Source of the DNA: Heliophilum fasciatum
GTDB taxonomy: Bacteria; Bacillota; Desulfitobacteriia; Heliobacteriales; Heliobacteriaceae
Direction: 5' to 3'
NCBI RefSeq assembly: GCF_004341395.1
Contig: NZ_SLXT01000002.1
Location: forward strand, 124,001-188,000
Length of the DNA stretch: 64,000 bases
Shown: positions 1-64,000 of the stretch, in pieces
How the letters are laid out: each line of letters opens with the position of its first letter
Position numbering within the stretch: the first letter of the stretch is position 1
Notes under the pieces: generated by a model
Seen by the model: the letters and a program-made list of their open reading frames with translations, nothing else
Databases searched by the model: none
What the model was told of the DNA's origin: nothing
Made by a program: the position numbers and the translations under genes

Positions 1-1298
1 TCCGGCGGGATGATCCCGCTCCGCGACAAGGGGCGTCCTTCCGGCAATGCCATAGGCGCTTCCGACCAATCGGCCTTTTCAGCGACCAAGTTCATCACGT
101 ATGCAAAAAAGCGATCAAGGCCGGGATCTTTGAACTGGCTGGCGACGGTGCCGAAAACGGGGAGCGCTTCATCGGCCAGGTCAAAGCGATTATGGCTGCG
201 CCGCCACTGCTTGCGCACGGCCATAAAGGCATCTTGGGCACCGCGGCGATCGAATTTATTGATGACAATCGCATCAGCATAATCGATCATATCGATCTTT
301 TCCAATTGCGTAGCTGCGCCGAATTCGCTGGTCATCACGTACACCGACAGATCGCTGACCTCAATGATCTGATGGTTGCCTTGACCGATCCCCGATGTTT
401 CCACGATGATCAGATCAAAACCGGCTGCTTTAACGACGGTAATCGCATCATCGATGGCTTGACTCAATTCACTGTGCGAATCCCGCGTAGCCAAGGAGCG
501 CATAAACACGCGCGGATGATGGATCGCGTTCATGCGAATGCGATCACCGAGCAGTGCGCCGCCGGTTTTCCATTTTGTCGGATCGACCGAAAGAATGGCC
601 AGCGTTTTGTCGGGATGGTGGGCCAAAAAGCGCCGGACAAATTCATCGGTTAAGGAACTCTTGCCGGCGCCGCCCGTACCGGTGATGCCGATGACCGGGG
701 CGTTGCTCTTGGTATTGCGCAGTTCTTCCCACAGGGCCAGTTGCACCACACCAGGCTGTTTAACCTGCTGCTCGGCCCAGGTGATGTAGCGAGCGATCCG
801 CGGCCAGTTTTCCTGGGCCGTACCGAGAGGCGCCGCTGCTTCCAGGTTGGATTCATCTAAAGCGCTACTGGCTTTGGCTACGAGATAGTCGATCATCCCC
901 TGAAGGCCCATGGAACGGCCATCTTCGGTGGAGAAGATCTTCGTTACACCGTACGATTCCAGTTCGCGGATCTCCTGCGGCACAATGACGCCGCCACCAC
1001 CGCCGTACACTTGGATATGGCTCATGCCGCGCTCGCGCAGCATATCAACGGTGTATTTGAAAAACTCCGTATGCCCGCCCTGGTAGGACGTGATCGCGAT
1101 CGCATGGGCATCTTCTTGAATGGCCGCGTCGACAATTTCCTTCACTGAACGGTTGTGACCTAAGTGAATCACTTCTACACCAGCCGTTTGCATCAAACGG
1201 CGCATGATGTTAATCGTAGCATCGTGTCCGTCAAAAAGGCTGGTCGCTGTAACGATACGAACGGTGCGTTGCCCGGGGCAGCGCGCTTGTTTTTGCAT
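1..1298 (-). CDS. icmF: IcmF-type fused acyl-CoA mutase, N-terminal part (cut by window edge)
   Basis: The gene runs off the left edge; about 432 residues are visible. The N-terminus has a cobalamin-binding fold (LFDGHDATIN near residue 21, TSYQGGH near 67, then a GGGG turn), followed by a MeaB-type G-protein domain with P-loop GITGTGGAGKSS and the switch region SVDPTKWKTGGALLGDR. This order, B12 domain then GTPase chaperone, is that of isobutyryl-CoA mutase fused (IcmF), which interconverts isobutyryl- and n-butyryl-CoA (some members use pivalyl- or isovaleryl-CoA). The substrate-binding TIM barrel would lie outside the window. The start ATG at 1298 follows AAGGAG. It lies 24 bp downstream of an acyl-CoA dehydrogenase on the same strand, so the two are probably co-transcribed. 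The substrate cannot be fixed from this half. Confidence 0.9.
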   Translation of the reverse strand, partial: MQKQARCPGQRTVRIVTATSLFDGHDATINIMRRLMQTAGVEVIHLGHNRSVKEIVDAAIQEDAHAIAITSYQGGHTEFFKYTVDMLRERGMSHIQVYGGGGGVIVPQEIRELESYGVTKIFSTEDGRSMGLQGMIDYLVAKASSALDESNLEAAAPLGTAQENWPRIARYITWAEQQVKQPGVVQLALWEELRNTKSNAPVIGITGTGGAGKSSLTDEFVRRFLAHHPDKTLAILSVDPTKWKTGGALLGDRIRMNAIHHPRVFMRSLATRDSHSELSQAIDDAITVVKAAGFDLIIVETSGIGQGNHQIIEVSDLSVYVMTSEFGAATQLEKIDMIDYADAIVINKFDRRGAQDAFMAVRKQWRRSHNRFDLADEALPVFGTVASQFKDPGLDRFFAYVMNLVAEKADWSEAPMALPEGRPLSRSGIIPP

Positions 1299-1322
1299 GG
1301 CAGGACGCTCCTTGAAACCAGA

Positions 1323-2459
1323 TTACTTCAACAATTGACCGGCGATCACGATACGCTGGACCTCACTGGTGCCCTCGTAGATCTCCGTGATTTTGGCATC
1401 GCGCATCATCCGCTCTACCGGGTACTCCCGTGTATAACCGTAGCCGCCGTGGATCTGAACCGCCTTGGTCGTCACCCACATGGCCGTTTCCGCCGCATAG
1501 AGCTTGGCCATGGCCGACTGCTTGCTGAAGGGCAGGTGTTGATCTTTCAGCGATGCTGCTTGATAGACAAGAAGCCGCGAAGCTTCAATGCGCGTCGCCA
1601 TATCGGCCAGCATCCACTGAATCCCCTGATTGGCGCTGATCGGCTTGCCAAACTGCTCCCGCGTTTTGCTGTAGGCCAGCGCTTGATCAAAAGCACCTTG
1701 CGCGATCCCCAGCGCTTGCGCAGCAATGCCAATGCGGCCACCGTCAATGGTCATCATGGCGATCTTAAAGCCCATGCCTTCGTCACCGAGGCGATTTTCC
1801 GCCGGAATTCGGCAATTATCAAAGACTAACTCGTATGTGTAGGAAGCGCGGATGCCCAGCTTGTGCTCTTTTTTACCAAAGGTAAATCCGGGGGTTCCCT
1901 TTTTCACGATAAAGGCCGTCGTACCTTTGCTCTTTTTCGATGGATCGGTGCTGGCGATGACCACATAGGTGTCAGCGCGCCCAGCATTGGTGATGAAGAT
2001 TTTCGAGCCGTTTAAGATGTAGCTGTCGCCGTCACGCTGGGCCGTCGTTTTGATCGAACCGGCATCGGAACCGGCACCGGGCTCAGTCAGGCCCAACGCG
2101 CCTAAGGCTTTGCCTTCCGCTAAGGGACGCAGATATTTCGCTTTTTGTGCTTCTGTGCCGAATTCAGCAATCGGCCAGGCGCAAAGTGAGGTGTGGGCGG
2201 AAATCAAAACACCGGAAGACGCACAAACGCGGCTCAGTTCTTCCACAGCGATCACATAACTGACGCTGTCCATCCCTGCGCCGCCATCTTTTTCATCGAA
2301 GGGGATCCCTGCCAGGCCCATCTCGGCCATCTCATCCCAGAGTTCCCAATCATAATCTTCTTTTTCATCCATTTCGGCTGCTTTGGGGGCAATTCTTGAC
2401 TCAGCATAATCACGAACGGTCTGACGCAACATTTCTTGCTCTTCGGAAAGTACAAACAT
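1323..2459 (-). CDS. Acyl-CoA dehydrogenase (short-chain/butyryl type)
   Basis: This 378-residue protein has the normal family length. Visible motifs are [10 protein letters not shown] (FAD/substrate contact, near residue 125), the C-terminal catalytic region [10 protein letters not shown] with the base Glu, and [16 protein letters not shown]. It should catalyse alpha,beta-dehydrogenation of a short acyl-CoA with FAD, passing electrons to an ETF. The N-terminal [12 protein letters not shown] and a GGAGGAG ribosome site place the start at 2459. It precedes icmF by 24 bp, which suggests a unit handling butyryl- or isobutyryl-CoA. Closest named classes are butyryl-CoA and isobutyryl-CoA dehydrogenases; sequence inspection cannot separate them. 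Confidence 0.9.
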
Positions 2460-2525
2460 GAAAATAGTCTCCTCCTCAGTTGATTGCAGTTTGGAAAGTC
2501 GTGTATTTTTTCGTCCTAGGCAAGC

Positions 2526-2553
2526 AAAAATCCTGCACTCAGCGGGCAGGATT
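2526..2553 (-). terminator. Rho-independent terminator after metI
   Basis: On the minus strand an 8-bp stem (AATCCTGC/GCAGGATT) is followed by a run of T (2526-2530). It lies 64 bp past the metI stop and ahead of the acyl-CoA dehydrogenase, separating the two transcription units. Confidence 0.75.
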
Positions 2554-2616
2554 CAGAATATTTTATCTCTTAAATTTTCTTATGTACGGGAGGATGCCTT
2601 TCAGGAAGCACCGGAA

Positions 2617-3270
2617 CTATCGTTGGCCCCGTTTGGCCAGATAATCACCGAAACTCTGCACGCACTGTACGAGGATGATCAACACAACAACGGTAACGAG
2701 CATAACATCGGTTTCGTAACGATAGTAACCGAACCGGATGGCCAAGTCACCGACACCACCGCCACCGACAATGCCGGCCATCGCCGAAAAGCCAATGAGG
2801 CTGACGGCGGTCACCGTCATTCCCCGCATTAATCCGGGAAAGCTCTCTGGCAGCAACACATCGGTGATGATCATCCGGGGCGTTGCCCCCATCGCATGGG
2901 CCGCTTCGATCACGCCGCGATCGACTTCCCAGATCGCCGATTGCACAAGCCGTGCATAAAAAGCAATCGCCGCGACCGACAGCGATACGGATGCCGCGAA
3001 GGGACCGACGGTTGTACCGATAACGCGCTGTGTCACCGGTAAAAGCAAAACCAGTAGAATCACATAGGGTGTAGAGCGGATCACATTGATCACGAATCCA
3101 CCCACAAGATTGACCAGCTTGTTTTCTGCGAAAAGCCCCTTTTCGGTGATATACAAAAGCAATCCCAAAGGAATCCCCAGCACAATGGCCAAGGTCAGCG
3201 ATATGCCCACCATATAGAATGTTTCCAAGAGTGCTTTCAGCAGGTCGTTGAGCAGTTCTGGGTTATTCAT
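2617..3270 (-). CDS. metI: Methionine-type ABC transporter permease MetI
   Basis: A 217-residue permease with about five membrane segments and the EAA-type loop EAAHAMGATPRMIITDVLLPES, where it contacts the ATPase. Length and sequence fit the MetI family, which imports D/L-methionine or related amino acids. The start overlaps the end of metN by 8 nt, so translation is probably coupled. No S-box riboswitch or other known leader precedes the metQNI genes here, so methionine specificity rests on family membership only. Confidence 0.9.
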   Translation of the reverse strand: MNNPELLNDLLKALLETFYMVGISLTLAIVLGIPLGLLLYITEKGLFAENKLVNLVGGFVINVIRSTPYVILLVLLLPVTQRVIGTTVGPFAASVSLSVAAIAFYARLVQSAIWEVDRGVIEAAHAMGATPRMIITDVLLPESFPGLMRGMTVTAVSLIGFSAMAGIVGGGGVGDLAIRFGYYRYETDVMLVTVVVLIILVQCVQSFGDYLAKRGQR

Positions 3271-4270
3271 GAGCTACCTCCATGTGGTACACCCGCGAAC
3301 GAATATAGTCCACCGCCAGCGAGACATCAGCGGGAATCCCCTTGATCGTCACAAGCATCACACCCAGTGGCTGATCGCCGATGTACTCGATTTTGCCATG
3401 CAAAATATTGAGCTTAACCTGAAACTTGTGTGCCGTATCGGTGAGCACCGATTCTTCCGCGGCCGGACCGCGATAGACGATCTTCCAAACCGGCGTCGAT
3501 TGTTCCTGCAACAGCCGTTGCGGTAAATCCAAATCATAAGAGTGATTGACCAGTTGACGGGTGAACTCATGTTTCGGTTCGGCAAAGACGTTAAGAACCG
3601 TATCGTTTTCCACCACTACACCGTTGCTCATGACGGCTACGCGATCGCAGATCTTTTTGACCACATCCATCTCGTGGGTGATCAGCACGATCGTGATCCC
3701 CATCTGGCGATTGATTGCTTTGAGCAGTTCCAAAATCGAATTGGTCGTTTCTAAGTCCAGCGCCGATGTGGGCTCATCGCAAAGCAAGACGCGCGGGTGG
3801 TTGGCCAGCGCCCGGGCAATGCCGACACGCTGTTTTTGACCGCCGCTCAATTGTCCCGGGTAGGCATCGGCTTTTCCCTGTAGTCCAACGATATCCAGCA
3901 GTTCACGAACCCGCTTGGTGATCTCATCGTTGGATGCCCCGGCCACTTTCATGGCAAAGGCAATATTATCAAAGACGGTTTTGCTGCGGATCAAGTTAAA
4001 TTGCTGAAAAATCATGCCCATATGCATGCGCAGTTCACGCAATTGCTGTCCTTCAAAAAACGTGACGTCCACGCCATCGATCACAATGCGCCCGGCGGTG
4101 GGCCGTTGCAACAGGTTGATGGCGCGAAGCAGGGTGCTTTTCCCTGCTCCGCTGCTGCCAACGATCCCAAATATCTCTCCTTGATTCACATGGATGGAGG
4201 CATTCTTGACGGCCTCAATAGGCTTGTCGCCTACGGTAAACGTTATGCTTACGTCTTGAATATCAATCAT
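3263..4270 (-). CDS. metN: Methionine-type ABC transporter ATPase MetN
   Basis: An ABC ATPase of 335 residues starting MIDIQDVSITF at 4270 behind GAGGAG; an upstream in-frame start at 4312 lacks a good site. It shows Walker A GSSGAGKST, signature LSGGQKQRVGIARAL, Walker B VLLCDEPTSALD and the switch His in THEMDV. The C-terminal 80 residues form the NIL regulatory domain seen in MetN, which senses intracellular substrate and inhibits transport. It works with MetI and the lipoprotein MetQ encoded on either side. Confidence 0.92.
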   Translation of the reverse strand: MIDIQDVSITFTVGDKPIEAVKNASIHVNQGEIFGIVGSSGAGKSTLLRAINLLQRPTAGRIVIDGVDVTFFEGQQLRELRMHMGMIFQQFNLIRSKTVFDNIAFAMKVAGASNDEITKRVRELLDIVGLQGKADAYPGQLSGGQKQRVGIARALANHPRVLLCDEPTSALDLETTNSILELLKAINRQMGITIVLITHEMDVVKKICDRVAVMSNGVVVENDTVLNVFAEPKHEFTRQLVNHSYDLDLPQRLLQEQSTPVWKIVYRGPAAEESVLTDTAHKFQVKLNILHGKIEYIGDQPLGVMLVTIKGIPADVSLAVDYIRSRVYHMEVAHE

Positions 4271-4322
4271 CGGTTTCTCCTCAAAGTCGTTGGGCTCGCC
4301 GGTTGCGACCAATCATGATTTT

Positions 4323-5210
4323 CTACTTAACATTCCATTTGTCTTTGTACCATTGCGGTTTTTGGAAGTCTTTGAACACATTCTTGGGATCTTCGATGGC
4401 ATTCTTGAAGGCTTCTGATTCAACCACTTCTTTGAGATCCTTCACGAAAGGTTTGTCCAGATCTTCCGTACGCACGGCCACCAGGTTTTTATGATCTTCG
4501 ATCAACTCTTCTTTAATGATCGCCGAAGAAAGCGGGATTCCAGCAGAAATGGCGTAGTTGCCATTGATGACGGAAAGAGTCACACTGTCCAGGGTACGGG
4601 GAAGTTGGGCTGCTTCCATGGGTACGACTTTCAAGCTGTAGGGGTTCTTATCGATATCTTTTTCCGATGCTTTGGTGGCATCGATGCCTTCTTTGATCGT
4701 GATCAAACCGTTTTTATCCAACAGACGCAGCGCCCGGGCCAAGTTGGTCGGATCGTTGGCCAAGGTGATTTCATCACCGGGCTTGATGGCTGCTTTTAAT
4801 TCATCCCCATTGGTGGCTTGGAGCTTATGGGAATAGATACCCAGACCGGCGGTAGGCACGTTAATCACCGGCGAAAGCTTCAGCCCTTTGTCCGCTGAGA
4901 ATTTTTCCAGATACGCCTTATGTTGAAACAGATTCGCGTCGAGCTCTTTGTTGTTCAGCGCCAGGTTCGGCTGGACATAATCGCTGAACTCCTTGTATTC
5001 GAAGGTATAGCCCTTTTGCTCTAGGGCCGGTTGGATTGCTTTTTTGAACATATCACTGTAGGGTCCGGGGGCAAAGCCGACGACCAATTTTTTATTTTGC
5101 CCAGTTGTTCCCCCTTGTGAACTTGACGGCGTGGATGAGCATCCGGCCAAGGTAGCCCCCATCACCGATACGGCCAGAAAAAGTGCTGCCGCTTTGAGTA
5201 CTTTTTTCAT
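4323..5210 (-). CDS. metQ: MetQ/NlpA family substrate-binding lipoprotein
   Basis: 295 residues with a lipoprotein signal peptide ending LAGC (Cys near 23), then a NlpA-family binding domain (VVGFAPGPYSDMFKKAIQP, LFQHKAYLE, NDPTNLARALRLL). It would be anchored to the outer face of the membrane and deliver methionine or a related amino acid to MetNI. The start follows GGAGGAG. It is first in the metQNI series and lies 79 bp after the oxidoreductase beta gene with no terminator visible between, so read-through from that operon is possible. Confidence 0.92.
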   Translation of the reverse strand: MKKVLKAAALFLAVSVMGATLAGCSSTPSSSQGGTTGQNKKLVVGFAPGPYSDMFKKAIQPALEQKGYTFEYKEFSDYVQPNLALNNKELDANLFQHKAYLEKFSADKGLKLSPVINVPTAGLGIYSHKLQATNGDELKAAIKPGDEITLANDPTNLARALRLLDKNGLITIKEGIDATKASEKDIDKNPYSLKVVPMEAAQLPRTLDSVTLSVINGNYAISAGIPLSSAIIKEELIEDHKNLVAVRTEDLDKPFVKDLKEVVESEAFKNAIEDPKNVFKDFQKPQWYKDKWNVK

Positions 5211-5289
5211 TCTTTTGTTCTCCTCCGTTTTTTGTTTTGTTCTGCTTCATCGTTGTTTGCTTGCCAGCAGTTTATGGACAACGCCCTTT

Positions 5290-6192
5290 TTACGCGTCGG
5301 ACCATTGGGTCAGCATATACTGCCAGCGCGCATCGCGATCACGTACCGCTTGGGCAATATCGTCGCTTTGCAGATGTTTGAATCGCCCTTGTTTTCTTAG
5401 GTAGTCCTCGACAGGCGTAAACGTTTCCGGACGCTGGTTGAGCCTGTACTTACCTTGGCTGTACTCGGCCAGGTACCACAAGCCGCAATCGACGGACTCC
5501 CGGGCAATCGTCAAGGCGTGCTCCGTTGGGATTCCCCACCCTGTCGGGCAAGGCGCCATCACATGGATATAAGCGGTGCCACCGCATTGGGAAGCGCGCA
5601 GCACTTTGTTCATGTAGTCCTGGTAGTACCCAATGCTGGCCGTCGCTGCATAGTCGATGCCATGGGCGGCGACGATGTCGAACATGTTTTTCTTTTTGGT
5701 CGTCGATCCGCCAACGACGGACCCGTCGGGTGTTGTCGTGGTGCGCGCCCCCAAGGGCGTGAGGCCGCTTTTTTGTGTTCCCGTATTCATGTACGCTTCG
5801 TTGTCGTAGCAGATATAGATGATCCGCTCACCGCGATCGATAGCACCGGATAAGGCCTGGATACCGATATCGGCCGTTCCGCCGTCGCCGGCAAAACCGA
5901 CGATATGAACATCTTCCAAACCCTGCGCCCGGGCGGCGGCGGCCATCCCGGCCAGCATCGATGCCGTACCGGCAAAGGTGGAGATAATGGCGTTGATGCC
6001 AAATGCCATTTGCGGATAAATAAAACCGACGGCCGACATGCATCCTGCCGGCAAGGCGGCAAAGGTTCGCTCGCCGAGCACTTTCAAGGCCAGGCGCACG
6101 GCCAGTGCACCGCCGCAGCCGGCGCACGCTTTGTGACCGAAGAAGAATTCCTGCTCCGTCATATTCCGAGAAGAAAACACGGCGTTATTCAT
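5290..6192 (-). CDS. 2-oxoacid:ferredoxin oxidoreductase, beta subunit
   Basis: A 300-residue TPP-binding subunit. The KACAGCGGALA motif supplies cluster-coordinating cysteines and GDGGTADIGIQ with YDNEAYMNTG forms the Mg-TPP site. The enzyme decarboxylates a 2-oxoacid to the acyl-CoA while reducing ferredoxin. The gene overlaps the alpha subunit gene by 8 nt and closes a gamma-delta-alpha-beta set. Separate small subunits fit the archaeal/clostridial PorABDG or VorABCD design; the linked aminotransferase points to amino-acid-derived substrates such as 2-oxoisovalerate or aryl pyruvates rather than pyruvate, but this is inference. Confidence 0.9.
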   Translation of the reverse strand: MNNAVFSSRNMTEQEFFFGHKACAGCGGALAVRLALKVLGERTFAALPAGCMSAVGFIYPQMAFGINAIISTFAGTASMLAGMAAAARAQGLEDVHIVGFAGDGGTADIGIQALSGAIDRGERIIYICYDNEAYMNTGTQKSGLTPLGARTTTTPDGSVVGGSTTKKKNMFDIVAAHGIDYAATASIGYYQDYMNKVLRASQCGGTAYIHVMAPCPTGWGIPTEHALTIARESVDCGLWYLAEYSQGKYRLNQRPETFTPVEDYLRKQGRFKHLQSDDIAQAVRDRDARWQYMLTQWSDA

Positions 6193-7381
6193 CCGTTGCC
6201 ACCCCCAGGTGAATGAATTCGACGCGCTTGGCGGCCTTGCCGTCCATGGCTGCCGCCAAGCGTTCGAACATCTTTTCGATGTCTTCCACGCCGATATCCC
6301 GTCCGCCCAGCCCGGCGATAAAGTTCAGCGCCGGTGGTACGACCTTGTTGCCGATGAGCGCCGAATTGACGTTGGTAAAGACGGTACCTTCATAACCAAA
6401 GGAGATGTCCCGATCCAGCACGCCGACGGCGCGGGCATGGCGCAGCGCCCGGGCTACTTCCTCATGGGGGAAGGGGCGCATAAAGCGAATTTTCAGCAGG
6501 CCCACTTTTTGGCCTTGTTCCCGCAGTTGATCGACGGCCTGCCGCGCCGTGCCCGTCACCGTTCCCACCGTAACCAAAATGCGCTCGGCATCGTCGCAGC
6601 GGTAGGCATCGATCAAGCCGCCGTACGCACGGCCAAAGTGGGCATGAAAGGCCTGTTCCACCTGGGCGATCACCGGTCGTGCCGCTTCCATCGCCTGGTG
6701 TTGCTGGTATTTAAACTCCATGTTGTTGGGTGGTGTCGAACTGAAGGCCATATTCAAGGGCCGGTCTAGGTCCATTTTGACCGGTGCCTGGTAGGGCGGT
6801 AAAAAAGCATCGACCGCTTCTTGCGTAGGAACAAAGACGGGCTCATAGGTATGGGTCAGCGTAAAGCCATCTAAGTTGACCATCACCGGTGTCAGCACTT
6901 GTTCATCTTCGGCAATCGCAAAAGCCTGGATGATCATGTCAAAGGCTTCCTGAGCATCTTCCACATAGACCTGGATCCATCCTGAATCGAGGAGTGACAA
7001 GGAATCACGCTGGTCGCCGAAGATACTCCAGGGCAGCGCAACGGAACGGTTGGCGTTCATCATCACGATCGGCCAGCGACCGCCGCTGGCATAATGAAGA
7101 CATTCGGCCATATACAACAATCCTTGCGAGGAAGTGGCCGTAAACGTCCGCGTGCCCATGGCACTGGCGCCCATGGCTGCCGATAAAGCCGAATGCTCCG
7201 ATTCGACCAACATAAACTCCGTTCGCAGTTCGCCGTCAGCGACCATCTCCGACAGTCGTTCCATCGCCACCGTCTGCGGCGTAATCGGATAGGCCGTCAC
7301 CACTTGCGTACGAGAACGCTGCACGCCCAGTGCGACCGCTTCATTGCCGGAAACAAAATACTTTTGTTGCTTCATCATCAT
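6185..7381 (-). CDS. 2-oxoacid:ferredoxin oxidoreductase, alpha subunit
   Basis: A 398-residue subunit starting MMMKQQKYFVSGNEA at 7381 behind GAGGG; in-frame upstream codons lack a site. It carries the pyrimidine-binding domain (VVTAYPITPQT, SEHSALSAAMGASA) and a transketolase C-terminal-like domain (ILVTVGTVTGTARQAVD). It pairs with the TPP-binding beta subunit to form the active site. The start codon overlaps the end of the delta subunit gene by 4 nt, and the 3' end overlaps the beta gene, showing tight coupling. Confidence 0.9.
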   Translation of the reverse strand: MMMKQQKYFVSGNEAVALGVQRSRTQVVTAYPITPQTVAMERLSEMVADGELRTEFMLVESEHSALSAAMGASAMGTRTFTATSSQGLLYMAECLHYASGGRWPIVMMNANRSVALPWSIFGDQRDSLSLLDSGWIQVYVEDAQEAFDMIIQAFAIAEDEQVLTPVMVNLDGFTLTHTYEPVFVPTQEAVDAFLPPYQAPVKMDLDRPLNMAFSSTPPNNMEFKYQQHQAMEAARPVIAQVEQAFHAHFGRAYGGLIDAYRCDDAERILVTVGTVTGTARQAVDQLREQGQKVGLLKIRFMRPFPHEEVARALRHARAVGVLDRDISFGYEGTVFTNVNSALIGNKVVPPALNFIAGLGGRDIGVEDIEKMFERLAAAMDGKAAKRVEFIHLGVATDE

Positions 7382-7677
7382 GTGCCCTCCGCGGTCATGT
7401 GAATCAAGTCCTTGGGACACTCATGCACACAAATTCCGCAGCCTTTACAAAACTCCAGATCAACTTCCACTTTGTTAGCTTGGCGCGCAATGGCCCCTTC
7501 GGGACAAGCCAAGTAACAGCGCAAACAGTTGATGCATTGCCTTACATCGATCACCGGCCGCTCCAATCGCCACCCTGCCGCTTTATCGACGATGTAACCG
7601 GCCTGAAAATGAGGCCCACAGGGATAGTCACGAATATGGTTGGGCCGGGGATACTCTCGCACAGGTGGTCGCCGCAT
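7378..7677 (-). CDS. 2-oxoacid:ferredoxin oxidoreductase, delta (2[4Fe-4S]) subunit
   Basis: A 99-residue ferredoxin-like subunit with two complete CxxCxxCxxxCP clusters (CINCLRCYLACP and CKGCGICVHECP). It transfers electrons from the catalytic core to ferredoxin. Length and position between gamma and alpha match the PorD/VorD subunits. The N-terminal 50 residues (RDYPCGPHFQAGYIVDKAAGWR) resemble the usual extension that packs on the core. Confidence 0.92.
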   Translation of the reverse strand: MRRPPVREYPRPNHIRDYPCGPHFQAGYIVDKAAGWRLERPVIDVRQCINCLRCYLACPEGAIARQANKVEVDLEFCKGCGICVHECPKDLIHMTAEGT

Positions 7678-7681
7678 GTTT

Positions 7682-8221
7682 TCACCTACTCAACCTTTCA
7701 TAGGCCCGCGTAACGGCCGCCACATTACCCTTGGCCAGCGCAGGCTTCATCTCTTTTTGTACGCCTTGAACGGCGGCTTCCAGCGAAATGATCCCGGAGA
7801 CAGCCACCAATGCGCCAAGCATGGCGGTGTTGACAATGGGCTTGCCGATCGTTTCCCGGGCGATCTGCAAGGCATCAATCGTCACCAGCCGGCGGTCTCC
7901 TGCCGCATCGGGAAACCGTTCCGGCCGGCTTGTATTGAGCAGCATCAGACCGTTCGGTTTTAGATCATCCCAAAGACGAGGTGACCATAAATTTTCATCC
8001 ATCACGACGAGATAATCGCCCTGTTTGATTTCACTGCGCAGGGTGATCTTTTGATCGTCGATGCGCGTAAAGCCGAGCACCGGTGCCCCGCGCCGCTCCG
8101 GTCCAAAGGAGGGAAAAGCCTGGGCGTATTTGTTTTCAAAAAGCACAGCCGCCACACCAAGCAATCGAGAAGCCGTAAAGCCTCCTTGCCCACCGCGGCC
8201 GAGCCAGCGTACTTCGATCAT
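7682..8221 (-). CDS. 2-oxoacid:ferredoxin oxidoreductase, gamma subunit
   Basis: A 179-residue gamma subunit starting MIEVRWLGRGGQGGFTASRL at 8221; the start shares one base with the aminotransferase stop (TGATG), so the two are translationally coupled. The GRGGQG motif and GAPVLGFTRI are typical of the POR gamma domain that binds CoA. An upstream in-frame extension to 8380 would lie inside the aminotransferase gene and is not credible. Confidence 0.9.
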   Translation of the reverse strand: MIEVRWLGRGGQGGFTASRLLGVAAVLFENKYAQAFPSFGPERRGAPVLGFTRIDDQKITLRSEIKQGDYLVVMDENLWSPRLWDDLKPNGLMLLNTSRPERFPDAAGDRRLVTIDALQIARETIGKPIVNTAMLGALVAVSGIISLEAAVQGVQKEMKPALAKGNVAAVTRAYERLSR

Positions 8222-9378
8222 CAGCGATACTCCTTCAGCCGCAGCAACCGTTGCCCTGCCGCTTCCAATGTCTCCTTGCGCTTCGCAAAGTGAAAACGGA
8301 TCCACTGCTTCACAGGCTCCCGAAAAAAACTGGAGCCAGGCACCGCGGCCACACCGATTTCCCGGGCCAGCCAATGGCAAAAGTCTTCATCATCGTCGTA
8401 ACCGAAGGGCTCAATGTTGACCATCACATAGTAGGCCCCTTGCGGCACTGTGTACTCCAATTCTGCTTCCTGCAAGTAGCGCAAGAAAACGTCGCGTTTT
8501 TCGGCATATTCCGCCGTTAAACCATGGTAATAGGAATCGGGCAGTTGCAGCGCCGTCACTGTCGCTTCCTGCAGGGGCGCTGCGGCTCCGACCGTCAGGA
8601 AATCATGAATCTTGCGGCACCCGTCAATCAAATGAGGAGGCGCAATCACATAGCCCAGACGCCAGCCGGTAATAGCATAGGTTTTGGATAAAGAACTGCA
8701 CGAAAGGGTCCGTTCAAACATCCCCGGCAAGGAAGCAAAGTAGGTGTGCTCATAGGGCGCGTACACAATGTGTTCGTAGACTTCATCGGTGATCACAAAG
8801 GTATCAAAATCTTCGGCCAGCCGGGCGATCACTTCCAGTTCATCACGGCGAAAGACTTTACCGCTCGGGTTCGACGGGTTGCACAGGATCAGCGCTTTTG
8901 GCTTTTGCGCAAAAGCGCGGCGCAGTTCCGCTTCATCAAACTCATAGGCCGGCGGGCGCAGCGGCACATAGATCGGCTCAGCCCCGGTCAAAATCGTGTC
9001 GGCCACGTAGTTTTCATAAAAGGGCGAAAAGACGATCACTTTGTCACCGGGATCACAGACCGTCATCATAGCCACCATCATGGCTTCCGTACTGCCGCAG
9101 GTCACCACAATATGCTTGTCCGGATCGAGGGGAAGCTTCATCCACCGCGATTGTTTTTGGGCCAGCGCTTCACGAAAGTTCGGTGCGCCCCAGGTCACCG
9201 CATACTGGTGTGGTCCTTCATAGGTGACGCGCTCCAGCGCTTGCAACAATACATCGGGCGGGTTAAAGTCGGGAAATCCTTGCGAAAGGTTGATGGCGTC
9301 ATAGGTTTGCGCCACTCGTGTCATCCGCCGAATGACGGACTCGCCGAAAAATTGCAGTCGTTTACTTACCTGTGGCAT
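8221..9378 (-). CDS. Class I/II PLP-dependent aminotransferase
   Basis: 385 residues with the PLP lysine in SSLSKTYAITGWRLGYV, the cofactor-contact NPSNPSGKVF and the Asp in TDEVYEHIVY. The family (aspartate/aromatic/methionine aminotransferases, MtnE/YbdL-like) makes 2-oxoacids from amino acids. The gene is fused by one base to the oxidoreductase gamma gene, so its product is a likely feeder of 2-oxoacid to that enzyme. Aromatic, branched-chain or methionine substrates are all possible. It starts 38 bp after paaK on the same strand. Confidence 0.88.
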   Translation of the reverse strand: MPQVSKRLQFFGESVIRRMTRVAQTYDAINLSQGFPDFNPPDVLLQALERVTYEGPHQYAVTWGAPNFREALAQKQSRWMKLPLDPDKHIVVTCGSTEAMMVAMMTVCDPGDKVIVFSPFYENYVADTILTGAEPIYVPLRPPAYEFDEAELRRAFAQKPKALILCNPSNPSGKVFRRDELEVIARLAEDFDTFVITDEVYEHIVYAPYEHTYFASLPGMFERTLSCSSLSKTYAITGWRLGYVIAPPHLIDGCRKIHDFLTVGAAAPLQEATVTALQLPDSYYHGLTAEYAEKRDVFLRYLQEAELEYTVPQGAYYVMVNIEPFGYDDDEDFCHWLAREIGVAAVPGSSFFREPVKQWIRFHFAKRKETLEAAGQRLLRLKEYR

Positions 9379-9416
9379 TGCCAGGCCTCACTTTCTTCAT
9401 TTAATTAACGATATTT

Positions 9417-10742
9417 TCAGCCTGTTGCCTGCTCTTCGCGCTGATCGACGACGCGCTTCGCTTTATGGGTCGCCCGCGGCAACGTGTTTTCCGGGAGTAC
9501 CTTCACGTGAGCCGGACGTACGCCAAGGCGGCTTTTAATCCGGTGACTTAATTGGTCGGCCAATTCGGTTTCCGAAGCAGACAGATCATCTTTTTCCACT
9601 TCGATTTCAAACTTGGTCAAGTGATTTTCCCGGTATAAGGTGATCCGATATTCACCGTTCAAACCCGGCAGATTGCGCACCACATACTCAATATCGCTGG
9701 GGAAAATATTGACGCCGGAAACGATAAACATATCGTCAACACGGCCGAGTACTTCAAACCGTTTATGAGTACGGCCGCAAGGGCATAGCTCCGGGAACTC
9801 CTTGACGATGTCACCGGTGCGGAAACGAATCATGGGCCGTGCTTTTTTGCGCAAGGTCGTCAGCACCAGTTCACCGGCCTCTCCTGGCTTCACCGGTTGC
9901 TGCGTGTTCAGGTCAAGCACTTCCATCAGGATCTGGTCCTCCACAATGTGCAAGCCTTCACGGACTGCACACATCCCGGCGCAAGCGCCGAAGATATCCG
10001 ATATGCCATAGAAATCATAAAGTTCCGCATTCCAAAGCTTTTCGATCGCTTGCCGTGTCGCCGGGATCGATCCTCCGGGCTCACCGGCCACGATGATCTT
10101 GCGGATCGCTAAGTCCGTCGCCGGATCGATGCCATGTTTTTTAGCCGTCTCCCCGAGAAACCACGCATAGGATGGTGTTGTCCATGTCACGGTAGGCTGC
10201 ATTTCCTTGAGAATATGTAACAATCGTTCCGAAGGGATGGCCCCTGCCCAAATGCAAAGTGCCCCGAGGCGCTGGGCACCGATGACGTCGGGGCCACCGA
10301 CAAACAAGGTAAAATTAAGAGCATGAACATAGCGATCACGCGGGCGCATGCCGGCGGCCCAGAAAAGCCGGGCTTCGGCATCCTGAAAGTCATCAAAGTC
10401 TCCGGCCGTAAAGGGACTTAGCGTAGCCATCCCGGTCGAACCGCTTGACGCCGAAACAAAGACTACATCTTCTTCCGGCACCGCCACCATATCACCTAAA
10501 AGCGGAACTGCCGCTTGTCGTTCGCGCTCCGTTTGTTTATTGACGAAGGGGAATTTTCGCAGATCGTCCAGGCTTTCCAGCGTGTCCGGTCCCACACCGG
10601 CGGCATCAAAAGACTGGCGATAATAGGGGGAGTGCTCATAGGCCCAGGCTACATGCTCCCGCAATTGTTGCAGTTGATAGGCTTCCAACTCATGGCGCGG
10701 CAGGGTTTCCACTTTTTCATTCCAGTAACGTTTTTCCGTCAT
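9417..10742 (-). CDS. paaK: Phenylacetate-CoA ligase family protein (PaaK-like)
   Basis: 441 residues starting MTEKRYWNEKVETLPR at 10742 behind AAGAGG; the longer frame to 10802 has no site. It has the AMP-forming ligase P-loop SASSGSTGMAT, the DFYGISDIFG adenine contact and the C-terminal RVDDMFIVSGVNIFPSDIE, all standard for PaaK. The reaction is arylacetate + ATP + CoA to arylacetyl-CoA. Next to an aminotransferase and an oxoacid oxidoreductase, it may run toward ATP formation from aryl-acetyl-CoA or salvage free arylacetates. Archaeal and clostridial homologues occur in the same setting. Confidence 0.88.
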   Translation of the reverse strand: MTEKRYWNEKVETLPRHELEAYQLQQLREHVAWAYEHSPYYRQSFDAAGVGPDTLESLDDLRKFPFVNKQTERERQAAVPLLGDMVAVPEEDVVFVSASSGSTGMATLSPFTAGDFDDFQDAEARLFWAAGMRPRDRYVHALNFTLFVGGPDVIGAQRLGALCIWAGAIPSERLLHILKEMQPTVTWTTPSYAWFLGETAKKHGIDPATDLAIRKIIVAGEPGGSIPATRQAIEKLWNAELYDFYGISDIFGACAGMCAVREGLHIVEDQILMEVLDLNTQQPVKPGEAGELVLTTLRKKARPMIRFRTGDIVKEFPELCPCGRTHKRFEVLGRVDDMFIVSGVNIFPSDIEYVVRNLPGLNGEYRITLYRENHLTKFEIEVEKDDLSASETELADQLSHRIKSRLGVRPAHVKVLPENTLPRATHKAKRVVDQREEQATG

Positions 10743-10942
10743 CACGACACCTCTTACCTTTTTTGCCGAACAAAAAAAGGCATAGCTAAACCAGCCCCCC
10801 ATGCGCGGAGAGTCAGTTACGCTAAGCCTTCAGTCTTTCTGATCAGCTTACTCTTTTTTTGTAGTGAACCTTGAATGATTACCGGGAAATCGCTGCGAAG
10901 ATCATCGCCGTATATTCCAACTATCCCGATAAGATTATATAC
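10743..10942 (-). promoter_or_regulatory. Long 5' leader of paaK
   Basis: About 190 nt separate the mapped promoter from the paaK start. Near its 3' end is a short AT stem (CCTTTTTT/AAAAAAGG) around 10756-10783 just above the ribosome site. No T-box AGGGTGGNACCGCG motif or other known riboswitch is recognisable. Confidence 0.35.
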
Positions 10943-10971
10943 ATTTTATGAGCCAGCGCGCATCCTGTCAA
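10943..10971 (-). promoter_or_regulatory. Sigma-A promoter of the paaK-aminotransferase-oxidoreductase unit
   Basis: On the minus strand a perfect -35 TTGACA (10966-10971) is followed after exactly 17 nt by TAAAAT (10943-10948). It starts 2 bp past the stop of the upstream hydrolase gene, giving this operon its own promoter. Confidence 0.8.
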
Positions 10972-10973
10972 CC

Positions 10974-11555
10974 CTATTGCTCATCTTTTTTGGTTTCCTG
11001 TCGAAAAAAAGCGACCGCCGCTTCCCCCATCTTACGATACCCCTCCCGACTGGGATGGCAAGAATCCACCGCATACTCCGGCTTCATCGTCCATCCATCA
11101 TCCACGGCCAGGGCCGCAAAGAAATCGATCACCGGGATGCCGATAAATTCCGGATCTTCCCGCAGCGCCGTCAACATCGCCTGACGATACCCCAGCAACC
11201 GCGCGCCAAAAGGCTCTTCATTGATCGGGATCGTTAAGCCAATCACGGCCTGGCAGCGGGCAATGCGCACACGCTCCAGCATATCGCGGTAATTGCGGAT
11301 AACCTTTTCAGCAGGTACTAATTGAAAAGCATCGTTGGCCCCGCCGGTGATCACGACGATCGACCGCGGCTCCACATCCGGCAAGATATGAATCATTTCC
11401 CGGCGCATATCTTCTGTTGTGGCACCATTCGTACCCAGATTGATCACCGGGCACTGCAGCGCTTCTTCCAGGATTGTCGTCCATGAATAATCAGGCCCCT
11501 CCGGATAGCCCCAGGTCAGCGAATCACCAAGGGCAAAAATCATAGGTTGCTCCAT
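10974..11555 (-). CDS. SGNH/GDSL-family hydrolase
   Basis: 193 residues with the block I serine in FALGDSLTWGYP, block II Gly in NLGTNGATT, block III GGANDA and block V DSCHPSREGY (catalytic Asp-His). These define a TesA/YrhL-like esterase or lysophospholipase fold. There is no signal peptide, so it should act in the cytoplasm. The start follows GAGGTGGAG. The substrate is unknown; deacylation of lipids or acyl-CoA-derived esters is possible. Confidence 0.85.
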   Translation of the reverse strand: MEQPMIFALGDSLTWGYPEGPDYSWTTILEEALQCPVINLGTNGATTEDMRREMIHILPDVEPRSIVVITGGANDAFQLVPAEKVIRNYRDMLERVRIARCQAVIGLTIPINEEPFGARLLGYRQAMLTALREDPEFIGIPVIDFFAALAVDDGWTMKPEYAVDSCHPSREGYRKMGEAAVAFFRQETKKDEQ

Positions 11556-11637
11556 GAAAACACTCCACCTCTTAAATGCATCAAGTTACAGAACACATCA
11601 AAGTTACTGATCGGGCTAACCGGAAACCAATCATCCC

Positions 11638-13524
11638 TTATCCCGTAGACTCCTTGCTGCCGTTGCTGCCAAACTGGCTGTGATACAGTTCGGCATAGAA
11701 CTCCTGCTTGGCCAGCAACATGTCATGGGTACCTTGCTCGATGACCTTTCCCTGATTCATGACCAAAATCAAGTCGGCATCCCGAATCGTCGAAAGCCGG
11801 TGCGCAATGACAAAACTGGTCCGCCCTTTCATCAAGCGACGCATCGCCTGCTGAATAAACACTTCCGTCCGGGTGTCGACGCTGCTCGTCGCTTCATCGA
11901 GAATGAGAATCGCCGGATCAGCCAAAATCGCCCGGGCAATCGTCAAGAGTTGCTTTTGTCCCTGCGAAATATTCGATGCTTCTTCGTTCAAAATTGTATC
12001 ATATCCCTCGGGCAACGTTCGGATAAAATGATCGGCATGGGCCGCTTTGGCCGCCTGCACCACCGCTTCCTCCGACGCCACATCACAAGCATAAGCGATA
12101 TTATCGCGAATCGTCCCATGAAAAAGCCACGTATCCTGCAAGACCATCCCAAAGAGACTGTGCAGTTCGCCGCGCTTCACCTGACGAATGTCCACACCGT
12201 CAATGGTGATCGCTCCGCCATCGATTTCATAAAAACGCATGAGCAAATTGATCAGCGTCGTTTTGCCGGCCCCCGTCGGCCCGACAATGGCAATCGTCGC
12301 GCCAGGCTCGGCGGTAATGTTCAAATCGTCGATCAACCGTTCCTCCGGGGAGTAGCCAAAGCGAACATGATCAAAGCAAACACGGCCTCGCGGCGCCGTA
12401 AGCTTGACCACCTTGGCCGGTTCCGGTAGGTCCTCCGGTTCATCGAGTAATTCAAAAACCCGCTCCGCCGCCGCCACCGTGGACTGCATAACATTGACGA
12501 TCGACGCCACTTGACCGATGGGATGGGCAAATTGCCGGGCATACTGGATAAAAGCCTGCACATCGCCGATGGTGATCGTTCGTTGGGTGACCATCACCCC
12601 GCCGGCCACAGCCACCAGTACATAACCAAGGTTATTGACCAGCATCATCAAGGGCATGATCATCCCGGAAATAAACTGCGCCCGCCATCCCGCATCATAC
12701 AGATGATCGTTGATCCGGTGAAAGGCGGCAATCGACTTTGCTTCATGACCAAAGGCCTTGACGATCGCATGGCCCGTAAACATTTCCTCGACGTGACTGT
12801 TCAGATTGCCCAGCGTCCGCTGCTGGTTGACAAAATAGGGCTGCGCTTTGGCCGCGACCACTTTGGCCACCACAGCGCTCAGCGGCAAGGTAATCAGGAT
12901 CATCAGCGTTAAAAATGGGCTGATCGTCAGCATCATCACAATAATGCCCAACAGCGTAATGACGGACGTCAGCAGTTGCGTCAAGCTTTGCTGCAACGTA
13001 CTGTTGATTGTATCAACGTCATTGACAGCCCGGCTGAGAGTCTCGCCATGGCTATGGCTGTCATAATACTTAAGGGGCAGACGAGCCAGTTTCGCACTTA
13101 CGTCCCGGCGCAGATCATAGACGATCTTCTGCGCCACACCGGCCATCAAATATTGCTGCAAATAACCAAAAATTGCGCTCAAGCCGTACAAGCCCACCAA
13201 GATCCACAGAATCCGGTGAATATAGGGAAAATCAACGGCCGCTCCCGGCAAGCCCTCCATCTTGGCGAGCATGCCTTCAAACAGTTTGGTCGTAGCATCA
13301 CCCATGATTTTCGGACTGACAATATTGAAAACCGTGCTGAGCAAGGCTGTGAGCAACACCGCCGCCAATGTCCACCGATGAGGGCGCAAATAATGAAGCA
13401 ACCGGCGCAGGGTCCCCCGAAAATCGCGGGCTTTTTGCACAGGCATCCCGGCCGCTCCGGGACGAGGCCCGCCGAAGCTGAAGCCGCTTCGCTCCGTATT
13501 CTGTTTTCGCTGTTGTTCACTCAT
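11638..13524 (-). CDS. ABC exporter half-transporter, second subunit
   Basis: 628 residues starting MSEQQRKQNTE at 13524 behind GAGGAGG, overlapping the preceding exporter gene by 8 nt. Six membrane segments (about residues 60-330) precede an ATPase with Walker A GPTGAGKTT, signature NISQGQKQL (a degenerate ISQGQ), Walker B ILILDEATSSVD and a His switch IAHRLST. This is the YfiC/BmrD/LmrD-like partner of a heterodimeric multidrug-type exporter. The N-terminus carries a charged, Gly/Pro-rich tail typical of this partner. Confidence 0.9.
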   Translation of the reverse strand: MSEQQRKQNTERSGFSFGGPRPGAAGMPVQKARDFRGTLRRLLHYLRPHRWTLAAVLLTALLSTVFNIVSPKIMGDATTKLFEGMLAKMEGLPGAAVDFPYIHRILWILVGLYGLSAIFGYLQQYLMAGVAQKIVYDLRRDVSAKLARLPLKYYDSHSHGETLSRAVNDVDTINSTLQQSLTQLLTSVITLLGIIVMMLTISPFLTLMILITLPLSAVVAKVVAAKAQPYFVNQQRTLGNLNSHVEEMFTGHAIVKAFGHEAKSIAAFHRINDHLYDAGWRAQFISGMIMPLMMLVNNLGYVLVAVAGGVMVTQRTITIGDVQAFIQYARQFAHPIGQVASIVNVMQSTVAAAERVFELLDEPEDLPEPAKVVKLTAPRGRVCFDHVRFGYSPEERLIDDLNITAEPGATIAIVGPTGAGKTTLINLLMRFYEIDGGAITIDGVDIRQVKRGELHSLFGMVLQDTWLFHGTIRDNIAYACDVASEEAVVQAAKAAHADHFIRTLPEGYDTILNEEASNISQGQKQLLTIARAILADPAILILDEATSSVDTRTEVFIQQAMRRLMKGRTSFVIAHRLSTIRDADLILVMNQGKVIEQGTHDMLLAKQEFYAELYHSQFGSNGSKESTG

Positions 13525-15337
13525 GGGCGTCCTCCTCGGCCCCTTGGGAAGCCACAATCTCCCGATACACTGCACAGGTGGCCATCAACTCACGATGGGA
13601 ACCGTTCCCGGCAACGCGCCCCTGATCGAGCACGATAATGCGTTCGGCTTCCATGACCGTGCTGACGCGCTGCGCCACGATCAGCACCGCCGCTTCGTTG
13701 GTGATTTCCTTGAGCGCCGCCCGCAGCTTAGCATCGGTCTTGTAATCAAGCGCTGAAAAGCTGTCATCAAACAAGTAGATCGGCGGCCGGCGCACAATCG
13801 CCCGGGCCATGGCCAAGCGTTGTTTTTGTCCGCCCGACAAATTCGCGCCCCCCTGGGCAATCAAGGCGTCATAGCCTTCGGGCATCGTTTCGATAAAATC
13901 AGCCGCCTGGGCAATGCGGGCCGCTTGCCGGACTTCTTCATCGGTCGCTTTTTCATTGCCATAGCGAATGTTCTCGGCCACCGTTCCCGTAAATAGTACC
14001 GCCTTTTGGGCGACCACACCTAACTGCCCCCGCAGTTCGGCCTGGGTCATCGCCCGGACATCGGTGCCACCCACACGGATGCTGCCGCTGTCCACATCAT
14101 AAAAACGCGGGATCAACGCCAGCAGCGTCGACTTGCCCGCCCCGGTCCCGCCGATAATCGCCGTTGTCTCCCCAGGCCAGGCGGTAAAAGACACATCCTC
14201 CAGCACCGGTTCTTCCGCACCGGGATAGCGAAAGGTCACATGGTCAAATTCGATGGCCGGCCCTTTCAGTTGTGATGGCGCCATCGGTGTAGCTGTCGTG
14301 GCCGCCGTGGCCCCCGTGGCCGCCGTAGCCGGCAGTGGCTGCGTGGTCACCATCGCGCGTTGCTCCGTCCGTGCCGTCGCCGACTCCTTAATCTGCGGTT
14401 CCATCTCCAGCACTTCATTGACGCGCCCCGCCGACACGGCCGCCCGCGGGAGCATCACAAACATAAAAGAAAGCATCATCAAGGCAAATAAAATCTGCAT
14501 GGCATACTGGATAAAAGCCATCAGATCGCCGATCTGCATTTTTCCCAGGTCAATGCGATTGGCACCAAACCAAAGAATCGCCACCGTCGACAGATTCATG
14601 ATCAACAGCATCAAGGGCATCAAGGAGCCCATGATCCGGTTCACCTGCACCGATGTAGCTGTGAAATCCCGGTTGACCTGATCAAACCGTTCCTTTTCAT
14701 AATCCGTACGATTAAAAGCGCGCACCACACGAACACCGGTCAAGTTTTCACGTAGCACCCGGTTGATCCCATCCAGCTTAACCTGCACCTGCCTAAAGAG
14801 CGGTATCCCCCGACTGGCCACCAAGTAGATCACCAGCGCCAGCACCGGAATCACCACCGCCAGCACCAACGACAACTCAGCATCGCGCGAAACAGCCATG
14901 ATGATACCACCAATACACATGAGCGGCGCACTGACCATCAACCGGAGCATTACCGTTAGTGCCTGCTGCAACTGGGCGATATCATTGGTCGTCCGCGTGA
15001 TCAAAGACGCCGTGCCGATCTGATCAAACTCTTGCAGCGAAAAGTTCTCCACATGGGTAAACAAAAGGGCTCGTACCTGTTTACTGAACCCCACCGCCAC
15101 ACGGGATGACAAATAGTTGGCCCCGATGGCACAAAGGGCGCCTGCGGCAGCGACGGTCACCATCACCGCGCCAATTTTCAAGATATAGGCCGTATCACCG
15201 CGGACAATACCGAGATTAACAATATCGGCCAACAACGTCGGCAAGTACAATTCCGAAAGGGACTGCAAAAAAATCAACAGCAACACCATGGCGATAGCCA
15301 TGCGGTAGGGCTGTAAAAAACGGGCTAATTTGATCAT
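13517..15337 (-). CDS. ABC exporter half-transporter, first subunit
   Basis: 606 residues starting MIKLARFLQPYRMAIAMVLL at 15337 behind AGAGGAT; the earlier in-frame codon at 15490 lies in the promoter region. It has six membrane segments then an ATPase with GGTGAGKST, signature LSGGQKQRLAMARAI, Walker B YLFDDSFSALD and Gln at the switch (AQRVST). Asp in place of the catalytic Glu and Gln in place of His mark it as the degenerate-site member (YfiB/BmrC/LmrC type). An Ala/Thr-rich linker (TAATGATAATTATP) sits between membrane and ATPase domains. Transported substrate unknown. Confidence 0.9.
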   Translation of the reverse strand: MIKLARFLQPYRMAIAMVLLLIFLQSLSELYLPTLLADIVNLGIVRGDTAYILKIGAVMVTVAAAGALCAIGANYLSSRVAVGFSKQVRALLFTHVENFSLQEFDQIGTASLITRTTNDIAQLQQALTVMLRLMVSAPLMCIGGIIMAVSRDAELSLVLAVVIPVLALVIYLVASRGIPLFRQVQVKLDGINRVLRENLTGVRVVRAFNRTDYEKERFDQVNRDFTATSVQVNRIMGSLMPLMLLIMNLSTVAILWFGANRIDLGKMQIGDLMAFIQYAMQILFALMMLSFMFVMLPRAAVSAGRVNEVLEMEPQIKESATARTEQRAMVTTQPLPATAATGATAATTATPMAPSQLKGPAIEFDHVTFRYPGAEEPVLEDVSFTAWPGETTAIIGGTGAGKSTLLALIPRFYDVDSGSIRVGGTDVRAMTQAELRGQLGVVAQKAVLFTGTVAENIRYGNEKATDEEVRQAARIAQAADFIETMPEGYDALIAQGGANLSGGQKQRLAMARAIVRRPPIYLFDDSFSALDYKTDAKLRAALKEITNEAAVLIVAQRVSTVMEAERIIVLDQGRVAGNGSHRELMATCAVYREIVASQGAEEDAHE

Positions 15338-15477
15338 GACGTTTGTTATCCTCTCTACTTCCATTGAACCTGTTCTGAATATCCCTATTATAGACGATTG
15401 CCGAAGCAGTCGCGACTCCGTTTGCCCTGCCTGAAATAAGACTTTACTCCCGTGTAATTCTACAATGCTTGCATTTG

Positions 15478-15495
15478 TGTAATTAACCAATTACA
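15478..15495. promoter_or_regulatory. Palindrome upstream of hybrid kinase 1
   Basis: TGTAATT-aacc-AATTACA is a perfect 7-bp inverted repeat in the divergent region between the ABC exporter and the kinase. A related half-perfect site (TGTA-attc-TACA) lies 25 bp upstream, at 15453-15464. It resembles an operator for a dimeric regulator. Confidence 0.45.
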
Positions 15496-15549
15496 GTGAA
15501 TGTATAAGTGATTATTTGTATTATCGTTCGGTGGAAATGGGGTGTTTTC

Positions 15550-17445
15550 ATGGAAAAAGGCCGCCATACCGTTATTATGAACCGTTGGCTCCACTTTTTT
15601 CTCGACGGTTATATCCATGCACCACTGGAAATCCGCCAAAAAATGAAGTATTGCCTTTATCAAACGCTGATCTGCAGCGCAGTGGTACCGATCATGCTGT
15701 TGACCCATACGTTTGAGGAGTCCAGCGTATTGTTACTCACCGGCGACCTGCTCATGCTCCTTCAAGTTATGGCTACATTCTTTTTTATCCGTAAGCAAAA
15801 ACCGATCGCTGCCACTACGGTAACCCTTTCGCTGCTGCTGATCATTTTTCTTCATAATGTCGTTGGCGATTTTTTCGCTGCTGAACCTCGTCCCATCGAA
15901 CGACTGACACAAACCTATACGACCATCCTCATCGGCTTCTTTTGTGTTGGCTTGGTGTGCTTACGGCGCTGGCAATTGATTCTTTATACCTTCCTGGCAT
16001 TATTCGTCCTCTTGGCTCATTACGAGGTGATCATTCATCGCTTTTATAGCGGCCTTCACAACGAGCTTACCGTCAGTTACTTGATTGCCGGTGTTTGCAT
16101 TATCATTTGCGCAGGCTTTATCAGCAATCTGATGCTGGCACTGTCCCATGAACTGATCCGGATTGCCGAAAGGAATGCCACGGAGCTTGAAGAAAAGGTG
16201 CAGCAGCGGACACAAGAACTGGCACAGGCCAATCAAGAATTAGCGCGAGCTAACCAAGTGAAAAACGACTTTCTGGCGATTATGAGCCACGAGATTCGCA
16301 CCCCCCTCAACGGCATCATTGGCATGACCGATTTATTACAGAGCACACCGCTCGATGAAGAACAAAAGGAATACGCTTCGACAGTGCGAGAATCTTCGGA
16401 ATTATTACTCACCGTCATTAATGACATTCTTGATTTTTCCAAGATCGAAAGCGGCACTCTTGTTCTTGAAGAAATGGATTATGAGCTTCCCGTGCTCATC
16501 CACAGCGTTCGCTCCTTAATCAAACCGAACGCCGAAAAAAAAGCGCTTACCTTTGAAGTATGGGTCGATCCGCTGCTCCCGCAAATCGTCCACGGGGACC
16601 CCACGCGCCTACGCCAAGTCTTGCTGAACCTGCTCAGCAATGCCGTCAAATTCACCATGACCGGATTCGTGCGCTTGCAAGTGCGGTTCGCCGGCCCCGC
16701 GGACCCACCGGAAGCATTGCTTTTTGAAGTAAGCGACAGCGGCATTGGGATTCCTATCGAACATCAGCAATTGATCTTTTTGCCCTTTGCCCAAGCGGAG
16801 CACTCGACAACCCGCCGCTTTGGCGGTACCGGTCTTGGCTTATCGATCTGCAAACAACTGGTAACCCGTATGGGTGGGCAGATTGGCTTTCAAAGCCAAC
16901 CGAACCAGGGATCAACCTTTTGGTTCACCTTGCCGATCACCAATCTCAAGAGCCAAGCGATGCAAGCGGCGGCGGAAAACCGATGCCATAGTCAACGTAA
17001 ACTTACGATCAGTCATCCTCCGCGCCACCCCGTGCTAATCGTCGATGATTCGCTGATCAATGAACGGTTGTTTCGTGCCCAGATGAAACAACTTGGCGTC
17101 CCCATCCAAATCGCTCATCATGGTCAGGAAGCACTTTATGCAGTTGCACAGAATCAATATAGCTTGGTTCTGATGGATTGCCAGATGCCGGTTATGGATG
17201 GCTGGGAAGCAACCCGCCGGATCCGCCAAGTCGAAACCGAAGCCAAATCCGAAACCGGTACTGGCCGGCGATTATGCATTATCGCCGTCACGGCCGATGC
17301 TTCCCAATACGCTCAAGAGCAATGCCTGCAAGCCGGCATGGATGATATCCTGCACAAGCCACTTCGTTTACATGAACTGCATGCCATGTTGGAAAAATGG
17401 TTGCCTTTTGCCGAATCGCCAGATCATCAAAAACAGTGTTCTTAA
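15550..17445 (+). CDS. Membrane hybrid sensor histidine kinase (HisKA-HATPase-REC)
   Basis: 631 residues. About six hydrophobic segments fill residues 20-215, with no recognised sensor fold, then a coiled coil ([23 protein letters not shown]). HisKA has His247 in [13 protein letters not shown]; the ATPase has [16 protein letters not shown] and [10 protein letters not shown]; the receiver has Asp543 in [14 protein letters not shown]. Start at 15550 (MEKGRHTV) is chosen by a GGGGTG site and by alignment with the paralogue at 43956. Unlike that paralogue it stops right after the receiver and has no Hpt domain, so it needs a separate phosphotransfer partner. No partner regulator gene is adjacent. 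Confidence 0.9.
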
Positions 17446-17491
17446 TCCAAAAAGCCCAGGAAAGTTCTCCTCCCGGTAATTGCGGATCACC

Positions 17492-17513
17492 GCCGGGATC
17501 GATCGTTCCCGGC
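17492..17513. terminator. Small hairpin after hybrid kinase 1
   Basis: A 7-bp stem GCCGGGA/TCCCGGC with an 8-nt loop lies just upstream of the main terminator. It has no T-run and may be accessory. Confidence 0.35.
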
Positions 17514-17538
17514 AGTGGAGAGACGCTCGGTTAAAATT

Positions 17539-17579
17539 CAGGAAGTCCCGCACGAATTGCTTTCATGCGGGACTTCCTG
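17539..17579. terminator. Bidirectional terminator between hybrid kinase and S-layer gene
   Basis: A perfect 14-bp stem (CAGGAAGTCCCGCA and its complement) with a 13-nt loop lies between two converging genes. T-rich sequence follows on the plus strand and AATTTTAA on the minus strand, so it can serve both. Confidence 0.85.
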
Positions 17580-17601
17580 TTTGTCGTTCCATTTTGTATT
17601 A

Positions 17602-20600
17602 TTACTTATTAATCAGTTTCGATTCAACCAAAAGATTCTTCATTGCTTGTACTGCTTCTGCATAGGTTAAGTTCGCTTTTGGTGAAATAGTCGTTGCTGT
17701 ATTGCCATTGAACACATGAGCCGATAATACTTCTTTTACGGATATTGTCGCCCAGCTTTCGACCTGCTTGTAGTCCGTGTAACTTTCATATCGGTTTAAA
17801 TCTGTCCCTACAAGTTTTGTGACCTTCATAGCTCGCTGATACATTGCCATGGCTTCTTCTCTTGTAATCAGAGCATCCGGTCTGAAAGTGCCATCAGGAT
17901 ATCCTGTCACGATGCCAGATTCGCTGGCAATGAGGATCGCTAGGGTTCTGTCTCCGTTCGCACTGACATCCTTAAATTTGTTTTCATGCTTTGAACCTTC
18001 TCTGTAAAGACCCAGGGCTCTGATAATGTATTCAGCGAAATCTGCTCTTGTGATGACTTTGTCCGGTGCAAAGATTTCTGCATTGAATACTACAAGTCTA
18101 GATGCCATGTCGTTGACTGCATCTTTAGACCAGTGGTTCTCAACAGATTTCACTGTAACCGGATTCCAGATCACTGAGTACGTAGAGTTAGTCAGTGAGT
18201 GGAGCTTCGCATACCACTTACCATTCTTCTGGAATACTTCCGTTGGTACATGGCTGTAGGTTCCGTCCGGATTAAAGACAATACCTGTCGTGATCTTGCT
18301 TGGATCTACTCCTGCCGGAATTTCCATTATTCTTTCTACATAGTTACTGAACTTATTGATTTCCACATCTGCTTTGGTTCCGTCTGATTTTGTTGTCTTT
18401 GCAACAATTTCAAAGGTTATCGGCGGGAATACCAGCTCTGCTCCATTGGCTTTAGCCACTTCGTTGTACTTAGCCGTAACCGATGCATCCAGCGTATTGA
18501 TTTGCACTTCTATCCTGATGTCTTTAAGTGCTTGTTCAGATACACCCAATTCTTTGGCAACGCTAGAAATCGTAAGTTCTTTTGCAGGAATAACGTATTC
18601 CACAGTATCACGTTTAATGGAAACATCGAAGGTGTTCTCTTCGAGTTTTTTTACAATATCTCCAGTCAATTCAACCTTAACAACTTCTGAGGTCTGATCT
18701 GCTACTCGGATTTGAACAAAATTTCCATTACCTGTTGGATTATTCTTGATCGCTTCTTCGATTTTCCCATCGATGACTGTGTTATTTACAGCGATGGTTA
18801 CCGTTGCCTTACCGCGTTCATTTGTCTTGGTTTCTGTCCCAACATTCTCTGATTTGCCATTGACGATGACAACTACAGGTTCTTGATGGGTAGGTGTACT
18901 CAATGTTGAGCTTCTACCGCCAGAACTGCCACCACGAATCTCACTGCTTGGTACAGTATAAGCTGCAATATCTATCTTCAAAACACTACTTACATTTCCT
19001 GTAGCATCCTTTACAACAATATATATGTCCTTTGCTCCAGCTGTGAGTCCTGTCGGGTCGGTGATGGTTGTCTCACTCGTAGTGCAAGCTGTTCCTACTC
19101 CGGATATGTCAATCGTTGGTGCCGCTGCTCCGTCTGCCACTACTGCATAGTAATATTGGCCTGCTTCATCTGATGTGAACTTCACCGTACCTGTCGTATC
19201 GGAGCTACGATTCACAGCGCCTGCTGTTAGCGTTGGCAGAGTGACCGTGTGGACCGTTATCTTCGCTACACAAATATCTGGTTGCAGATTACCGGCTAGA
19301 TCTTCGCTGACCACATAAATGTCATAATCCGTATTTGAGGTTAAGCCTGCAACATGGGCAGTTGCAACCGTTTGGGGCGATAGCAGCCAGGAACCATTGG
19401 CGGCAGGAGCGTTCCCCCTCGCATCAGTCCCTGCCTTGATCTGTTTGGCTGTTGGTTTGTCCGCATTCTTGGGTAAAACTACATACCAAGCAGTAGCGGC
19501 TTCGTCCGTTTCTGTCTTCAAATCCAACTCACTGGAACCGATGTTCACTACATCCGGATAATTATTAATGAAAACTGGAGGCGCATAGTCAATGTGACTG
19601 GTCTGCCACGGAAAATACGGGTAAGAAATTCGCTCGGAGATGCTCCCTTGGTCATTTGGATTGATTGTCCAAATAGGTGTAGTGCTGAAAATCCAATTGG
19701 CATCGGTGAAGGTGGCTTTGTCCTTCATCTGAGCGGTGGTTTTGGGTTCTCCCTTCCCGGTGTCAGACTGGCCAGTTGTGTATTGGTCATAGAAGCTCTC
19801 CGTAACTGTCCCACTGTTTTGTCCCACTAATCCACCAACATTTGTTTGCCCCTGTACAATTCCGATGGCAAAGGAACGAGCGACATTTCCACTTCCTTCA
19901 TTACTTCCCGTCAGACCACCGACACTATCAATACCACTCACACTACCGGTGGAGTAGGAATCATAAACATCCTTGTCCTTGAGTTGACCTACTAAGCCGC
20001 CGACATAACTAGAACCTTCCACCTCTGCCGTAGAATAAGAGGCTCTGATGGTATTGCCTGATCCGCCTCGACGGGTGTAATTGCGGGTGTTCCATTCTTG
20101 GGCGTAATCTTTTTCCGGAAACGTGCCTAGATCATTGTACGGATAGCTATCCATCCCCACGAATGGTAACGGGTCAACGGTTCGCCCTGTTTCCTCCTTG
20201 GCAGACTTGTACCAGACCGCCCCATAGAGTACAAAGCTACGCTCCATTCCCGATTCAGGTTCCGTATAATCGAATTTAAGCGATAACTCATCGCCATAAC
20301 GCATGATGACAAATTGATTATCTTGGCTCTGCATCAAAGGGGTTACATCCCCATACCGTGTAAAACTGCCGAATTGATAGGCGTACAGTTCTTCGGGTAT
20401 GGGAGAAACATTATCGTAGTTAAAAGTCCAATACGGATACGTTGTTTTATCGGTTGAAGAGAATCCGCGAAAGTGAAGATCGGCCATCTCCGGAGACTGG
20501 ACTGTCTTAACAGCGTTAGGTGGTGTCGATGTATCAACAGCGATATAATCCCATTTCACAAAGTTGAAGCCGATTCTCACCCTGTAATCATGGGATACAA

Positions 20601-21888
20601 ACTTGTTGGTCAAATCAATGAATTTGAGCGAGGGTGTGCTTAAAGGCTGACGGAGCTCCTCTTGAGAATAGGCATCAACCCAATCGCCATTCTCGTCAGG
20701 AACCTGCACCATGCGTTTTATTGTGTTTATATCAAGCTTTCCTTCCTCCAAGCCACTTTCCTTCACCAGGTTGTTATCGGTTGTGCCAACAAGTAGCAAG
20801 TTGATATGATCTGCATCAGACAAATCACCTAAGTTAATTTCCACAGGATTGATAAAATTTGTCTCCTTACTTCCGCCTGAAGTCCATTCATTATCCCCGC
20901 GAGACGATATTGCATCAGTACAATCGAATCCTGACAGTTCCTTAACGGAAACAACTGGCTTCGGATTCGTACTAACTAGCTTAATGAAAGCATCTTCATT
21001 ATTCTCTTGATCTCGCTGAATAAACGAAAGTGCCGGTGTATATCCGGGTTGATGGTCAAATGCCAGCAATGAGACCTGGTCCAGATAGGAGATTTCATTA
21101 AATTCATTAGTGATATTGAGATAATATGCGCCATCTCGAGGTTGGAGAAGCCCTGGTTCCAATTCTGCATAATCCTTTGGCATCGAGTAATAGCGCTTGT
21201 AGTGTGGAAGCCTCATTCCCAGCTTATTTACAAAACGAAACGTTCCCATGCTATCTGAAGCAAAAACAAATGGAGTCGAAGACCCGGAACCAATTGCGTC
21301 TAGATGCGTGCCCAACAAACCACCGGTATAATTATTTCCCTTAACTTTGCCAGTGGTGTAGGAATTATTGATCGATCCGATCGCTGTACCGGCTAGACCG
21401 CCTACATAGTTATTGCCAATAATATCGACTGTCTCCAAACCGACATTGGATACGACTCCCCCTTCACCGATGACAGCAAAGAGGCCAACATAATCAGTAT
21501 TCGGTCGATTACTGGAAAGACCGGTAATCATGTACCCCTGTCCATCAAAGATTCCTGTAAACTGTTCTGTATCATTGCTACCACCAATAGGCAGCCAACC
21601 CTCAGTAGCCCACTTGGCATACCCGCCTCCACCGGGTGACAAATAGCCAGATAAATCGATATCATTCTCCAGTTTGAAGTATTTACCTGTTGACTCACTG
21701 CCCAAGAAATTGCGAACATTGTCAAGATCCTCTGGAGTTGTAATCATCCAAGGATCTTCCTGTGTCCCGCTTCCACTCGCCTCTGCTTGCACATGAGGAG
21801 TAGCTGCGATTACAATCATAAATACCGTTAGCAAAGAAATGATTCTTCGAAAATTTAATATTTCCCACCATCTTTTAAGTCTATTCAT
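17602..21888 (-). CDS. Large S-layer/cell-surface protein with GLUG repeats and SLH domains
   Basis: 1428 residues. Residues 1-35 are a signal peptide ending VQAEA. Several GLUG-type repeats follow (NYVGGLAGTAIGS, SYVGGLVGQLKD, TNVGGLVGQNSG), split by a domain of about 400 residues (roughly 200-600) in a pattern suggesting insertion between repeats. Two Ig/fibronectin-like segments with DTTGTVKFTSDEAGQYYY come next, then a beta-rich region. The last 180 residues hold three SLH domains (DMASRLVVFNAEIFAPD, GYPDGTFRPDALITREEA, ISPKANLTYAEAVQA) for binding pyruvylated cell-wall polymer. The gene looks lower in GC than its neighbours. Start follows AGGGGGG. It may be an adhesin; ligand unknown. 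Confidence 0.85.
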   Translation of the reverse strand: MNRLKRWWEILNFRRIISLLTVFMIVIAATPHVQAEASGSGTQEDPWMITTPEDLDNVRNFLGSESTGKYFKLENDIDLSGYLSPGGGGYAKWATEGWLPIGGSNDTEQFTGIFDGQGYMITGLSSNRPNTDYVGLFAVIGEGGVVSNVGLETVDIIGNNYVGGLAGTAIGSINNSYTTGKVKGNNYTGGLLGTHLDAIGSGSSTPFVFASDSMGTFRFVNKLGMRLPHYKRYYSMPKDYAELEPGLLQPRDGAYYLNITNEFNEISYLDQVSLLAFDHQPGYTPALSFIQRDQENNEDAFIKLVSTNPKPVVSVKELSGFDCTDAISSRGDNEWTSGGSKETNFINPVEINLGDLSDADHINLLLVGTTDNNLVKESGLEEGKLDINTIKRMVQVPDENGDWVDAYSQEELRQPLSTPSLKFIDLTNKFVSHDYRVRIGFNFVKWDYIAVDTSTPPNAVKTVQSPEMADLHFRGFSSTDKTTYPYWTFNYDNVSPIPEELYAYQFGSFTRYGDVTPLMQSQDNQFVIMRYGDELSLKFDYTEPESGMERSFVLYGAVWYKSAKEETGRTVDPLPFVGMDSYPYNDLGTFPEKDYAQEWNTRNYTRRGGSGNTIRASYSTAEVEGSSYVGGLVGQLKDKDVYDSYSTGSVSGIDSVGGLTGSNEGSGNVARSFAIGIVQGQTNVGGLVGQNSGTVTESFYDQYTTGQSDTGKGEPKTTAQMKDKATFTDANWIFSTTPIWTINPNDQGSISERISYPYFPWQTSHIDYAPPVFINNYPDVVNIGSSELDLKTETDEAATAWYVVLPKNADKPTAKQIKAGTDARGNAPAANGSWLLSPQTVATAHVAGLTSNTDYDIYVVSEDLAGNLQPDICVAKITVHTVTLPTLTAGAVNRSSDTTGTVKFTSDEAGQYYYAVVADGAAAPTIDISGVGTACTTSETTITDPTGLTAGAKDIYIVVKDATGNVSSVLKIDIAAYTVPSSEIRGGSSGGRSSTLSTPTHQEPVVVIVNGKSENVGTETKTNERGKATVTIAVNNTVIDGKIEEAIKNNPTGNGNFVQIRVADQTSEVVKVELTGDIVKKLEENTFDVSIKRDTVEYVIPAKELTISSVAKELGVSEQALKDIRIEVQINTLDASVTAKYNEVAKANGAELVFPPITFEIVAKTTKSDGTKADVEINKFSNYVERIMEIPAGVDPSKITTGIVFNPDGTYSHVPTEVFQKNGKWYAKLHSLTNSTYSVIWNPVTVKSVENHWSKDAVNDMASRLVVFNAEIFAPDKVITRADFAEYIIRALGLYREGSKHENKFKDVSANGDRTLAILIASESGIVTGYPDGTFRPDALITREEAMAMYQRAMKVTKLVGTDLNRYESYTDYKQVESWATISVKEVLSAHVFNGNTATTISPKANLTYAEAVQAMKNLLVESKLINK

Positions 21889-21925
21889 TCTAAAACCCCC
21901 TCTTATATTTATTTTTATACTTCTT

Positions 21926-22021
21926 AGAGTCTGTCTAAAAACCCCCGCATTGCAAGGGTACCATGCTTGTTTTCATTAGGTTCCTCGACGGACTCTATTA
22001 AGCAAATTATACAGGGGGCTT
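21926..22021 (-). promoter_or_regulatory. Promoter and structured leader of the S-layer gene
   Basis: A perfect -10 TATAAT on the minus strand (22016-22021) has no convincing -35. The leader then contains an inverted repeat whose arms (21987-21996 and 21926-21935, nine of ten pairs) enclose about 50 nt with further self-complementary segments. It resembles a P1-closed leader RNA but matches no riboswitch I recognise. Confidence 0.4.
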
Positions 22022-22094
22022 CTTACAAACCTCTAACATAATCGCACAATTCTGCATATAAGGCGCTAATTGCATTGCGAAATTAATTCATAAA

Positions 22095-22139
22095 GAAAAA
22101 AAGTTCCCTATCGCCGTTATTTCAGACGATAGGGAACTT
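22095..22139 (-). terminator. Terminator after the response regulator gene
   Basis: A perfect 13-bp stem (AAGTTCCCTATCG with its complement, 13-nt loop) is followed on the minus strand by a T-rich tract. It ends the sensor-regulator operon before the S-layer gene promoter. Confidence 0.9.
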
Positions 22140-22163
22140 ACGTTATTTTTATTCCATCATACG

Positions 22164-23291
22164 TTATCCTATTCCCATGAGCCTTCGATACAAGTCGGTT
22201 GTTTCCAACTGCGGTGTAATGCTCATTTCCCTGGCTAATCGTTGGATGAATTCCTGATGAAGTTTCGTCATCAGTGCGGCATTTTTTTGATGGTGGCACG
22301 CATATAGCAAGCTGCGATGAATTTCCTCGTCAAAGGGTTCTTTCTCAGCTGCTTTAAGCAAGGTTTGAACTGCTTTCTGGTAATGGCCATTTTCCTCGTA
22401 AAAGCCGGCCATATGCAAGAGCATATTCAGATACCGCTGTCTGAGCCACGCCCTTTTGGCTTCACACCAGCGGTAGTCTTTTTTTAAAAACAGGTCCTCC
22501 TTGTACAGGCTGCTGATTCGTTCCCACTTCTCGATATTGCTGTTACTGATGATATCGCTGCCTACGACTGCCTCTTCAAATTCCAGTAAGTCACAGGAGA
22601 GATGGTTCAAGGTGCAATGGTACGTACCATTTCTGCCTTTTGCCGATAAGATTTCGATCGGTAAGCCTTCCTCTTTGATGGTTTTTCGCAGCCGGAAAAG
22701 GGTGGTATGTAGGTTGGCCTTTACTCGATCTGGCTCCGCCTCAGGCCATAAGGCCCCACCCAATTCCCAACCGTCCAGATTGGTATTGCGGTTGACGATC
22801 AAATAGGCGAGTAGTTCCTCCACCTTCCTTGTGACCCAAGTAACCGGCCCATTTTCACCAATGACTTGAAAGTCACCGAAGCAATAAATTCTTTTTTTAG
22901 ATTCCTCCGGTCTTGCCGCATCGTTTATACCCTTTAGCTTATTCAGCCTGGCAATGCATTTTTGTATGGCCTGGGGCGTGACAGGTTTTAATAGATAATC
23001 TAACGCATTGACGTTAAAAGCCTCCAGGGCGTATTGATTGTACCCCGTTACAAAAACGACCATCAAATCCGGATCATGCTCGACGAGACGCTCGGCCAAC
23101 TCTAAGCCGTTCATTTCCGGCATTTCAATGTCCAGAAATAGCGCTTCCGGCTTGATGATTTTGATGTTTTCCAATGCTTCTTGGGGATCCGTATAAGCTC
23201 CCTCCACCGTAACCATGTTTGTTTTTTCCAGAACCATTCTCAGGAGGTTGAGAACCGGTACTTCATCGTCCACAATCACCGTACGCAGCAT
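22164..23291 (-). CDS. SARP-type response regulator (REC + winged helix + BTAD)
   Basis: 375 residues. An N-terminal receiver has the acidic pair VDDE, phospho-acceptor Asp54 in LFLDIEMPEMNG, and KPVTP. Residues about 140-235 form an OmpR-type winged helix (RIYCFGDFQVIGENG, TRKVEELLAYLI, NLHTTLFRLRKTI), and the rest a bacterial transcriptional activation domain of helical repeats ending DLYRRLMGIG. This SARP-like layout is common in clostridial regulators paired with large hybrid kinases. The gene begins 17 bp after the sensor gene, making that kinase its evident partner. The nearby S-layer gene is a possible target. Confidence 0.88.
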   Translation of the reverse strand: MLRTVIVDDEVPVLNLLRMVLEKTNMVTVEGAYTDPQEALENIKIIKPEALFLDIEMPEMNGLELAERLVEHDPDLMVVFVTGYNQYALEAFNVNALDYLLKPVTPQAIQKCIARLNKLKGINDAARPEESKKRIYCFGDFQVIGENGPVTWVTRKVEELLAYLIVNRNTNLDGWELGGALWPEAEPDRVKANLHTTLFRLRKTIKEEGLPIEILSAKGRNGTYHCTLNHLSCDLLEFEEAVVGSDIISNSNIEKWERISSLYKEDLFLKKDYRWCEAKRAWLRQRYLNMLLHMAGFYEENGHYQKAVQTLLKAAEKEPFDEEIHRSLLYACHHQKNAALMTKLHQEFIQRLAREMSITPQLETTDLYRRLMGIG

Positions 23292-23308
23292 TAAGCACCC
23301 CTCGCTTT

Positions 23309-26275
23309 TTATTCCATTTGCTCAGGGATGGTCAAGGAAACCCTTGTTCCTTGATTTTTTTCTGATTGTAGGCAAAGCTCCACGCCATAGTAATTCATGA
23401 GGCGGCGGCGGATATTAGCCAGGCCCACTCCTCCCGAGCGCTTTTTGGCTACCTCATTGGCCTGTACGATCTTCTCCGGCGTTTCCATACCGATACCGTC
23501 GTCCTCGATGCTGATCTGAATCCGGTCCAGAACTTTGACGACTTCGATAGTTACGGTACCGCCATTTTTCCTTGTCATTAATCCGTGACGCACGGCATTT
23601 TCCACCAACGGCTGGATGGTCAGCGGCAAAATTCTCTGCTCCAGCAACTGCTCGTCCACGCGGAACACCACGGCCAGCCGCTCGCCAAATCTCGCCTTTT
23701 CGATCTCGACATAGGCTCTGGTCAGTTCCAGCTCATTTTCGATAGTGACCGTGGAAACGGTATCGTCGATGGCAAAGCTTTTTTGCAAATATGCGCTCAA
23801 ATGGGCCAGCAGTTCTCCGGCCTTTTCTCCGTCAGTATAGCAAAAGGACATGATGGTGCTTAAGGCATTGAAAAGAAAATGCGGCTTAATCTGGGCCTGC
23901 AAAAAAGCCATTTCATTTTTGAGGGCCTGTTGGACTGATTTTTTGATCATTAACAGGGTCGCTACCCTGGCCCTTAGCTCCTTGGCGACGAAGGGTTTGG
24001 ATACAAAATCATTTGCTCCTGCTTCAAAACCGGCGGCGATATCCTCTGGTGTATTGCGGACGGTAAGCATCAGGATGGGAAGATCATAAAGGGAATAGGA
24101 TTCCCTGATGGTCTTGCAGGCTTCGTAGCCCGACATGCCAGGCATCATCACATCCATCAGCACCAAGTCAATATCCCGCCGCTCACGAAGTAGCCCTATC
24201 GCTTCTTGCCCGTTAGATGCTGTCAGCACGGTATAGGCTTGTCGCCCAAAGATGGATTTCAATACGCGCAGGTTCGTATGTTCGTCATCAACGGCCAGAA
24301 TGACAAAATCCTGCCCGATGGTATCATGGCTGATTTCCATCGGCTCTGCCGTTGCGTTGCCGTAGTCCTCTTGCCCCTTCCCATCGGCCGGCTTGCCTGC
24401 GGCTTTGGGAAGCAAGATAGCAAAACGCGTTCCCTTTCCCACCTCCGACCATTCCAGAAGAATTTTACCGGCCATGCGTTCGATCAGGTTGCGTGTTATA
24501 TAAAGACCAAGGCCGCTACCTCCATACTGTCGTTGGATTGACTCCCCGCCTTGTTCAAAAGCTTGAAACAACTGTTCCTGTACTTCTTTGGCGATACCGA
24601 CTCCGGTATCTTCTACGGTAAGCCTGATATAATGGCCTTCTTCTCTTACCGCAAGCGTAATCATTCCTTTGAGAGTGAACTTTACCGCATTGCCAAGAAT
24701 ATTATATAGTATTTGAATAAGCCTGGTTCTGTCGGCGAGCACTGGGGGAAGCTTCGGAGGAATATCCAGCACGATCTCTGTATGCGCATCATCGATCAAA
24801 TGGCGGAAGACATCGACCGCCATGGGTAATGCGGCTTTAAGGTCAATCACTTCCGGATGGATCTCGAGTTCATTTCTCTTGATTCTTTCGAGATCAATAA
24901 TATCCTTGATCAGGGAAGACATCTTTTTGGCTACCGCCAAGATCACTTGAAGTTCATCGTTCTGACGTTGGCTCAGCCTGCCGTGATTCTCTTCGGCAAG
25001 TCCTTCGGCAATATTGATGATGCCGTTTAAAGGTGTTTGGAGCTCATGGGATGTGTTGATCAGAAATTCGTCCTTCATTTTATCTTGTTCCATCAGCTTT
25101 TCCGTCAGTCGCTGCAACGCGTCGTTGGTTTGCAGCAATTGCTGCTCTGCTTTTCTTTTCTGCTGCCGATTGATCAGCAACCCGAAGATCAGCAGGGTCT
25201 CCACAAGAATTAATGCGATTCCTCCCATGATATATACCTTATACCGCTCCCAGAAGCTGATTTCACGGTATTCGATTCTACTGTTTTCCGGAAGACTCCT
25301 CTCAGCGATAGCCCATTTCCGCAACTGCCGCCAATCAAAGACGCAAGGATTCTTGATTTGCCGACTCCTTGCGACATCGTTGATGCTTTTGCTGTTCAAT
25401 ATATCCAGTATGGTGTCAGCGCTCGCTTCTCCTAAAAGCGTTGGCTCCCGCACATAGCCGCCGACCATTCCGCTGCCAAGGAAATTGATATCCACACCAT
25501 AGACCGGTACTTTGGCTGCGTTGCAGATGTCGGCAATCACCTGCTCGGGAATATAACTTTCCCCATGGGCATCGGCAAGCCAGCGAAAATACAGGATCGC
25601 CGCATCGGCTTCCACATCCTTCACGGTTTCCAGCATTCGCTTGTAGGACATACGGCTGGTAATCGCGGTTTCTACCTTGCCTTTATATTTTTCTCCTGCT
25701 TCCTTCAATCGTTCGGTGAAAATACGTTCATCGTTAGAATCACCGATAATCATATAAATCTTTTTCGTCTTGGGCCTTGTATGTAAAATCAACTCGATAT
25801 TGTTTTCGATATCGTTCGCTTGCTGAACAAAAAAATGATTACCATAGTTGTCTTCCGGCAGAGCATCCATCCTATCCTGCGCAATAATCACGGGGACATC
25901 GGGGAAAATTTTCTGATCATTGGAGCCCAGCAGTTGCATCACATTTTCCTCGGTGACGATAAAATCGGGCCGATGATTTTTATATTTTACTTCAAGGTAT
26001 TGGGCTATATTTTGAAAATATCCCCGGTCATGAGAAAAGCGCGAATAATCAAGGTATTCATAGGAATAGTCAAACTTATACGCGGTGCTCTGATCCAATT
26101 TGGCGATTATTCCTTGGTTATAATGCTCGTGGACAGGGTAAACGGGCGTGAAGGCATGCAAAATCAGCACGTGTTTCGTTGGAAGGCTTTGGGCCTGTAC
26201 AGGTGTGCTTGGCAAGACAAATAGGGCAATCAGGATGATGGTGATATTTAAACAACTTTTTGCGAATCTGTTCAA
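23309..26275 (-). CDS. Dual-kinase sensor protein (periplasmic-binding-like sensor, HisKA, REC, LytS-type kinase)
   Basis: I choose a TTG start near 26275: AGGGGGA precedes it and it opens a clean signal peptide (FAKSCLNITIILIALFVLP...VQAQ). The frame can be extended to an ATG at 26440, but without a site. Order: signal peptide; ABC-binding-protein-like extracellular domain (HVLILHAFTPVYP, GVDINFLGSGMVGG) to about 340; membrane helix about 350-370; coiled coil; HisKA (His near 409 in NTSHELQTPLNG) and ATPase (FEQGGESIQRQYGGSGLGL); receiver (Asp near 705 in LVLMDVMMPGMSG); then a LytS/YpdA-type kinase (His near 798 in QIKPHFLFNALS) with its own ATPase (DDGIGM, GGVGLANIRRRL). Two kinase cores in one chain is the unusual point. 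Partner of the adjacent SARP regulator. Confidence 0.85.
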   Translation of the reverse strand: MNRFAKSCLNITIILIALFVLPSTPVQAQSLPTKHVLILHAFTPVYPVHEHYNQGIIAKLDQSTAYKFDYSYEYLDYSRFSHDRGYFQNIAQYLEVKYKNHRPDFIVTEENVMQLLGSNDQKIFPDVPVIIAQDRMDALPEDNYGNHFFVQQANDIENNIELILHTRPKTKKIYMIIGDSNDERIFTERLKEAGEKYKGKVETAITSRMSYKRMLETVKDVEADAAILYFRWLADAHGESYIPEQVIADICNAAKVPVYGVDINFLGSGMVGGYVREPTLLGEASADTILDILNSKSINDVARSRQIKNPCVFDWRQLRKWAIAERSLPENSRIEYREISFWERYKVYIMGGIALILVETLLIFGLLINRQQKRKAEQQLLQTNDALQRLTEKLMEQDKMKDEFLINTSHELQTPLNGIINIAEGLAEENHGRLSQRQNDELQVILAVAKKMSSLIKDIIDLERIKRNELEIHPEVIDLKAALPMAVDVFRHLIDDAHTEIVLDIPPKLPPVLADRTRLIQILYNILGNAVKFTLKGMITLAVREEGHYIRLTVEDTGVGIAKEVQEQLFQAFEQGGESIQRQYGGSGLGLYITRNLIERMAGKILLEWSEVGKGTRFAILLPKAAGKPADGKGQEDYGNATAEPMEISHDTIGQDFVILAVDDEHTNLRVLKSIFGRQAYTVLTASNGQEAIGLLRERRDIDLVLMDVMMPGMSGYEACKTIRESYSLYDLPILMLTVRNTPEDIAAGFEAGANDFVSKPFVAKELRARVATLLMIKKSVQQALKNEMAFLQAQIKPHFLFNALSTIMSFCYTDGEKAGELLAHLSAYLQKSFAIDDTVSTVTIENELELTRAYVEIEKARFGERLAVVFRVDEQLLEQRILPLTIQPLVENAVRHGLMTRKNGGTVTIEVVKVLDRIQISIEDDGIGMETPEKIVQANEVAKKRSGGVGLANIRRRLMNYYGVELCLQSEKNQGTRVSLTIPEQME

Positions 26276-26464
26276 AAAAATCCCCCTATTGGTTTGATAG
26301 TCAAATTCGACGAACTTCTTCCTTACATCATATTTTATCTTCTCTTGCATGCCAACCAGAACCGGGTTTATTGTTATAGCATCTGTAGAAAAACCCGGAA
26401 TCGTTGCAAGAATATCCTCATTTTGTTGCCTACACAACATAACGCAAGAAACGAGGTGCTCCCC

Positions 26465-27673
26465 ATGATCACCACATTTTTACGCCGCATTGACCGCAAC
26501 TACTTTTTCTTTCTTCTTTCGACGGCACTGATCGGCATTGGCCAGAGCGTCGATGGGGCTACCCTCTCTAATTACCTAAAAGAAAACCTGGGCATGATGA
26601 TCTTGGAGCGTTCTGCCCTGGAATTCCCGCGAGAACTGCCCGGTCTGCTTGTGGTGTTCGTCATGGGCCTCCTCGCTTTTCTCGGCGATGTGCGCATCGC
26701 TGTTGTGGCTAACCTACTGGCGGCCGGCGGCATGCTGGCTTTTGGCTTTATTCCACCGGAGTACAGCCTGGTGATACTGACCATGTTTGTCTACAGCACC
26801 GGTGCCCACCTCTATATGCCCCTGTCCAACAGCATCGGCATGAATTTTGCCACTGCCGGCGATCTTGGCAAAAAATTAGGCCGCATGAACGCCGTCAATA
26901 CACTGGCCCTCGTCATCAGCAGCGCCGGCTTGTGGGCACTCTTTCAATTCGCCCACATCAGCTATACCACATCATTCACCATCGGCGCCGTTGCTTTTTT
27001 GCTGGCCGCCCTTTGTTTGCTCATGATTAAGCCCATAGCTGGAACGCAGAAAAACAGCCGTTTTATTTTCAAAAAAGAATACAGCCTCTACTACTGGCTT
27101 TGTGTTCTCTTTGGTGCCCGCAAGCAGATCTTCATCACTTTCGGCCCCTGGGTGCTGGTGGAAGTGTTTCAGCAAAACGTTACCACCATGACCGTGCTTT
27201 TTTTTATCGTCTCCGTCACGGGCATCTTCGTCAAACCCTGGATCGGCCACATGATCGACCTTCGCGGCGAGCGCTTTGTCCTTTGCGCCGAAGCCGTTGG
27301 CTTTTTCTTTGTCTGCCTGGGCTACGCCTTTGCCACGGACCTCTTGCGTCCTGAGTGGGCGCTGTACTTGATCTTCGTCTGTTACGTGCTTGACTTAAGC
27401 ATGACTTCTGTCAGCATGGCTCGGGCTACCTATATGCGTAAGCTGGCGCTGGTACCGGAAGACATTTCTCCAAGCCTTTCCCTGGGCACCAGCATTGATC
27501 ATATCGTCACCATGTTTCTGCCCATGCTCGGCGGGCTCGTCTGGTACAACGGCGGAGCCAACGGCTACAAGTATGTGTTTATCGGCGGGGCTGTGGTGGC
27601 GCTGATGAACTTGGCCTCGGCGTGGTTTATCCGGATTCCCGCCCGTTCTTCCCCAGCGAAGGCTTCATCGTAA
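26465..27673 (+). CDS. MFS transporter
   Basis: 402 residues with about 12 hydrophobic segments, starting MITTFLRRIDRNYFFFLLS at 26465 behind ACGAGGTG; the longer frame runs into the divergent promoter region. A basic loop GDLGKKLGRMNAVNT follows TM4-5 in the manner of MFS proteins. It is divergent from the sensor gene (190 bp apart) and may be under the same local control. Substrate unknown. Confidence 0.8.
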   Translation: MITTFLRRIDRNYFFFLLSTALIGIGQSVDGATLSNYLKENLGMMILERSALEFPRELPGLLVVFVMGLLAFLGDVRIAVVANLLAAGGMLAFGFIPPEYSLVILTMFVYSTGAHLYMPLSNSIGMNFATAGDLGKKLGRMNAVNTLALVISSAGLWALFQFAHISYTTSFTIGAVAFLLAALCLLMIKPIAGTQKNSRFIFKKEYSLYYWLCVLFGARKQIFITFGPWVLVEVFQQNVTTMTVLFFIVSVTGIFVKPWIGHMIDLRGERFVLCAEAVGFFFVCLGYAFATDLLRPEWALYLIFVCYVLDLSMTSVSMARATYMRKLALVPEDISPSLSLGTSIDHIVTMFLPMLGGLVWYNGGANGYKYVFIGGAVVALMNLASAWFIRIPARSSPAKASS

Positions 27674-27747
27674 TGGAACGGCGGGAAATTCAAAAGATAC
27701 AATAGCAAAATATCGCCAGCAGTGGTAGGATGAAGCTAGACGAATTG

Positions 27748-27790
27748 AAAAAAGAAGGTGGATTGCGCCATGCAATCCACCTTCTTTTTT
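27748..27790. terminator. Bidirectional terminator (19-bp stem)
   Basis: AAAAAAGAAGGTGGATTGC pairs perfectly with its complement across a 5-nt loop. A-run and T-run at the base let it stop transcription of both converging genes (MFS and lplT). Confidence 0.92.
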
Positions 27791-27801
27791 GTTCACTTGA
27801 T

Positions 27802-28965
27802 TTACAGAGATTGTTCACTTTGTTTGCGGGGAAACTGCCGGATCGTCCACACTACGTACCCTAAAGGAAACAACCCCGCCATCGCAATCGATACTCCCGG
27901 CGCAACGCCCAGCGCCGAAGCACCAGTATAAAGCGCCGCCCCCATCAGCATCGCCACATTATCAATCAGGTTCAGAATCGCAATCGTTTGCCCTACGCCT
28001 ACTGACTCCACGCCGATTTCCTGAATTGCTGCATTCATGGGCACCAGAAAAATACCGCCGGCCGCACCAAAAGCGATGAGGATGAGCAACGCCATCGGAA
28101 TGGAAGCGCTTAACGGCAACACCATCGCCACCAAGCCCAGCGGAATGGCCGCCCACCGCGCACGGCTCGGCAGAGGAGCTAGGCGCGGTGCCAGTGCCGC
28201 CCCGATGGCCACACCGATCCCGGCGCAAGCAACGATGGCCGAGATTTTATCCACCTCAGTAATGCCAAAGACAAGCGGTATCCAAGCAATGACCGCCAGC
28301 CGCAGCGCCGCTGATGTCCCCCAAAAAACACCGGCCCCCATTAAGGGCACCTTGGCTTCACTGCGAACGACCGTCCACCCATCGTGGAGAAATTTTTTCG
28401 CCGAAGCCAGCGTCATGCCATCAGCAATGACCAGACCCTTGGGCAACAAAAAGGCCAAAATCGCCGAAACAAGATAAGCCCCCATGCAGATACCCAAGGC
28501 CAGAGGAATCGATTGCGCCGCCAAGATCCCCCCGCCCACGGCACCGGCTAAAATCGCCAGAATCGTCGTACCTTCCATCCACCCATTGGCCCGGACAAGC
28601 GCCTGTCCTTTGCCGGCCAGTTCCGGTAACAACCCATACTTGGCCGGCGAATAGATCACCGCGCCAACACCAACAATGGCATAGGCAATCACCGGATCGA
28701 CACTCAGGAACATCGCCGCTGTCCCCAAGGCTTTGACCGCATTCCCCACAATCAAGACACGGGATTTGGGCCAGGAATCGGCGAAGGTACCGACAAAAGG
28801 GGCCAGCAGAATGTAGGCCACAAAAAATGCACCTTGCACCACCCCCAGATACCAAGCCGGATGGTTCCCGGCGTTAACAATGGCCAGTGTGGCAAACAAA
28901 ATGGCATTGTCCGCAAAGGCCGATAAAAATTGCGCGATCAGCAGATTGATGATCACCATACTCAT
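27802..28965 (-). CDS. lplT: Lysophospholipid transporter LplT-like MFS protein
   Basis: 387 residues, about 12 membrane segments, with the LplT-type N-terminus (AQFLSAFADNAILFATLAIV) and FVGTFADSWPKSRVLIVGN after TM2. LplT flips lysophospholipids such as lyso-PE inward for re-acylation. Its start overlaps the end of aas by 4 nt (ATGA), so the two are translationally coupled, as in Proteobacteria where the pair repairs membrane lipids. The neighbouring gene makes this assignment much stronger than sequence alone. Confidence 0.85.
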   Translation of the reverse strand: MSMVIINLLIAQFLSAFADNAILFATLAIVNAGNHPAWYLGVVQGAFFVAYILLAPFVGTFADSWPKSRVLIVGNAVKALGTAAMFLSVDPVIAYAIVGVGAVIYSPAKYGLLPELAGKGQALVRANGWMEGTTILAILAGAVGGGILAAQSIPLALGICMGAYLVSAILAFLLPKGLVIADGMTLASAKKFLHDGWTVVRSEAKVPLMGAGVFWGTSAALRLAVIAWIPLVFGITEVDKISAIVACAGIGVAIGAALAPRLAPLPSRARWAAIPLGLVAMVLPLSASIPMALLILIAFGAAGGIFLVPMNAAIQEIGVESVGVGQTIAILNLIDNVAMLMGAALYTGASALGVAPGVSIAMAGLFPLGYVVWTIRQFPRKQSEQSL

Positions 28966-31094
28966 GTTGAGGCTCCTCCCGCATCCAGCACCCGTTGCAA
29001 CGCGCCATAATCGACCTTGCCACTGCCCAAAAGCGGAATTTTTTCAATGCGAATCACTTTCGAAGGGATAAATACCGGCGGAAGCCCGGCAGCGGCCAGG
29101 GCCGATCGCAATTCATCCCTGCCGATCAAAGCCGTCGTAACCAGCACAATACTTTCACCTTTGCGCGGATCGCTACGGGCAATGGCGGCCACGGCGGTAG
29201 AAGCAACACCAAAGGCCGTCACCACCGCTTCTTCGATGGTGCCCAGCGGCACCATTTCGCCGCCAATCTTGGCAAACCGTTTTAACCGGGAAAGAATCCG
29301 GATAAAGCCGTCTTCATCGATGTCGGCAATATCGCCCGTATCATACCAGTCATGTTTAGGCAAGGGAACAAAACCTTGACCTTCGATAAGATAGCCCCGC
29401 ATCAGATTCGGCCCGCGCACGAGCAGCCGGCCGCCCTGGTGAATACCCTCCACCGGTTCGATCCGCCCTTCCATCCCCGGCAGAATCGGCCCTACCGTGC
29501 CCGGCCGATGGGCCAGTGGCGTGTTCACAGCGATCACCGGTGCCGTTTCCGTACAGCCGTAGCCCTCCAAAAGTCGGATCCCAAACCGTTCTTGCCAAAG
29601 ATGCCGCACATCATCACGCAGCTTTTCAGCACCAACGATGGCCAGCCGCACCGAACGAAAATCATAAGTTCCCGCATTTTTGCCATAACCTGCCATAAAA
29701 GTACTCGTGCCAAAAAGAACGGTACAGTTTTTATCGTACACCAGTTCCGGGATCAGCGTGTAGTGTAGCGGCGTTGGATATTGATAGGCATAGGATCCCG
29801 CAAGCAAGGGCAGCAAGATACCTGCCGTCAGTCCAAAAGAATGAAAAACCGGCAAGGCGTTGAAAAAACGATCTTTGGGCGTCACATCGACAATGCTTTG
29901 AATTTGCCGCACATTGGCAATCAAGGCATCATGGGCAAGAACCACACCTTTGGGTTTCCCTTCACTGCCGGACGTAAACAAAATCACGTCACCGGGCTGC
30001 CCGACCCTTTGGTTCATCATCACCGCGGTAGCTGCTTTCATCTTGTCTGCCTTCGTTACTGCTTGCCGGAGATCTTCCAAAAATACCAGCGTCGCTCCTG
30101 ATTTGCGGCACAGATCAGCCGCCACCTCTTCCAGATTAGCTTTTTGCAAAAATGCTTTGGAAGTCAGAATGTACCGAAGCCCGGCCACTTGAGCACAATG
30201 GGCCATGCCTTGACTGCCCAGCGAAAAGTTCAAAAAGGCCGGCGTCACTTGCACCCGGCACAGGGCCAGCAGGGCGATCACCGCCACCACCGATGTGGGT
30301 AGCAAGATGCCCACCCGCGCTTCCTCGCCAATGGCCCGTTTCAGTGGATGGGCCAACCCATTGGCCGTGAGCAGCAATTTTTGATAAGTCCACGTCTTGG
30401 TTAAGGGATCTTCAAGAATCTGGGCTTGGGCACCATAGATCTTGGCCGCTTGCAACACTTCGTCGTACAAATTCGCATCAACGGGACGATTTGCCTCAAA
30501 GGTGATCTGTTGGAGCGCCCGTAAGATCTGCGTCGATGCCGCTTGTTTGGCTTGTCGCACCGAGTGGCGTGGCCCTGGTTCAATATAAAAGGGCTGCCCG
30601 AAGGTTAACGTCACTTGGGGAAACCATTGCGTCGGGAAAATATGCCCTACATAGGATAGTTTTGAATGCAAAAGCCCGCCCACATGGACGGGAATCACAG
30701 GAACACCGGTTTTGAGCGCAATAAAACTGATGCCATCATAAATTTTCATCAACCCGCCGGTTACGGTGATGCGTCCCTCCGGAAACAGTACGAGGGGCCT
30801 GCCAGCGGCAACGGCGTGAACGGCTTTACGCAGGGAATAAGGATTGGTGGGATCGACCGTAATACAATCGCGCATCTTGATGATCGCTTCATACTTTTGA
30901 GCAATCGTTGTATCGACAACAAACAAACATTCTGCCGGCAGATTGGCTGCCAATACAACAGCATCCAACAGCGACACGTGGTTGGGCATAATGATCGGCG
31001 CTTGTTGGCATGCTTTGATTTTATCCAAACCGATGATCTCCACGCGAAAAAGCGAATTGATGAGCCATTGAAGTAGGGACGTTTTTGTTTTCAC
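28962..31094 (-). CDS. aas: Bifunctional acyltransferase / acyl-ACP synthetase (Aas-like)
   Basis: 710 residues, GTG start behind AAAGGCGGGG. The N-terminal PlsC acyltransferase domain has the HX4D motif (NHVSLLD, His39-Asp44) and LFPEGRIT. From about residue 215 an AMP-forming synthetase follows: LFTSGSEGKPKGVVL, YGCTETAPVI, YDTGDIADIDEDGF and RLKRFAKIGGEMV. Aas activates a fatty acid onto ACP and transfers it to the sn-2 position (2-acyl-GPE) of lysophospholipid. The last Lys region (IEKIPLLGSGKVDYG) supplies the catalytic lysine. Paired with lplT by a 4-nt overlap. A full Aas-LplT pair is less usual in Bacillota. Confidence 0.9.
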   Translation of the reverse strand: MKTKTSLLQWLINSLFRVEIIGLDKIKACQQAPIIMPNHVSLLDAVVLAANLPAECLFVVDTTIAQKYEAIIKMRDCITVDPTNPYSLRKAVHAVAAGRPLVLFPEGRITVTGGLMKIYDGISFIALKTGVPVIPVHVGGLLHSKLSYVGHIFPTQWFPQVTLTFGQPFYIEPGPRHSVRQAKQAASTQILRALQQITFEANRPVDANLYDEVLQAAKIYGAQAQILEDPLTKTWTYQKLLLTANGLAHPLKRAIGEEARVGILLPTSVVAVIALLALCRVQVTPAFLNFSLGSQGMAHCAQVAGLRYILTSKAFLQKANLEEVAADLCRKSGATLVFLEDLRQAVTKADKMKAATAVMMNQRVGQPGDVILFTSGSEGKPKGVVLAHDALIANVRQIQSIVDVTPKDRFFNALPVFHSFGLTAGILLPLLAGSYAYQYPTPLHYTLIPELVYDKNCTVLFGTSTFMAGYGKNAGTYDFRSVRLAIVGAEKLRDDVRHLWQERFGIRLLEGYGCTETAPVIAVNTPLAHRPGTVGPILPGMEGRIEPVEGIHQGGRLLVRGPNLMRGYLIEGQGFVPLPKHDWYDTGDIADIDEDGFIRILSRLKRFAKIGGEMVPLGTIEEAVVTAFGVASTAVAAIARSDPRKGESIVLVTTALIGRDELRSALAAAGLPPVFIPSKVIRIEKIPLLGSGKVDYGALQRVLDAGGAST

Positions 31095-31148
31095 GAAAAC
31101 CCCGCCTTTAACTTCTTTTTTTCATAGAATTTTCCCATGAACTCTTTG

Positions 31149-31208
31149 CCATGGGATACCCCGTTCTGCACGAAGCCGAAGGATTCCTTCTTAGCGTTTT
31201 GTTTTATC
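31149..31208. repeat. Degenerate direct repeat, left copy
   Basis: About 60 bp beginning CCATGGGATACCCCGTT aligns without gaps to 33669-33728, same orientation, roughly three quarters identical by eye. On the minus strand both copies could encode a peptide of the form ESFG-x-V-x-NGVSHG. The two copies bracket the AT-rich island. Confidence 0.55.
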
Positions 31209-31214
31209 GCTGGT

Positions 31215-31620
31215 CATAACAACGACACCGGCCACCGGTACCTGTTGATGAACCAAACCGATGTTCACCGTAAATTCACCGTTTCACTTGATAAATTCTT
31301 TGGTTCCATCCAGGGGATCGACGATCCACAGCATCGCCCAGTCCTTGCGCTCTCGATAATCTCGGCCTTCTCCTTCTTCACAATTCATATCTTTGCTGAC
31401 ACTAAACACGCCGATCGCTTTGCCGTCCAGCGAAGTAATCAGTCAATACGCTACCAGGTACTGGTTTCCTTCAATGTCCGCTTCATCGATGTATTCTTTC
31501 CCTTGGCTCAGAACGATATTGGCAATCTTTCTGTTTAATACTGTATCAACAATTCGCTGGCCCTCTTTGATAATCGTAGTGGCCACCCGTTTATCCCCCA
31601 GAAATAGAAAACAAAGAGTA
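31215..31620 (-). pseudogene. Chimeric relic: chemoreceptor Cache fragment joined to cysQ fragment
   Basis: Reading the minus strand, about 31620-31385 encodes LGDKRVATTIIKEGQRI, KEYIDEADIEGNQYLVAY, a TGA stop, then LITSLDGKAIGVFSVSKD. That is the single-Cache sensor pattern of methyl-accepting chemotaxis proteins. It runs without a break into EEGEGRDY and then MLWIVDPLDGTKEFIK, a TGA stop, NGEFTVNIGLVHQQVPVAG, which matches the intact cysQ product at 42854-43699. Only about 45 residues of cysQ remain. Two in-frame stops and loss of both gene ends show a dead recombinant; no start or ribosome site is present. The rest of 31095-31734 holds no intact gene. Confidence 0.75.
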
Positions 31621-31734
31621 ATACAACCTTGTTTTTAATTGAATCTTTGCATAATTAGTGGTAAAATTATTTCAAAGAAGGATACTCAAAGGGATATTTG
31701 TAAAAAAATACATGGAGGGGGGGCTGTTATTGAT

Positions 31735-32433
31735 ATGGTAAATAAGAAAAAAATACTTATTCCTTTGGTTAGTCTTTGCACATATTTAACCATGAACGTT
31801 GGAAGTGCTTTTGCGTGGTCATATTCCGATTACTCACATGGAAGTTATGTGCCCAAAAACGGGGATATTAGTAGAACAATTTCAAGCGACAAAACATACT
31901 TCATAACAAGAGTGGACTTTACTTTAGACTCAACTAACAGGACAAGTATATTGGACTACAACAATGGAGGAGATAATCCGGGAACGTCTTGTGACAATAA
32001 ACAGGCTTATTTAACCCTTGATCAAACAGCTGTTCCTGAAAACACACTTGATCTGGAAATTTCCGCATCAAGTGTAGTCTCTAATCTCCCTAACCCTAAA
32101 TATGATCTTGAAGTGAATTACGTGGGGATTGATAACGATGAATCAGAGGTAGTGGCTCTCGGTTCAGTTTCGGCATATAGTTATTACATGAGAACTGCAT
32201 GGAATGATTATCGTGATGGTGGTAGCTTAGACGGTGGAAAAATTCAAGCCCAATTTGCTATGAGTAATCTTGGAGTAAGTGACTACATTCGTGGTCGGTT
32301 AACCATATATAGTAAAATTCATTCAATGGATTCACCAAATTCAAAATGTCACATGAGGATCCCAAGGTGGGATAGCACCTATATCCTGGATATCCTACGT
32401 CATAACTGCAACAATCATAGGAGATTTTTGTGA
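31735..32433 (+). CDS. Small secreted protein, C-terminus replaced by MITE sequence
   Basis: 232 residues as it now reads, starting MVNKKKILIPLV at 31735 behind GGAGGGGGG. A signal peptide ends near SAFAWS. The mature part is polar and beta-like (SDYSHGSYVPKNGDISRTI, GDNPGTSCDNKQAYLTL) with no domain I recognise. From Tyr184 onward the reading frame runs into the 247-bp inserted element, which supplies about 48 foreign residues ending NNHRRFL. Removing the element and one target repeat restores the native frame to a stop at 32607-32609 (see 32533-32609). AT-rich relative to the flanks. Followed by two more small genes in the same direction, probably one operon. Confidence 0.7.
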   Translation: MVNKKKILIPLVSLCTYLTMNVGSAFAWSYSDYSHGSYVPKNGDISRTISSDKTYFITRVDFTLDSTNRTSILDYNNGGDNPGTSCDNKQAYLTLDQTAVPENTLDLEISASSVVSNLPNPKYDLEVNYVGIDNDESEVVALGSVSAYSYYMRTAWNDYRDGGSLDGGKIQAQFAMSNLGVSDYIRGRLTIYSKIHSMDSPNSKCHMRIPRWDSTYILDILRHNCNNHRRFL

Positions 32434-32532
32434 ATCGGAGTTGTTTTCCCGATATAATTTGGAAAATTAAAGAGATCAACGGATGGAATATGAGCTTTCA
32501 TTTGGACAAATCTGGTTAACCGAACACGAATG
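32286..32532 (+). mobile_element. 247-bp MITE-like element, copy A
   Basis: The ends are inverted repeats of 19 bp, CATTCGTGKTCGGTTAACC (one mismatch). The 10-bp sequence TAAGTGACTA stands directly on both sides (32276-32285 and 32533-32542), a target-site duplication. There is no room for a transposase. A second copy of the same length lies inverted at 60837-61083. Inside is a GTG-started 29-codon frame with an AGGAG site (32431-32519 region), kept open in both copies. Confidence 0.9.
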
Positions 32533-32609
32533 TAAGTGACTATAATAACTGTACTCAATCTGACGTTATTCAAGCCATTGTAACTTATCCAGATAACTAT
32601 GGACAATAA
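32533..32609 (+). pseudogene. Detached 3' end of the interrupted secreted-protein gene
   Basis: Starting in the right target repeat, the frame reads VSDY then about 21 residues ending NYGQ and a TAA at 32607-32609. It continues exactly from codon GVSDY of the upstream gene once the element and one repeat copy are removed. It is no longer translated from the native start. The next gene starts 21 bp later, consistent with an original operon. Confidence 0.8.
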
Positions 32610-32630
32610 ATAAGGAAAGGTGGTTTTTCA

Positions 32631-33197
32631 GTGAAAATGCTAAAAGAAAAAGCAAGAAGGTCAGTTATCGTGTTTATGTTAATAGGACTAGTTGGGAGTA
32701 TTTCTCCTGCTTATGCAAAGAACGAACCTTCAATTGCCCAGTATAATTCAATAGAAAAGAGTTTAGATGGTGTAACTAATTATAAATCCAAGATAAATAA
32801 CATAAACAAGGGGCTAAAAGAGAAAAAGGTTAAAGACATTACCTGTACAATCACATTTAACAAAACTCTCGATGACGATAGTCTAGAGGAATACATAAAG
32901 AGCCATAAAATAAAACCCATACAGATTCAATCAAGGGGTATTGAAAATAATGAACGAATAACGGGTGCCTCTATTTACCACAATAACATGAAAAAGCAAT
33001 TAAAGGAATTAATGGGGGAAGCAGCGTTCTTGGGATTTACAGATATGTATTGCAAAATAGATTATGACAATATTGAACAAATTGAAAATGATCCTTTAAC
33101 ATTTTTGGTAGATACGAGCCTTGACGATTCAGTAACCAATAGTAAAGAATTTTTTCCTCATTCTCTTACATGGCTACTTGAGGATTTAAATGCCTAA
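32631..33197 (+). CDS. Small secreted protein of unknown function
   Basis: 188 residues; GTG start at 32631 behind GAAAGGTGG (an ATG six bases on is an alternative). Signal peptide through SISPAYAKNE. The mature protein is charged and helical (NSIEKSLDGVTNYKSKINNIN) with ITCTITFNKTLDDDSLEEYIKS, which looks like a small alpha/beta domain. I recognise no family. It overlaps the next gene by 8 nt, suggesting joint function at the cell surface. Confidence 0.65.
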   Translation: MKMLKEKARRSVIVFMLIGLVGSISPAYAKNEPSIAQYNSIEKSLDGVTNYKSKINNINKGLKEKKVKDITCTITFNKTLDDDSLEEYIKSHKIKPIQIQSRGIENNERITGASIYHNNMKKQLKELMGEAAFLGFTDMYCKIDYDNIEQIENDPLTFLVDTSLDDSVTNSKEFFPHSLTWLLEDLNA

Positions 33198-33588
33198 TAA
33201 TATTCTTAATAACAAAGGGCAATCTTTAAGGTTGTCCTTCTTTTTTGTATTGATCTCTTTATTGATTTTTTCCCCCAGTTTATATATAGAGTACGAAGAA
33301 TGGTTGATTGTCGTTGTATTAACAATATTGCACCCACCTACAAAAAAGAATAATAATAACCTCTTATCCCAATTAATAACTACATATGTTTTTTACATTG
33401 TTTTTGTAATTTTCGATGTATTTTTCGACTACTATATAGGAACTTATTTTGTATTATTAGGCTCGCCCCAGGATGGCGTAATACCCTCATTCTGGAAGGT
33501 TTTTTTTGATTCCATTGAGGAGTACAATCTTCATAATATTTTGGTCCCTTTTTTTATTTTTTATTTTAGAAAATCTTTTAATCGTTAG
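33190..33588 (+). CDS. Small integral membrane protein of unknown function
   Basis: 132 residues with about four hydrophobic segments (LSFFFVLISLLIFSPSLYI, WLIVVVLTILHPP, LITTYVFYIVFVIFDVFFDYYI, NILVPFFIFYF). The start ATG overlaps the preceding secreted-protein gene. AT-rich. No family recognised; it could anchor or process the secreted partners. Confidence 0.6.
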   Translation: MPNNILNNKGQSLRLSFFFVLISLLIFSPSLYIEYEEWLIVVVLTILHPPTKKNNNNLLSQLITTYVFYIVFVIFDVFFDYYIGTYFVLLGSPQDGVIPSFWKVFFDSIEEYNLHNILVPFFIFYFRKSFNR

Positions 33589-33668
33589 TCTCCTAAAGAT
33601 AGGTAAGGAGCAATTAGGTTTTGACTATGTAAGAATTTTGCGTTCGGTGCACCTAAGCTTCTCCACTC

Positions 33669-33728
33669 CCATGGGATACCCCGTTTCGCACCTCGCCAAA
33701 AGATTCCTCCTTGGTGTTTGCTTTTATG
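33669..33728. repeat. Degenerate direct repeat, right copy
   Basis: Counterpart of the repeat at 31149-31208, starting with the same 17 bases CCATGGGATACCCCGTT. It closes the AT-rich island on its right side, just before the terminator of the sulfate operon. Confidence 0.55.
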
Positions 33729-33765
33729 CGGAGGCGTCTTCTTGTGTCGTGGGGCCTTTTTCGGA

Positions 33766-33823
33766 CATGATCAAACAGGGAAGGAATGCTGCGATGCCAG
33801 CACTCCTTCCCTGTTTGATCATG
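33766..33823. terminator. Very long hairpin at the end of the sulfate operon
   Basis: A 26-bp stem with one G-U wobble begins CATGATCAAACAGGGAAGGA and has a 6-nt loop. It sits 53 bp past the cysA stop. There is no T-run directly after the stem on the minus strand. Probably a terminator and 3' end protector of the nine-gene operon. Confidence 0.7.
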
Positions 33824-33875
33824 ATGATTCAACGTATTATTTCCTTGGCGCCCAACCGTTAAGCGTGTACACCCG

Positions 33876-34910
33876 TCAAGCCACATTAAAAATTTTCGTA
33901 GCCTTGATCTGCAAAGCGACCCGCTCCTGCTCCCGCAGTGCTCCGCCAAGCGCTTTGGGCACATGGGCCGTAATGCGAACCAGATCAGCCAATTCCAGGT
34001 CAACCTTATAAAACTCCCCAAGAAACGTCGTCGCCAAAACGATCCCTTGAATATCGGCCGCCGCCGACCAGGGCATGAGTTCCACATTTTCCGGCCGAAC
34101 GATGACCACGACTTCTTGCCCCTCCGGCACATTACCTGCGGGAAATTGCAGCACACCCAGATCGGTAACGCCATTTTTGATCACCGTCCGGTAGCGATTC
34201 ACTTCCCCGACAAAAGCAGCCACAAAGGGCGTGTCTGGGCTGTCGTAAATCTCTTCCGGTGTGCCGATCTGTTCCAACTGTCCCTGGCGAAAAACCACGA
34301 CTCGGTCAGCGATCTCCAAAGCTTCTTGCTGATCGTGAGTAACAAAAATACTGGTAATGTGCAGATCTTGCTGCAGCTTCCGCACCCAACTGCGCAGTTC
34401 CTTGCGCAGTTGCGCATCAACAGCCGAAAAAGGTTCATCCAACAGCAAGAGCCGCGGTTCATTAGCCAGTGCCCGGGCCAGTGCCACCCGCTGGCGCTGC
34501 CCACCCGATAGCTGATCGGGAAACCGACCTTCCAACCCCTGCAAATCCACCCGCCGGAGCAACTCACGGACCCGCGCTTGGATCACATCGGGCCGCTGCT
34601 TTTGCACACGCAGCCCAAAGGCTACATTTTCAAAGACGTTCATGTGCTTGAACAGCGCATAGTTTTGAAAGACTACGCCAATTTTACGCTCTTGCGGCGG
34701 CAAGTGATCCACACGCTGCCCGGAAATATAGATTTCACCGCCTGAGGGCTTCTCCAACCCGGCGATCATCCGTAAGATCGTCGTCTTGCCGCCGCCGCTG
34801 GGTCCTAAAAAAGCGGTCATTTCGCCTTCGCCCAGCTCAAAACTGACACCCCGTACCGCCATGTGGCCATCAACAAAAGATTTACTTAAATTGCGGACTT
34901 CAATACTCAT
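33876..34910 (-). CDS. cysA: Sulfate/thiosulfate ABC transporter ATPase CysA
   Basis: 344 residues starting MSIEVRNLSKSFVDGHMAV at 34910 behind AAGAGGGG, overlapping cysW by 4 nt (ATGA). Walker A GPSGGGKTT, signature LSGGQRQRVALARAL, Walker B LLLLDEPFSAVD and switch His in THDQQEA are intact. A TOBE-like C-terminal domain begins near residue 235. Last gene of the sulfate operon; the long hairpin follows. Confidence 0.92.
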   Translation of the reverse strand: MSIEVRNLSKSFVDGHMAVRGVSFELGEGEMTAFLGPSGGGKTTILRMIAGLEKPSGGEIYISGQRVDHLPPQERKIGVVFQNYALFKHMNVFENVAFGLRVQKQRPDVIQARVRELLRRVDLQGLEGRFPDQLSGGQRQRVALARALANEPRLLLLDEPFSAVDAQLRKELRSWVRKLQQDLHITSIFVTHDQQEALEIADRVVVFRQGQLEQIGTPEEIYDSPDTPFVAAFVGEVNRYRTVIKNGVTDLGVLQFPAGNVPEGQEVVVIVRPENVELMPWSAAADIQGIVLATTFLGEFYKVDLELADLVRITAHVPKALGGALREQERVALQIKATKIFNVA

Positions 34911-35707
34911 GCCTGCCGCCCCTCTTGATATTTTTTCATCGATTCCATCAATACCAAGATGACGATGGAAGTTGCACAAAGCAGCAGCGACAAGGCATAG
35001 GCACCGGCCGAGTTAAAATCGGCGGCCGCCTGGTACACATATAACGTCGCTGATTGCGTTTGATTGATCAAGTTGCCTGACACGACCAGCACGGCGCCAA
35101 ACTCACCCAGGGAGCGGGCGACAGTCAGGACAATACCGTAAAAAACGCTGCCGCGAATCGAAGGAAGCGTGACCTTCCAGAAAATCGTCCACGGACTGGC
35201 CCCCAAAGTTTGGGCGGCCTGCTCTTGGTACGTGCCCACTTCCTGCAACGCGGGCACCACTTCGCGCACCATAAAGGGAAAAGTGACAAACAAAGTTGCC
35301 ACGATCATGCCCGGCAAGGCAAAGATGATCTTATAGCCCATCTCACCGGCGAATCCACCGATCAAGCTATTCGGACCATAAAGCAGCACCAGCATAAACC
35401 CAGCGATGATCGGTGACACAGCAAAGGGCAAATCGACAATCGTATTCAAAACGGTCACACCGGGAAAGGGATGGCGCACAATCAACAGCGCCGTCAAAAT
35501 CCCCAAGACCGTGTTGATCACCACGACGATCACCGTAATCAGCAAGGTCAGCTTCAAGGCAAAGAGCGCTTCCGGTCGAAACAGTTCTGCCCATAAGCGG
35601 CTGGCGCCCTCATCAACAGCACTGGCCAGCAACGCACCGATCGGTCCCAGCAAGCTCAGCAGAAACCATGCGTATGTAAAACTAGATATCCCAATTCTCC
35701 AGTTCAC
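34907..35707 (-). CDS. cysW: Sulfate ABC transporter permease CysW
   Basis: 266 residues from a GTG at 35707 (VNWRIGISSFTYAWFLL) with AAAGGAGAG 5 bases upstream; the longer frame to 35761 begins inside cysT without a site. Six membrane segments and the EAA loop EQAAQTLGASPWTIFWKVTLPS are present. It overlaps cysT by 26 nt. Pairs with CysT in the membrane channel. Confidence 0.9.
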   Translation of the reverse strand: MNWRIGISSFTYAWFLLSLLGPIGALLASAVDEGASRLWAELFRPEALFALKLTLLITVIVVVINTVLGILTALLIVRHPFPGVTVLNTIVDLPFAVSPIIAGFMLVLLYGPNSLIGGFAGEMGYKIIFALPGMIVATLFVTFPFMVREVVPALQEVGTYQEQAAQTLGASPWTIFWKVTLPSIRGSVFYGIVLTVARSLGEFGAVLVVSGNLINQTQSATLYVYQAAADFNSAGAYALSLLLCATSIVILVLMESMKKYQEGRQA

Positions 35708-36620
35708 CGGCCCTCTCCTTTCTCCGCGTCCACCGGGCCAAGATGCGCTCCCACCAGCCAAACCGCTGCCGTTTCATCCAAAAGTTTTGATACAACAGCA
35801 AGCCAAACGAAATCAACAGCAACACAATCGATACGGCGCCGGCGCCGACAAAATCACCATTTTCCACTTCGCCGTAAATATACACCGAAGCCACCTGCGT
35901 CTTAAAAGGAATATTGCCGGCCACCATGACGACAGAACCGAACTCGGCCAAGGCACGTGAAAAGGTCAAGGTAAATCCCGCCAAGATTCCCGGCAGGATC
36001 GTCGGCAGTTCCACATGCCAAAGTACCTGCCAGCGATTGGCCCCCATCGTGCGGGCCGCTTCGATCATCTCCTGACCCATCTCTTGCAAGATCGGCTGCA
36101 CCGCTCGAATGGTAAAAGGAAAGGTCACAAAGATCATCGCCAAGACAATGCCCGGCGTCGCATAGACGATTTCAATGCCATACAGGGAGAATGTTTTGCC
36201 GAGCCAGCTTTTCGGTCCATAGAGCATCAACAGCATCAAGCCACTTACGGCTGTGGGAATCGCGAAAGGCAGATCGACCAATGCATTAAGCACGCGTTTT
36301 CCCGGCAAGGGATAGCGCACCAGCGCATAAGCGCAAACGGTCCCCGTCACCGTATTGATCACCGCCGCGATCAGCGCCAATCCCAGCGTGATCTGCAAGG
36401 CAAACCAAGCATGGGGCTGGGTGAGCGCCGCGATAAACCGCTGCCAACCACCTTCCAAGGTCGTCAGCAAGAGTTGGCCGATCGGCAGGATGATCAGCAA
36501 CAGCACATAGCCGGTGACCATACTGCCGAGTGCCCATTTCCCGAGTTCCATGGGCGGCGCCGTTGTGGCCCGCGCTAAGGGTACCCGCTCTGCTTGCGGT
36601 GACAATTGTAGCGGTTTCAT
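35682..36620 (-). CDS. cysT: Sulfate ABC transporter permease CysT
   Basis: 312 residues with a longer polar N-terminus (first 30 residues), six membrane segments, FAIPTAVSGLMLLMLYGP and the EAA loop EAARTMGANRWQVLWHVELP. Order after sbp and before cysW-cysA is the classical one. Its ATG overlaps the sbp stop by 4 nt. Confidence 0.9.
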   Translation of the reverse strand: MKPLQLSPQAERVPLARATTAPPMELGKWALGSMVTGYVLLLIILPIGQLLLTTLEGGWQRFIAALTQPHAWFALQITLGLALIAAVINTVTGTVCAYALVRYPLPGKRVLNALVDLPFAIPTAVSGLMLLMLYGPKSWLGKTFSLYGIEIVYATPGIVLAMIFVTFPFTIRAVQPILQEMGQEMIEAARTMGANRWQVLWHVELPTILPGILAGFTLTFSRALAEFGSVVMVAGNIPFKTQVASVYIYGEVENGDFVGAGAVSIVLLLISFGLLLYQNFWMKRQRFGWWERILARWTRRKERAGELENWDI

Positions 36621-37708
36621 GAGCGGCGCTCAGCTACTTCGGTCCAGACACCTTGGGGACCGTACAGATCTTCTTTGACTTTCGACCAACCACCGAGATA
36701 TTCAATGGTAAACAAGTCAGCCGGTTTGGGGAACTTGGCTTCGTTGGCTTTGGCTACTTCCGGGTCAACGGGACGAAAACCGTATTTCGCAAAGGCTTGC
36801 TGCGCTTCTTTACTCCAAAGAAAATCAACAAACGCTTCCACCACTTCACGGTTGCCATGTTTATCGACATAGGTATCAACAAGAGCCACGGGGTTTTCCA
36901 CTAAAATCGTCGCTGAAGGGTAGACAATATCATAGATCGGCCCTTCCATGTTGCGGAGCAGCAGTTCATTTTCATAGGTGATGACCACATCGCCTAAGCC
37001 TTTTTCAAAGGTTGTCATGGACTCGCGGCCGCTTTTATCCATGACTTTAACATTTTTCTGAATCTGAGCCAGCAAGCGCTTGCCCGCTTCGGGATCCTTC
37101 GCGCCTTGGGCTTCCGATTTTTTCAACCCGGCACCATAAATCGCATTGACATCCCACATGGCACCGCCGGAAGTGCGCGGGCTGGGATAAAGCACCGCTA
37201 CCCCCGGTTGGGTCAGATCTTCCCAATCGCGAATCGCCTTGGGGTTGCCTTTGGGTACGCCCAAGGCCACGACGGACTGGGTAATCATGCCCTGATGCTG
37301 TTTCTTTTTCCATTCATGCTTGATCAGACCAGCCTTGGTGATCACATCGATATCCCCTTCCAGGGAAAGGGCCGCCACATCGGCTTCCAAGCCCGATGCA
37401 ATCGCTTTGGCCTGCGCACCGGAGCCAACATAGGACTCGGTGAACTTCACTTCCTGGCCGGTTTTTTCACGCCAATGCTTCTGGAAAGCCGGGATGATTT
37501 CTTTTTGATAGGCTTCCTTGGGCACGGTATACGCGGCGAGAACAATCTCCACCGGTTTGCCACCATCGGCCGCCTTGGAGGAACTGCCGGCACCTTGCTG
37601 GGCTCCACGGTTGCCACCGCAACCGGTAAGTACCGTCGTCATCAACAATCCCACGGTCACCAAAAGCGTTACTGCCCATCTTGAACCTTTACGCCGCGAT
37701 CCGTTCAT
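36617..37708 (-). CDS. sbp: Sulfate-binding lipoprotein (Sbp)
   Basis: About 363 residues. A lipoprotein signal ends TTVLTGCGG; the mature domain shows SYVGSGAQAKAIASGLEADVAAL and YPSPRTSGGAMWDVNAIYG, the typical sulfate-binding protein core. I choose the ATG at 37708 (MNGSRRKG) using AAGGGA; the in-frame ATG at 37726, six bases after the cysN stop, is an alternative. Unlike proteobacterial periplasmic Sbp it is lipid-anchored, as expected for a Gram-positive cell. Confidence 0.88.
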   Translation of the reverse strand: MNGSRRKGSRWAVTLLVTVGLLMTTVLTGCGGNRGAQQGAGSSSKAADGGKPVEIVLAAYTVPKEAYQKEIIPAFQKHWREKTGQEVKFTESYVGSGAQAKAIASGLEADVAALSLEGDIDVITKAGLIKHEWKKKQHQGMITQSVVALGVPKGNPKAIRDWEDLTQPGVAVLYPSPRTSGGAMWDVNAIYGAGLKKSEAQGAKDPEAGKRLLAQIQKNVKVMDKSGRESMTTFEKGLGDVVITYENELLLRNMEGPIYDIVYPSATILVENPVALVDTYVDKHGNREVVEAFVDFLWSKEAQQAFAKYGFRPVDPEVAKANEAKFPKPADLFTIEYLGGWSKVKEDLYGPQGVWTEVAERRS

Positions 37709-37732
37709 CCCCATCCGTCCCTTCATTAATAA

Positions 37733-39064
37733 TTACTTCTCTATCACGATACTGCGCTTGAGCTTTTTCCGGAAAACTTGCCGAGGTGCCGCCGGTTCTG
37801 CCTCTCGCTGCGACTTCGCCTGGTTCACCGCATCAGCCAAACCGACGATACTGCCACCGCCGCTGACTTCAAAGCCATCGAGGATGACAAACCGGCCTGT
37901 TTCGGCAACCTGCGTGAACAAGTCAAAAGCCAGCGGTTGCTTAGTGCGCAAGGTTACTTCACCGACAAAGTTGGTCGGCACCTGATCGAGTGCATCAGCG
38001 GTAGACAAATCACTGGAATCATAAACATGATCAATCGCCGCGACTTCGCAGGTTGTTTCTTGCGTCGTTAACTTGATCGTGTAACGCTTGCCTGCGCGCA
38101 AGGGCTGTTGCCCCAGCCAGTAGATCGTAACTTTCAAGTGATCGCCGACGAGCGGCGGTGCCTCTTCCCGGGCGATGACCGTACCTCGCTGTAAAAACAC
38201 CGGATCTTCCAGCGTTACCCCAACGGACATTCCTGCCGTCAGGGTGGTCAGCGGCTGGTTACGCTGCCAGCTTTCCAGCGATTTGATGCGCGTGCGCGTG
38301 CCTTGGGGCCAGCAAACAATGGTATCACCCACCTGTAAGGTGCCACTTTCCAGCCGTCCCGCCACAATCCGGCGATGATCAAATTTATAGATATCCTGCA
38401 CCGGCAAGCGCGTCGGCGCATCGGCTTCCGGGTGCTGTGCCTTCAAGGTATCGATCGTCTCGATCAGCGTACGGCCCTGATACCAGTCCAGATGGGCAGA
38501 ACGCGCTAAAATATTTTCACCATGTTTGGCTGCCATCGGGATATAGGACAGCGCCTGTAGTTCCACTTGCGCCAGCGCATCGGTGCAGACGGCAACAATC
38601 TGTTCAAAGACGGCCTGCTCATAGCCTACCAAGTCCATTTTGTTAATGACCACATGAATCTGGCGAATGCCTAACAGTTTAAGAATCGTCGCATGGCGGC
38701 GTGTTTGCTCCCGCACACCTTCTTCGGCATCAATCAGCAGAAATGCTGCATCGGCATCGGAAGCACCGCTGATCATATTTTTCAGAAATTCTTTGTGGCC
38801 GGGCGCATCGATGATCACATAGTTACGCTGAGCACTGTGAAACTGAATGCGCGTGGTATCGAGCGTGATGCCTTGCGCTTGCTCTTCTTCCAGCGCATCC
38901 AGCAAAAAGGCATATTCCATATCTTTGCCTTGATCGACGCAGCGCCGCCGCACCGCTTCGATGCGATCGTCCGGCACACTGCCCGTATCGGCCAGCAAGC
39001 GACCGATCAACGTTGATTTACCATGATCCACATGACCGACAATGACAATCTTCAGTTCACTCAT
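37733..39064 (-). CDS. cysN: Sulfate adenylyltransferase GTPase subunit CysN
   Basis: 443 residues starting [18 protein letters not shown] at 39064, one base after the cysD stop. G1 [10 protein letters not shown]3 DAPGH and G4 NKMD are intact and EF-Tu-like domains 2 and 3 follow. GTP hydrolysis drives APS synthesis by CysD. There is no fused APS kinase domain; a separate cysC is present upstream. CysDN rather than Sat-type ATP sulfurylase is notable but known in clostridia. Confidence 0.93.
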
Positions 39065-39065
39065 C

Positions 39066-39866
39066 CTACATATACCCCCGGACGCGCAGTTTTTGCATCG
39101 CATAGGCATCGACCTGATCTTGGGCGCGGCCGCTGCGTTCAGTGACATTGGTATTTTTCAATTCTTCAATAATCTCTTCAATGGTTATTGCTTCTGACGT
39201 GATCGGCGTGGTGCAAGGGGCACAGCCCAAGCTGCGATAGCGCCGACCGTTTTTGGCAAAGTAAAGATCGATAATGGGGATGTTTTCCCGCAAAATGTAC
39301 TGCCACACATTCAATTCGGTCCAGTGCAACAGCGGATGAACGCGCACATGGGTACCTTCGGGAAACTCCGTCTGGAACTGGTTCCACAATTCCGGCGGCT
39401 GTTCTTTATAGTTCCACTCAAAGTCGGCATTGCGTGGGCTGAAATAGCGCTCTTTACCGCGCGATCCTTCTTCGTCACGGCGGATGCCCATCAAAAGCCC
39501 TTGGAATTCATATTGGGCCATCACCTGTTGCAGACCTTCCGTTTTTAGGGCATTGCAGCAAGTCAAGCGCCCTTTGTCGGGACCCATGCCGTTTTGCAGC
39601 GCTTGATCATTGGAACCGACGACCAACTTGAGATTCCACTCTTGGGCAATTTTGTCCCGGTACGCGATCATCTCCGGAATCTTATAGGTCGTATCGATAT
39701 GGACTAAGGGAATCGGACAATGTCCATAGAAGGCTTTGCGCGCCAGATGGAGCAGCACTGTCGAATCCTTGCCAATCGACCAAAGCATGGCGATTTTCTT
39801 ATATTTTTGATAAGCCTCACGGATGATAAAAATGCTCTCGCTTTCCAGTTTTTCCAACTGATCCAT
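39066..39866 (-). CDS. cysD: Sulfate adenylyltransferase subunit CysD
   Basis: 266 residues of the ATP pyrophosphatase family with PP-loop [26 protein letters not shown] and the C-terminal [16 protein letters not shown] seen in CysD. It forms APS from ATP and sulfate with CysN. It lies 27 bp after aprB. Start [14 protein letters not shown] at 39866. Confidence 0.93.
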
Positions 39867-39893
39867 CCCTGTTTCCCCCTGTATATTTGAAGT

Positions 39894-40193
39894 CTAGATA
39901 ACGAAATTTTTCGTTCGTCCTTGCCCATCGACGATCGTCCAGTGCATTTTCCCGCCGACCTGGCGTGCCCATAATCGCGAACCTCGGCCGCCCACTTCCG
40001 GCGGCAGCGTCAGCGACAGCGCTTGGCGGGGACAAACCTTCACACAAGCGGCGCAATCCCAGCAGTCATCAGGTTCGCGGGAAGCGATCTGGCCTTGCTC
40101 ACCGAGCACCAGCAAGTTGCCTGGACAGACATCGGCGCAGCGAGGATGACCGTTACATCCCTGACAGCGTTCGCGATCGATGCATAAGGTCAT
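39894..40193 (-). CDS. aprB: APS reductase beta-like ferredoxin subunit (AprB-like)
   Basis: 99 residues starting MTLCIDRERCQGCNG at 40193, overlapping aprA by 4 nt. Two iron-sulfur motifs are present: CQGCNGHPRCADVCP and CWDCAACVKVCP. The insertion between the second and third Cys of the first motif and the order with aprA match AprB. It is shorter than the dissimilatory AprB (about 150 residues), lacking most of the C-terminal tail. It likely carries electrons to the flavin of the alpha subunit. Confidence 0.82.
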   Translation of the reverse strand: MTLCIDRERCQGCNGHPRCADVCPGNLLVLGEQGQIASREPDDCWDCAACVKVCPRQALSLTLPPEVGGRGSRLWARQVGGKMHWTIVDGQGRTKNFVI

Positions 40194-41995
40194 GCCGATA
40201 TCCCTCCCCTGACGGCCGATTCCCCCGGCGCCTGTTCCTCCGGTACCGGTTCTTCTGACGCTTGTTCCCGCGGCACCGCTTCTTCCCACACTCGTTCCAA
40301 AATCTCCAGCTTAAGCTCTTCATCGGCATCAGCCCTACCGTGGGAGCGCCGTGTGTTGAGCCAGGTGCGGTCCAGTTGCGGATCCGGCGCCGGATAATCA
40401 GTGCGGCTTTGGTAAAGCGGTAAGCGGCTTTCCCGGCGATGGCTCTGATGAACCAAGAGCGCCGCGGCCACGAGCAGTCGATCGCGCACTTCATGGACAC
40501 GCATCAGTTCATAGGGCGTCGTCGCCCCCAGCGCCGCACCGGCCTTGCTCAATTGCGCCAGACTTTGCTGCGCCCTTTCAATGCCGGACTGCTCATACCG
40601 GTAGCCACCGGATCGGCCGCCGGCATGATACTCCATCACCGCTTGCAGCGCTTCTTCCACTTGCCGCGCCGTTGCACCGGCGTCGTTGTTGAGCGGCTGC
40701 CGGGCACGCCGCCATGCTTGCTCAAGGGCTTCCGTCCAGCCCGGATGGGGAGCCGCTGCTTCCCGCAAGAAGTGGTCAAGGGCGTGTTCAGCGGCAATGG
40801 CCCCTTCCGCCATGCTGCCAGTGACGTATTTTTTGGGCGCTCCCCCTACGGCATCACCGGCACCATAGAGCCCGGCAATCGTCGTTTGCCGGTGCACATC
40901 CACCCAAAGACCGGCCGTACCGTGACCGCCGACGAGATAAGGTTCACTGCCGGTAATCGGTACAGCCGCCGTCTCGGGCCGTTGCTCGGCATCAGCCCAC
41001 TGCAACACCTGCGTGGGACACATACATAAGTAGGCTTGCGCTAAAAGATCGCCTTGCTCCGGCGTGAGGCCCCGTGTATCCAAGGCGCACGGTCCCCGCC
41101 CGGCTTTTTCTTCTTCCATGGTCGCCCAGAGCAGTTCTGCCGTTGTTGGCTTACCTTGGGCATAGGCATAGTTGGGCACATAGTTCACACCATCGCCGTT
41201 GATCTGCTTCGCCTTGACACCTTGTGCGATCGTTCCCGTCGGCGCCATCGTGTGGGCCACGCGCAAGGCGATAAAGCGCATCTCCAGACTGGTCAGTTCA
41301 GCGCCGGCCCGCAGCGCCATGGCCCAGCCGCTACCGGCATTAAACGGTGAATACCATTGCTTGTGCCGCGCTGCCCCGCCAGTATTCGGTTGATAAATCC
41401 CCGATGCTCCGCCGGTAGCGATCAGCACCGCTTTCGCACGCACAGCCGTGAATTGTCCTGTATGTAAATCAAAATATAAGGCACCGGCAACGCGTCCATC
41501 GGTGACGATCAGATCGGTCACGACGGCATGATTGCGCACCTCCGCACCGGAAGCTTCCAGGGCTGCCGCCATCAAGGGCTTGATCGCTTCGCCGTTGATC
41601 TGGATGCTGGCTCGGCCGCGCTGCCGGTAGCGCCCCTGCTCATCGCGGTAGATTGGCAGCCCCCAAGCCGCCAGACGATCGGTCATTTCATTCAAGCGCT
41701 CCGCCAGCGACAGCACGAGGTCATCACGGACCTGTTGGGCAAACTCTTTTTTGACGTACTGTAAAAAGCTCGCCGCTGTTTCGCCCGGATTGAGATAGGC
41801 GTTGATCGCATTGATCCCGGCGGCCAAACAACCGCTGCGGGTTACATTCGCTTTTTCCAGCACCATGACCCGGCATGTTGGAGCCAGTTCACGAGCCCGC
41901 ACGGCGGCCATGATCCCGGCAGCACCGCCGCCGATCACCAGCCAATCCGTTTCCAACACTTCCGGGTAGCTGACATTCTCCACTGCACTTCGCAC
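40190..41995 (-). CDS. aprA: APS reductase alpha-like flavoprotein (AprA-like)
   Basis: 601 residues, GTG start at 41995 behind AGAGGA. FAD motif VIGGGAAGIMAA near residue 20, NVTRSGCLAAGINAINAY, ATGGASGIYQPN, GDGVNYVPNYAY and the Arg-rich YRQRGRASIQINGE place it in the AprA/fumarate reductase family. In this operon it would reduce APS to sulfite and AMP. Similar aprBA genes beside cysDN are used for assimilation in some clostridia. The C-terminal tail (EEAVPREQASEEPVPEEQAP) is a Pro/Glu-rich repeat not part of the fold. Confidence 0.85.
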   Translation of the reverse strand: MRSAVENVSYPEVLETDWLVIGGGAAGIMAAVRARELAPTCRVMVLEKANVTRSGCLAAGINAINAYLNPGETAASFLQYVKKEFAQQVRDDLVLSLAERLNEMTDRLAAWGLPIYRDEQGRYRQRGRASIQINGEAIKPLMAAALEASGAEVRNHAVVTDLIVTDGRVAGALYFDLHTGQFTAVRAKAVLIATGGASGIYQPNTGGAARHKQWYSPFNAGSGWAMALRAGAELTSLEMRFIALRVAHTMAPTGTIAQGVKAKQINGDGVNYVPNYAYAQGKPTTAELLWATMEEEKAGRGPCALDTRGLTPEQGDLLAQAYLCMCPTQVLQWADAEQRPETAAVPITGSEPYLVGGHGTAGLWVDVHRQTTIAGLYGAGDAVGGAPKKYVTGSMAEGAIAAEHALDHFLREAAAPHPGWTEALEQAWRRARQPLNNDAGATARQVEEALQAVMEYHAGGRSGGYRYEQSGIERAQQSLAQLSKAGAALGATTPYELMRVHEVRDRLLVAAALLVHQSHRRESRLPLYQSRTDYPAPDPQLDRTWLNTRRSHGRADADEELKLEILERVWEEAVPREQASEEPVPEEQAPGESAVRGGISA

Positions 41996-42054
41996 GCTGT
42001 TATTTCATCCTCTCGCACATAGGCTCGGCCATACGCTCCGGCCTTCGCTGCCTT

Positions 42055-42627
42055 TTACCCGTTACCCGCTGTCCCCAGCGACACATCACGTCCGGGTAAG
42101 TAGCCGGCTTGCTCCAGATAGGCAAGGATTTTCGCCAAACTTTGCGCTACCGTCTCCCGCTCGGTTACGACCGTCACTTCCGGCTGCAGCGGCGCTTCAT
42201 AAGGGTCCGAGACACCGGTGAATTGAGGAATCTCCCCACGGAGCGCCCGCTGGTAAAGCCCTTTGACATCACGCTTGGCACAGGCTTCCACCGATGCTTG
42301 CACATACACTTCTATAAAATTGTTGCCATGCAACTCGCGTACGGTTTCACGTGTTTCCCGGTAAGGAGAAATCGCTGCCGTAATCACAGCCACACCATGG
42401 CGGGCCAGCAAGCGTGCTACATAACCGATACGTTTGATATTGGCATCGCGCCCGGCGCGATCAAAACCCAAATCAGTGGAAAGGTACTCCCGCACTTCAT
42501 CACCGTCGAGAATTTCTACCGGTTGCCCGCGCTGTATCAACGCTTGTTGCAGCGCTTGCGCCAGCGTAGACTTGCCGCTGCCCGAAAGGCCGGTCAGCCA
42601 AACGGTATATCCTCTGCGCTCACTCAT
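42055..42627 (-). CDS. cysC: Adenylylsulfate kinase CysC
   Basis: 190 residues, start behind GAGGAG. P-loop GLSGSGKST, DGDEVREYLSTDLGF, and KGLYQRALRGEIPQFTGVSDPYE are typical. It phosphorylates APS to PAPS. First gene of the nine-gene sulfur operon. The operon has an APS-type reductase and no PAPS reductase, so the role of PAPS here is an open point; sulfotransfer or regulation are possible. Confidence 0.92.
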   Translation of the reverse strand: MSERRGYTVWLTGLSGSGKSTLAQALQQALIQRGQPVEILDGDEVREYLSTDLGFDRAGRDANIKRIGYVARLLARHGVAVITAAISPYRETRETVRELHGNNFIEVYVQASVEACAKRDVKGLYQRALRGEIPQFTGVSDPYEAPLQPEVTVVTERETVAQSLAKILAYLEQAGYLPGRDVSLGTAGNG

Positions 42628-42668
42628 CGCTCTCGTCTCCTCCCAAGTTGCTTCTTGTGCTTTTTTCG

Positions 42669-42723
42669 AAAAAAAAAGAGACTGCCCTCGTTACTTTACA
42701 AAAGGTAACGAGCAGACAGCCTC
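42669..42723 (-). terminator. Terminator/attenuator in the cysC operon leader
   Basis: On the minus strand an imperfect 17-19-bp stem (core CTCGTTAC/GTAACGAG) is followed by nine T. It lies between the strong promoter at 42798-42826 and cysC, so it can stop the operon's own leader transcript. It could alternatively serve cysQ. Confidence 0.85.
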
Positions 42724-42797
42724 CAATTTTTTTGGTCAGCCCTGCATATTTTCGATTGTTTCCGGCGAATCTTATATATTCCGATTTGCTTATGTGT

Positions 42798-42826
42798 ATT
42801 TTATGGTCTTCCACCGTATCTGTCAA
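42798..42826 (-). promoter_or_regulatory. Sigma-A promoter of the cysC sulfur operon
   Basis: TTGACA (42821-42826) and TAAAAT (42798-42803) on the minus strand with exactly 17 nt between. It falls just after cysQ and gives a leader of about 160 nt before cysC. Confidence 0.82.
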
Positions 42827-42843
42827 CTATTTTTTCTTAAAAA

Positions 42844-42857
42844 CCTATAGGAATTAC
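42844..42857. promoter_or_regulatory. CCTATAGG palindrome upstream of the cysC promoter
   Basis: CCTATAGGAATTAC overlaps the cysQ stop and lies about 18 bp upstream of the -35. The same CCTATAGGAAT core recurs at the sulfite reductase promoter (47681), so it may be the operator of a sulfur regulator such as a CymR/Rrf2-type protein. Confidence 0.5.
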
Positions 42858-43699
42858 GGTAAAACATGGTGTGCAAAGCCGGGGCGAAGCGCCAAAAAGT
42901 GCGGATTGCGTAAATTTTCCTTGTTGTACGTCAGCGGTCGGCGATCAGTTGCCTGGATCACCACACCACCGGCATAGCGAATGATCGCTTCCCCGGCCGC
43001 CGTATCCCACTCCATGGTCGGGCCGTGGCGCGGGTACAGATCCACCACACCTTCCGCTACCTGGCACATCTTGATCGTGCTGCCCAGCGTTACCGGATGC
43101 ACTTCGCTGCCCCAGTTCCGCTCCAGCGCCGCCAAAAACTCTGCTGTCTCCGGGGCCATGTGCGAACGGCTGACGGCCACCGTCAGTCGCTCATGAGTAC
43201 CGGCTAAAGGTAGCTTTTCTCCGTACCGGCAAAAATCGTCGACACTCTGAATCCGGTTCATCACTTGCCGGCATTCCCGGAGGCGGTACGCGCCCCATCC
43301 GTCTTGCGCTACATAAGCAATATCATGAACCGGCAGATAAACCACACCGGCCACCGGTACCTGTTGATGAACCAAGCCGATGTTCACCGTAAATTCACCG
43401 TTGCGCTTGATAAATTCCTTGGTACCGTCGAGCGGATCGACGATCCACAGTGTATGCCAGTTCCGGCGCTGTTGATACTCCAGCGCTTCTTCTTCTTCAC
43501 TGAGCAGGGGAATATCGGGATAGCGGCTACGTAACGACTGGGCAATCCATTCGTGAGAGCGGCGATCGGCCAAGGTCAACGGTGATGCATCGGCCTTCCA
43601 GTTCACTTGCATATCCTCATTTTGATAGACTTCTAAAATCCGTACCCCCGCCTCCACCGCAATCGGCAGAACGTGCGTGATGTCCACAGGCACAATCAT
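42854..43699 (-). CDS. cysQ: 3'(2'),5'-bisphosphate nucleotidase CysQ
   Basis: 281 residues of the inositol-monophosphatase superfamily. Metal-site motifs are LLSEEEE, WIVDPLDGTKEFIK and MEWDTAAGEAII. It dephosphorylates PAP (and PAPS), relieving product inhibition and recycling AMP. It lies directly upstream of the cysC operon but is separated by a promoter and terminator. A dead fragment of a cysQ copy lies at 31.2-31.4 kb. Confidence 0.92.
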   Translation of the reverse strand: MIVPVDITHVLPIAVEAGVRILEVYQNEDMQVNWKADASPLTLADRRSHEWIAQSLRSRYPDIPLLSEEEEALEYQQRRNWHTLWIVDPLDGTKEFIKRNGEFTVNIGLVHQQVPVAGVVYLPVHDIAYVAQDGWGAYRLRECRQVMNRIQSVDDFCRYGEKLPLAGTHERLTVAVSRSHMAPETAEFLAALERNWGSEVHPVTLGSTIKMCQVAEGVVDLYPRHGPTMEWDTAAGEAIIRYAGGVVIQATDRRPLTYNKENLRNPHFLALRPGFAHHVLP

Positions 43700-43775
43700 C
43701 GTGTTGCTCGTTTCCTTTCCACTGTCTTTTCTTCCACTCTGATCATTCTATTTTATCCAGGATAGTATGTCCATG

Positions 43776-43816
43776 AAAAAACCCTGTCGCCACAGGACGA
43801 CTGTCTCAACAGGGTT
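43776..43816 (-). terminator. Hairpin with T-run upstream of cysQ
   Basis: AACCCTGT pairs with ACAGGGTT around a 21-nt loop with internal complementarity; TTTTTT follows on the minus strand. It lies 77 bp before the cysQ start in a divergent region, where no gene ends, so it may act as a leader attenuator. Confidence 0.55.
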
Positions 43817-43849
43817 GAAGAATTGCTTGTCCTTATCTGCACGAGATTC

Positions 43850-43878
43850 TTGCATATTTCTCCATCGCATCTTATAGT
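43850..43878 (+). promoter_or_regulatory. Promoter of hybrid kinase 2
   Basis: TTGCAT (43850-43855) and TATAGT (43873-43878) are separated by 17 nt, upstream of the kinase start at 43956. Confidence 0.6.
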
Positions 43879-43885
43879 AAATATG

Positions 43886-43900
43886 TAAAGTTAAACTTTA
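43886..43900. promoter_or_regulatory. Palindrome at the kinase 2 transcription start
   Basis: TAAAGTT-A-AACTTTA has perfect 7-bp arms and covers the expected start point of the promoter above, a repressor-like position. Confidence 0.45.
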
Positions 43901-43955
43901 TGGGGATCACATCATGCCATTGTTCTACAAACAACGATGAAAGAGGTTTGTTTTC

Positions 43956-46250
43956 ATGGTCAATAACCCGCAATTGCTGCATAGCAATGGCCGGTTCTTA
44001 ACCCGATGGTTTCACTTTTTTCTAGACGGTTACGCCGGTGCACCCCTGGAACTCCGAAAAAAAATGAAATATTGCCTCTATCAAACGTTGATCGGCAGCG
44101 CCATCCTCCCCATCATGCTTTTGATCCATATCTTTGGTGAATCCAATCTTCAATTGATCCTTGGCGATCTCATTACCATTCTCCAAGTCATTCTCACCTT
44201 GATTTTCATCTGCAAGCAAAAACCTGTTGCTGCCACCACCGTACTGCTACTGTTCCTGCCGAGTATATTTATACAAAACGTGGTGGGCGATTTTTTTTAC
44301 GAAGGAACACGCCCGATTGAACGCATCGCCCAGACCTATACGAGTATCCTGGGCGGACTCTTTTTTTTCAGCTTGGTGAGCTTGCGCCGTTGGCAACTGG
44401 TTGCCTATATCGCGCTGGCACTGGTCGTCGTTTTTGCGCACTATTGCGTGATCATCTTCCGCTTTTACGGCGACCCCTACGATGCCATCACCGTCAGCCA
44501 TTTGATTTACGGCACTTTTATTATCATCTGCTCAGGCTTTCTCACCCATCTGTTTCTCTCCCTCTCCCGTGAACTGGTCGGTATCGCCGAAGATAACGCC
44601 CATTCTCTCGAAGCCAAAGTTCAACAGCGCACGCAGGAGTTAGAACGGGCCAATCAAGTCAAAAGCGAATTTCTCGCCATCATGAGCCATGAGATCCGTA
44701 CGCCCCTCAACGGCATCATCGGGATGACCGATTTGCTACGCCGTACGCCGCTCAGCCAAGAGCAAACCGAGTATGCGGACGTCGTTCGGGAATCGTCAGA
44801 ACTGCTACTGACCGTGCTCAATGATATTCTTGATTTTTCCAAATTCGAAAGCGGCAATTTGCTTCTTGAGGAAGTGGATTACGATCTCCCGGCACTGATC
44901 AGCAGCGTCCATGCCTTGCTGCTGCCGATCACGGAAAAGAAAGGACTTTCTCTGCATTCCATCGTCGATCCGCGGCTCCCGCATACACTGCGAGGTGACC
45001 CAACGCGCCTGCGCCAAATCCTGCTTAATCTGCTTGGCAATGCCGTTAAATTTACCCTCACCGGCAGCATACGCTTGCAGGTGCACCCTGCCGACAACGG
45101 ATCACTTGAACTGCCAGCCACCCATCTGCTTTTTGAGATCATCGACAGCGGTATCGGGATTCCACCGGAACAGCGGGAACTGATCTTCCAACCCTTTGCC
45201 CAAGCAGAGCGCTCGACGACCCGGCGCTTTGGCGGTACCGGGCTGGGCTTGTCCATCTGCAAGCAACTGGTAAACGGCATGGGCGGCGAGATCGGCTTTC
45301 ACAGCCACCCCGGTGCCGGCACGACTTTCTGGTTCACCTTACCGCTGACTGTCGGTAAAAGCATGGCCCCAACGGCTATCTCCCTGGAAACAACGGTTTC
45401 TCGCCCCCTCACCGTACGCCAACCGCCTCACCAACCGGTGCTGATTGTGGAGGATACGGTGATCAATCAAAAACTGATCCGCCATCAAATGAAACAACTC
45501 GGTGTTCCCATCGAAATCGCCACAAACGGCCAAGAAGCGATCGCAGCGGTACAGCAAAAGCAATTCAGCCTCATCCTGATGGATTGCCAGATGCCGGTCA
45601 TGGATGGCTGGGAAGCGACATGCCGGATTCGTCAAGGGGAAGCACAGACCGGCACAGGGTTGCCGATCATCGCTTTGACTGCTGATGCTTCCCCCAAGAC
45701 CCGCACCCTATGCCTCGAGGCCGGCATGGATGACATTCTCCATAAACCGCTGCGCCTCGAGGAACTCCATGCCATGCTGGAAAAATGGCTGCCCCAGACA
45801 GAAGCAACAAGCGTTGCGGCAATGGCGGGACCATCATCGGCCGAAGTCAATCCCCCTGCAAGTCTTTGGGAATTTACCTTGCTCGATCATCGCCAAATTC
45901 AAGACTCCCTTGCTGAAATCGACCATGATCATGATGCATTTCGGGAACTGGTCCTCTCCTATCAATCCCTCTTGACAACGAAAATACCGGAGTTGCGTAC
46001 GGCTGTACAAAACAACGATTTTTCCGCGATCCGTTCCATTGCGCACAGTCTCGTTACCGGCAGTCATTTCATCGGCGCCCTTTCCTATTTTCAAATTTTC
46101 CAGGCCATGGAACAACAGGCAGCCGCAGCGGACATCGCGACCGTGGCCGGCTTATTCGAACGTGTGGAACAGGATTATCCGCACATCCATGCCGATATCA
46201 CCTTGCTGCTTACGGAACAAGAAAAAGCCCCGGACAGTTCATTTTGTTGA
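43956..46250 (+). CDS. Membrane hybrid sensor histidine kinase with Hpt domain
   Basis: 764 residues; same plan as the kinase at 15550: about six hydrophobic segments (20-215), coiled coil, HisKA (His245, [13 protein letters not shown]), ATPase ([26 protein letters not shown]), receiver (Asp543, [14 protein letters not shown]). It adds a C-terminal Hpt domain with His697 in [13 protein letters not shown]. It thus has a full phosphorelay up to the Hpt and needs only a final response regulator. Start chosen with AAGAGG. The N-termini of the two paralogues are nearly the same ([17 protein letters not shown]), so they likely sense related signals. Confidence 0.92.
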
Positions 46251-46267
46251 ACTGCCCGGGGCTTTTT
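46222..46267. terminator. Bidirectional terminator overlapping the kinase 2 stop codon
   Basis: AAAAAGCCCCGG-a-CAGTTCA pairs with TGAACTG-c-CCGGGGCTTTTT (one A/C mismatch). The TGA stop of the kinase lies in the stem. It serves this gene and the converging reductase gene. Confidence 0.9.
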
Positions 46268-46287
46268 CGATATATCGGCCGACTTGA

Positions 46288-47649
46288 TTACCCTTCGGCG
46301 TGCCGGCGTTGTCGCAAGTACGTCTGGCGAAAGGTCTCTTCACCTTGCCGGTCAGCAAGCCATTGTTCCAGAATCGTCACAATCGCTGCCGGTACGGCAT
46401 CGGGTTCCACGATCCCCCAGTGCGTGCCCAACAGGGGATATTCACCGTCCTGCCCACCGCCAACGGTGATCGCCGCCGCAAAATGGCTGGGCTTCTCTTT
46501 ATTGACGGTACCAGTCAAACCAATATCGACCATCTGCGGACGCGTACAAGAACTTGCGCATCCGGAAAGATGTATGCGCAATTGGTCAAAGGCCGCCAGC
46601 AAATGGGGCTGTTGCTGCAGCTCCGCTTCGATGGCCCCGCGCAACGCCGTATCGATCAAGCCGCGACCGCACAAGGCACGACCGGGACAAGCGGCCCAGG
46701 CAATCTTCCTCGGTTGGCCCAAACCCACCGGCGCCAGTTCCGCCAGGAGATGGGCTTTTTCCTCCGGCAACACACCGCGCCAGTAAATCTGCCGCTCTGT
46801 TCCGAGATCGATCACACCTCCGGCAAAACGGCGCGCGGCCATCGCTAATGTGTGCAGTTGTACCGCCGTCAGCGCCCCATTGGGAACATCGATGATCACC
46901 ACTTCCCCCGCCGGCAGCTCTACCGACGGCGGCAACTCATCGACGGGCGTCCACCGTTCTTGCACTTGCGCCCAAAACTTCTCCACGCCCAAGGACTGCA
47001 CCAGTACCTTCATTCGTTTCCCGGCACCTAACGCAAAAAACAAGTCCAAGATCGCCAGGATCAAACTGCGCACCTGTGCCGTCGGCACTTCCACCGGCAG
47101 CAATTCCGCCGGCTGCGGTTGCCGCCCCAAACCGCCACCGACATACACTTGCCAGCGCAGCCCTTCGGGCCGGGCGACCGGGATCAGGCCAACATCATTA
47201 AAAAGTACCGCTCCCGGCAAGGATTCGCTCACGGCAATCTTAAACTTCTGCTCCATCGTTACATGGGCCACAGCCGGAGGTATCGTCTGATTAAGAAACA
47301 GCGCCAGGGCCGCCACTTCCTGGGCAAAGGGACCATTTTCATAGACGGCCACCACATTGCGCACCGATTTGCCCCCGCTATTTACTGAAGAAAAACCCAG
47401 GGGCGCCAGTTTCTCGCGAATCGATTCAATCTCCGCCAGCGTCAGTCCATGAATCTGCACTGATTGACGCGAAGTAATTTCCAATTGTCCCCGTTCCGTC
47501 TTCTCCACTACGTCCGCCAATGCTGCCAATTGTTCTGCCGTCAACCGGCCCAGCGGTAAGCGAAAGCGTACAAAAAAGCGGTCTTTTTGGCGCTGTTGAT
47601 AGATCCCTTGCAAGCGATAGGCGCTAATTTCTTTTGGTGTTAATTCCAT
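46288..47649 (-). CDS. Siroheme sulfite/nitrite reductase, copy 1
   Basis: 453 residues starting MELTPKEISAYRLQGI at 47649 behind CGGAGA. Two ferrodoxin-like half domains and two siroheme domains are seen; cluster ligands CPGRALC (near 321-327) and CASSC (near 364-368) coordinate the 4Fe-4S/siroheme centre. SRQSVQIHGLT is the siroheme-contact segment. The family includes assimilatory ferredoxin-sulfite and -nitrite reductases; the sulfur gene setting favours sulfite. It has its own promoter with a CCTATAGG site. Paralogue of 49530-50900. Confidence 0.85.
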   Translation of the reverse strand: MELTPKEISAYRLQGIYQQRQKDRFFVRFRLPLGRLTAEQLAALADVVEKTERGQLEITSRQSVQIHGLTLAEIESIREKLAPLGFSSVNSGGKSVRNVVAVYENGPFAQEVAALALFLNQTIPPAVAHVTMEQKFKIAVSESLPGAVLFNDVGLIPVARPEGLRWQVYVGGGLGRQPQPAELLPVEVPTAQVRSLILAILDLFFALGAGKRMKVLVQSLGVEKFWAQVQERWTPVDELPPSVELPAGEVVIIDVPNGALTAVQLHTLAMAARRFAGGVIDLGTERQIYWRGVLPEEKAHLLAELAPVGLGQPRKIAWAACPGRALCGRGLIDTALRGAIEAELQQQPHLLAAFDQLRIHLSGCASSCTRPQMVDIGLTGTVNKEKPSHFAAAITVGGGQDGEYPLLGTHWGIVEPDAVPAAIVTILEQWLADRQGEETFRQTYLRQRRHAEG

Positions 47650-47680
47650 CGGAACATCTCCGTTCACTTATTCTCATTAT

Positions 47681-47694
47681 CCTATAGGAATACT
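47681..47694. promoter_or_regulatory. CCTATAGG palindrome at the sulfite reductase start site
   Basis: CCTATAGGAATACT lies directly downstream of the -10, over the expected transcription start. It matches the site at 42844-42857. Confidence 0.5.
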
Positions 47695-47718
47695 ATCATT
47701 CGGATGGACGCCTGTCAA
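47690..47718 (-). promoter_or_regulatory. Promoter of sulfite reductase copy 1
   Basis: TTGACA (47713-47718) and TAGTAT (47690-47695) on the minus strand, spacing 17 nt. The -35 falls in the first unit of the tandem repeat described next. Confidence 0.65.
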
Positions 47719-47774
47719 CCAACGGGATTGCCGTCAACCAAAGGGATGTCGTCAGCGAAAGGGATCTGGTCAAC
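47714..47774. repeat. Short tandem repeats in the divergent promoter region
   Basis: Three 18-19-bp units of the form GTCAACCAAAGGGATNNC, then a partial GTCAAC, stand head to tail at 47714, 47733, 47751 and 47769. Each unit carries TTGAC on the minus strand. They lie between the sulfite reductase and the DUF2935 gene and overlap the -35. Confidence 0.65.
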
Positions 47775-47854
47775 TTATGAGCTGCCAGCTTTTATTTATT
47801 AGCAAAACCGACTTCATCCGCATATATTGCTGGCGAGAAGGAGGTCGGATATGC

Positions 47855-48661
47855 ATGGCAGTGGTTAAAGTTCCGGATCTGCTTGTATCCCCCGTATCCA
47901 ATCCCGATATGGATGAAATTCGGTTTTGGCTGCGCATTATGATGGAGCACTCGTTGTTTATGAAAATTGGGTTTCCTTGTACCGAACTTGAATTGATTCG
48001 CCGGGCCGGCGAATTTCAAAAAGGCTTTCAAGAGTTGCTGAATGAATCAGAACGCGTTCATCCATCACAAATGGCCGATTTCATCAAGAAAACAATCTAT
48101 TGGGTCGAATGCCTTCGCGCCTTCAAACGCCATGTATTACACATTGTAATTACATGTGGGTTTAAACTGGGAGGATATAACTATCCGCTACTCCTTGATC
48201 ACATCTCCCGCGAAGCAGAATACTTTCTGCTGGTGCTTAGAAAAGCGGAGACTGGGGAAACAGGCACCCCGATTCAGTCGATTATTCAAGAAAACGTTTT
48301 TTGGCTGCGCATCATGTCCGATCATTCGAAATTTATCCGCAGTTTATTGGATCAATCGGAACGTCAACTTGCGAATCAATCCCAAGCATTTAGTGATGAA
48401 TTCGACACCCTGCTCGCGCAGGCCCGCGATCTCGAAGGGATGTTATGGGACTTCAAAAAAATCCCCACCTTATCTCGCTTTGAAGGCGACGTCAAGGGGG
48501 CTACTCGCCGGTTACGGGATTTCAAACAAGCGGCCAAAGAACTATTGGAAAATTGCGCCGCCCTTTCGCTGATTCCGGTAGCATTAGCCGATCATGTACG
48601 GCGTGAGGCAGAACATTTTCTGATGATTATTGACCGGATCGAACATGAATTAGCGAACTAA
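47855..48661 (+). CDS. DUF2935-type helical protein (two repeats)
   Basis: 268 residues starting MAVVKVPDLLVSP at 47855 with a perfect AAGGAGGT. Two homologous halves begin IRFWLRIMMEHSLFM (near residue 23) and VFWLRIMSDHSKFI (near 154), each with a later REAEYFL/REAEHFL motif. Glu/His residues at these positions suit a ferritin-like metal site. This matches the DUF2935 family, whose function is unknown to me. It is encoded divergently from the sulfite reductase. Confidence 0.75.
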   Translation: MAVVKVPDLLVSPVSNPDMDEIRFWLRIMMEHSLFMKIGFPCTELELIRRAGEFQKGFQELLNESERVHPSQMADFIKKTIYWVECLRAFKRHVLHIVITCGFKLGGYNYPLLLDHISREAEYFLLVLRKAETGETGTPIQSIIQENVFWLRIMSDHSKFIRSLLDQSERQLANQSQAFSDEFDTLLAQARDLEGMLWDFKKIPTLSRFEGDVKGATRRLRDFKQAAKELLENCAALSLIPVALADHVRREAEHFLMIIDRIEHELAN

Positions 48662-48745
48662 ACCACCTTCTACCGAAGCTTTTTAAGCCAACCTCCTGCT
48701 ACCGGAACCCCTTATCAGTATCGCCCTAACTATCAGGAGCAATGA

Positions 48746-49342
48746 ATGCGTGTAGGAGTGGAAATGTTGTATTACGAGCAGAACGTTGATTATCCTCCCT
48801 TTACGTTAAGCCGAGCACAGATGGAATTGCGGGATCGTGTTCGCATGCTCTGGGAACAGCATGATACTTGGACATTATCTGCCATCACCAGCCTGGTATT
48901 TGGCTTGCCAAATGCAGATGCTGTGGTTTCCCGGTTACTCCGTAATCCTGATGATTTTAAACAGGTGCTACAGCTTTACTATGGGGAAAGAATCGCGTCC
49001 AACTTTCGCGACTTATTAAAGGCACATCTGAGTATTGCGGCCGATCTCGTCAACGCAGCCAAAGCCGGCGATGCGAATGCAGCCAACGCGATTGAGAGAA
49101 AATGGTATGCCAATGCCGATGCCATCGCTGTTTTATTAGGAAGTATTAATCCGTATTGGCCTCAAGAGCAGTGGCGAAGAATGCTGTATCGCCACCTTGA
49201 ACTGGTCAAAAGAATCGCCGTTGACATGCTGAACGGACGGTATCCGGCTAGTATCGCAGCGTATGACGAAAATGAGTTGCATACATTGGTGATGGCCGAT
49301 GTAATGTCCGGCGGTATCATTCATCAGTTCCACATAACCTGA
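48746..49342 (+). CDS. Uncharacterised helical protein
   Basis: 198 residues, almost wholly helical. Features: LYYGERIASNFRDLLKAHL, ADLVNAAKAGDANAANAIERKWY, SINPYWPQEQWRRMLYRHLEL, and a C-terminal VMADVMSGGII. Similar proteins occur in Bacillus and Paenibacillus; I know no proven function. The start at 48746 uses CAGGAG; an in-frame ATG at 48764 with AGGAG is equally good. It lies 84 bp after the DUF2935 gene and shares its terminator, so both may handle metal or redox stress, which is speculative. Confidence 0.6.
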   Translation: MRVGVEMLYYEQNVDYPPFTLSRAQMELRDRVRMLWEQHDTWTLSAITSLVFGLPNADAVVSRLLRNPDDFKQVLQLYYGERIASNFRDLLKAHLSIAADLVNAAKAGDANAANAIERKWYANADAIAVLLGSINPYWPQEQWRRMLYRHLELVKRIAVDMLNGRYPASIAAYDENELHTLVMADVMSGGIIHQFHIT

Positions 49343-49396
49343 TGTTCGCATGATGTCTCTCTTCATCCCAACCAAGGTGATGGGCTGTTTATAGTA

Positions 49397-49443
49397 AATA
49401 ACCCCGGTTCGCTTCAACGTTAGCGTACCGGGATTATTTTTTT
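49397..49443 (+). terminator. Terminator after the two helical-protein genes
   Basis: AATAA-CCCGGT-CGCT pairs with AGCG-ACCGGG-TTATT (three mismatches) followed by seven or more T on the plus strand. Confidence 0.85.
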
Positions 49444-49529
49444 GGCACGATTCATGCGCCTTGATTTCCTATTTAATTTTCGTTTTAGGCGATAGTCGAC
49501 AGATTCACCTACCGTCATTACGAATAAAA

Positions 49530-50900
49530 TCAACTTGTTGCAGACAAGCGCAAGTGTGTCTGACGGAAGGTTTCTTCGCCCTCACGCTGGGCAAGCCACT
49601 CCTCTAAAATCGTCACGATCGCCGCCGGCACCGCCTCCCGTTCCACTACGCCCCAGCGGGTGCCCAACACAGGATATGCGCCGTCAAGCCCACCGCCGAC
49701 AGTGATCGTCACTGCCGGCTGGCCCGGCTTCCCTTTCATCACGGCACCGTTCAAACCAATATCCGCGACCTGCGTACGGGTACAAGAACTTGGGCAACCG
49801 GAAATATGGATGCGCAAGCGGTCAAAGGCAGCCAGCAGATGCGGTTTTTGTTGCAGTTCTGCTTCGATGGCGCCGCGCAAAGCCGTATCGATCAAGCCGC
49901 GGCGACAGGAGGCACGACCGGGACAAGCAGCCCAGGCGATGATCCCCCTTTGACCCAATCCCACCGCTGCTAACTCCGCCAGGAGATGATCTTTTTCCTC
50001 CGGCAAGATGCCGCGCCAGTAGATCTGCCGCTCCGTCCCGAGATAAACTACGCCTCCGGTAAAGCGGCGCGCTGCCATGGCCAATGCGCGCAGTTGTACT
50101 GCCGTCAGCACGGCATCAGGAAGATCAGTGATCACCACGTCCCCCTCCGGCAGCGGTTCCACCGCCGGTAGCAATTCATCGATTGGTGTCCAACGTTCTT
50201 GCACTTGCGCCCAGAAATCCGCTACACCCAAAGAGTGAACGAGGGCTTTCATCCGCTTCCCGGCACCTACCGCTAAAAACAAGTCTAAGATCGCCTGGAC
50301 TATACTGCGCACCTGCGCCGTCGGCACTTCCACCGGCAATAACTCCGCCCGTTGCGGCTGCCGTCCCAAACCACCACCCACATACACTTGCCAGCGCAGC
50401 CCTTCCGGCCGGGCCACCGGTAACAGCCCGATATCGTGATAAAGCACTGCGCCTGGCATAGCATCCGGTACGGCATCACTCATGGGAATCGCAAACTTGT
50501 GCTCCAATATGACAAGGGCCACATCGGGAGATATGGCCTGATCAAGGAACGTAGCCAAGGCCGCTACTTCCTGAACAAAATGGCCCGTTTCATACAAAGC
50601 CACGACATTGTGCATGGATTTGCTGCTGCTGTTTACCGGAGAAAGGCCCAATGCGGTGAGTTTCTCACGCATTGCCTCGGTTTCCGCCCGCGTTAATCCC
50701 TGCATCTGCACCGATTGCCGTGAAAGAACTTCCAGTTTCCCCTGTTCCGTCTTCGCGACCACATCGGCCAATCCCGCTAATTGCTCCGCCGTCCACCGGC
50801 CCAGCGGTAAGCGAAACCGCACGAAAAAGCGATCTTTTTCGCGTTGTTGATCAATTCCTTGTAAGCGATGGGCGCTCATTGCTTCTGGTGATAATTCCAT
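49530..50900 (-). CDS. Siroheme sulfite/nitrite reductase, copy 2
   Basis: 456 residues starting MELSPEAMSAHRLQGI at 50900 behind CGGAGA. Close paralogue of copy 1, roughly three quarters identical by eye, with cluster ligands CPGRASC and CPSSC intact and a five-residue insertion near residue 150 (VPDAM). Likely active, but it has lost the copy 1 promoter and palindrome: homology stops about 20 bp above the start, and 30 bp upstream ends the large NTPase gene. It may therefore be expressed from that gene's promoter. A divergent substrate (nitrite against sulfite) is possible. Confidence 0.82.
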   Translation of the reverse strand: MELSPEAMSAHRLQGIDQQREKDRFFVRFRLPLGRWTAEQLAGLADVVAKTEQGKLEVLSRQSVQMQGLTRAETEAMREKLTALGLSPVNSSSKSMHNVVALYETGHFVQEVAALATFLDQAISPDVALVILEHKFAIPMSDAVPDAMPGAVLYHDIGLLPVARPEGLRWQVYVGGGLGRQPQRAELLPVEVPTAQVRSIVQAILDLFLAVGAGKRMKALVHSLGVADFWAQVQERWTPIDELLPAVEPLPEGDVVITDLPDAVLTAVQLRALAMAARRFTGGVVYLGTERQIYWRGILPEEKDHLLAELAAVGLGQRGIIAWAACPGRASCRRGLIDTALRGAIEAELQQKPHLLAAFDRLRIHISGCPSSCTRTQVADIGLNGAVMKGKPGQPAVTITVGGGLDGAYPVLGTRWGVVEREAVPAAIVTILEEWLAQREGEETFRQTHLRLSATS

Positions 50901-50930
50901 CAAGCCATCTCCGTTCGCTTATGATACTTT

Positions 50931-53798
50931 CTACGACAAACCCTTTCCCATGCTTTTCTTCTTTAATGCCAATACACGTGGCTTTTTCGATTGCTCAAGC
51001 TCAAAGTTCATTCCAATACGATAAATTTCCGGAATATAGTATTTAAGCAACCCGTCTTTATCCGTATCTTCATAAAGAACCCCCATATTCTTCAGAAACT
51101 CCAATTGTGTTGGTGTAATCCCCAGTTGTTGAACCGTAAAAGGTACACGCCGTTTATCCGGTGCTAACTGTTTCATGTCCTCAAACCAAGTTTTAAACTC
51201 ACCGGACTCATTCATTACTTCTTCCAGCTTTTTCTCACTGCAAGGGCGCAGGGCATGCCGAATCGCCTGCGGTGGTAAGATGCGATCCTTCTGCCAATGA
51301 CGAAACCCCACCCCCTCCGCATCTTCAGATGTTTTTTTCGCTGCATGGTAAAGAAACCGCACAATATCCCGCGCTTGAAGGCGCCCTTTGAAGTCACTTA
51401 ACGCTGCATAGACCCAAGCGGCACTATTGGCTTCTTTGGAATTATCTTTTCCTAATTTTTTGCCCCAAAGCTGTTCCAGTTCATTGATAACAACGGTGCG
51501 TCCCAGCGAATTCACTTCAATTGTGGGATCGTAGAATCGCGCTTGCTGACCCAACCAATAAACAAGGTGTAAAAAAGAATCTTGATCCCACGTCAGTTCA
51601 TACGGTTTATACCGGCTTTCCATTTGCCCTGCATTTTGCCGAATGGCATAACGAAGATAATCTTTGCGCAAAAAAATGATCATCCCCAACGAAGACTGCC
51701 GCAATGTATCTTGCAACCTTTTTGGGAAATCCAACAGCGCCTTTAAAGCGACCTGCTGACTTCGTTGATCGGCAATACGATCGAACAACTCTTCCAGCCC
51801 ATCGATAATCAGCACCAAGCGAAGTCCACCTTTTTCCAATTGACGATTCAGCGTATGCATACCCGATGTAATCGCTATGTCAAGGTTCTCTTGCGCAGGA
51901 GATTCAAAGTGAATGTTCATCGCTTTGGCGATGAGATCAAGCCAATACCAAATCCAATTCAGTTCTCCCCATTCCGGTTCCCCGTCTAACTTGGATTTAA
52001 TCGCCAGATCACTGATTCCATTGGCAACAAAATACTGATGATGCGCAAATGATGCTGTTTTCGTATGTGGTTGATCCGGGCTTGGGGTAGCATCATTGAT
52101 GATTTGCGTGACTTGATCACGGGCTTCCCGGATAATTCGATTCATCTTATCGTCAAGTTGCTTCGGTGCTAATAGCGGATAAATATAGCTACAGCACTTT
52201 TTTTGCATAGCTCCGTTTTCCTTACCACTCACTTTATCCACAAAAGTTTCCCAGTGCTTACACCGCGCTAAGTGAAGATAGCTGAACGTTTTTCCCGCAC
52301 CTTTGGCACCAATGGAAATCACCTGCGGAAGTTCATCGCGATACTTGATGGCGAGATTTCGTAACGCATCCGTCACAAGCAGGTTGTCTCCGATTCCTTT
52401 TTCAGCGTATTCCTCACATTGATCCCGAAGAGCAACCACCTGCTGTAAATCATTATTTCCTTTGCGCATTCTCGCTTCGCGTCGATTGTCTTTTTTCGGC
52501 CAATTCTCACCGGCCCACTTTATAGCCATGTCTGTTAGGGAAGAGTTGGAACGGGTCTTATCACGGGCATCGTCCCAACTCTTTACATAAAGTAGTTCTT
52601 GTGAAAAGTAAGACTCCCAACAAGTCAATCGAGTATCATATCCATTGTCATCCATGTTGCTCTCGGAAAAATGCACATCATAAGCCTCTTGCAATTGCGC
52701 GACTGCATCTTCATAGACGGAGCTTTTCCGCAATTCCGGTGTGAGCATGGTAACAATGACTGTAGGATCATAATATTGTCCTCGTCCGGTTTCTTCCGGA
52801 GGCGGAGCCAATTTAGCCATCTGTTCTAACACCAAGCATGTGCCATGAATGGACTGCTCCGATAACGTCGTTACAAGAAAACGTTCGATTTGAGCATCCA
52901 TTAAAATCGGACTGGCCAGATCGCTAAGTCCTGCCCGCAAATCAATCAAGATAACGTCAGCTTGAACAGCTTGCCCCAGTTGCCTAATGGCGGTCGTTGT
53001 CTGCCAAGGATTTGCCGCACTTCGCGCTAGATGTTGCGGCAAAATCGGCGTGTCCAGCAGTTGCTCTTCCGAACAAAAAGCAGGCAGAAAAAATACTGTG
53101 GAATTGCCGATCTGTTTGCGCGAAGAAGCTAATTGATTCGTGACTGCCTCCATCGCCTTTTCCCGTTCTACCGGCGGGTAGTGATAAACTTCTAAAAAAT
53201 CAATAAATGAGATCTCCGGTTGTAAACGTTCTTGGCGATCCCAGTAGGTGAGTCCCGGTGCCTCTAGATCGGCGTCAATAACCAGAATCGATATAGGTTT
53301 ACCGGTATCATGTGCTCGTTGAAGCAACGAAAAGTAAAACCCCGCCATATGCGTCGTCCGCCCAACGCCACCTTTGAAAGAGTGAAACGCTACGATATGC
53401 GGGGGTTGCTTACCGGATGTCTTCGCTACTATCCGCGGTATCGATGTCCCCATCGGTCGCCTAAATGGTGGCTCGTCTTTTGATAAGTACGCTAATTCTC
53501 GCCAAAGGGGAACAATGACCTTTTCCTGTTTAGGCATTTCGCCGTGGACCACAAAGTCAACCGGCAAAAAGGCGTTTTCAATGTCCAAGCGAATTTGACG
53601 TCGCTCCGTATCATACCAATCCCCAAACCATTGCTGGATTTCTTGCGCAGCTTGTTGCTGAAACCCCAAACTATCGATCATAATTTCCACGCCATCGGAA
53701 AAACAGTCAATATCTTTGATGCTCAGTGGCAAATTTCTTTTATTATTCGTTAATTTACGAATCCTTCGCTCAACATCCAACCAAGTTAGTAACTTCAA
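50931..53798 (-). CDS. Two-module P-loop NTPase (MinD/ParA-like plus STAND-like), defence candidate
   Basis: About 955 residues from a TTG at 53798 that overlaps the preceding stop (TTGA), with GGAGGG upstream. N-terminal 100 residues have no known fold. Residues about 138-149 hold a deviant Walker A FHSFKGGVGRTT, then IDADLEAPGLTYWD and ILIDLRAGLSD, all MinD/ParA-like. Residues about 497-504 hold a second P-loop GAKGAGKT, with Walker B VLIIDGLEELFD near 680 and a sensor Arg in IIFLRKDYLRY, as in STAND/AAA NTPases. The C-terminus (IPEIYRIGMNFELEQS) resembles a winged helix. Predicted cytoplasmic. No family name known to me. Confidence 0.75.
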   Translation of the reverse strand: MKLLTWLDVERRIRKLTNNKRNLPLSIKDIDCFSDGVEIMIDSLGFQQQAAQEIQQWFGDWYDTERRQIRLDIENAFLPVDFVVHGEMPKQEKVIVPLWRELAYLSKDEPPFRRPMGTSIPRIVAKTSGKQPPHIVAFHSFKGGVGRTTHMAGFYFSLLQRAHDTGKPISILVIDADLEAPGLTYWDRQERLQPEISFIDFLEVYHYPPVEREKAMEAVTNQLASSRKQIGNSTVFFLPAFCSEEQLLDTPILPQHLARSAANPWQTTTAIRQLGQAVQADVILIDLRAGLSDLASPILMDAQIERFLVTTLSEQSIHGTCLVLEQMAKLAPPPEETGRGQYYDPTVIVTMLTPELRKSSVYEDAVAQLQEAYDVHFSESNMDDNGYDTRLTCWESYFSQELLYVKSWDDARDKTRSNSSLTDMAIKWAGENWPKKDNRREARMRKGNNDLQQVVALRDQCEEYAEKGIGDNLLVTDALRNLAIKYRDELPQVISIGAKGAGKTFSYLHLARCKHWETFVDKVSGKENGAMQKKCCSYIYPLLAPKQLDDKMNRIIREARDQVTQIINDATPSPDQPHTKTASFAHHQYFVANGISDLAIKSKLDGEPEWGELNWIWYWLDLIAKAMNIHFESPAQENLDIAITSGMHTLNRQLEKGGLRLVLIIDGLEELFDRIADQRSQQVALKALLDFPKRLQDTLRQSSLGMIIFLRKDYLRYAIRQNAGQMESRYKPYELTWDQDSFLHLVYWLGQQARFYDPTIEVNSLGRTVVINELEQLWGKKLGKDNSKEANSAAWVYAALSDFKGRLQARDIVRFLYHAAKKTSEDAEGVGFRHWQKDRILPPQAIRHALRPCSEKKLEEVMNESGEFKTWFEDMKQLAPDKRRVPFTVQQLGITPTQLEFLKNMGVLYEDTDKDGLLKYYIPEIYRIGMNFELEQSKKPRVLALKKKSMGKGLS

Positions 53799-54238
53799 GC
53801 CAATTCCCTCCCGACCCAAGTAGCGATTCGCTCCAAGCGGTCTTCCAATTCTTGATCACTGTATGCCTGCGACGAACCACCATAGCGCCACATTTGATTG
53901 TAATCACCTGCATAAACTTGTCGGCTTATGTAGTTCCCGTCGTCACTCCGCAAATCATTCATTGCTGTTACTGGTAAGTTAAGATCTTTTCCGGCTCGTA
54001 GTGTATCCAGTAATTCATTGATGTCATGCTGTATTTTTCTGAATTGCCGGGAACTTAACCTTCCACCGGTGTAATCTTCACCGTTTCGCACCATGATCAA
54101 AGCTTTTAAACCACATTCGACCGCATAGAAAAGCAATAAGCGCCTTGTATTCGAGGTATTCGCGTCATTTATCTGTCTCGCGGCTTGGTAATGCCGCCAC
54201 CACGCATTTTTCATTTCCCGACGGCTAAAGGGTATCAC
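53795..54238 (-). CDS. HEPN-like small protein, first gene of the NTPase cassette
   Basis: 147 residues, GTG start behind GGAGG. All helical; the segment LLLFYAVECGLKALIM followed by HDINELLDTL is the usual HEPN helix pair. An R-x6-H pattern is present (Arg64-His71 in RQFRKIQH), compatible with a HEPN ribonuclease site but not at a fully standard position. Its stop codon overlaps the start of the large NTPase gene by 3 nt, so the two are made together. Function unproven. Confidence 0.65.
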   Translation of the reverse strand: MIPFSRREMKNAWWRHYQAARQINDANTSNTRRLLLFYAVECGLKALIMVRNGEDYTGGRLSSRQFRKIQHDINELLDTLRAGKDLNLPVTAMNDLRSDDGNYISRQVYAGDYNQMWRYGGSSQAYSDQELEDRLERIATWVGRELA

Positions 54239-54306
54239 GGCACAGTCCTCCGGTTTCAGAATTCCAAATATGTCTACATTTTATATGATTAACGGTGCCC
54301 TAGTCA

Positions 54307-54971
54307 TCAGGGTGCCGTATCAGTATGAATATTCCCAATCATTTTTCTCAATTCCAGGATTTGCGCCAAGGGCAAGTCCGTGATTCTCGCAACATATTCC
54401 GGGTCTGAACCATTTTCCAGCAAAGCGATGGCAACTTTTATGATCCCTTCTTTGATCCCTTCCTTTTTACCTTCCCGCTTCGCCCTGGCCCGCTTGTCTC
54501 TAAGATAAAGCCCATACTTCATACACGCCCAATAATCATCCCGCACATTAGGATCATCGCTAATCCGGTTCACGTTGTTCATTGTCCGTTGCAAAATCTC
54601 ATCATAGGCTGTCATCTGCTCCACTTCCCGTGCAATTTCCGGGTCATCCGACGCCAACAACAAAAGCAACTGTTTCAACGCCTGCTCACCCAGTCTTTCC
54701 ATTTCCCGCTTTCAAACTCCTTACGCACCCGCCGGAGATCCAAGAAAATGCTCTCCCGCCGCTCTGTTAGTAAAACCCGCCGCCGATCTTCCCACCAGTG
54801 AAATTCATAGCGATAGTCATCGCTACCCGGGAAAGGTTGATAATTGGTGCTTACCACTGATATCGCCCCGTGTACATCCAGATAGCCATTGCCCTCCGTC
54901 ATAATATCGGCAAACATGGCGGCAATATAGTACACAATGCAATTACTCCTAATCCCCATAAATATTTCCAC
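54307..54971 (-). pseudogene. Broken PD-(D/E)XK transposase-family (Rpn/PF12784-like) gene
   Basis: Two pieces in different frames. 54971-54675 encodes VVSTNYQPFPGSDDYRYEFH and LLTERRESIFLDLRRVRKEF, the middle of a PDDEXK_2 protein; 54702-54307 encodes EQALKQLLLLLASDDPEI, AKREGKKEGIKEGI and ENGSDPEYVARITDLP, its C-terminus. The N-terminal nuclease core is missing and a frameshift sits near 54690. Relic of a recombination-promoting nuclease family. Confidence 0.75.
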
Positions 54972-55023
54972 CCTCCCCCGCTCACACTGTAACCAACCAA
55001 ATCCATTTCCCGGAGGCTAACCC

Positions 55024-58000
55024 ATGACATACGCCACCATCACCGACCACCTCAAAACCCTGCAAAACCAACTTCGCGAAATCAACAGATCCCACCCTTC
55101 CCTCTGTCTCAAAAAAATCAAAGACAACCAAGCCTTCGACCTCACCCAACTCGACACGCTCACCGCCCCACCCACAGCCAAAAGCAAAGCAAAACCCCAG
55201 CTTAACTCGTTCTCCTCCCGCCTGCTCAACGACCTCATTAATACCAACAGCGCCCTCATCCTCAGCAACCGCCACACCAGCCCCGAAGCCGCCCACCTGT
55301 CCGCCAAATTAACCCGCCTCAGCAAAGAAGCCAACCAGCGCAGCGACCAACTGGGCCTGTCCCAACTCCACATCGGCTACCCCTTCCTCCGCGGCACCTT
55401 CGCCAACGGCAACGCGCTCCAATGCCCCCTCCTGCTCATCCCCGTCAATCTTACCCGTAAAAAAGACGGCGAAAGCGGCTGGTACCTCGACCGGGACACC
55501 GACGAACCCATCCGCCTCAACGCCATCCTTCTCAAAGCCCTGGAGCAATACAACCAACAACGCATCGAAGCAACCATCGAAGACGCTCTCATTCCCCTGC
55601 TCTCCACCCCGTCCCTTTTGCTGGAGCAAATCGCATCAATCCTGCAACACTACGCCATCCCCTGCCAACCCATCCTCACACCGGCCGCCCCCATAAGCAA
55701 CCAAGGCATCGCCCCAACCGGACCCCGCCTCCGCTCCACCGACACCACCCCGGAACCCCCACCCGAAGCTTTCTTTCCCACCCTCCCCTTTATCGAACTA
55801 CCACCATCGCCATCGGCCAAACCCCTCGCCCCATCGCCCATGGAACTCTACCCCTTTCCGCTCCTCGGCCTTTTCCCTCAAACCAACGACGAAATCCTCA
55901 AAGACCTGGACGAAATCACCAAGAAAGTCCCCCAGATCGGCCTCGTCGGCACCCTGTTACCGTTCATCGATGAAGCAGACGACGCTCCTCTGGAAACCAT
56001 CGACCCCGGCCGCTGCCCCGCTCTCGACCTCGATAGCCTCCCCACCGAAGCCAACATGCACGTCTATCCCGTCGACGCTTCCCAAGAAGAAGTGATCTAC
56101 GCCCTTTCCCAACCGGATCTGCGGGGCCTTGTCGTCAAAGGCCCGCCCGGCACCGGCAAATCCCAATTGATCATCAACCTGATCGCCAACGCCCTCGGCA
56201 AAGGCGAAAAAGTCCTCGTCGTTTGCCAAAAACGCACCGCCCTCGAAGTCATCCTGGAACGGCTGCAAACCTTACAACTCGATGGCCCTACCTTACTCAT
56301 CAGCGATCCCAACAAAGACCGCAAAAGCTTCTATCGTCAAATTGAACGTTTGCTCTCAGCCGATTTTCACCATACCCTGGATGACAACCACACCGCCTAT
56401 CAGAAACTTGCCAAACAAGTCGACGATCATACCCAGGACCTCAAGAACATTCACGATGCCCTGCACAGCCCCCGCCCTTGGGGCATACCAGCCTATCAAC
56501 TCTATCGCAACAGCAACAAATTTGAAGATCCCCGAACCTTTCTGGCTCTTACCGACATGGCCGATCAAGTAACGTCCGAAGCGATGGAGGAAATCGCCGC
56601 GAAGATGGAAAAACTCGGTCAATTGCACAGTCGCTTTGGCCATCACCACTACCCGCTGTTCCATCGCCACTCCTTTCAGGACGGGACCCTGCAAAACCGT
56701 GAACGTTATCGGGCATTGCTCGCCACGGCTATGGAGCAGTGGCAAAGCATCGCCACCCTTAGCCAAACCTTTCAAGTCCCCCCTTCCCCGGAAACATGTT
56801 GGAAATTTGAAAAAGCCCTGCGCCATCAGCTATCCCAGCAAAGCACCCGCCCCTTTTTCGGTTCCTTCCTCAATTACCTGCGGGACTTCTCCCATCGCCG
56901 CTCCCTCCATCCATGGCTGGCTACGATCAAGCTCACCGCCTCCAACGCTGCCAACCTCCCCACAATCGATGACTCCGCAAAAAAAGTACAAAACATCCTG
57001 GAATATACCAACGCCACCCAACAGTTCCATGCCACCGTAGATTCCCTTACTGAGTTCCTGCAACCCCAAGCCCTCCAGCCGTTCCGCGAGGCTCTTATTA
57101 CCGGCAATATCGAAGGCATACAAAAAAGGCTGCAAGCGATCGCTTCAGCCTTGACTACCGATTATGATGACCTTTGCCAGATGGATAGCGCTATCCATCG
57201 CCTCAACCCGCTCGAACAACGGCTGCTTGCACTGCTTCAAAAGCAACTCCCCCCGCAACCCGGAGAAAACATCGCCGAACGCTGGGAAGAAGCCATACGC
57301 CAATCCTTTTACCATGCCTGGATTGATTGCGCGGAAACAACCCATCCCAAACTAAAAGAATTTCATACCGAGGATATCGATGATTTACCCCAAAAATGCA
57401 AGCGCCTGCTCGATGAGAAACAAAAACTGACTCCCAAGGCATTACAAAGCCGCTGGGGAAACCGTATCCAGCAAACCTTCGAAGCCCATCCCGCTCTTAA
57501 AGGCCAACTCCGCTCATCCATTATCGGCAAAGCCAAAAAACAAAGTATCCGCCGATGGATCGAGAATTTCAATAATCCGAAGAATACGAAGGCCAATCAT
57601 ACGCAGGCATTATTGGAATTGCTGCCGATCTGGCTGTTGTCCCCGTCCGCTGTCTCATCGATTTTACCGATGGAAAAGGAGCTGTTCGATCTCGTCATCT
57701 TCGACGAAGCATCCCAATGCCCCTTGTCGCACAGCATTCCTGCAATTTACCGGGCAAAAAAAGTGGTTGTCGTCGGTGACGAATACCAACTGCCGCCATC
57801 GACCGGATTTGTCACCCAAGATGACGATGATGATAGCGAAGACACATCCCCGCCGGAAAGCCTGCTCCATCAAGCTTTGAAATTTTACGACACCAAGATG
57901 CTCAAATGGCATTACCGTTCCACCCATGCCGACTTAATCAACTTTTCCAATTACGCTTTTTATCGCGGCCAACTGCAAACCCTTTCTCATGCCCGAAGCC

Positions 58001-58959
58001 ACCGGATCAAACCGATTGAATGGTATCAGGTAGACGGACAATGGCGCGATAACGCCAACCACGAAGAGGCCGAAAAGGTCTGCGATCTGCTTGCCCATCT
58101 TGCTTCCTCATCACACCACCATGGCAGTGCCACCTACCCAACCGTGGGGATTATCACCTTCAATGCCAAGCAAAGCAATCTGATCATGAAAAAAATCGAT
58201 GCCCGCAAAGAAAAAGACTTTGCTTTTCGTTCGCAAGTTGAAGCGATGGAAACCAATCCGGCTGGGCCACTTTTTGTCAAAAATATTGAAAACGTGCAAG
58301 GTGATGAACGGGAAATTATCATCATCTCTGTTGGTTATGGGCGCAACGAAGAGGACAGATTCATTCAAAGGTATGGCACAATCAATGAACCCGGCGGTGA
58401 ACGCTATTTGAATGTAGCGATTACACGAGCCAAAGACAAAATCTTTGTGCTATGCAGCATGCCGCTGGTGATGCCGAACAATTGTAAAAATGAAGGCCCC
58501 AAGCTATTTATTTACTATCTTCAATACGCCAAAGCCGTGTCCGACGGTGACCGGGAACGGGTCGACCAGATACTTCATCAGTTGAACGATGCACTTCGGA
58601 CCAAGTTTCAAGAAAAGGACAAGCACTTTGACAGTATATTTGAAGAGCAAGTCTACGCGTGCCTGCAAAAGCGGAATTATCAGCTTGATACACAGGTCAA
58701 ATGTGCCGGCTACCGGATTGATTTGTCCATCGTTCATCCTCATGATCCAACGCGCTACCTCTTGGCGATTGAATGCGATGGGGCTACCTACCATAGTGCC
58801 CCTTCGGCTCGTGAGCGGGATATCTACCGGCATAACTTCCTTGAAAGCCGGGGGTGGAAAATCCATCGGATTTGGAGTCGCAATTGGTGGAAAGATCGGA
58901 ATTCGGAGATTGAAAAAATTGAGCGGGCAGTTGCGGAAGAGTTACGGCGAAATCCGTGA
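55024..58959 (+). CDS. DUF4011-type superfamily 1 helicase with C-terminal Vsr-like nuclease
   Basis: 1311 residues, start behind CGGAGG. N-terminal region (LREINRSHPSLCLKK) is DUF4011-like. Helicase motifs: I GPPGTGKSQ (near 374), II FDEASQC (near 892), III GDEYQLPPS (near 918), V/VI VQGDEREIIIISVGYGR and NVAITRAKDKI. The last 110 residues (EEQVYACLQKR, YRIDLSI, AIECDGATYH, FLESRGWKIHRIW) are an MTES_1575/Vsr-like nuclease with Asp and Glu-Cys-Asp. Similar DUF4011-helicase-Vsr proteins are anti-phage defence proteins. A Pro-rich linker lies at 230-275. The first two thirds uses very C-rich third positions, unlike the end. Confidence 0.85.
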   Translation: MTYATITDHLKTLQNQLREINRSHPSLCLKKIKDNQAFDLTQLDTLTAPPTAKSKAKPQLNSFSSRLLNDLINTNSALILSNRHTSPEAAHLSAKLTRLSKEANQRSDQLGLSQLHIGYPFLRGTFANGNALQCPLLLIPVNLTRKKDGESGWYLDRDTDEPIRLNAILLKALEQYNQQRIEATIEDALIPLLSTPSLLLEQIASILQHYAIPCQPILTPAAPISNQGIAPTGPRLRSTDTTPEPPPEAFFPTLPFIELPPSPSAKPLAPSPMELYPFPLLGLFPQTNDEILKDLDEITKKVPQIGLVGTLLPFIDEADDAPLETIDPGRCPALDLDSLPTEANMHVYPVDASQEEVIYALSQPDLRGLVVKGPPGTGKSQLIINLIANALGKGEKVLVVCQKRTALEVILERLQTLQLDGPTLLISDPNKDRKSFYRQIERLLSADFHHTLDDNHTAYQKLAKQVDDHTQDLKNIHDALHSPRPWGIPAYQLYRNSNKFEDPRTFLALTDMADQVTSEAMEEIAAKMEKLGQLHSRFGHHHYPLFHRHSFQDGTLQNRERYRALLATAMEQWQSIATLSQTFQVPPSPETCWKFEKALRHQLSQQSTRPFFGSFLNYLRDFSHRRSLHPWLATIKLTASNAANLPTIDDSAKKVQNILEYTNATQQFHATVDSLTEFLQPQALQPFREALITGNIEGIQKRLQAIASALTTDYDDLCQMDSAIHRLNPLEQRLLALLQKQLPPQPGENIAERWEEAIRQSFYHAWIDCAETTHPKLKEFHTEDIDDLPQKCKRLLDEKQKLTPKALQSRWGNRIQQTFEAHPALKGQLRSSIIGKAKKQSIRRWIENFNNPKNTKANHTQALLELLPIWLLSPSAVSSILPMEKELFDLVIFDEASQCPLSHSIPAIYRAKKVVVVGDEYQLPPSTGFVTQDDDDDSEDTSPPESLLHQALKFYDTKMLKWHYRSTHADLINFSNYAFYRGQLQTLSHARSHRIKPIEWYQVDGQWRDNANHEEAEKVCDLLAHLASSSHHHGSATYPTVGIITFNAKQSNLIMKKIDARKEKDFAFRSQVEAMETNPAGPLFVKNIENVQGDEREIIIISVGYGRNEEDRFIQRYGTINEPGGERYLNVAITRAKDKIFVLCSMPLVMPNNCKNEGPKLFIYYLQYAKAVSDGDRERVDQILHQLNDALRTKFQEKDKHFDSIFEEQVYACLQKRNYQLDTQVKCAGYRIDLSIVHPHDPTRYLLAIECDGATYHSAPSARERDIYRHNFLESRGWKIHRIWSRNWWKDRNSEIEKIERAVAEELRRNP

Positions 58960-59007
58960 AGATAAAGGCTTACGCTCCACTTCCCCATATCATCAAGAAA
59001 CAAATCC

Positions 59008-59032
59008 GGGGCTGCCAATGCTTAGCAGCCCC
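59008..59032 (+). terminator. Hairpin after the helicase gene
   Basis: GGGGCTGC/GCAGCCCC with a 9-nt loop, 49 bp after the helicase stop. No T-run, so a weak call. Confidence 0.5.
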
Positions 59033-59044
59033 GCGAAATTTCCA

Positions 59045-59170
59045 AGAAAAATGGCTCTACGTATTGCTTATCATCCTTTGCAATTCGAGAATGTCTTTCA
59101 AGGGCAAGCCGGTGATTTTCATTACATATTCCGGATCAGAACCACTTTCAAAATGGCACTGTTCAAGAAA
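59045..59170 (-). pseudogene. Second PD-(D/E)XK-family relic, C-terminal tail only
   Basis: On the minus strand the frame reads ESGSDPEYVMKITGLPLKDI then LELQRMISN, matching the tail of the broken gene at 54307 (ENGSDPEYVARITDLP). Nothing else of that gene is present. It abuts the DUF499 relic near 59165. Confidence 0.7.
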
Positions 59171-59620
59171 ATCCCGGCCGATTGTCCAAAAGAAAACCCA
59201 AGATAGCGCCCGTCTTCTTTTCCCTGGGCCAGTCCGAAAAAGTCCTGGCTCCCCGCCCCGGCCTCAATCGCTCGCTGAAAGACCTGATCATCCTTCAATC
59301 GCGGCAAATAAAGATAAGCGCAGGTTTTATGCCATACATCAAGTGCATTGGCTTCCGCCCCATCTTTCCAAAACCAGCGTTTCAGCAAATTCGCCAGATG
59401 GATCGGCGCCCATTCGGTGATCAAGATTTCATTTTCTTTCAGTACCCGCATGATCTCCTGCGTCAGGTTGGGCGCACTGGCATTCAGCAAAAATGGCTCC
59501 CACTTAATTTCCGAAAGGCCTTTCACCGGAACAACCTCCTGCATGGGCGACAAGATTCATTTGTAAGTTTCGCGCATGGACTAAGGCTTCCGTAATACCA
59601 TTCAAACTTTAATCACCTAA
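59165..59620 (-). pseudogene. DUF499-type defence ATPase, C-terminal relic
   Basis: The minus strand encodes KWEPFLLNASAPNLTQEI, EWAPIHLANLLKRWFW, VWHKTCAYLYLPRLKDDQVF and SQDFFGLAQGKEDGRYLG, which resembles the end of DUF499 (COG1483) proteins. Those are large AAA ATPases found with a DUF1156 methylase and a SNF2 helicase. Here only about 130 residues remain; a preceding stretch (EALVHARNLQMN) is in another frame. The reading frame ends by running into the nuclease relic. Confidence 0.6.
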
Positions 59621-59622
59621 AC

Positions 59623-60831
59623 TTATCCCACCGCCCGCACATGCCTGCTAGATGCTAATTGTTTTGCTTGGAATTCATCCAATAAAGTAACTGCTCTATT
59701 TTCCCAAGACATTTTTCTAACTTCGGTTAACTGCTTGTTTTTAATACTTTCAGACCACTTATATTCTACATTTCTCAACAATGATATTATGTCGTTATGC
59801 GTATGACCAACAAAAATAAAATCATTAAACCGAATAGCACTTGGTATAGCTGTTGCGACAATAGGTTTTCCTGTAGCCATATATTCATATAATTTTAAAG
59901 GATCTGAAGCAAGAGAATGAGGTTCATAATTTCTTGGTAGCAGAAGAACATCAAAATTATGTAAATAATTTGGAACTAAATCATATGACTTAGGACCAAG
60001 TAATTTTATTTTGGGGTTATTTCTCAAGCTGTTAATTTTTTGTTCACCAATTGCATTCTCAATAACTGGACCAACAAAAACTAAAGTTCCCTTATCAAGA
60101 GAACGTGCAATGTTTATTATTAGATCTATATCAATCCAATTGGTAATTGCCCCGACAAAACCTATTATTGGTTTTTCCAGTTCTATCAAATCATTTAGAG
60201 GTCGATTAAATGATGGCTTATGTGCAAATCTTTTAATATCAACTCCGTTTGATAATAGTTCTACGGAACGCGAATAATCTTTTTGGATTTTTTCCACTAA
60301 ATATTTAGATACAGCCGTCGTTAATGTGGCTTGATCTATAATTTGTAGGAACTGCCGCTCTAGAATCACTCTCTCCGCATTTGTAATACCAGGAAAGCCC
60401 AAATTATCATCAAGAATATCGAATATTAACCATCGTGGTTTTAATGCCATCATTATATTATAAGATTGACTAATACCTCCTGATGAAAGATGAAGTATTG
60501 ACTCTTCTCTCCAGCTATCTCCTAATTCCTTGGATAACAGTTGCCCCAAGGTTTTCAATGACCACAAACGTTTAACATGACTTAATCCAAATGAAGAAGG
60601 TAGAGTTTCAAGTGGCGGTGTACAAACAAGAACATTTTGAGATGTATTGCAACTCCATGATGTGCTAAAAGTATAATTATTTTTTTTAGCTTTTCGATAT
60701 CCGATGCTAGGGTCAAGAAAAACTTTATTAATATTCGAATACGCAAGTGTCATGGACCGCATAGTATCACTTAGTTCCTCATTTGTCCATTCATATGGAT
60801 GCATTCCTACTACTATGATGTTGTTTATCAT
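59623..60831 (-). CDS. Glycosyltransferase (GT4/GT1-like)
   Basis: 402 residues, AT-rich. GT-B fold signs: IIVVGMHPYEWTN at the N-terminus, VSKYLVEKIQKDY and LLSNGVDIKRFAHKP mid-chain, GFVGAITNWID, and the donor-binding SDPLKLYEYMATGKPIVAT. A surface polysaccharide role is likely, but there is no such gene cluster around it. The start codon is separated from its ribosome site by the inserted 247-bp element, so translation is probably weakened. It splits a decayed defence locus and looks horizontally acquired. Confidence 0.8.
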   Translation of the reverse strand: MINNIIVVGMHPYEWTNEELSDTMRSMTLAYSNINKVFLDPSIGYRKAKKNNYTFSTSWSCNTSQNVLVCTPPLETLPSSFGLSHVKRLWSLKTLGQLLSKELGDSWREESILHLSSGGISQSYNIMMALKPRWLIFDILDDNLGFPGITNAERVILERQFLQIIDQATLTTAVSKYLVEKIQKDYSRSVELLSNGVDIKRFAHKPSFNRPLNDLIELEKPIIGFVGAITNWIDIDLIINIARSLDKGTLVFVGPVIENAIGEQKINSLRNNPKIKLLGPKSYDLVPNYLHNFDVLLLPRNYEPHSLASDPLKLYEYMATGKPIVATAIPSAIRFNDFIFVGHTHNDIISLLRNVEYKWSESIKNKQLTEVRKMSWENRAVTLLDEFQAKQLASSRHVRAVG

Positions 60832-60836
60832 CTCTA

Positions 60837-61083
60837 CATTCGTGTTCGGTTAACCAGATTTTTTCAAACGAAAGCACATACCCCATCCGCTGCTCTCTTT
60901 AATTTTACAAATTATATCGGGAAAACAACTCCGATTCACAAAAATCTCCTATGATTGTTGCAGTTATGATGTGGAATATCCATAATATGGGCGTTATCCC
61001 ACCTTAGGATCCTCATGTGACATTTTGAATTTGGTGAATCCATTGAATGAATTTTACTATATATGGTTAACCGACCACGAATG
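60837..61083 (-). mobile_element. 247-bp MITE-like element, copy B
   Basis: Same length and 19-bp terminal inverted repeats as copy A, in opposite window orientation, about 90 % alike by eye. It is flanked by the 10-bp target duplication ATCATCTCTA (60827-60836 and 61084-61093). It starts 6 bp upstream of the glycosyltransferase ATG. The AAAGGAAG site that should serve that gene is on the far side (about 61097). Confidence 0.9.
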
Positions 61084-61227
61084 ATCATCTCTATCTTCCT
61101 TTCATATTACATTCCAAGAGAGACCCAGGTTACGCTAGCATGTCCAGCATAATAATCCACAGGATGGTTGCAGCGTTAAATATAAATACAACTCTAGGAA
61201 TTTGGCATCAAGTAAGGAGAGCAACAG

Positions 61228-62061
61228 TTAGACGTCTTCTTTTTTACCGTTGTAGGGCGTTGCCGTCATGAGTAAGAAATGGCGACTGATCGAACCCAGT
61301 AGTTCACCGAGGAGAAATCGTTTGGTTTTGCTGATTTTGGTGCCGGAGTAGCTGGCCGACATTTTGTGAGCTTCATCGACGACAATGAGATCGCAACGAG
61401 TGAGGCGTAGTTTTTGCTGCAGTTCGTCGTTGCGGGAAAGTTGATCAATCCGGACGACAAGCAGATCGATATCATCAAAAGGATTGCCGCTGGGGGATTG
61501 AGCCACCATATCCCGACTAAAGATGGTAAAGGCGAGGCCGAATTTTTCATGTATTTCATCTTGCCACTGCTCCACCAAGCTACCGGGGGCGACGATGGGC
61601 ACGCGTTTGGCGTCGGCCCGCATGAGCAGTTCACGGATAAACAAGCCGGCCATGATCGTTTTGCCAGCACCGGGATCGTCGGCCAAGACGTAGCGCAGCG
61701 GTTGCCGGGTAAGCATGGACTCGTAGACGGCCATAATCTGATGGGGCAACGGATCGACGTTGGAGGTATGTACGGTCATCATGGGGGCAAAAAGATGGGC
61801 CAAATTGATGCTGTACGCTTCGGTGACAAGCTTAAGATCGGCTCCCGGTGCATCAAATGCCCACGGGCGACCGGCCTCAGCCAAGGATAGATTCGCTTCA
61901 TCGGTGCGAAAAAGCATCCGTTCTGTTAAGCGGCCATCGGTGGTTTTGTAGTATACAGTGATGGCGTTATTACCAACCGGTTCAGTGGTGACGACGCGGA
62001 CGATTTGGTTTGATTCGATACCGGCGATGGCAGTTTCTTTCTTGATGTCTTCGAGTTTCAT
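61228..62061 (-). pseudogene. SNF2-type helicase, N-terminal fragment
   Basis: 277 residues, start behind AGGTGA. It has the Q-motif-like [11 protein letters not shown], motif [14 protein letters not shown] (Asp where Glu is usual), Ia [23 protein letters not shown] and [13 protein letters not shown], then stops at KKEDV. The second RecA domain and the rest (several hundred residues) are gone. This family (COG0553 type) is found beside DUF1156/DUF499 genes in defence loci, and a DUF499 relic lies 1.6 kb downstream on the same strand. Confidence 0.75.
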
Positions 62062-62186
62062 CTGCGAAAGTCACCTGCCTGGGGGTGGATTTTTTTCATG
62101 GGGCGTGTATGGTTATAAAAAGGGCTATTATTATCATTTTACATTATGGCAAAAGGGGAAAAGTGTCGAAACGTACTGGTTTGTGC

Positions 62187-62220
62187 GGGGAGGCGGGGGT
62201 TTTTGGGGGGTTGGGGCGGG
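62187..62220 (+). other. G-rich tract able to form a G-quadruplex
   Basis: Five runs of three to six G (GGGG, GGGGG, GGGGGG, GGGG, GGG) separated by 1-5 nt stand 130 bp upstream of the helicase fragment. The rest of 62079-62327 holds nothing I can identify. Confidence 0.5.
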
Positions 62221-62327
62221 AAAAATTTGTTTGATGGGTGGGAGTGGAGAAAGGAGAATAAAAAAAGCAACCCTTTGAGCAAATTATCGAAGCATTGCTT
62301 TCTATCAATGTATTATCGTTTTACTAC

Positions 62328-62867
62328 TTATTCTCGCCAGACCCTTTGAACATAACCGAAATGAAACTGACTTCTATTGATCACTGTTTGTAATGAATTC
62401 CCTGTGCTTTTAATAACAAAATCAGTCACTGAAAGTGTTCTATTGAGCATAAGGTTAGTGAGCTTAATCCAAATTCTTGCTTTCTTATGCCATAATGTAG
62501 GGAATGCATTCCTTTCCGGACAATAACCAGGCTCTGGCTTCGAGTACACATTGAGTACCTCTGCTGTATAAGCAATATCATTGGTTCCGCCTGCATCCCG
62601 TCCAATGACAAAAATCATCCCTACCTTGTGACCCTGATGGATCGCTTCCTGAAAGGCTGTCACCTGGGACTCTGCCATACCGTTGGACAAACTTTCCGTA
62701 GAAAACCAAGTGTATCCTCGCGTCGCCTGATCGTCCAAATAAAATTGCATAATTTCGTGTCCAATATATGTATTTCCTCGAGTATCTTGTGCTGATCCTA
62801 TTTTCATAAATATGTACGTGTCATGCCATAAATCTAATTGGTCAAATTCATGGTTATTATTCGGCAT
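62328..62867 (-). CDS. EVE/PUA-like domain protein
   Basis: 179 residues from ATG 62867 (MPNNNHEFDQLD), 9 bases after AGGAGG; an ATG at 62876 is too close to the site. The central part (YTWFSTESLSNGMAES, VGMIFVIGRDAGGTNDIAY, ARIWIKLTNLM, FHFGYVQRV) has the look of the EVE-like PUA fold found at the N-terminus of McrB-type restriction proteins, which bind modified bases. No nuclease or ATPase is attached. Tentative. Confidence 0.5.
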   Translation of the reverse strand: MPNNNHEFDQLDLWHDTYIFMKIGSAQDTRGNTYIGHEIMQFYLDDQATRGYTWFSTESLSNGMAESQVTAFQEAIHQGHKVGMIFVIGRDAGGTNDIAYTAEVLNVYSKPEPGYCPERNAFPTLWHKKARIWIKLTNLMLNRTLSVTDFVIKSTGNSLQTVINRSQFHFGYVQRVWRE

Positions 62868-62992
62868 ATTTTTCATCCTCCTGTTGCATTATTCCCCTTT
62901 TCCATACATTATCCTACAAATTAAATATTTTTACACGAAAAATAATCCTTCACATTTCGACATGGATTTCAGTTTTATGTTGGATTATGTCG

Positions 62993-63024
62993 AAAAAAAA
63001 TAAACCCCCGGCTTTCGCCGAGGG
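62993..63024 (-). terminator. Terminator after the HIRAN gene
   Basis: On the minus strand CCC-CGGC and GCCG-GGG pair around a GAAA tetraloop, then TTTATTTTTTTT follows. It lies 20 bp after the stop. Confidence 0.9.
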
Positions 63025-63044
63025 CCATCCCAATTCAAATCCAC

Positions 63045-63755
63045 CTATACCGCATGAACACACGTACTCTCGCAAGTAATCCTAACTTTCATCACCTTGT
63101 CAGACTCAGCATTTGGCTCAAAAGTAATCACACACACTTCGATTCCGCAGTGTTTCGCCAAGTAATGCCCGATATCCCTACTATAGAAGGCAGGCACATA
63201 GCCTATCTTAACTCCATTTTCGGAAAAAATTCGAAGCGCAAATGGATCAAACAGGTTATTTTCCTCATGAACAAGATTCAGTCGTTCGCCTTGCGCAAAA
63301 TCATTGACGCCGAAATTCCCCTTTGCCCCCCAATACTTCCATCCTGCTACATAGAAATCATGTTGAAATGATTGATTGTCACAATTGGCCATCACTTTGG
63401 CAAACTCAAAATAATCTGTCACCAGTTTTCCGCCTGTTGCCGATAAAATCGCAAAATCATCACTATCAACGGTCAATGCATATTTGCTAAGAATGTCCCT
63501 ATAATCGGGCCTTTTTTTATTCGGCAACCTTCTGGCAAATGCATTAAACAATTGATCGGACTCATATTGTTTTCTTATATCCGGAAAAGCCGGGTGAGGT
63601 AGGCATCCGTTCTTTTCGGCTTCTTTTAATTTTTCCTCATTGTACTGAAAATAATAGTTCCCCTGATCTCTCCATAACTCGCCGATAGCATGCCTTAAGC
63701 AGGTTTGCGGATCCTGCCAGATCAGCCATAACCGGTCTTCCGCTTTTGGTGTCAT
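63045..63755 (-). CDS. HIRAN-domain protein with HipA-N-like region
   Basis: 236 residues, start behind GGGGTGAAAGG. The N-terminal half (GELWRDQGNYYFQYNEEKL, LPHPAFPDI, LFNAFARRLPNKKRPDY) resembles HipA N-terminal domains. From about residue 135, VAGWKYWGAKG, GERLNLVHEENNLFDPFAL and GVKIGYVPAFYSRDIG make a HIRAN domain, which binds DNA ends or damaged DNA. Stand-alone HIRAN proteins are common in defence islands. It has its own terminator. Confidence 0.75.
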   Translation of the reverse strand: MTPKAEDRLWLIWQDPQTCLRHAIGELWRDQGNYYFQYNEEKLKEAEKNGCLPHPAFPDIRKQYESDQLFNAFARRLPNKKRPDYRDILSKYALTVDSDDFAILSATGGKLVTDYFEFAKVMANCDNQSFQHDFYVAGWKYWGAKGNFGVNDFAQGERLNLVHEENNLFDPFALRIFSENGVKIGYVPAFYSRDIGHYLAKHCGIEVCVITFEPNAESDKVMKVRITCESTCVHAV

Positions 63756-63892
63756 AACCTTTCACCCCTGAAATCTATAATTGACATTGCGACACCATCT
63801 TAACAGTTTTTTGCTCATAGCTATAAACGCACTGATTTGCTGGTAATCTTGCTCAGTCACTGCCATAGCCAAAGCAATACCGGGCGAAAAAC

Positions 63893-64000
63893 TTATTCAT
63901 CCTGTGTTTCCAATGCCGGAAGTACTTTCAAATTCAGCCTGGACAAATCCACATTCTTTACATTATACTTACCCAGGTAATGATTACTTAAGTAACAGTT
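63893..64000 (-). CDS. C-terminus of an unknown gene cut by the right edge
   Basis: The minus strand is open for 35 codons from the window end to TAA at 63893-63895, reading YLSNHYLGKYNVKNVDLS and LNLKVLPALETQDE. It stops 138 bp before the HIRAN gene. Too short to identify. Confidence 0.4.
   Translation of the reverse strand, partial: NCYLSNHYLGKYNVKNVDLSRLNLKVLPALETQDE

Follow-up and report, generated by a model that had tools for sequence, protein, structure and literature searches.

The closest published case to the elements described here is ISH2 of Halobacterium. In Halobacterium salinarum, ISH2 is a 531-bp MITE with ISH8-related termini that makes 10-bp duplications and is mobilised in trans by ISH8 (PMC10264941), and the short ORF inside it is reported to be expressed (PMC3119063). 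The ISH8 subgroup of the IS4 family is characterised by CAT-----------T----- ends, 10-bp repeats, a length of 1400-1800 bp and a DDE transposase with a YREK motif, and ISH8 is reported to insert without apparent target specificity (PMC2266710). We found no description of such a MITE/IS system in the host studied here. This heliobacterium-like bacterium encodes a protein that matches the photosystem reaction-centre family PF00223, and its open frame of 611 aa has the size expected of the heliobacterial homodimer protein; the host is therefore most likely a heliobacterium.

MITE copies in the window and in the genome

The window, that is the whole 64-kb stretch of DNA that was analysed, contains two MITE copies (Table 1). 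The coordinates, the equal length of 247 bp, the opposite orientation, the 19-bp ends and the different perfect 10-bp repeats given for them by a first-pass annotation were confirmed for both copies. Allowing up to 3 mismatches, the 19-bp end pattern was matched by exactly four sites of the window, each without a single mismatch, compared to a mean of 0.01 in shuffled sequences.

Table 1. Coordinates of the MITE copies, their target duplications and the disturbed genes within the window
Feature	Position	Strand	Remark
MITE copy 1	32286..32532	+	247 bp
Target duplication TAAGTGACTA, left of copy 1	32276..32285	.	perfect repeat
Target duplication TAAGTGACTA, right of copy 1	32533..32542	.	perfect repeat
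Inverted end of copy 1, IS right-end type, CATTCGTGGTCGGTTAACC	32286..32304	+	pattern match
Inverted end of copy 1, IS left-end type, CATTCGTGTTCGGTTAACC	32514..32532	-	identical to IS left ends on C34, C45, C55
MITE copy 2, reversed	60837..61083	-	247 bp, 93% identical to copy 1
Target duplication ATCATCTCTA, left of copy 2	60827..60836	.	includes glycosyltransferase start codon (CAT on +)
Target duplication ATCATCTCTA, right of copy 2	61084..61093	.	perfect repeat
Secreted-like ORF interrupted by copy 1	31639..32433	+	flank joining
Glycosyltransferase gene	59623..60831	-	cut off by copy 2 from ribosome-binding site

We searched the genome (3.14 Mb, 73 contigs) and found seven copies in total, namely the window pair plus one copy on each of contigs C42, C43, C57, C4 and C11. 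The earlier count of two copies is therefore correct for the window, but not genome-wide. The seven copies measure 212-248 bp, are 70-100% identical to the query copy and all carry the 19-bp ends, which supports their reading as a MITE family. This length leaves no room for a transposase, and no ORF was recognised inside. Perfect 10-bp duplications, different at each site, flank six of the seven (TAAGTGACTA, ATCATCTCTA, TAGCCCCCTA, TAGCATCCTC, ACTGTGGCTC and AAGACAAATT), in agreement with the independent insertion that had been claimed. Since the copies on C43 and C57 are identical across 247 bp and sit at sites with different duplications, the MITE family has moved recently. Neither the 83 genomes searched from the class nor the 399 sampled from the phylum contained a further full copy; partial matches outside the own genome were limited to a 29-bp end in genome G008 and, in genome G427, 24 bp that look like a chance match.

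A probable partner insertion sequence of the ISH8 subgroup

The 19-bp end was matched at seven additional places in the genome, all of them at contig edges. An identical 19-bp left end was present on C34, C45 and C55. On C34 and C55 a transposase gene begins after this end, with its first 97 codons present, and this N-terminal part matched NCBIfam NF033592 (IS4_1) with an E-value of 8e-15. The transposase C-terminus (FVAEAVDPNVFRKRMLDPWSK, then stop) was found on C3 and C24, together with a right end that has A at position 9. Because the flanking 10 bp are common to C34 and C3 (GAGCGTTGTA) and to C55 and C24 (AAGGAAGCTA), these contigs represent two full-length insertions that were left unjoined by the assembly. 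A link between the 19-bp ends and a transposase had been anticipated and does exist, as both the 5' part and the 3' part of an IS4-family gene adjoin those ends in the same genome. The full-length partner postulated by the first-pass annotation was likewise recovered, via the 10-bp flanks of the two insertions; mobilisation in trans is the part that we infer, and the longer IS of this genome probably moves the MITE.

The flanks of the single IS ends found on C45 and on C25 did not pair, and C9 carried a truncated left end. The latter comprises about 35 bp and continues into what, by eye, is an apparently decayed piece of another transposase (L018 1501-1982; G000:C9:111114-111595). The middle of the transposase gene was absent from the assembled contigs of the own genome; C11 alone gave a match to it, which was weak and decayed. 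No IS left end was found in plasmids at the DNA level. In genome G006, which represents a second genus of the host family, we detected the same ends and two further 10-bp pairs (CTTGAACTTA and AACGTTGATT).

It had been proposed to compare the elements with IS families that make 10-bp duplications, and the ISH8 subgroup of IS4 fits in its ends, its repeats and, in relatives, the YREK motif. The partner IS end CATTCGTGTTCGGTTAACC has CAT at positions 1-3 and T at position 15, as in the ISH8 subgroup, and the 10-bp repeats are found in the pairs C34/C3 and C55/C24 as well as in the two pairs of G006. Genome G004 encodes a relative of 441 aa in which Pfam DDE_Tnp_1 identifies a DDE domain; it carries the YREK motif, and its spacers measure 68 and 126 residues, where the subgroup criterion for DDE is 60-110 and 100-150. 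Its best annotated plasmid matches were haloarchaeal IS4-family elements including ISH8B, ISH8C, ISH8E and ISHma1, and ISApu2, ISPa13 and bacillar IS4 elements followed well behind.

The N-terminus of the transposase of the own genome was used to retrieve loci, and a scan of these revealed complete elements. Such relatives, in archaea and other hosts, measure 1395-1799 bp, are flanked by perfect 10-bp duplications and contain long transposase ORFs that include the YREK motif. The same holds for the archaeal ones (L039, L034, L062, L063 and L059), which span 1395-1408 bp. Near-identical ends occur in the Methanotrichaceae archaeon UBA9297 (CATTCGTGATCGGTTAAGG, L039) and in Natrinema hispanicum (CATCCGTGTTCGGTTAAGG, L062 and L063). 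Placed via these complete archaeal relatives, the partner system appears to belong to the ISH8 subgroup of IS4. For the ISH8E region the scan gave no boundaries with a duplication, and one ISH8E copy without a duplication is listed in the source paper. In most right-end copies of G004 the left part was lost, which left no readable duplication.

Three further observations concern these relatives. Four ISH8-type IS right-end fragments of G004 (L111-L114, G004:C1) have inner cut points that are all different, and each adjoins unrelated sequence. In another genus, an internal deletion in an IS relative fuses the N- and C-terminal transposase parts, with 235 codons open (L029 / L122, G005:C40, about 70.5 kb). 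The Gammaproteobacteria MAG SJ809 carries a complete 1441-bp IS with the ends CATCCGTGTTCGGTTAGCG / CATTGGTGATCGGTTAACG and a 10-bp duplication (L042), that is, the same end type beyond archaea and heliobacteria.

Target sites and disturbed genes

The preferred target reads N-A-N6-T-N, where position 2 of the duplication is A and position 9 is T. Among the ten complete duplications of the own genome and G006, A2 (or T9) was present in 17 of 20 half-sites (binomial p 2.5e-8), the pattern having been chosen after inspection of these ten. In nine flanks that had been left out of pattern finding, 13 of 18 half-sites agreed (p 3e-5). The earlier statement that targets end in CTA thus has a real preference behind it, but the true preference is looser and CTA is a special case. 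Since A2/T9 was less clear in eight complete relatives outside the family, the preference may be particular to these elements. The C11 copy of the MITE has no 10-bp duplication at its flanks. Its left and right flanks both match the target preference, so that two insertions may have recombined, or a deletion may have occurred next to the copy.

Both insertions in the window disturb a gene. When the flanks of copy 1 were joined, the open frame of the secreted-like ORF, which has no Pfam match, passed through the site and stopped about 20 codons later. Copy 1 therefore truncates this ORF, and the insertion takes the place of its tail of about 20 codons. Copy 2 lies between the ribosome-binding site of the glycosyltransferase gene (AAAGGAAG, upstream of the target) and its start codon. 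Since the start codon is inside the target duplication, the ATG was kept and the ribosome-binding site was lost. Just upstream of copy 2 (61228-62061, minus strand) lies a helicase gene (ResIII/SNF2-like) that is apparently C-terminally truncated (KKEDV, then stop).

Relation of the MITE to the IS and to known systems

MITE and IS are similar in the terminal 19-23 bp or so only, with no similarity inside; the shared length is about 22 bp with the IS left end of the own genome and about 23 bp with the IS right end of G006. One MITE end is of the IS-left type (T at position 9) and the other of the IS-right type (A or G at position 9), and the polarity of the IS is therefore kept. Since the similarity is confined to the ends, we regard the element as a type II MITE as that term is used in PMC10969869. 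With a probability of roughly 0.93, these copies would form a type II MITE family that is moved in trans by an autonomous ISH8-subgroup (IS4) IS of the same genome. The ends, the duplications and the copies were seen directly, as were the same ends linked to a transposase gene and on complete relatives. The proposed mechanism starts from the IS transposase, a putative DDE enzyme with a YREK motif, which would bind the CATTCGTG(T/A/G)TCGGTTAACC ends in trans, excise the MITE and insert it at staggered cuts 10 bp apart; cuts with this spacing would leave the 10-bp duplications. Binding in trans, cut-and-paste movement and present activity of the system are predictions from sequence.

Because the MITE ends equal the IS ends, the copies could instead be internal-deletion remnants of the IS (type I) rather than an independently spreading MITE family. 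This is very unlikely, since similarity to the IS ends after about 19-23 bp, two identical copies sit at different sites, and the seven copies, despite indels, resemble one another in their interiors and have a length and ends of their own. That the interior has a separate function (transposase-enhancing subterminal sites, say, or an RNA) and that copy 2 acts as a glycosyltransferase switch is a similarly long shot. It is hardly more credible that the elements are retained for a small RNA, regulator or promoter in the interior, with transposition being secondary. The copies do fold slightly better than shuffled sequences (z about -2.8 to -3.0), but the 19-bp inverted ends would explain most of this, and the interiors differ by indels and 7-30% substitutions. 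An interior RNA was rejected as a candidate: there was no Rfam match above cutoff, no supporting covariation (two-sided changes in only 2 of 54 consensus pairs, with an unfavourable covariation term) and, for copy 1, no promoter or terminator match. That both window copies belong to a larger duplicated segment was ruled out, with next to no probability remaining, because no two sites share their flanks, the 10-bp duplication is particular to each copy, and removal of the insert and one duplication brings back the open frame at site 1 and, at site 2, joins the ribosome-binding site to the start codon.

A type II MITE family served by an ISH8-type IS thus remains our reading, and it resembles ISH2 in several respects: both are without a transposase gene, have termini related to an ISH8-type IS, make 10-bp target duplications and occur in several copies per genome. 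The host here is a heliobacterium-like bacterium, the MITE is shorter (212-248 bp versus 531 bp), and no ORF was recognised in place of the short ORF of ISH2. With the ISH8 subgroup (ISH8E, ISHma1 and others; PMC2266710) the system shares the CAT ends, T at position 15, the 10-bp duplications and, in the IS relatives, the YREK transposase; for ISHma1, our analysis located the right end CATTCGTCTTTAGCTAAGAC with a 10-bp duplication. In contrast to this subgroup, the MITE has no transposase, and in contrast to ISH8 its insertions favour A2/T9. The IS of UBA9297 and Natrinema hispanicum have similar ends and 10-bp duplications, but are autonomous, about 1.4 kb long and archaeal.

The mechanism is ordinary, and the locus is a well-made example of a known element type rather than a new system; the general idea of how such elements work is unchanged. 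The system accounts for the two disturbed genes of the window, and its insertion sites, which form a clean set, point to a possible preferred target in this subgroup. It extends the pairing of an ISH2/ISH8-type MITE with its partner from haloarchaea to a heliobacterium-like bacterium.

Follow-up and report, generated by a model that had tools for sequence, protein, structure and literature searches.

A predicted fused form of the phage defence candidate PDC-M28 in Heliophilum fasciatum, pairing a HEPN-like protein with a MinD/ParA-like and P-loop ATPase fusion

Described relatives of the cassette

PDC-M28, a phage defence candidate of PADLOC-DB 2.0 (models PDLC04557-04561), comprises a three-gene set encoding (i) a HEPN protein (A), (ii) a KGGVGR-type MinD/ParA domain (B), and (iii) a P-loop ATPase (C). 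A search of the open literature found PDC-M28 neither described nor tested in print and turned up nothing relevant on KGGVGR or Sll1717, the preprint on the PDC candidates (Payne et al. 2024) lying outside that search. The window analysed here, a stretch of 64,000 nucleotides of H. fasciatum DNA (contig NZ_SLXT01000002.1), displays the same three modules in the same order; the A and B models match the window and split copies match A, B, and C. B and C are separate in PDC-M28, whereas in the H. fasciatum window they form one protein.

Single components of this arrangement have counterparts in other systems. The AF0298-like HEPN-T and AbiV proteins (Anantharaman et al. 2013, PMC3710099; PDB 2hsb, 9bj6), with AbiV designated an antiphage RNase in the title of PDB entry 9bj6, have in common with gene A an alternative histidine position; nevertheless, gene A contains an added β-hairpin (residues 91-108) and its partner is a double-NTPase protein rather than an MNT or AbiV partner. 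Neither the partner nor any flanking gene scanned displays an MNT nucleotidyltransferase of the kind seen in HEPN-MNT toxin-antitoxin pairs. The MAE_18760 HEPN gene is encoded in an operon with a ParA/Soj SIMIBI ATPase (PMC3710099) and thus likewise lies beside a ParA-type ATPase, but it belongs to another HEPN family with an intact Rx4-6H motif, and no STAND half has been described for it. A system reported in 2020 (PMC7159879) likewise unites a STAND-type ATPase with a MinD/ParA-like domain, one predicted to be inactive, in a single protein; in contrast, the partner here is a HEPN protein, FxSxx peptide genes are absent, and no vWA-MoxR or peptidase partner, as in VMAP/peptide-processing conflict systems, was found among the flanking genes scanned. 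Finally, NCBIfam provides domain-level names for the two halves of the large protein (NF047398 and NF047389), which imply no system or function.

The two-gene locus and its assignment

Inspection of the reading frames shows both genes to be intact, gene A with a GTG start and gene B::C extending from a TTG start at 53798 to a stop at 50931-50933 (Table 1). At the TTGA junction the start codon of B::C (53798-53796) overlaps the stop codon of A (53797-53795); an earlier sequence-only reading had placed the overlap correctly and given it 3 nt, where it measures 4 nt. The remainder of what that reading observed, both reading frames and their motifs, is present in the DNA, except for the R-x6-H motif discussed below.

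The identical 4-nt overlap recurs in 32 of 75 related loci, and 72 of the 75 fall within +4 to -35 nt. An A homologue lies directly upstream of B::C in 80 of 82 testable loci and, outside the profile-building set, in 26 of 29, with one more recognized by eye; moreover, the distances of A track those of B::C (Mantel r 0.87, with 0 of 1000 permutations as high). This survey of homologous pairs, one of the checks that had been suggested, discloses linkage throughout the family and bears out the proposed coupling: the two genes display translational coupling and are inherited together.

Gene A matches the PDC-M28A model (E 1.5e-5, residues 7-85) and displays profile homology to split A genes, while the large protein matches PDC-M28B with its first half (E 6.4e-18), which also aligns in hhalign with split B (E 8e-17). 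The PDC-M28C model gives no direct match to the window protein even at E 1; the second half, compared by hhalign with two split C genes, scores E 4e-11 and 1.6e-10, as a distant relative of C. Gene order is conserved on one strand, with A followed by B::C here and A-B-C at the split loci, where the operons match PDC-M28C at E 1e-75 to 1e-198; the H. fasciatum genome also contains an unfused A-B-C copy (L131, C33). Because its halves match B and, distantly, C, the large protein is regarded as a B::C fusion, and the cassette is, as judged by these profile comparisons, PDC-M28 with the B and C genes fused and not wholly new. The pair had been put forward as undescribed and matching no named system, a claim to be withdrawn on any such match; the match to PDC-M28, itself a listed but unproven candidate, overturns it. 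Since the PDC-M28C model finds no match on the fused protein, fused copies may escape PADLOC or be under-called by it.

Table 1. Positions in the window of the two genes, their domains, and conserved motifs
Feature	Positions	Strand	Basis or conservation
Gene A: 147-aa HEPN-T-like protein (PDC-M28A)	53795..54238	-	PADLOC match, AlphaFold model, PDB fold matches
E41-x3-K45 motif, HEPN helix 2	54104..54118	-	E and K in 80/81 aligned homologues, remaining row a gap
H71	54026..54028	-	kept in 78/81 homologues
R118-Y119, end of helix 3	53882..53887	-	80/81, remaining row a gap
TTGA start/stop overlap, gene A/gene B::C	53795..53798	-	sequence
Gene B::C: 955-aa KGGVGR MinD/ParA-like and STAND/ORC-like P-loop ATPase fusion (PDC-M28B and PDC-M28C-like; predicted)	50931..53798	-	
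N-terminal α/β domain of B, residues 1-90, TWLDV motif	53529..53798	-	conservation, model
KGGVGR MinD/ParA-like domain, residues 133-384	52647..53402	-	NF047398, PDC-M28B, Foldseek
Variant P-loop KGGVGRTT, residues 142-149, P-loop Lys replaced by Arg147	53352..53375	-	R147 invariant in 74 sequences
DADLEAPG motif, MinD A' region	53253..53276	-	D175, D177, E179-A-P-G invariant
P-loop ATPase half, Sll1717/STAND-like, residues 493-891	51126..52322	-	NF047389, hhalign to split PDC-M28C genes
Intact P-loop GAKGAGKT, residues 497-504	52287..52310	-	G497, K499, G500, G502, K503, T504 invariant, 74 sequences
Walker B LIIDGLEELF, residues 663-672	51783..51812	-	D666-G667 invariant
C-terminal winged-helix-like segment, residues 886-930	51009..51143	-	model secondary structure; E924, R927 invariant

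Architecture of the HEPN-like and fused ATPase proteins

The AlphaFold model of the gene A protein (pLDDT 96.6) finds its best PDB fold matches among HEPN domains, at weak Foldseek values (E 0.1-0.7, TM about 0.45), and two of the A relatives from split operons score above the cut-off of the Pfam HEPN family PF05168. The gene A sequence itself falls below every Pfam HEPN cut-off in the Pfam scan and gave nothing usable against the PDB, either as a single sequence or as a profile. Structure prediction, which the sequence-only reading had named as a check on its HEPN-like assignment, returned that fold, and the split relatives agree with it.

The active site originally suggested is not supported. 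The R-x6-H motif running from R64 to H71 had been taken for it, but R64 is not conserved, and 5 of 81 homologues have an Arg five to seven residues N-terminal to H71; the motif was rejected, Rx4-6H anywhere in the protein being no commoner than in shuffled sequences (43 versus 49.5 expected). Nor is the canonical Rx4-6H arrangement seen at R118, where a histidine follows at the required spacing in 7 of 81 homologues. The protein comprises instead the elements of the alternative site of AF0298-type HEPN-T/AbiV-like domains: (i) R118, which is the arginine of the HEPN motif but lacks the histidine after it; (ii) a second conserved histidine in the insert between helices 2 and 3, H71, positioned as in AF0298/AbiV; and (iii) an Ex3K motif, Ex3[KR] being a feature of HEPN families (PMC3710099). 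A is a HEPN of the AF0298/AbiV type, and its conserved polar set, consisting of E41, K45, H71, R118, and Y119, is complete although non-canonical. These residues match the alternative active site published for AF0298-like and AbiV HEPNs, and A possibly cuts RNA.

The large protein opens with an α/β domain with a TWLDV motif in which W6 is kept in 99% and D8 in 100% of 74 sequences. The adjoining B half passes NCBIfam NF047398 AAA_KGGVGR (E 3.7e-48, 164 versus a 90-bit cut-off) and displays the MinD/ParA (SIMIBI) fold (E 3e-6 and up), its leading Foldseek matches in the PDB being FlhG, FleN, MinD, and ParA, with the MinD-like FlhG at E 3.3e-6. The MinD/ParA-type P-loop KGGVGRTT is present as had been noted, with K142-G-G invariant in 74 aligned long-form homologues, but it is not intact: the deviant Walker A form that carries two lysines (KGGxGK[ST]) is not seen, the signature Lys142 being kept and the P-loop Lys being Arg147 in all 74. 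B is thus a MinD/ParA-like sandwich in which the P-loop Lys is invariantly Arg.

The C half matches NCBIfam NF047389 ATPase_Sll1717 at E 8.1e-18 (64.8 bits, below the 75 cut-off); among STAND profiles, nSTAND1 reaches E 1.6e-4, below cut-off, and a split C gene displays a weak ORC-CDC6-like match. The second P-loop, GAKGAGKT, and the Walker B strand LIIDGLEELF were both found as they had been described, and are not chance motifs, because their key residues are invariant in 74 aligned long-form homologues. As in STAND proteins, the alignment reveals intact Walker A and B motifs, and the helices and strands of the model place a wHTH after the ATPase core. No Pfam repeat family indicative of a repeat-type sensor region occurs in the large protein; in the model, its 955 residues are occupied by the N-terminal domain, the MinD half, the ATPase, and the winged helix. 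Because the MinD half filled the Foldseek list, the C-half fold is read from sequence profiles, which point to a STAND/ORC-type P-loop ATPase. The earlier division of the large protein into a MinD/ParA-type part and a STAND-like part accordingly withstood the profile check, with NF047398 above cut-off.

Distribution, neighbourhood, and candidate function

Fused pairs were found in cyanobacteria, proteobacteria, acidobacteria, and others, nearly always with A directly upstream, the fused form amounting to 270 pattern-matched relatives in one genome collection; relatives were obtained with an alignment query, a single-sequence scan of genome contigs giving none. The pair is patchy, occurring in 15 of 149 genomes of one cyanobacterial order, in 34 of 291 of the cyanobacterial class (looser threshold), and in 0 of 273 other gammaproteobacterial genomes sampled around Pantoea, and in the tree heliobacterial copies fall among those of cyanobacteria and deltaproteobacteria. 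Viral contigs contained no relatives of the pair; on plasmids, the large protein gave only two weak partial ParA-like matches and the small protein none.

In the window, the pair is flanked by a DUF4011/MTES_1575 helicase, an Rpn relic, an SNF2 relic, and a HIRAN-HipA gene. In 11-12 cyanobacterial loci it occupies one fixed site behind recG in the rpsB-tsf housekeeping cluster, and in another cyanobacterial group it adjoins uvrB; elsewhere the neighbours are wholly different, including restriction-modification, Dpd, and DISARM genes. PADLOC families in the flanks number 125 among 118 proteins versus 83 among 114 control proteins, a comparison only weakly favourable because families and not proteins are counted, with many control matches due to two reverse transcriptases and controls only partly lineage-matched. 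Pfam counts lean in the same direction, with HNH_2 (4), GmrSD (3), ResIII (3), and a pair of DNA methylase families (2 each) in the flanks, none of them listed at least twice in controls. Enrichment of the flanks for defence families is weak.

We give about an even chance to the reading of the locus as an intact two-gene, three-module conflict cassette, fused PDC-M28, with a predicted HEPN effector acting in abortive infection. B::C would sit with A in a resting complex, where the Arg-variant MinD domain may bind nucleotide or dimerise without turnover, as a non-hydrolysing clamp or sensor, and read out an infection cue such as phage DNA, a protein, or a nucleotide change. The ATPase half would be the switch, an ATP-dependent state change releasing or dimerising A, which would then cut RNA through its H71/R118 site and halt the growth of the infected cell. 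Patchy presence, the mixed-lineage tree, and the helicase, relics, and HIRAN-HipA gene that flank the pair in the window were counted in favour of a conflict cassette; the fixed recG site in cyanobacteria, unlike that of a mobile defence gene, was counted against it, as were the weak flank enrichment, the missing repeat-type sensor, the weak fold E-values and below-cut-off Pfam HEPN result of A, and the want of viral relatives. A more specific proposal is doubtful: a new activation logic of an immune ATPase, in which a non-turnover MinD/ParA sandwich (KGGVGR), fused to a STAND/ORC ATPase, controls an alternative-site HEPN RNase. As that ATPase has no repeat-type sensor and is fused to the KGGVGR module, the sensing of infection would fall to the MinD-like module itself.

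It is rather unlikely that the HEPN protein is a non-enzyme nucleotide- or substrate-binding adaptor, like nucleotidyltransferase-linked HEPN-T, leaving the ATPase/MinD protein as effector, for example by ParA-like DNA binding. At R118, 74 of 81 homologues lack Rx4-6H, the closest folds belong to PF05168 HEPN-T proteins, several of which have been considered as substrate binders, and the partner has a MinD/ParA fold; inactive HEPNs are, however, expected to lose conserved polar residues (PMC3710099), whereas E41, K45, H71, R118, and Y119 hardly vary here, with H71 at the AF0298/AbiV alternative His site.

Tight coupling and overlap, together with a stable chromosomal site adjoining recG or uvrB in cyanobacteria, would also suit a toxin-antitoxin-like or stress module, in which B::C restrains a HEPN toxin until metabolic or DNA stress sets it free, with no specific anti-phage role; pairs of a HEPN toxin and an antitoxin are familiar (PMC3710099). 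We consider this distinctly improbable: a 100-kDa double NTPase is far bigger than known antitoxins, and an intact ATPase with a winged helix resembles a signal-responsive switch. The patchy distribution is compatible with both the toxin-antitoxin/stress and the defence readings. A cellular function in DNA repair or replication control is very improbable; the order rpsB-tsf-...-recG-A-B::C common to the 11-12 loci and the neighbouring uvrB speak for it, but so small a share of genomes in the order and the class, and the wholly different neighbours of other loci, restriction-modification, Dpd, and DISARM genes among them, speak against it.

As the fusion shows, B and C, parts of a catalogued but unproven candidate, work together as a single machine. 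The HEPN to which the family is almost always linked has an unusual active site, and this linkage yields a concrete effector hypothesis centred on H71 and R118. Current defence-finding models may miss the fused form, and the compact two-gene version makes it easier to ask whether an Arg-variant MinD domain can be an immune sensor.

Relation of the cassette to PDC-M28

The cassette is real, conserved and intact, with lengths of A and B::C similar to those of their relatives, and is a variant of the catalogued PADLOC-DB candidate PDC-M28, which comprises gene A (HEPN), gene B (KGGVGR MinD/ParA-like) and gene C (P-loop ATPase), contradicting the sequence-only reading of an undescribed cassette matching no named system. 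In PADLOC, the PDC-M28A model matches the small protein A (E 1.5e-5) and the PDC-M28B model the first half of the large protein B::C (E 6.4e-18); the PDC-M28C model gives no match to the large protein. NCBIfam identifies the first half as a KGGVGR-motif variant AAA ATPase at 164 bits, above the cut-off of 90; the second half matches the P-loop ATPase Sll1717 family slightly below the cut-off.

A phylum-wide search with the M28B model disclosed unfused loci, each of the five split loci in this set preserving an A homologue, including L132, with damaged A and B. The genome of H. fasciatum itself carries such a locus on another contig (L131, contig C33), with A (6279-6722), B (6719-8095) and C (8107-9612) as three consecutive genes. 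Three C genes from this first set of split loci were scanned and match PDC-M28C with E values of 1e-75 to 1e-198. Two further split loci, L177 and L179, were found later. Profile comparison relates the first half of the large protein to a separate B gene (E 8e-17) and the second half to separate C genes (E 4e-11 and 1.6e-10), which makes the large gene a fusion of B and C; the cassette is almost certainly a fused relative of PDC-M28. The L131 copy (6279-9612) adjoins a dynamin-like gene and a gene resembling the Rex redox repressor. L132 (5582-8197), which comes from a genome within the same family, displays an A without its normal C-terminal end, a B without the N-terminal P-loop part and an intact C.

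Structural features of A and B::C

The AlphaFold model of A is confident (pLDDT 96.6) and comprises helices 6-22, 26-52, 60-69 and 73-79, a hairpin at 91-108, and helices 110-118 and 128-146. Its top Foldseek matches are HEPN-family structures (1ufb, 1wol, 2hsb, 9bj7 AbiV, 3o10, 2q00, 4nqf and 1o3u), all weak (E 0.1-0.7, TM about 0.45). A from the window reaches no Pfam HEPN cut-off, and two relatives exceed it (38.2 and 36.8 bits versus 22). Residues E41, K45, H71, R118 and Y119 are conserved in the family; the R-x6-H motif proposed from sequence does not hold, although the His singled out there, H71, is a conserved residue. The family fits instead the alternative HEPN active site described by Anantharaman et al. 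(PMC3710099).

In the large protein, residues 133-384 adopt a MinD/ParA fold (Foldseek matches to FlhG, FleN, MinD and ParA, E 3e-6 and up). Both P-loops had been noted earlier; the second stands, with Walker A and B intact, whereas the first retains the signature Lys142 and carries Arg147 in place of the P-loop Lys in 74/74 aligned sequences. From what is known of MinD, this replacement should impair normal hydrolysis. MinD/ParA-like domains of other conflict systems are predicted to be inactive (Kaur et al. 2020, PMC7159879). The C-terminus is a winged-helix-like segment, and no repeat-type sensor region was seen in the large protein.

Coupling, distribution and genomic context

The two genes meet at TTGA, a 4-nt overlap of the coding sequences with A first. 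A scan of genome contigs with a four-member alignment yielded 270 sequences related to the fused protein, and 80 of these were retained. The coupling of a HEPN gene to a large NTPase is borne out: 82 loci have a testable ORF directly upstream, and a small-gene profile matches it in 80. The two exceptions are distant loci (L126 and L129), where the small gene itself gives a direct match to PDC-M28A. Among 29 loci outside the profile-building set, A lies directly upstream in 26 by HMM and in one more by eye, is only a fragment in one and is absent in one. Contig ends, frameshifts or loss leave a few fused genes (e.g., L076) with no testable or intact neighbour. The 4-nt overlap is shared by 32/75 loci, with a spacing of +4 to -35 nt in 72/75, and the distances of A and B::C are correlated (Mantel r 0.87, 0/1000 permutations as high).

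The fused form is patchy across lineages, occurring in 34/291 cyanobacterial genomes (loose threshold), 15/149 genomes of one cyanobacterial order (strict threshold), 2/9 genomes of the window's own family and 0/273 other genomes sampled from the class of Pantoea. The closest relative, from Heliobacterium mobile of the same family, shares ~50% identity across the whole large protein and 52% in the small protein. With 99% local support, the window and H. mobile copies branch beside those of cyanobacteria, deltaproteobacteria and a few gammaproteobacteria, apart from other Bacillota in a tree where phyla otherwise cluster, a position that suggests transfer.

In 11-12 cyanobacterial loci the pair immediately follows recG within the rpsB-tsf cluster (gene names assigned by recognisable sequence), and this fixed site counts against a simple mobile-defence picture. 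The site is that of heterocyst-forming cyanobacteria (L043, L046-L052 and others, upstream flank); uvrB adjoins the pair in another cyanobacterial group. Neighbours elsewhere include restriction-modification, Dpd and DISARM genes, with weak overall enrichment. In the window, the helicase and the other non-cassette features tabulated lie on one side of the cassette; the opposite side holds nitrite/sulphite reductase genes. The helicase, itself a defence candidate, has PADLOC relatives in PDC-S37, Hhe and ProA, but the ProA and Hhe models are far longer.

Coordinates of the cassette and its neighbours in the window
Feature	Position	Strand	Description
Gene A	53795-54238	minus	147 aa, GTG start
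Gene B::C	50931-53798	minus	955 aa, TTG start
Rpn relic	54307-54971	minus	pieces of a transposase-like nuclease of the Rpn family (PD-(D/E)XK), immediately upstream of the cassette
Helicase/nuclease	55024-58959	plus	1311 aa, DUF4011 / SF1 helicase / MTES_1575 nuclease
SNF2 relic	61228-62061	minus	N-terminal piece of a DrmD/RapA-like SNF2 helicase
HIRAN-HipA gene	63045-63755	minus	HipA N-terminal and HIRAN domains, both Pfam matches above cut-off

Proposed mechanism

Computation shows which modules are present, that B and C are fused, which residues are conserved, and that the genes are coupled and patchily distributed. Beyond this, a mechanism can be proposed in which A would be an RNA-cutting effector, the ATPase half its putative switch and the MinD half a clamp or sensor, with abortive infection as the predicted outcome; taken as a whole, this chain has about an even chance of being correct.
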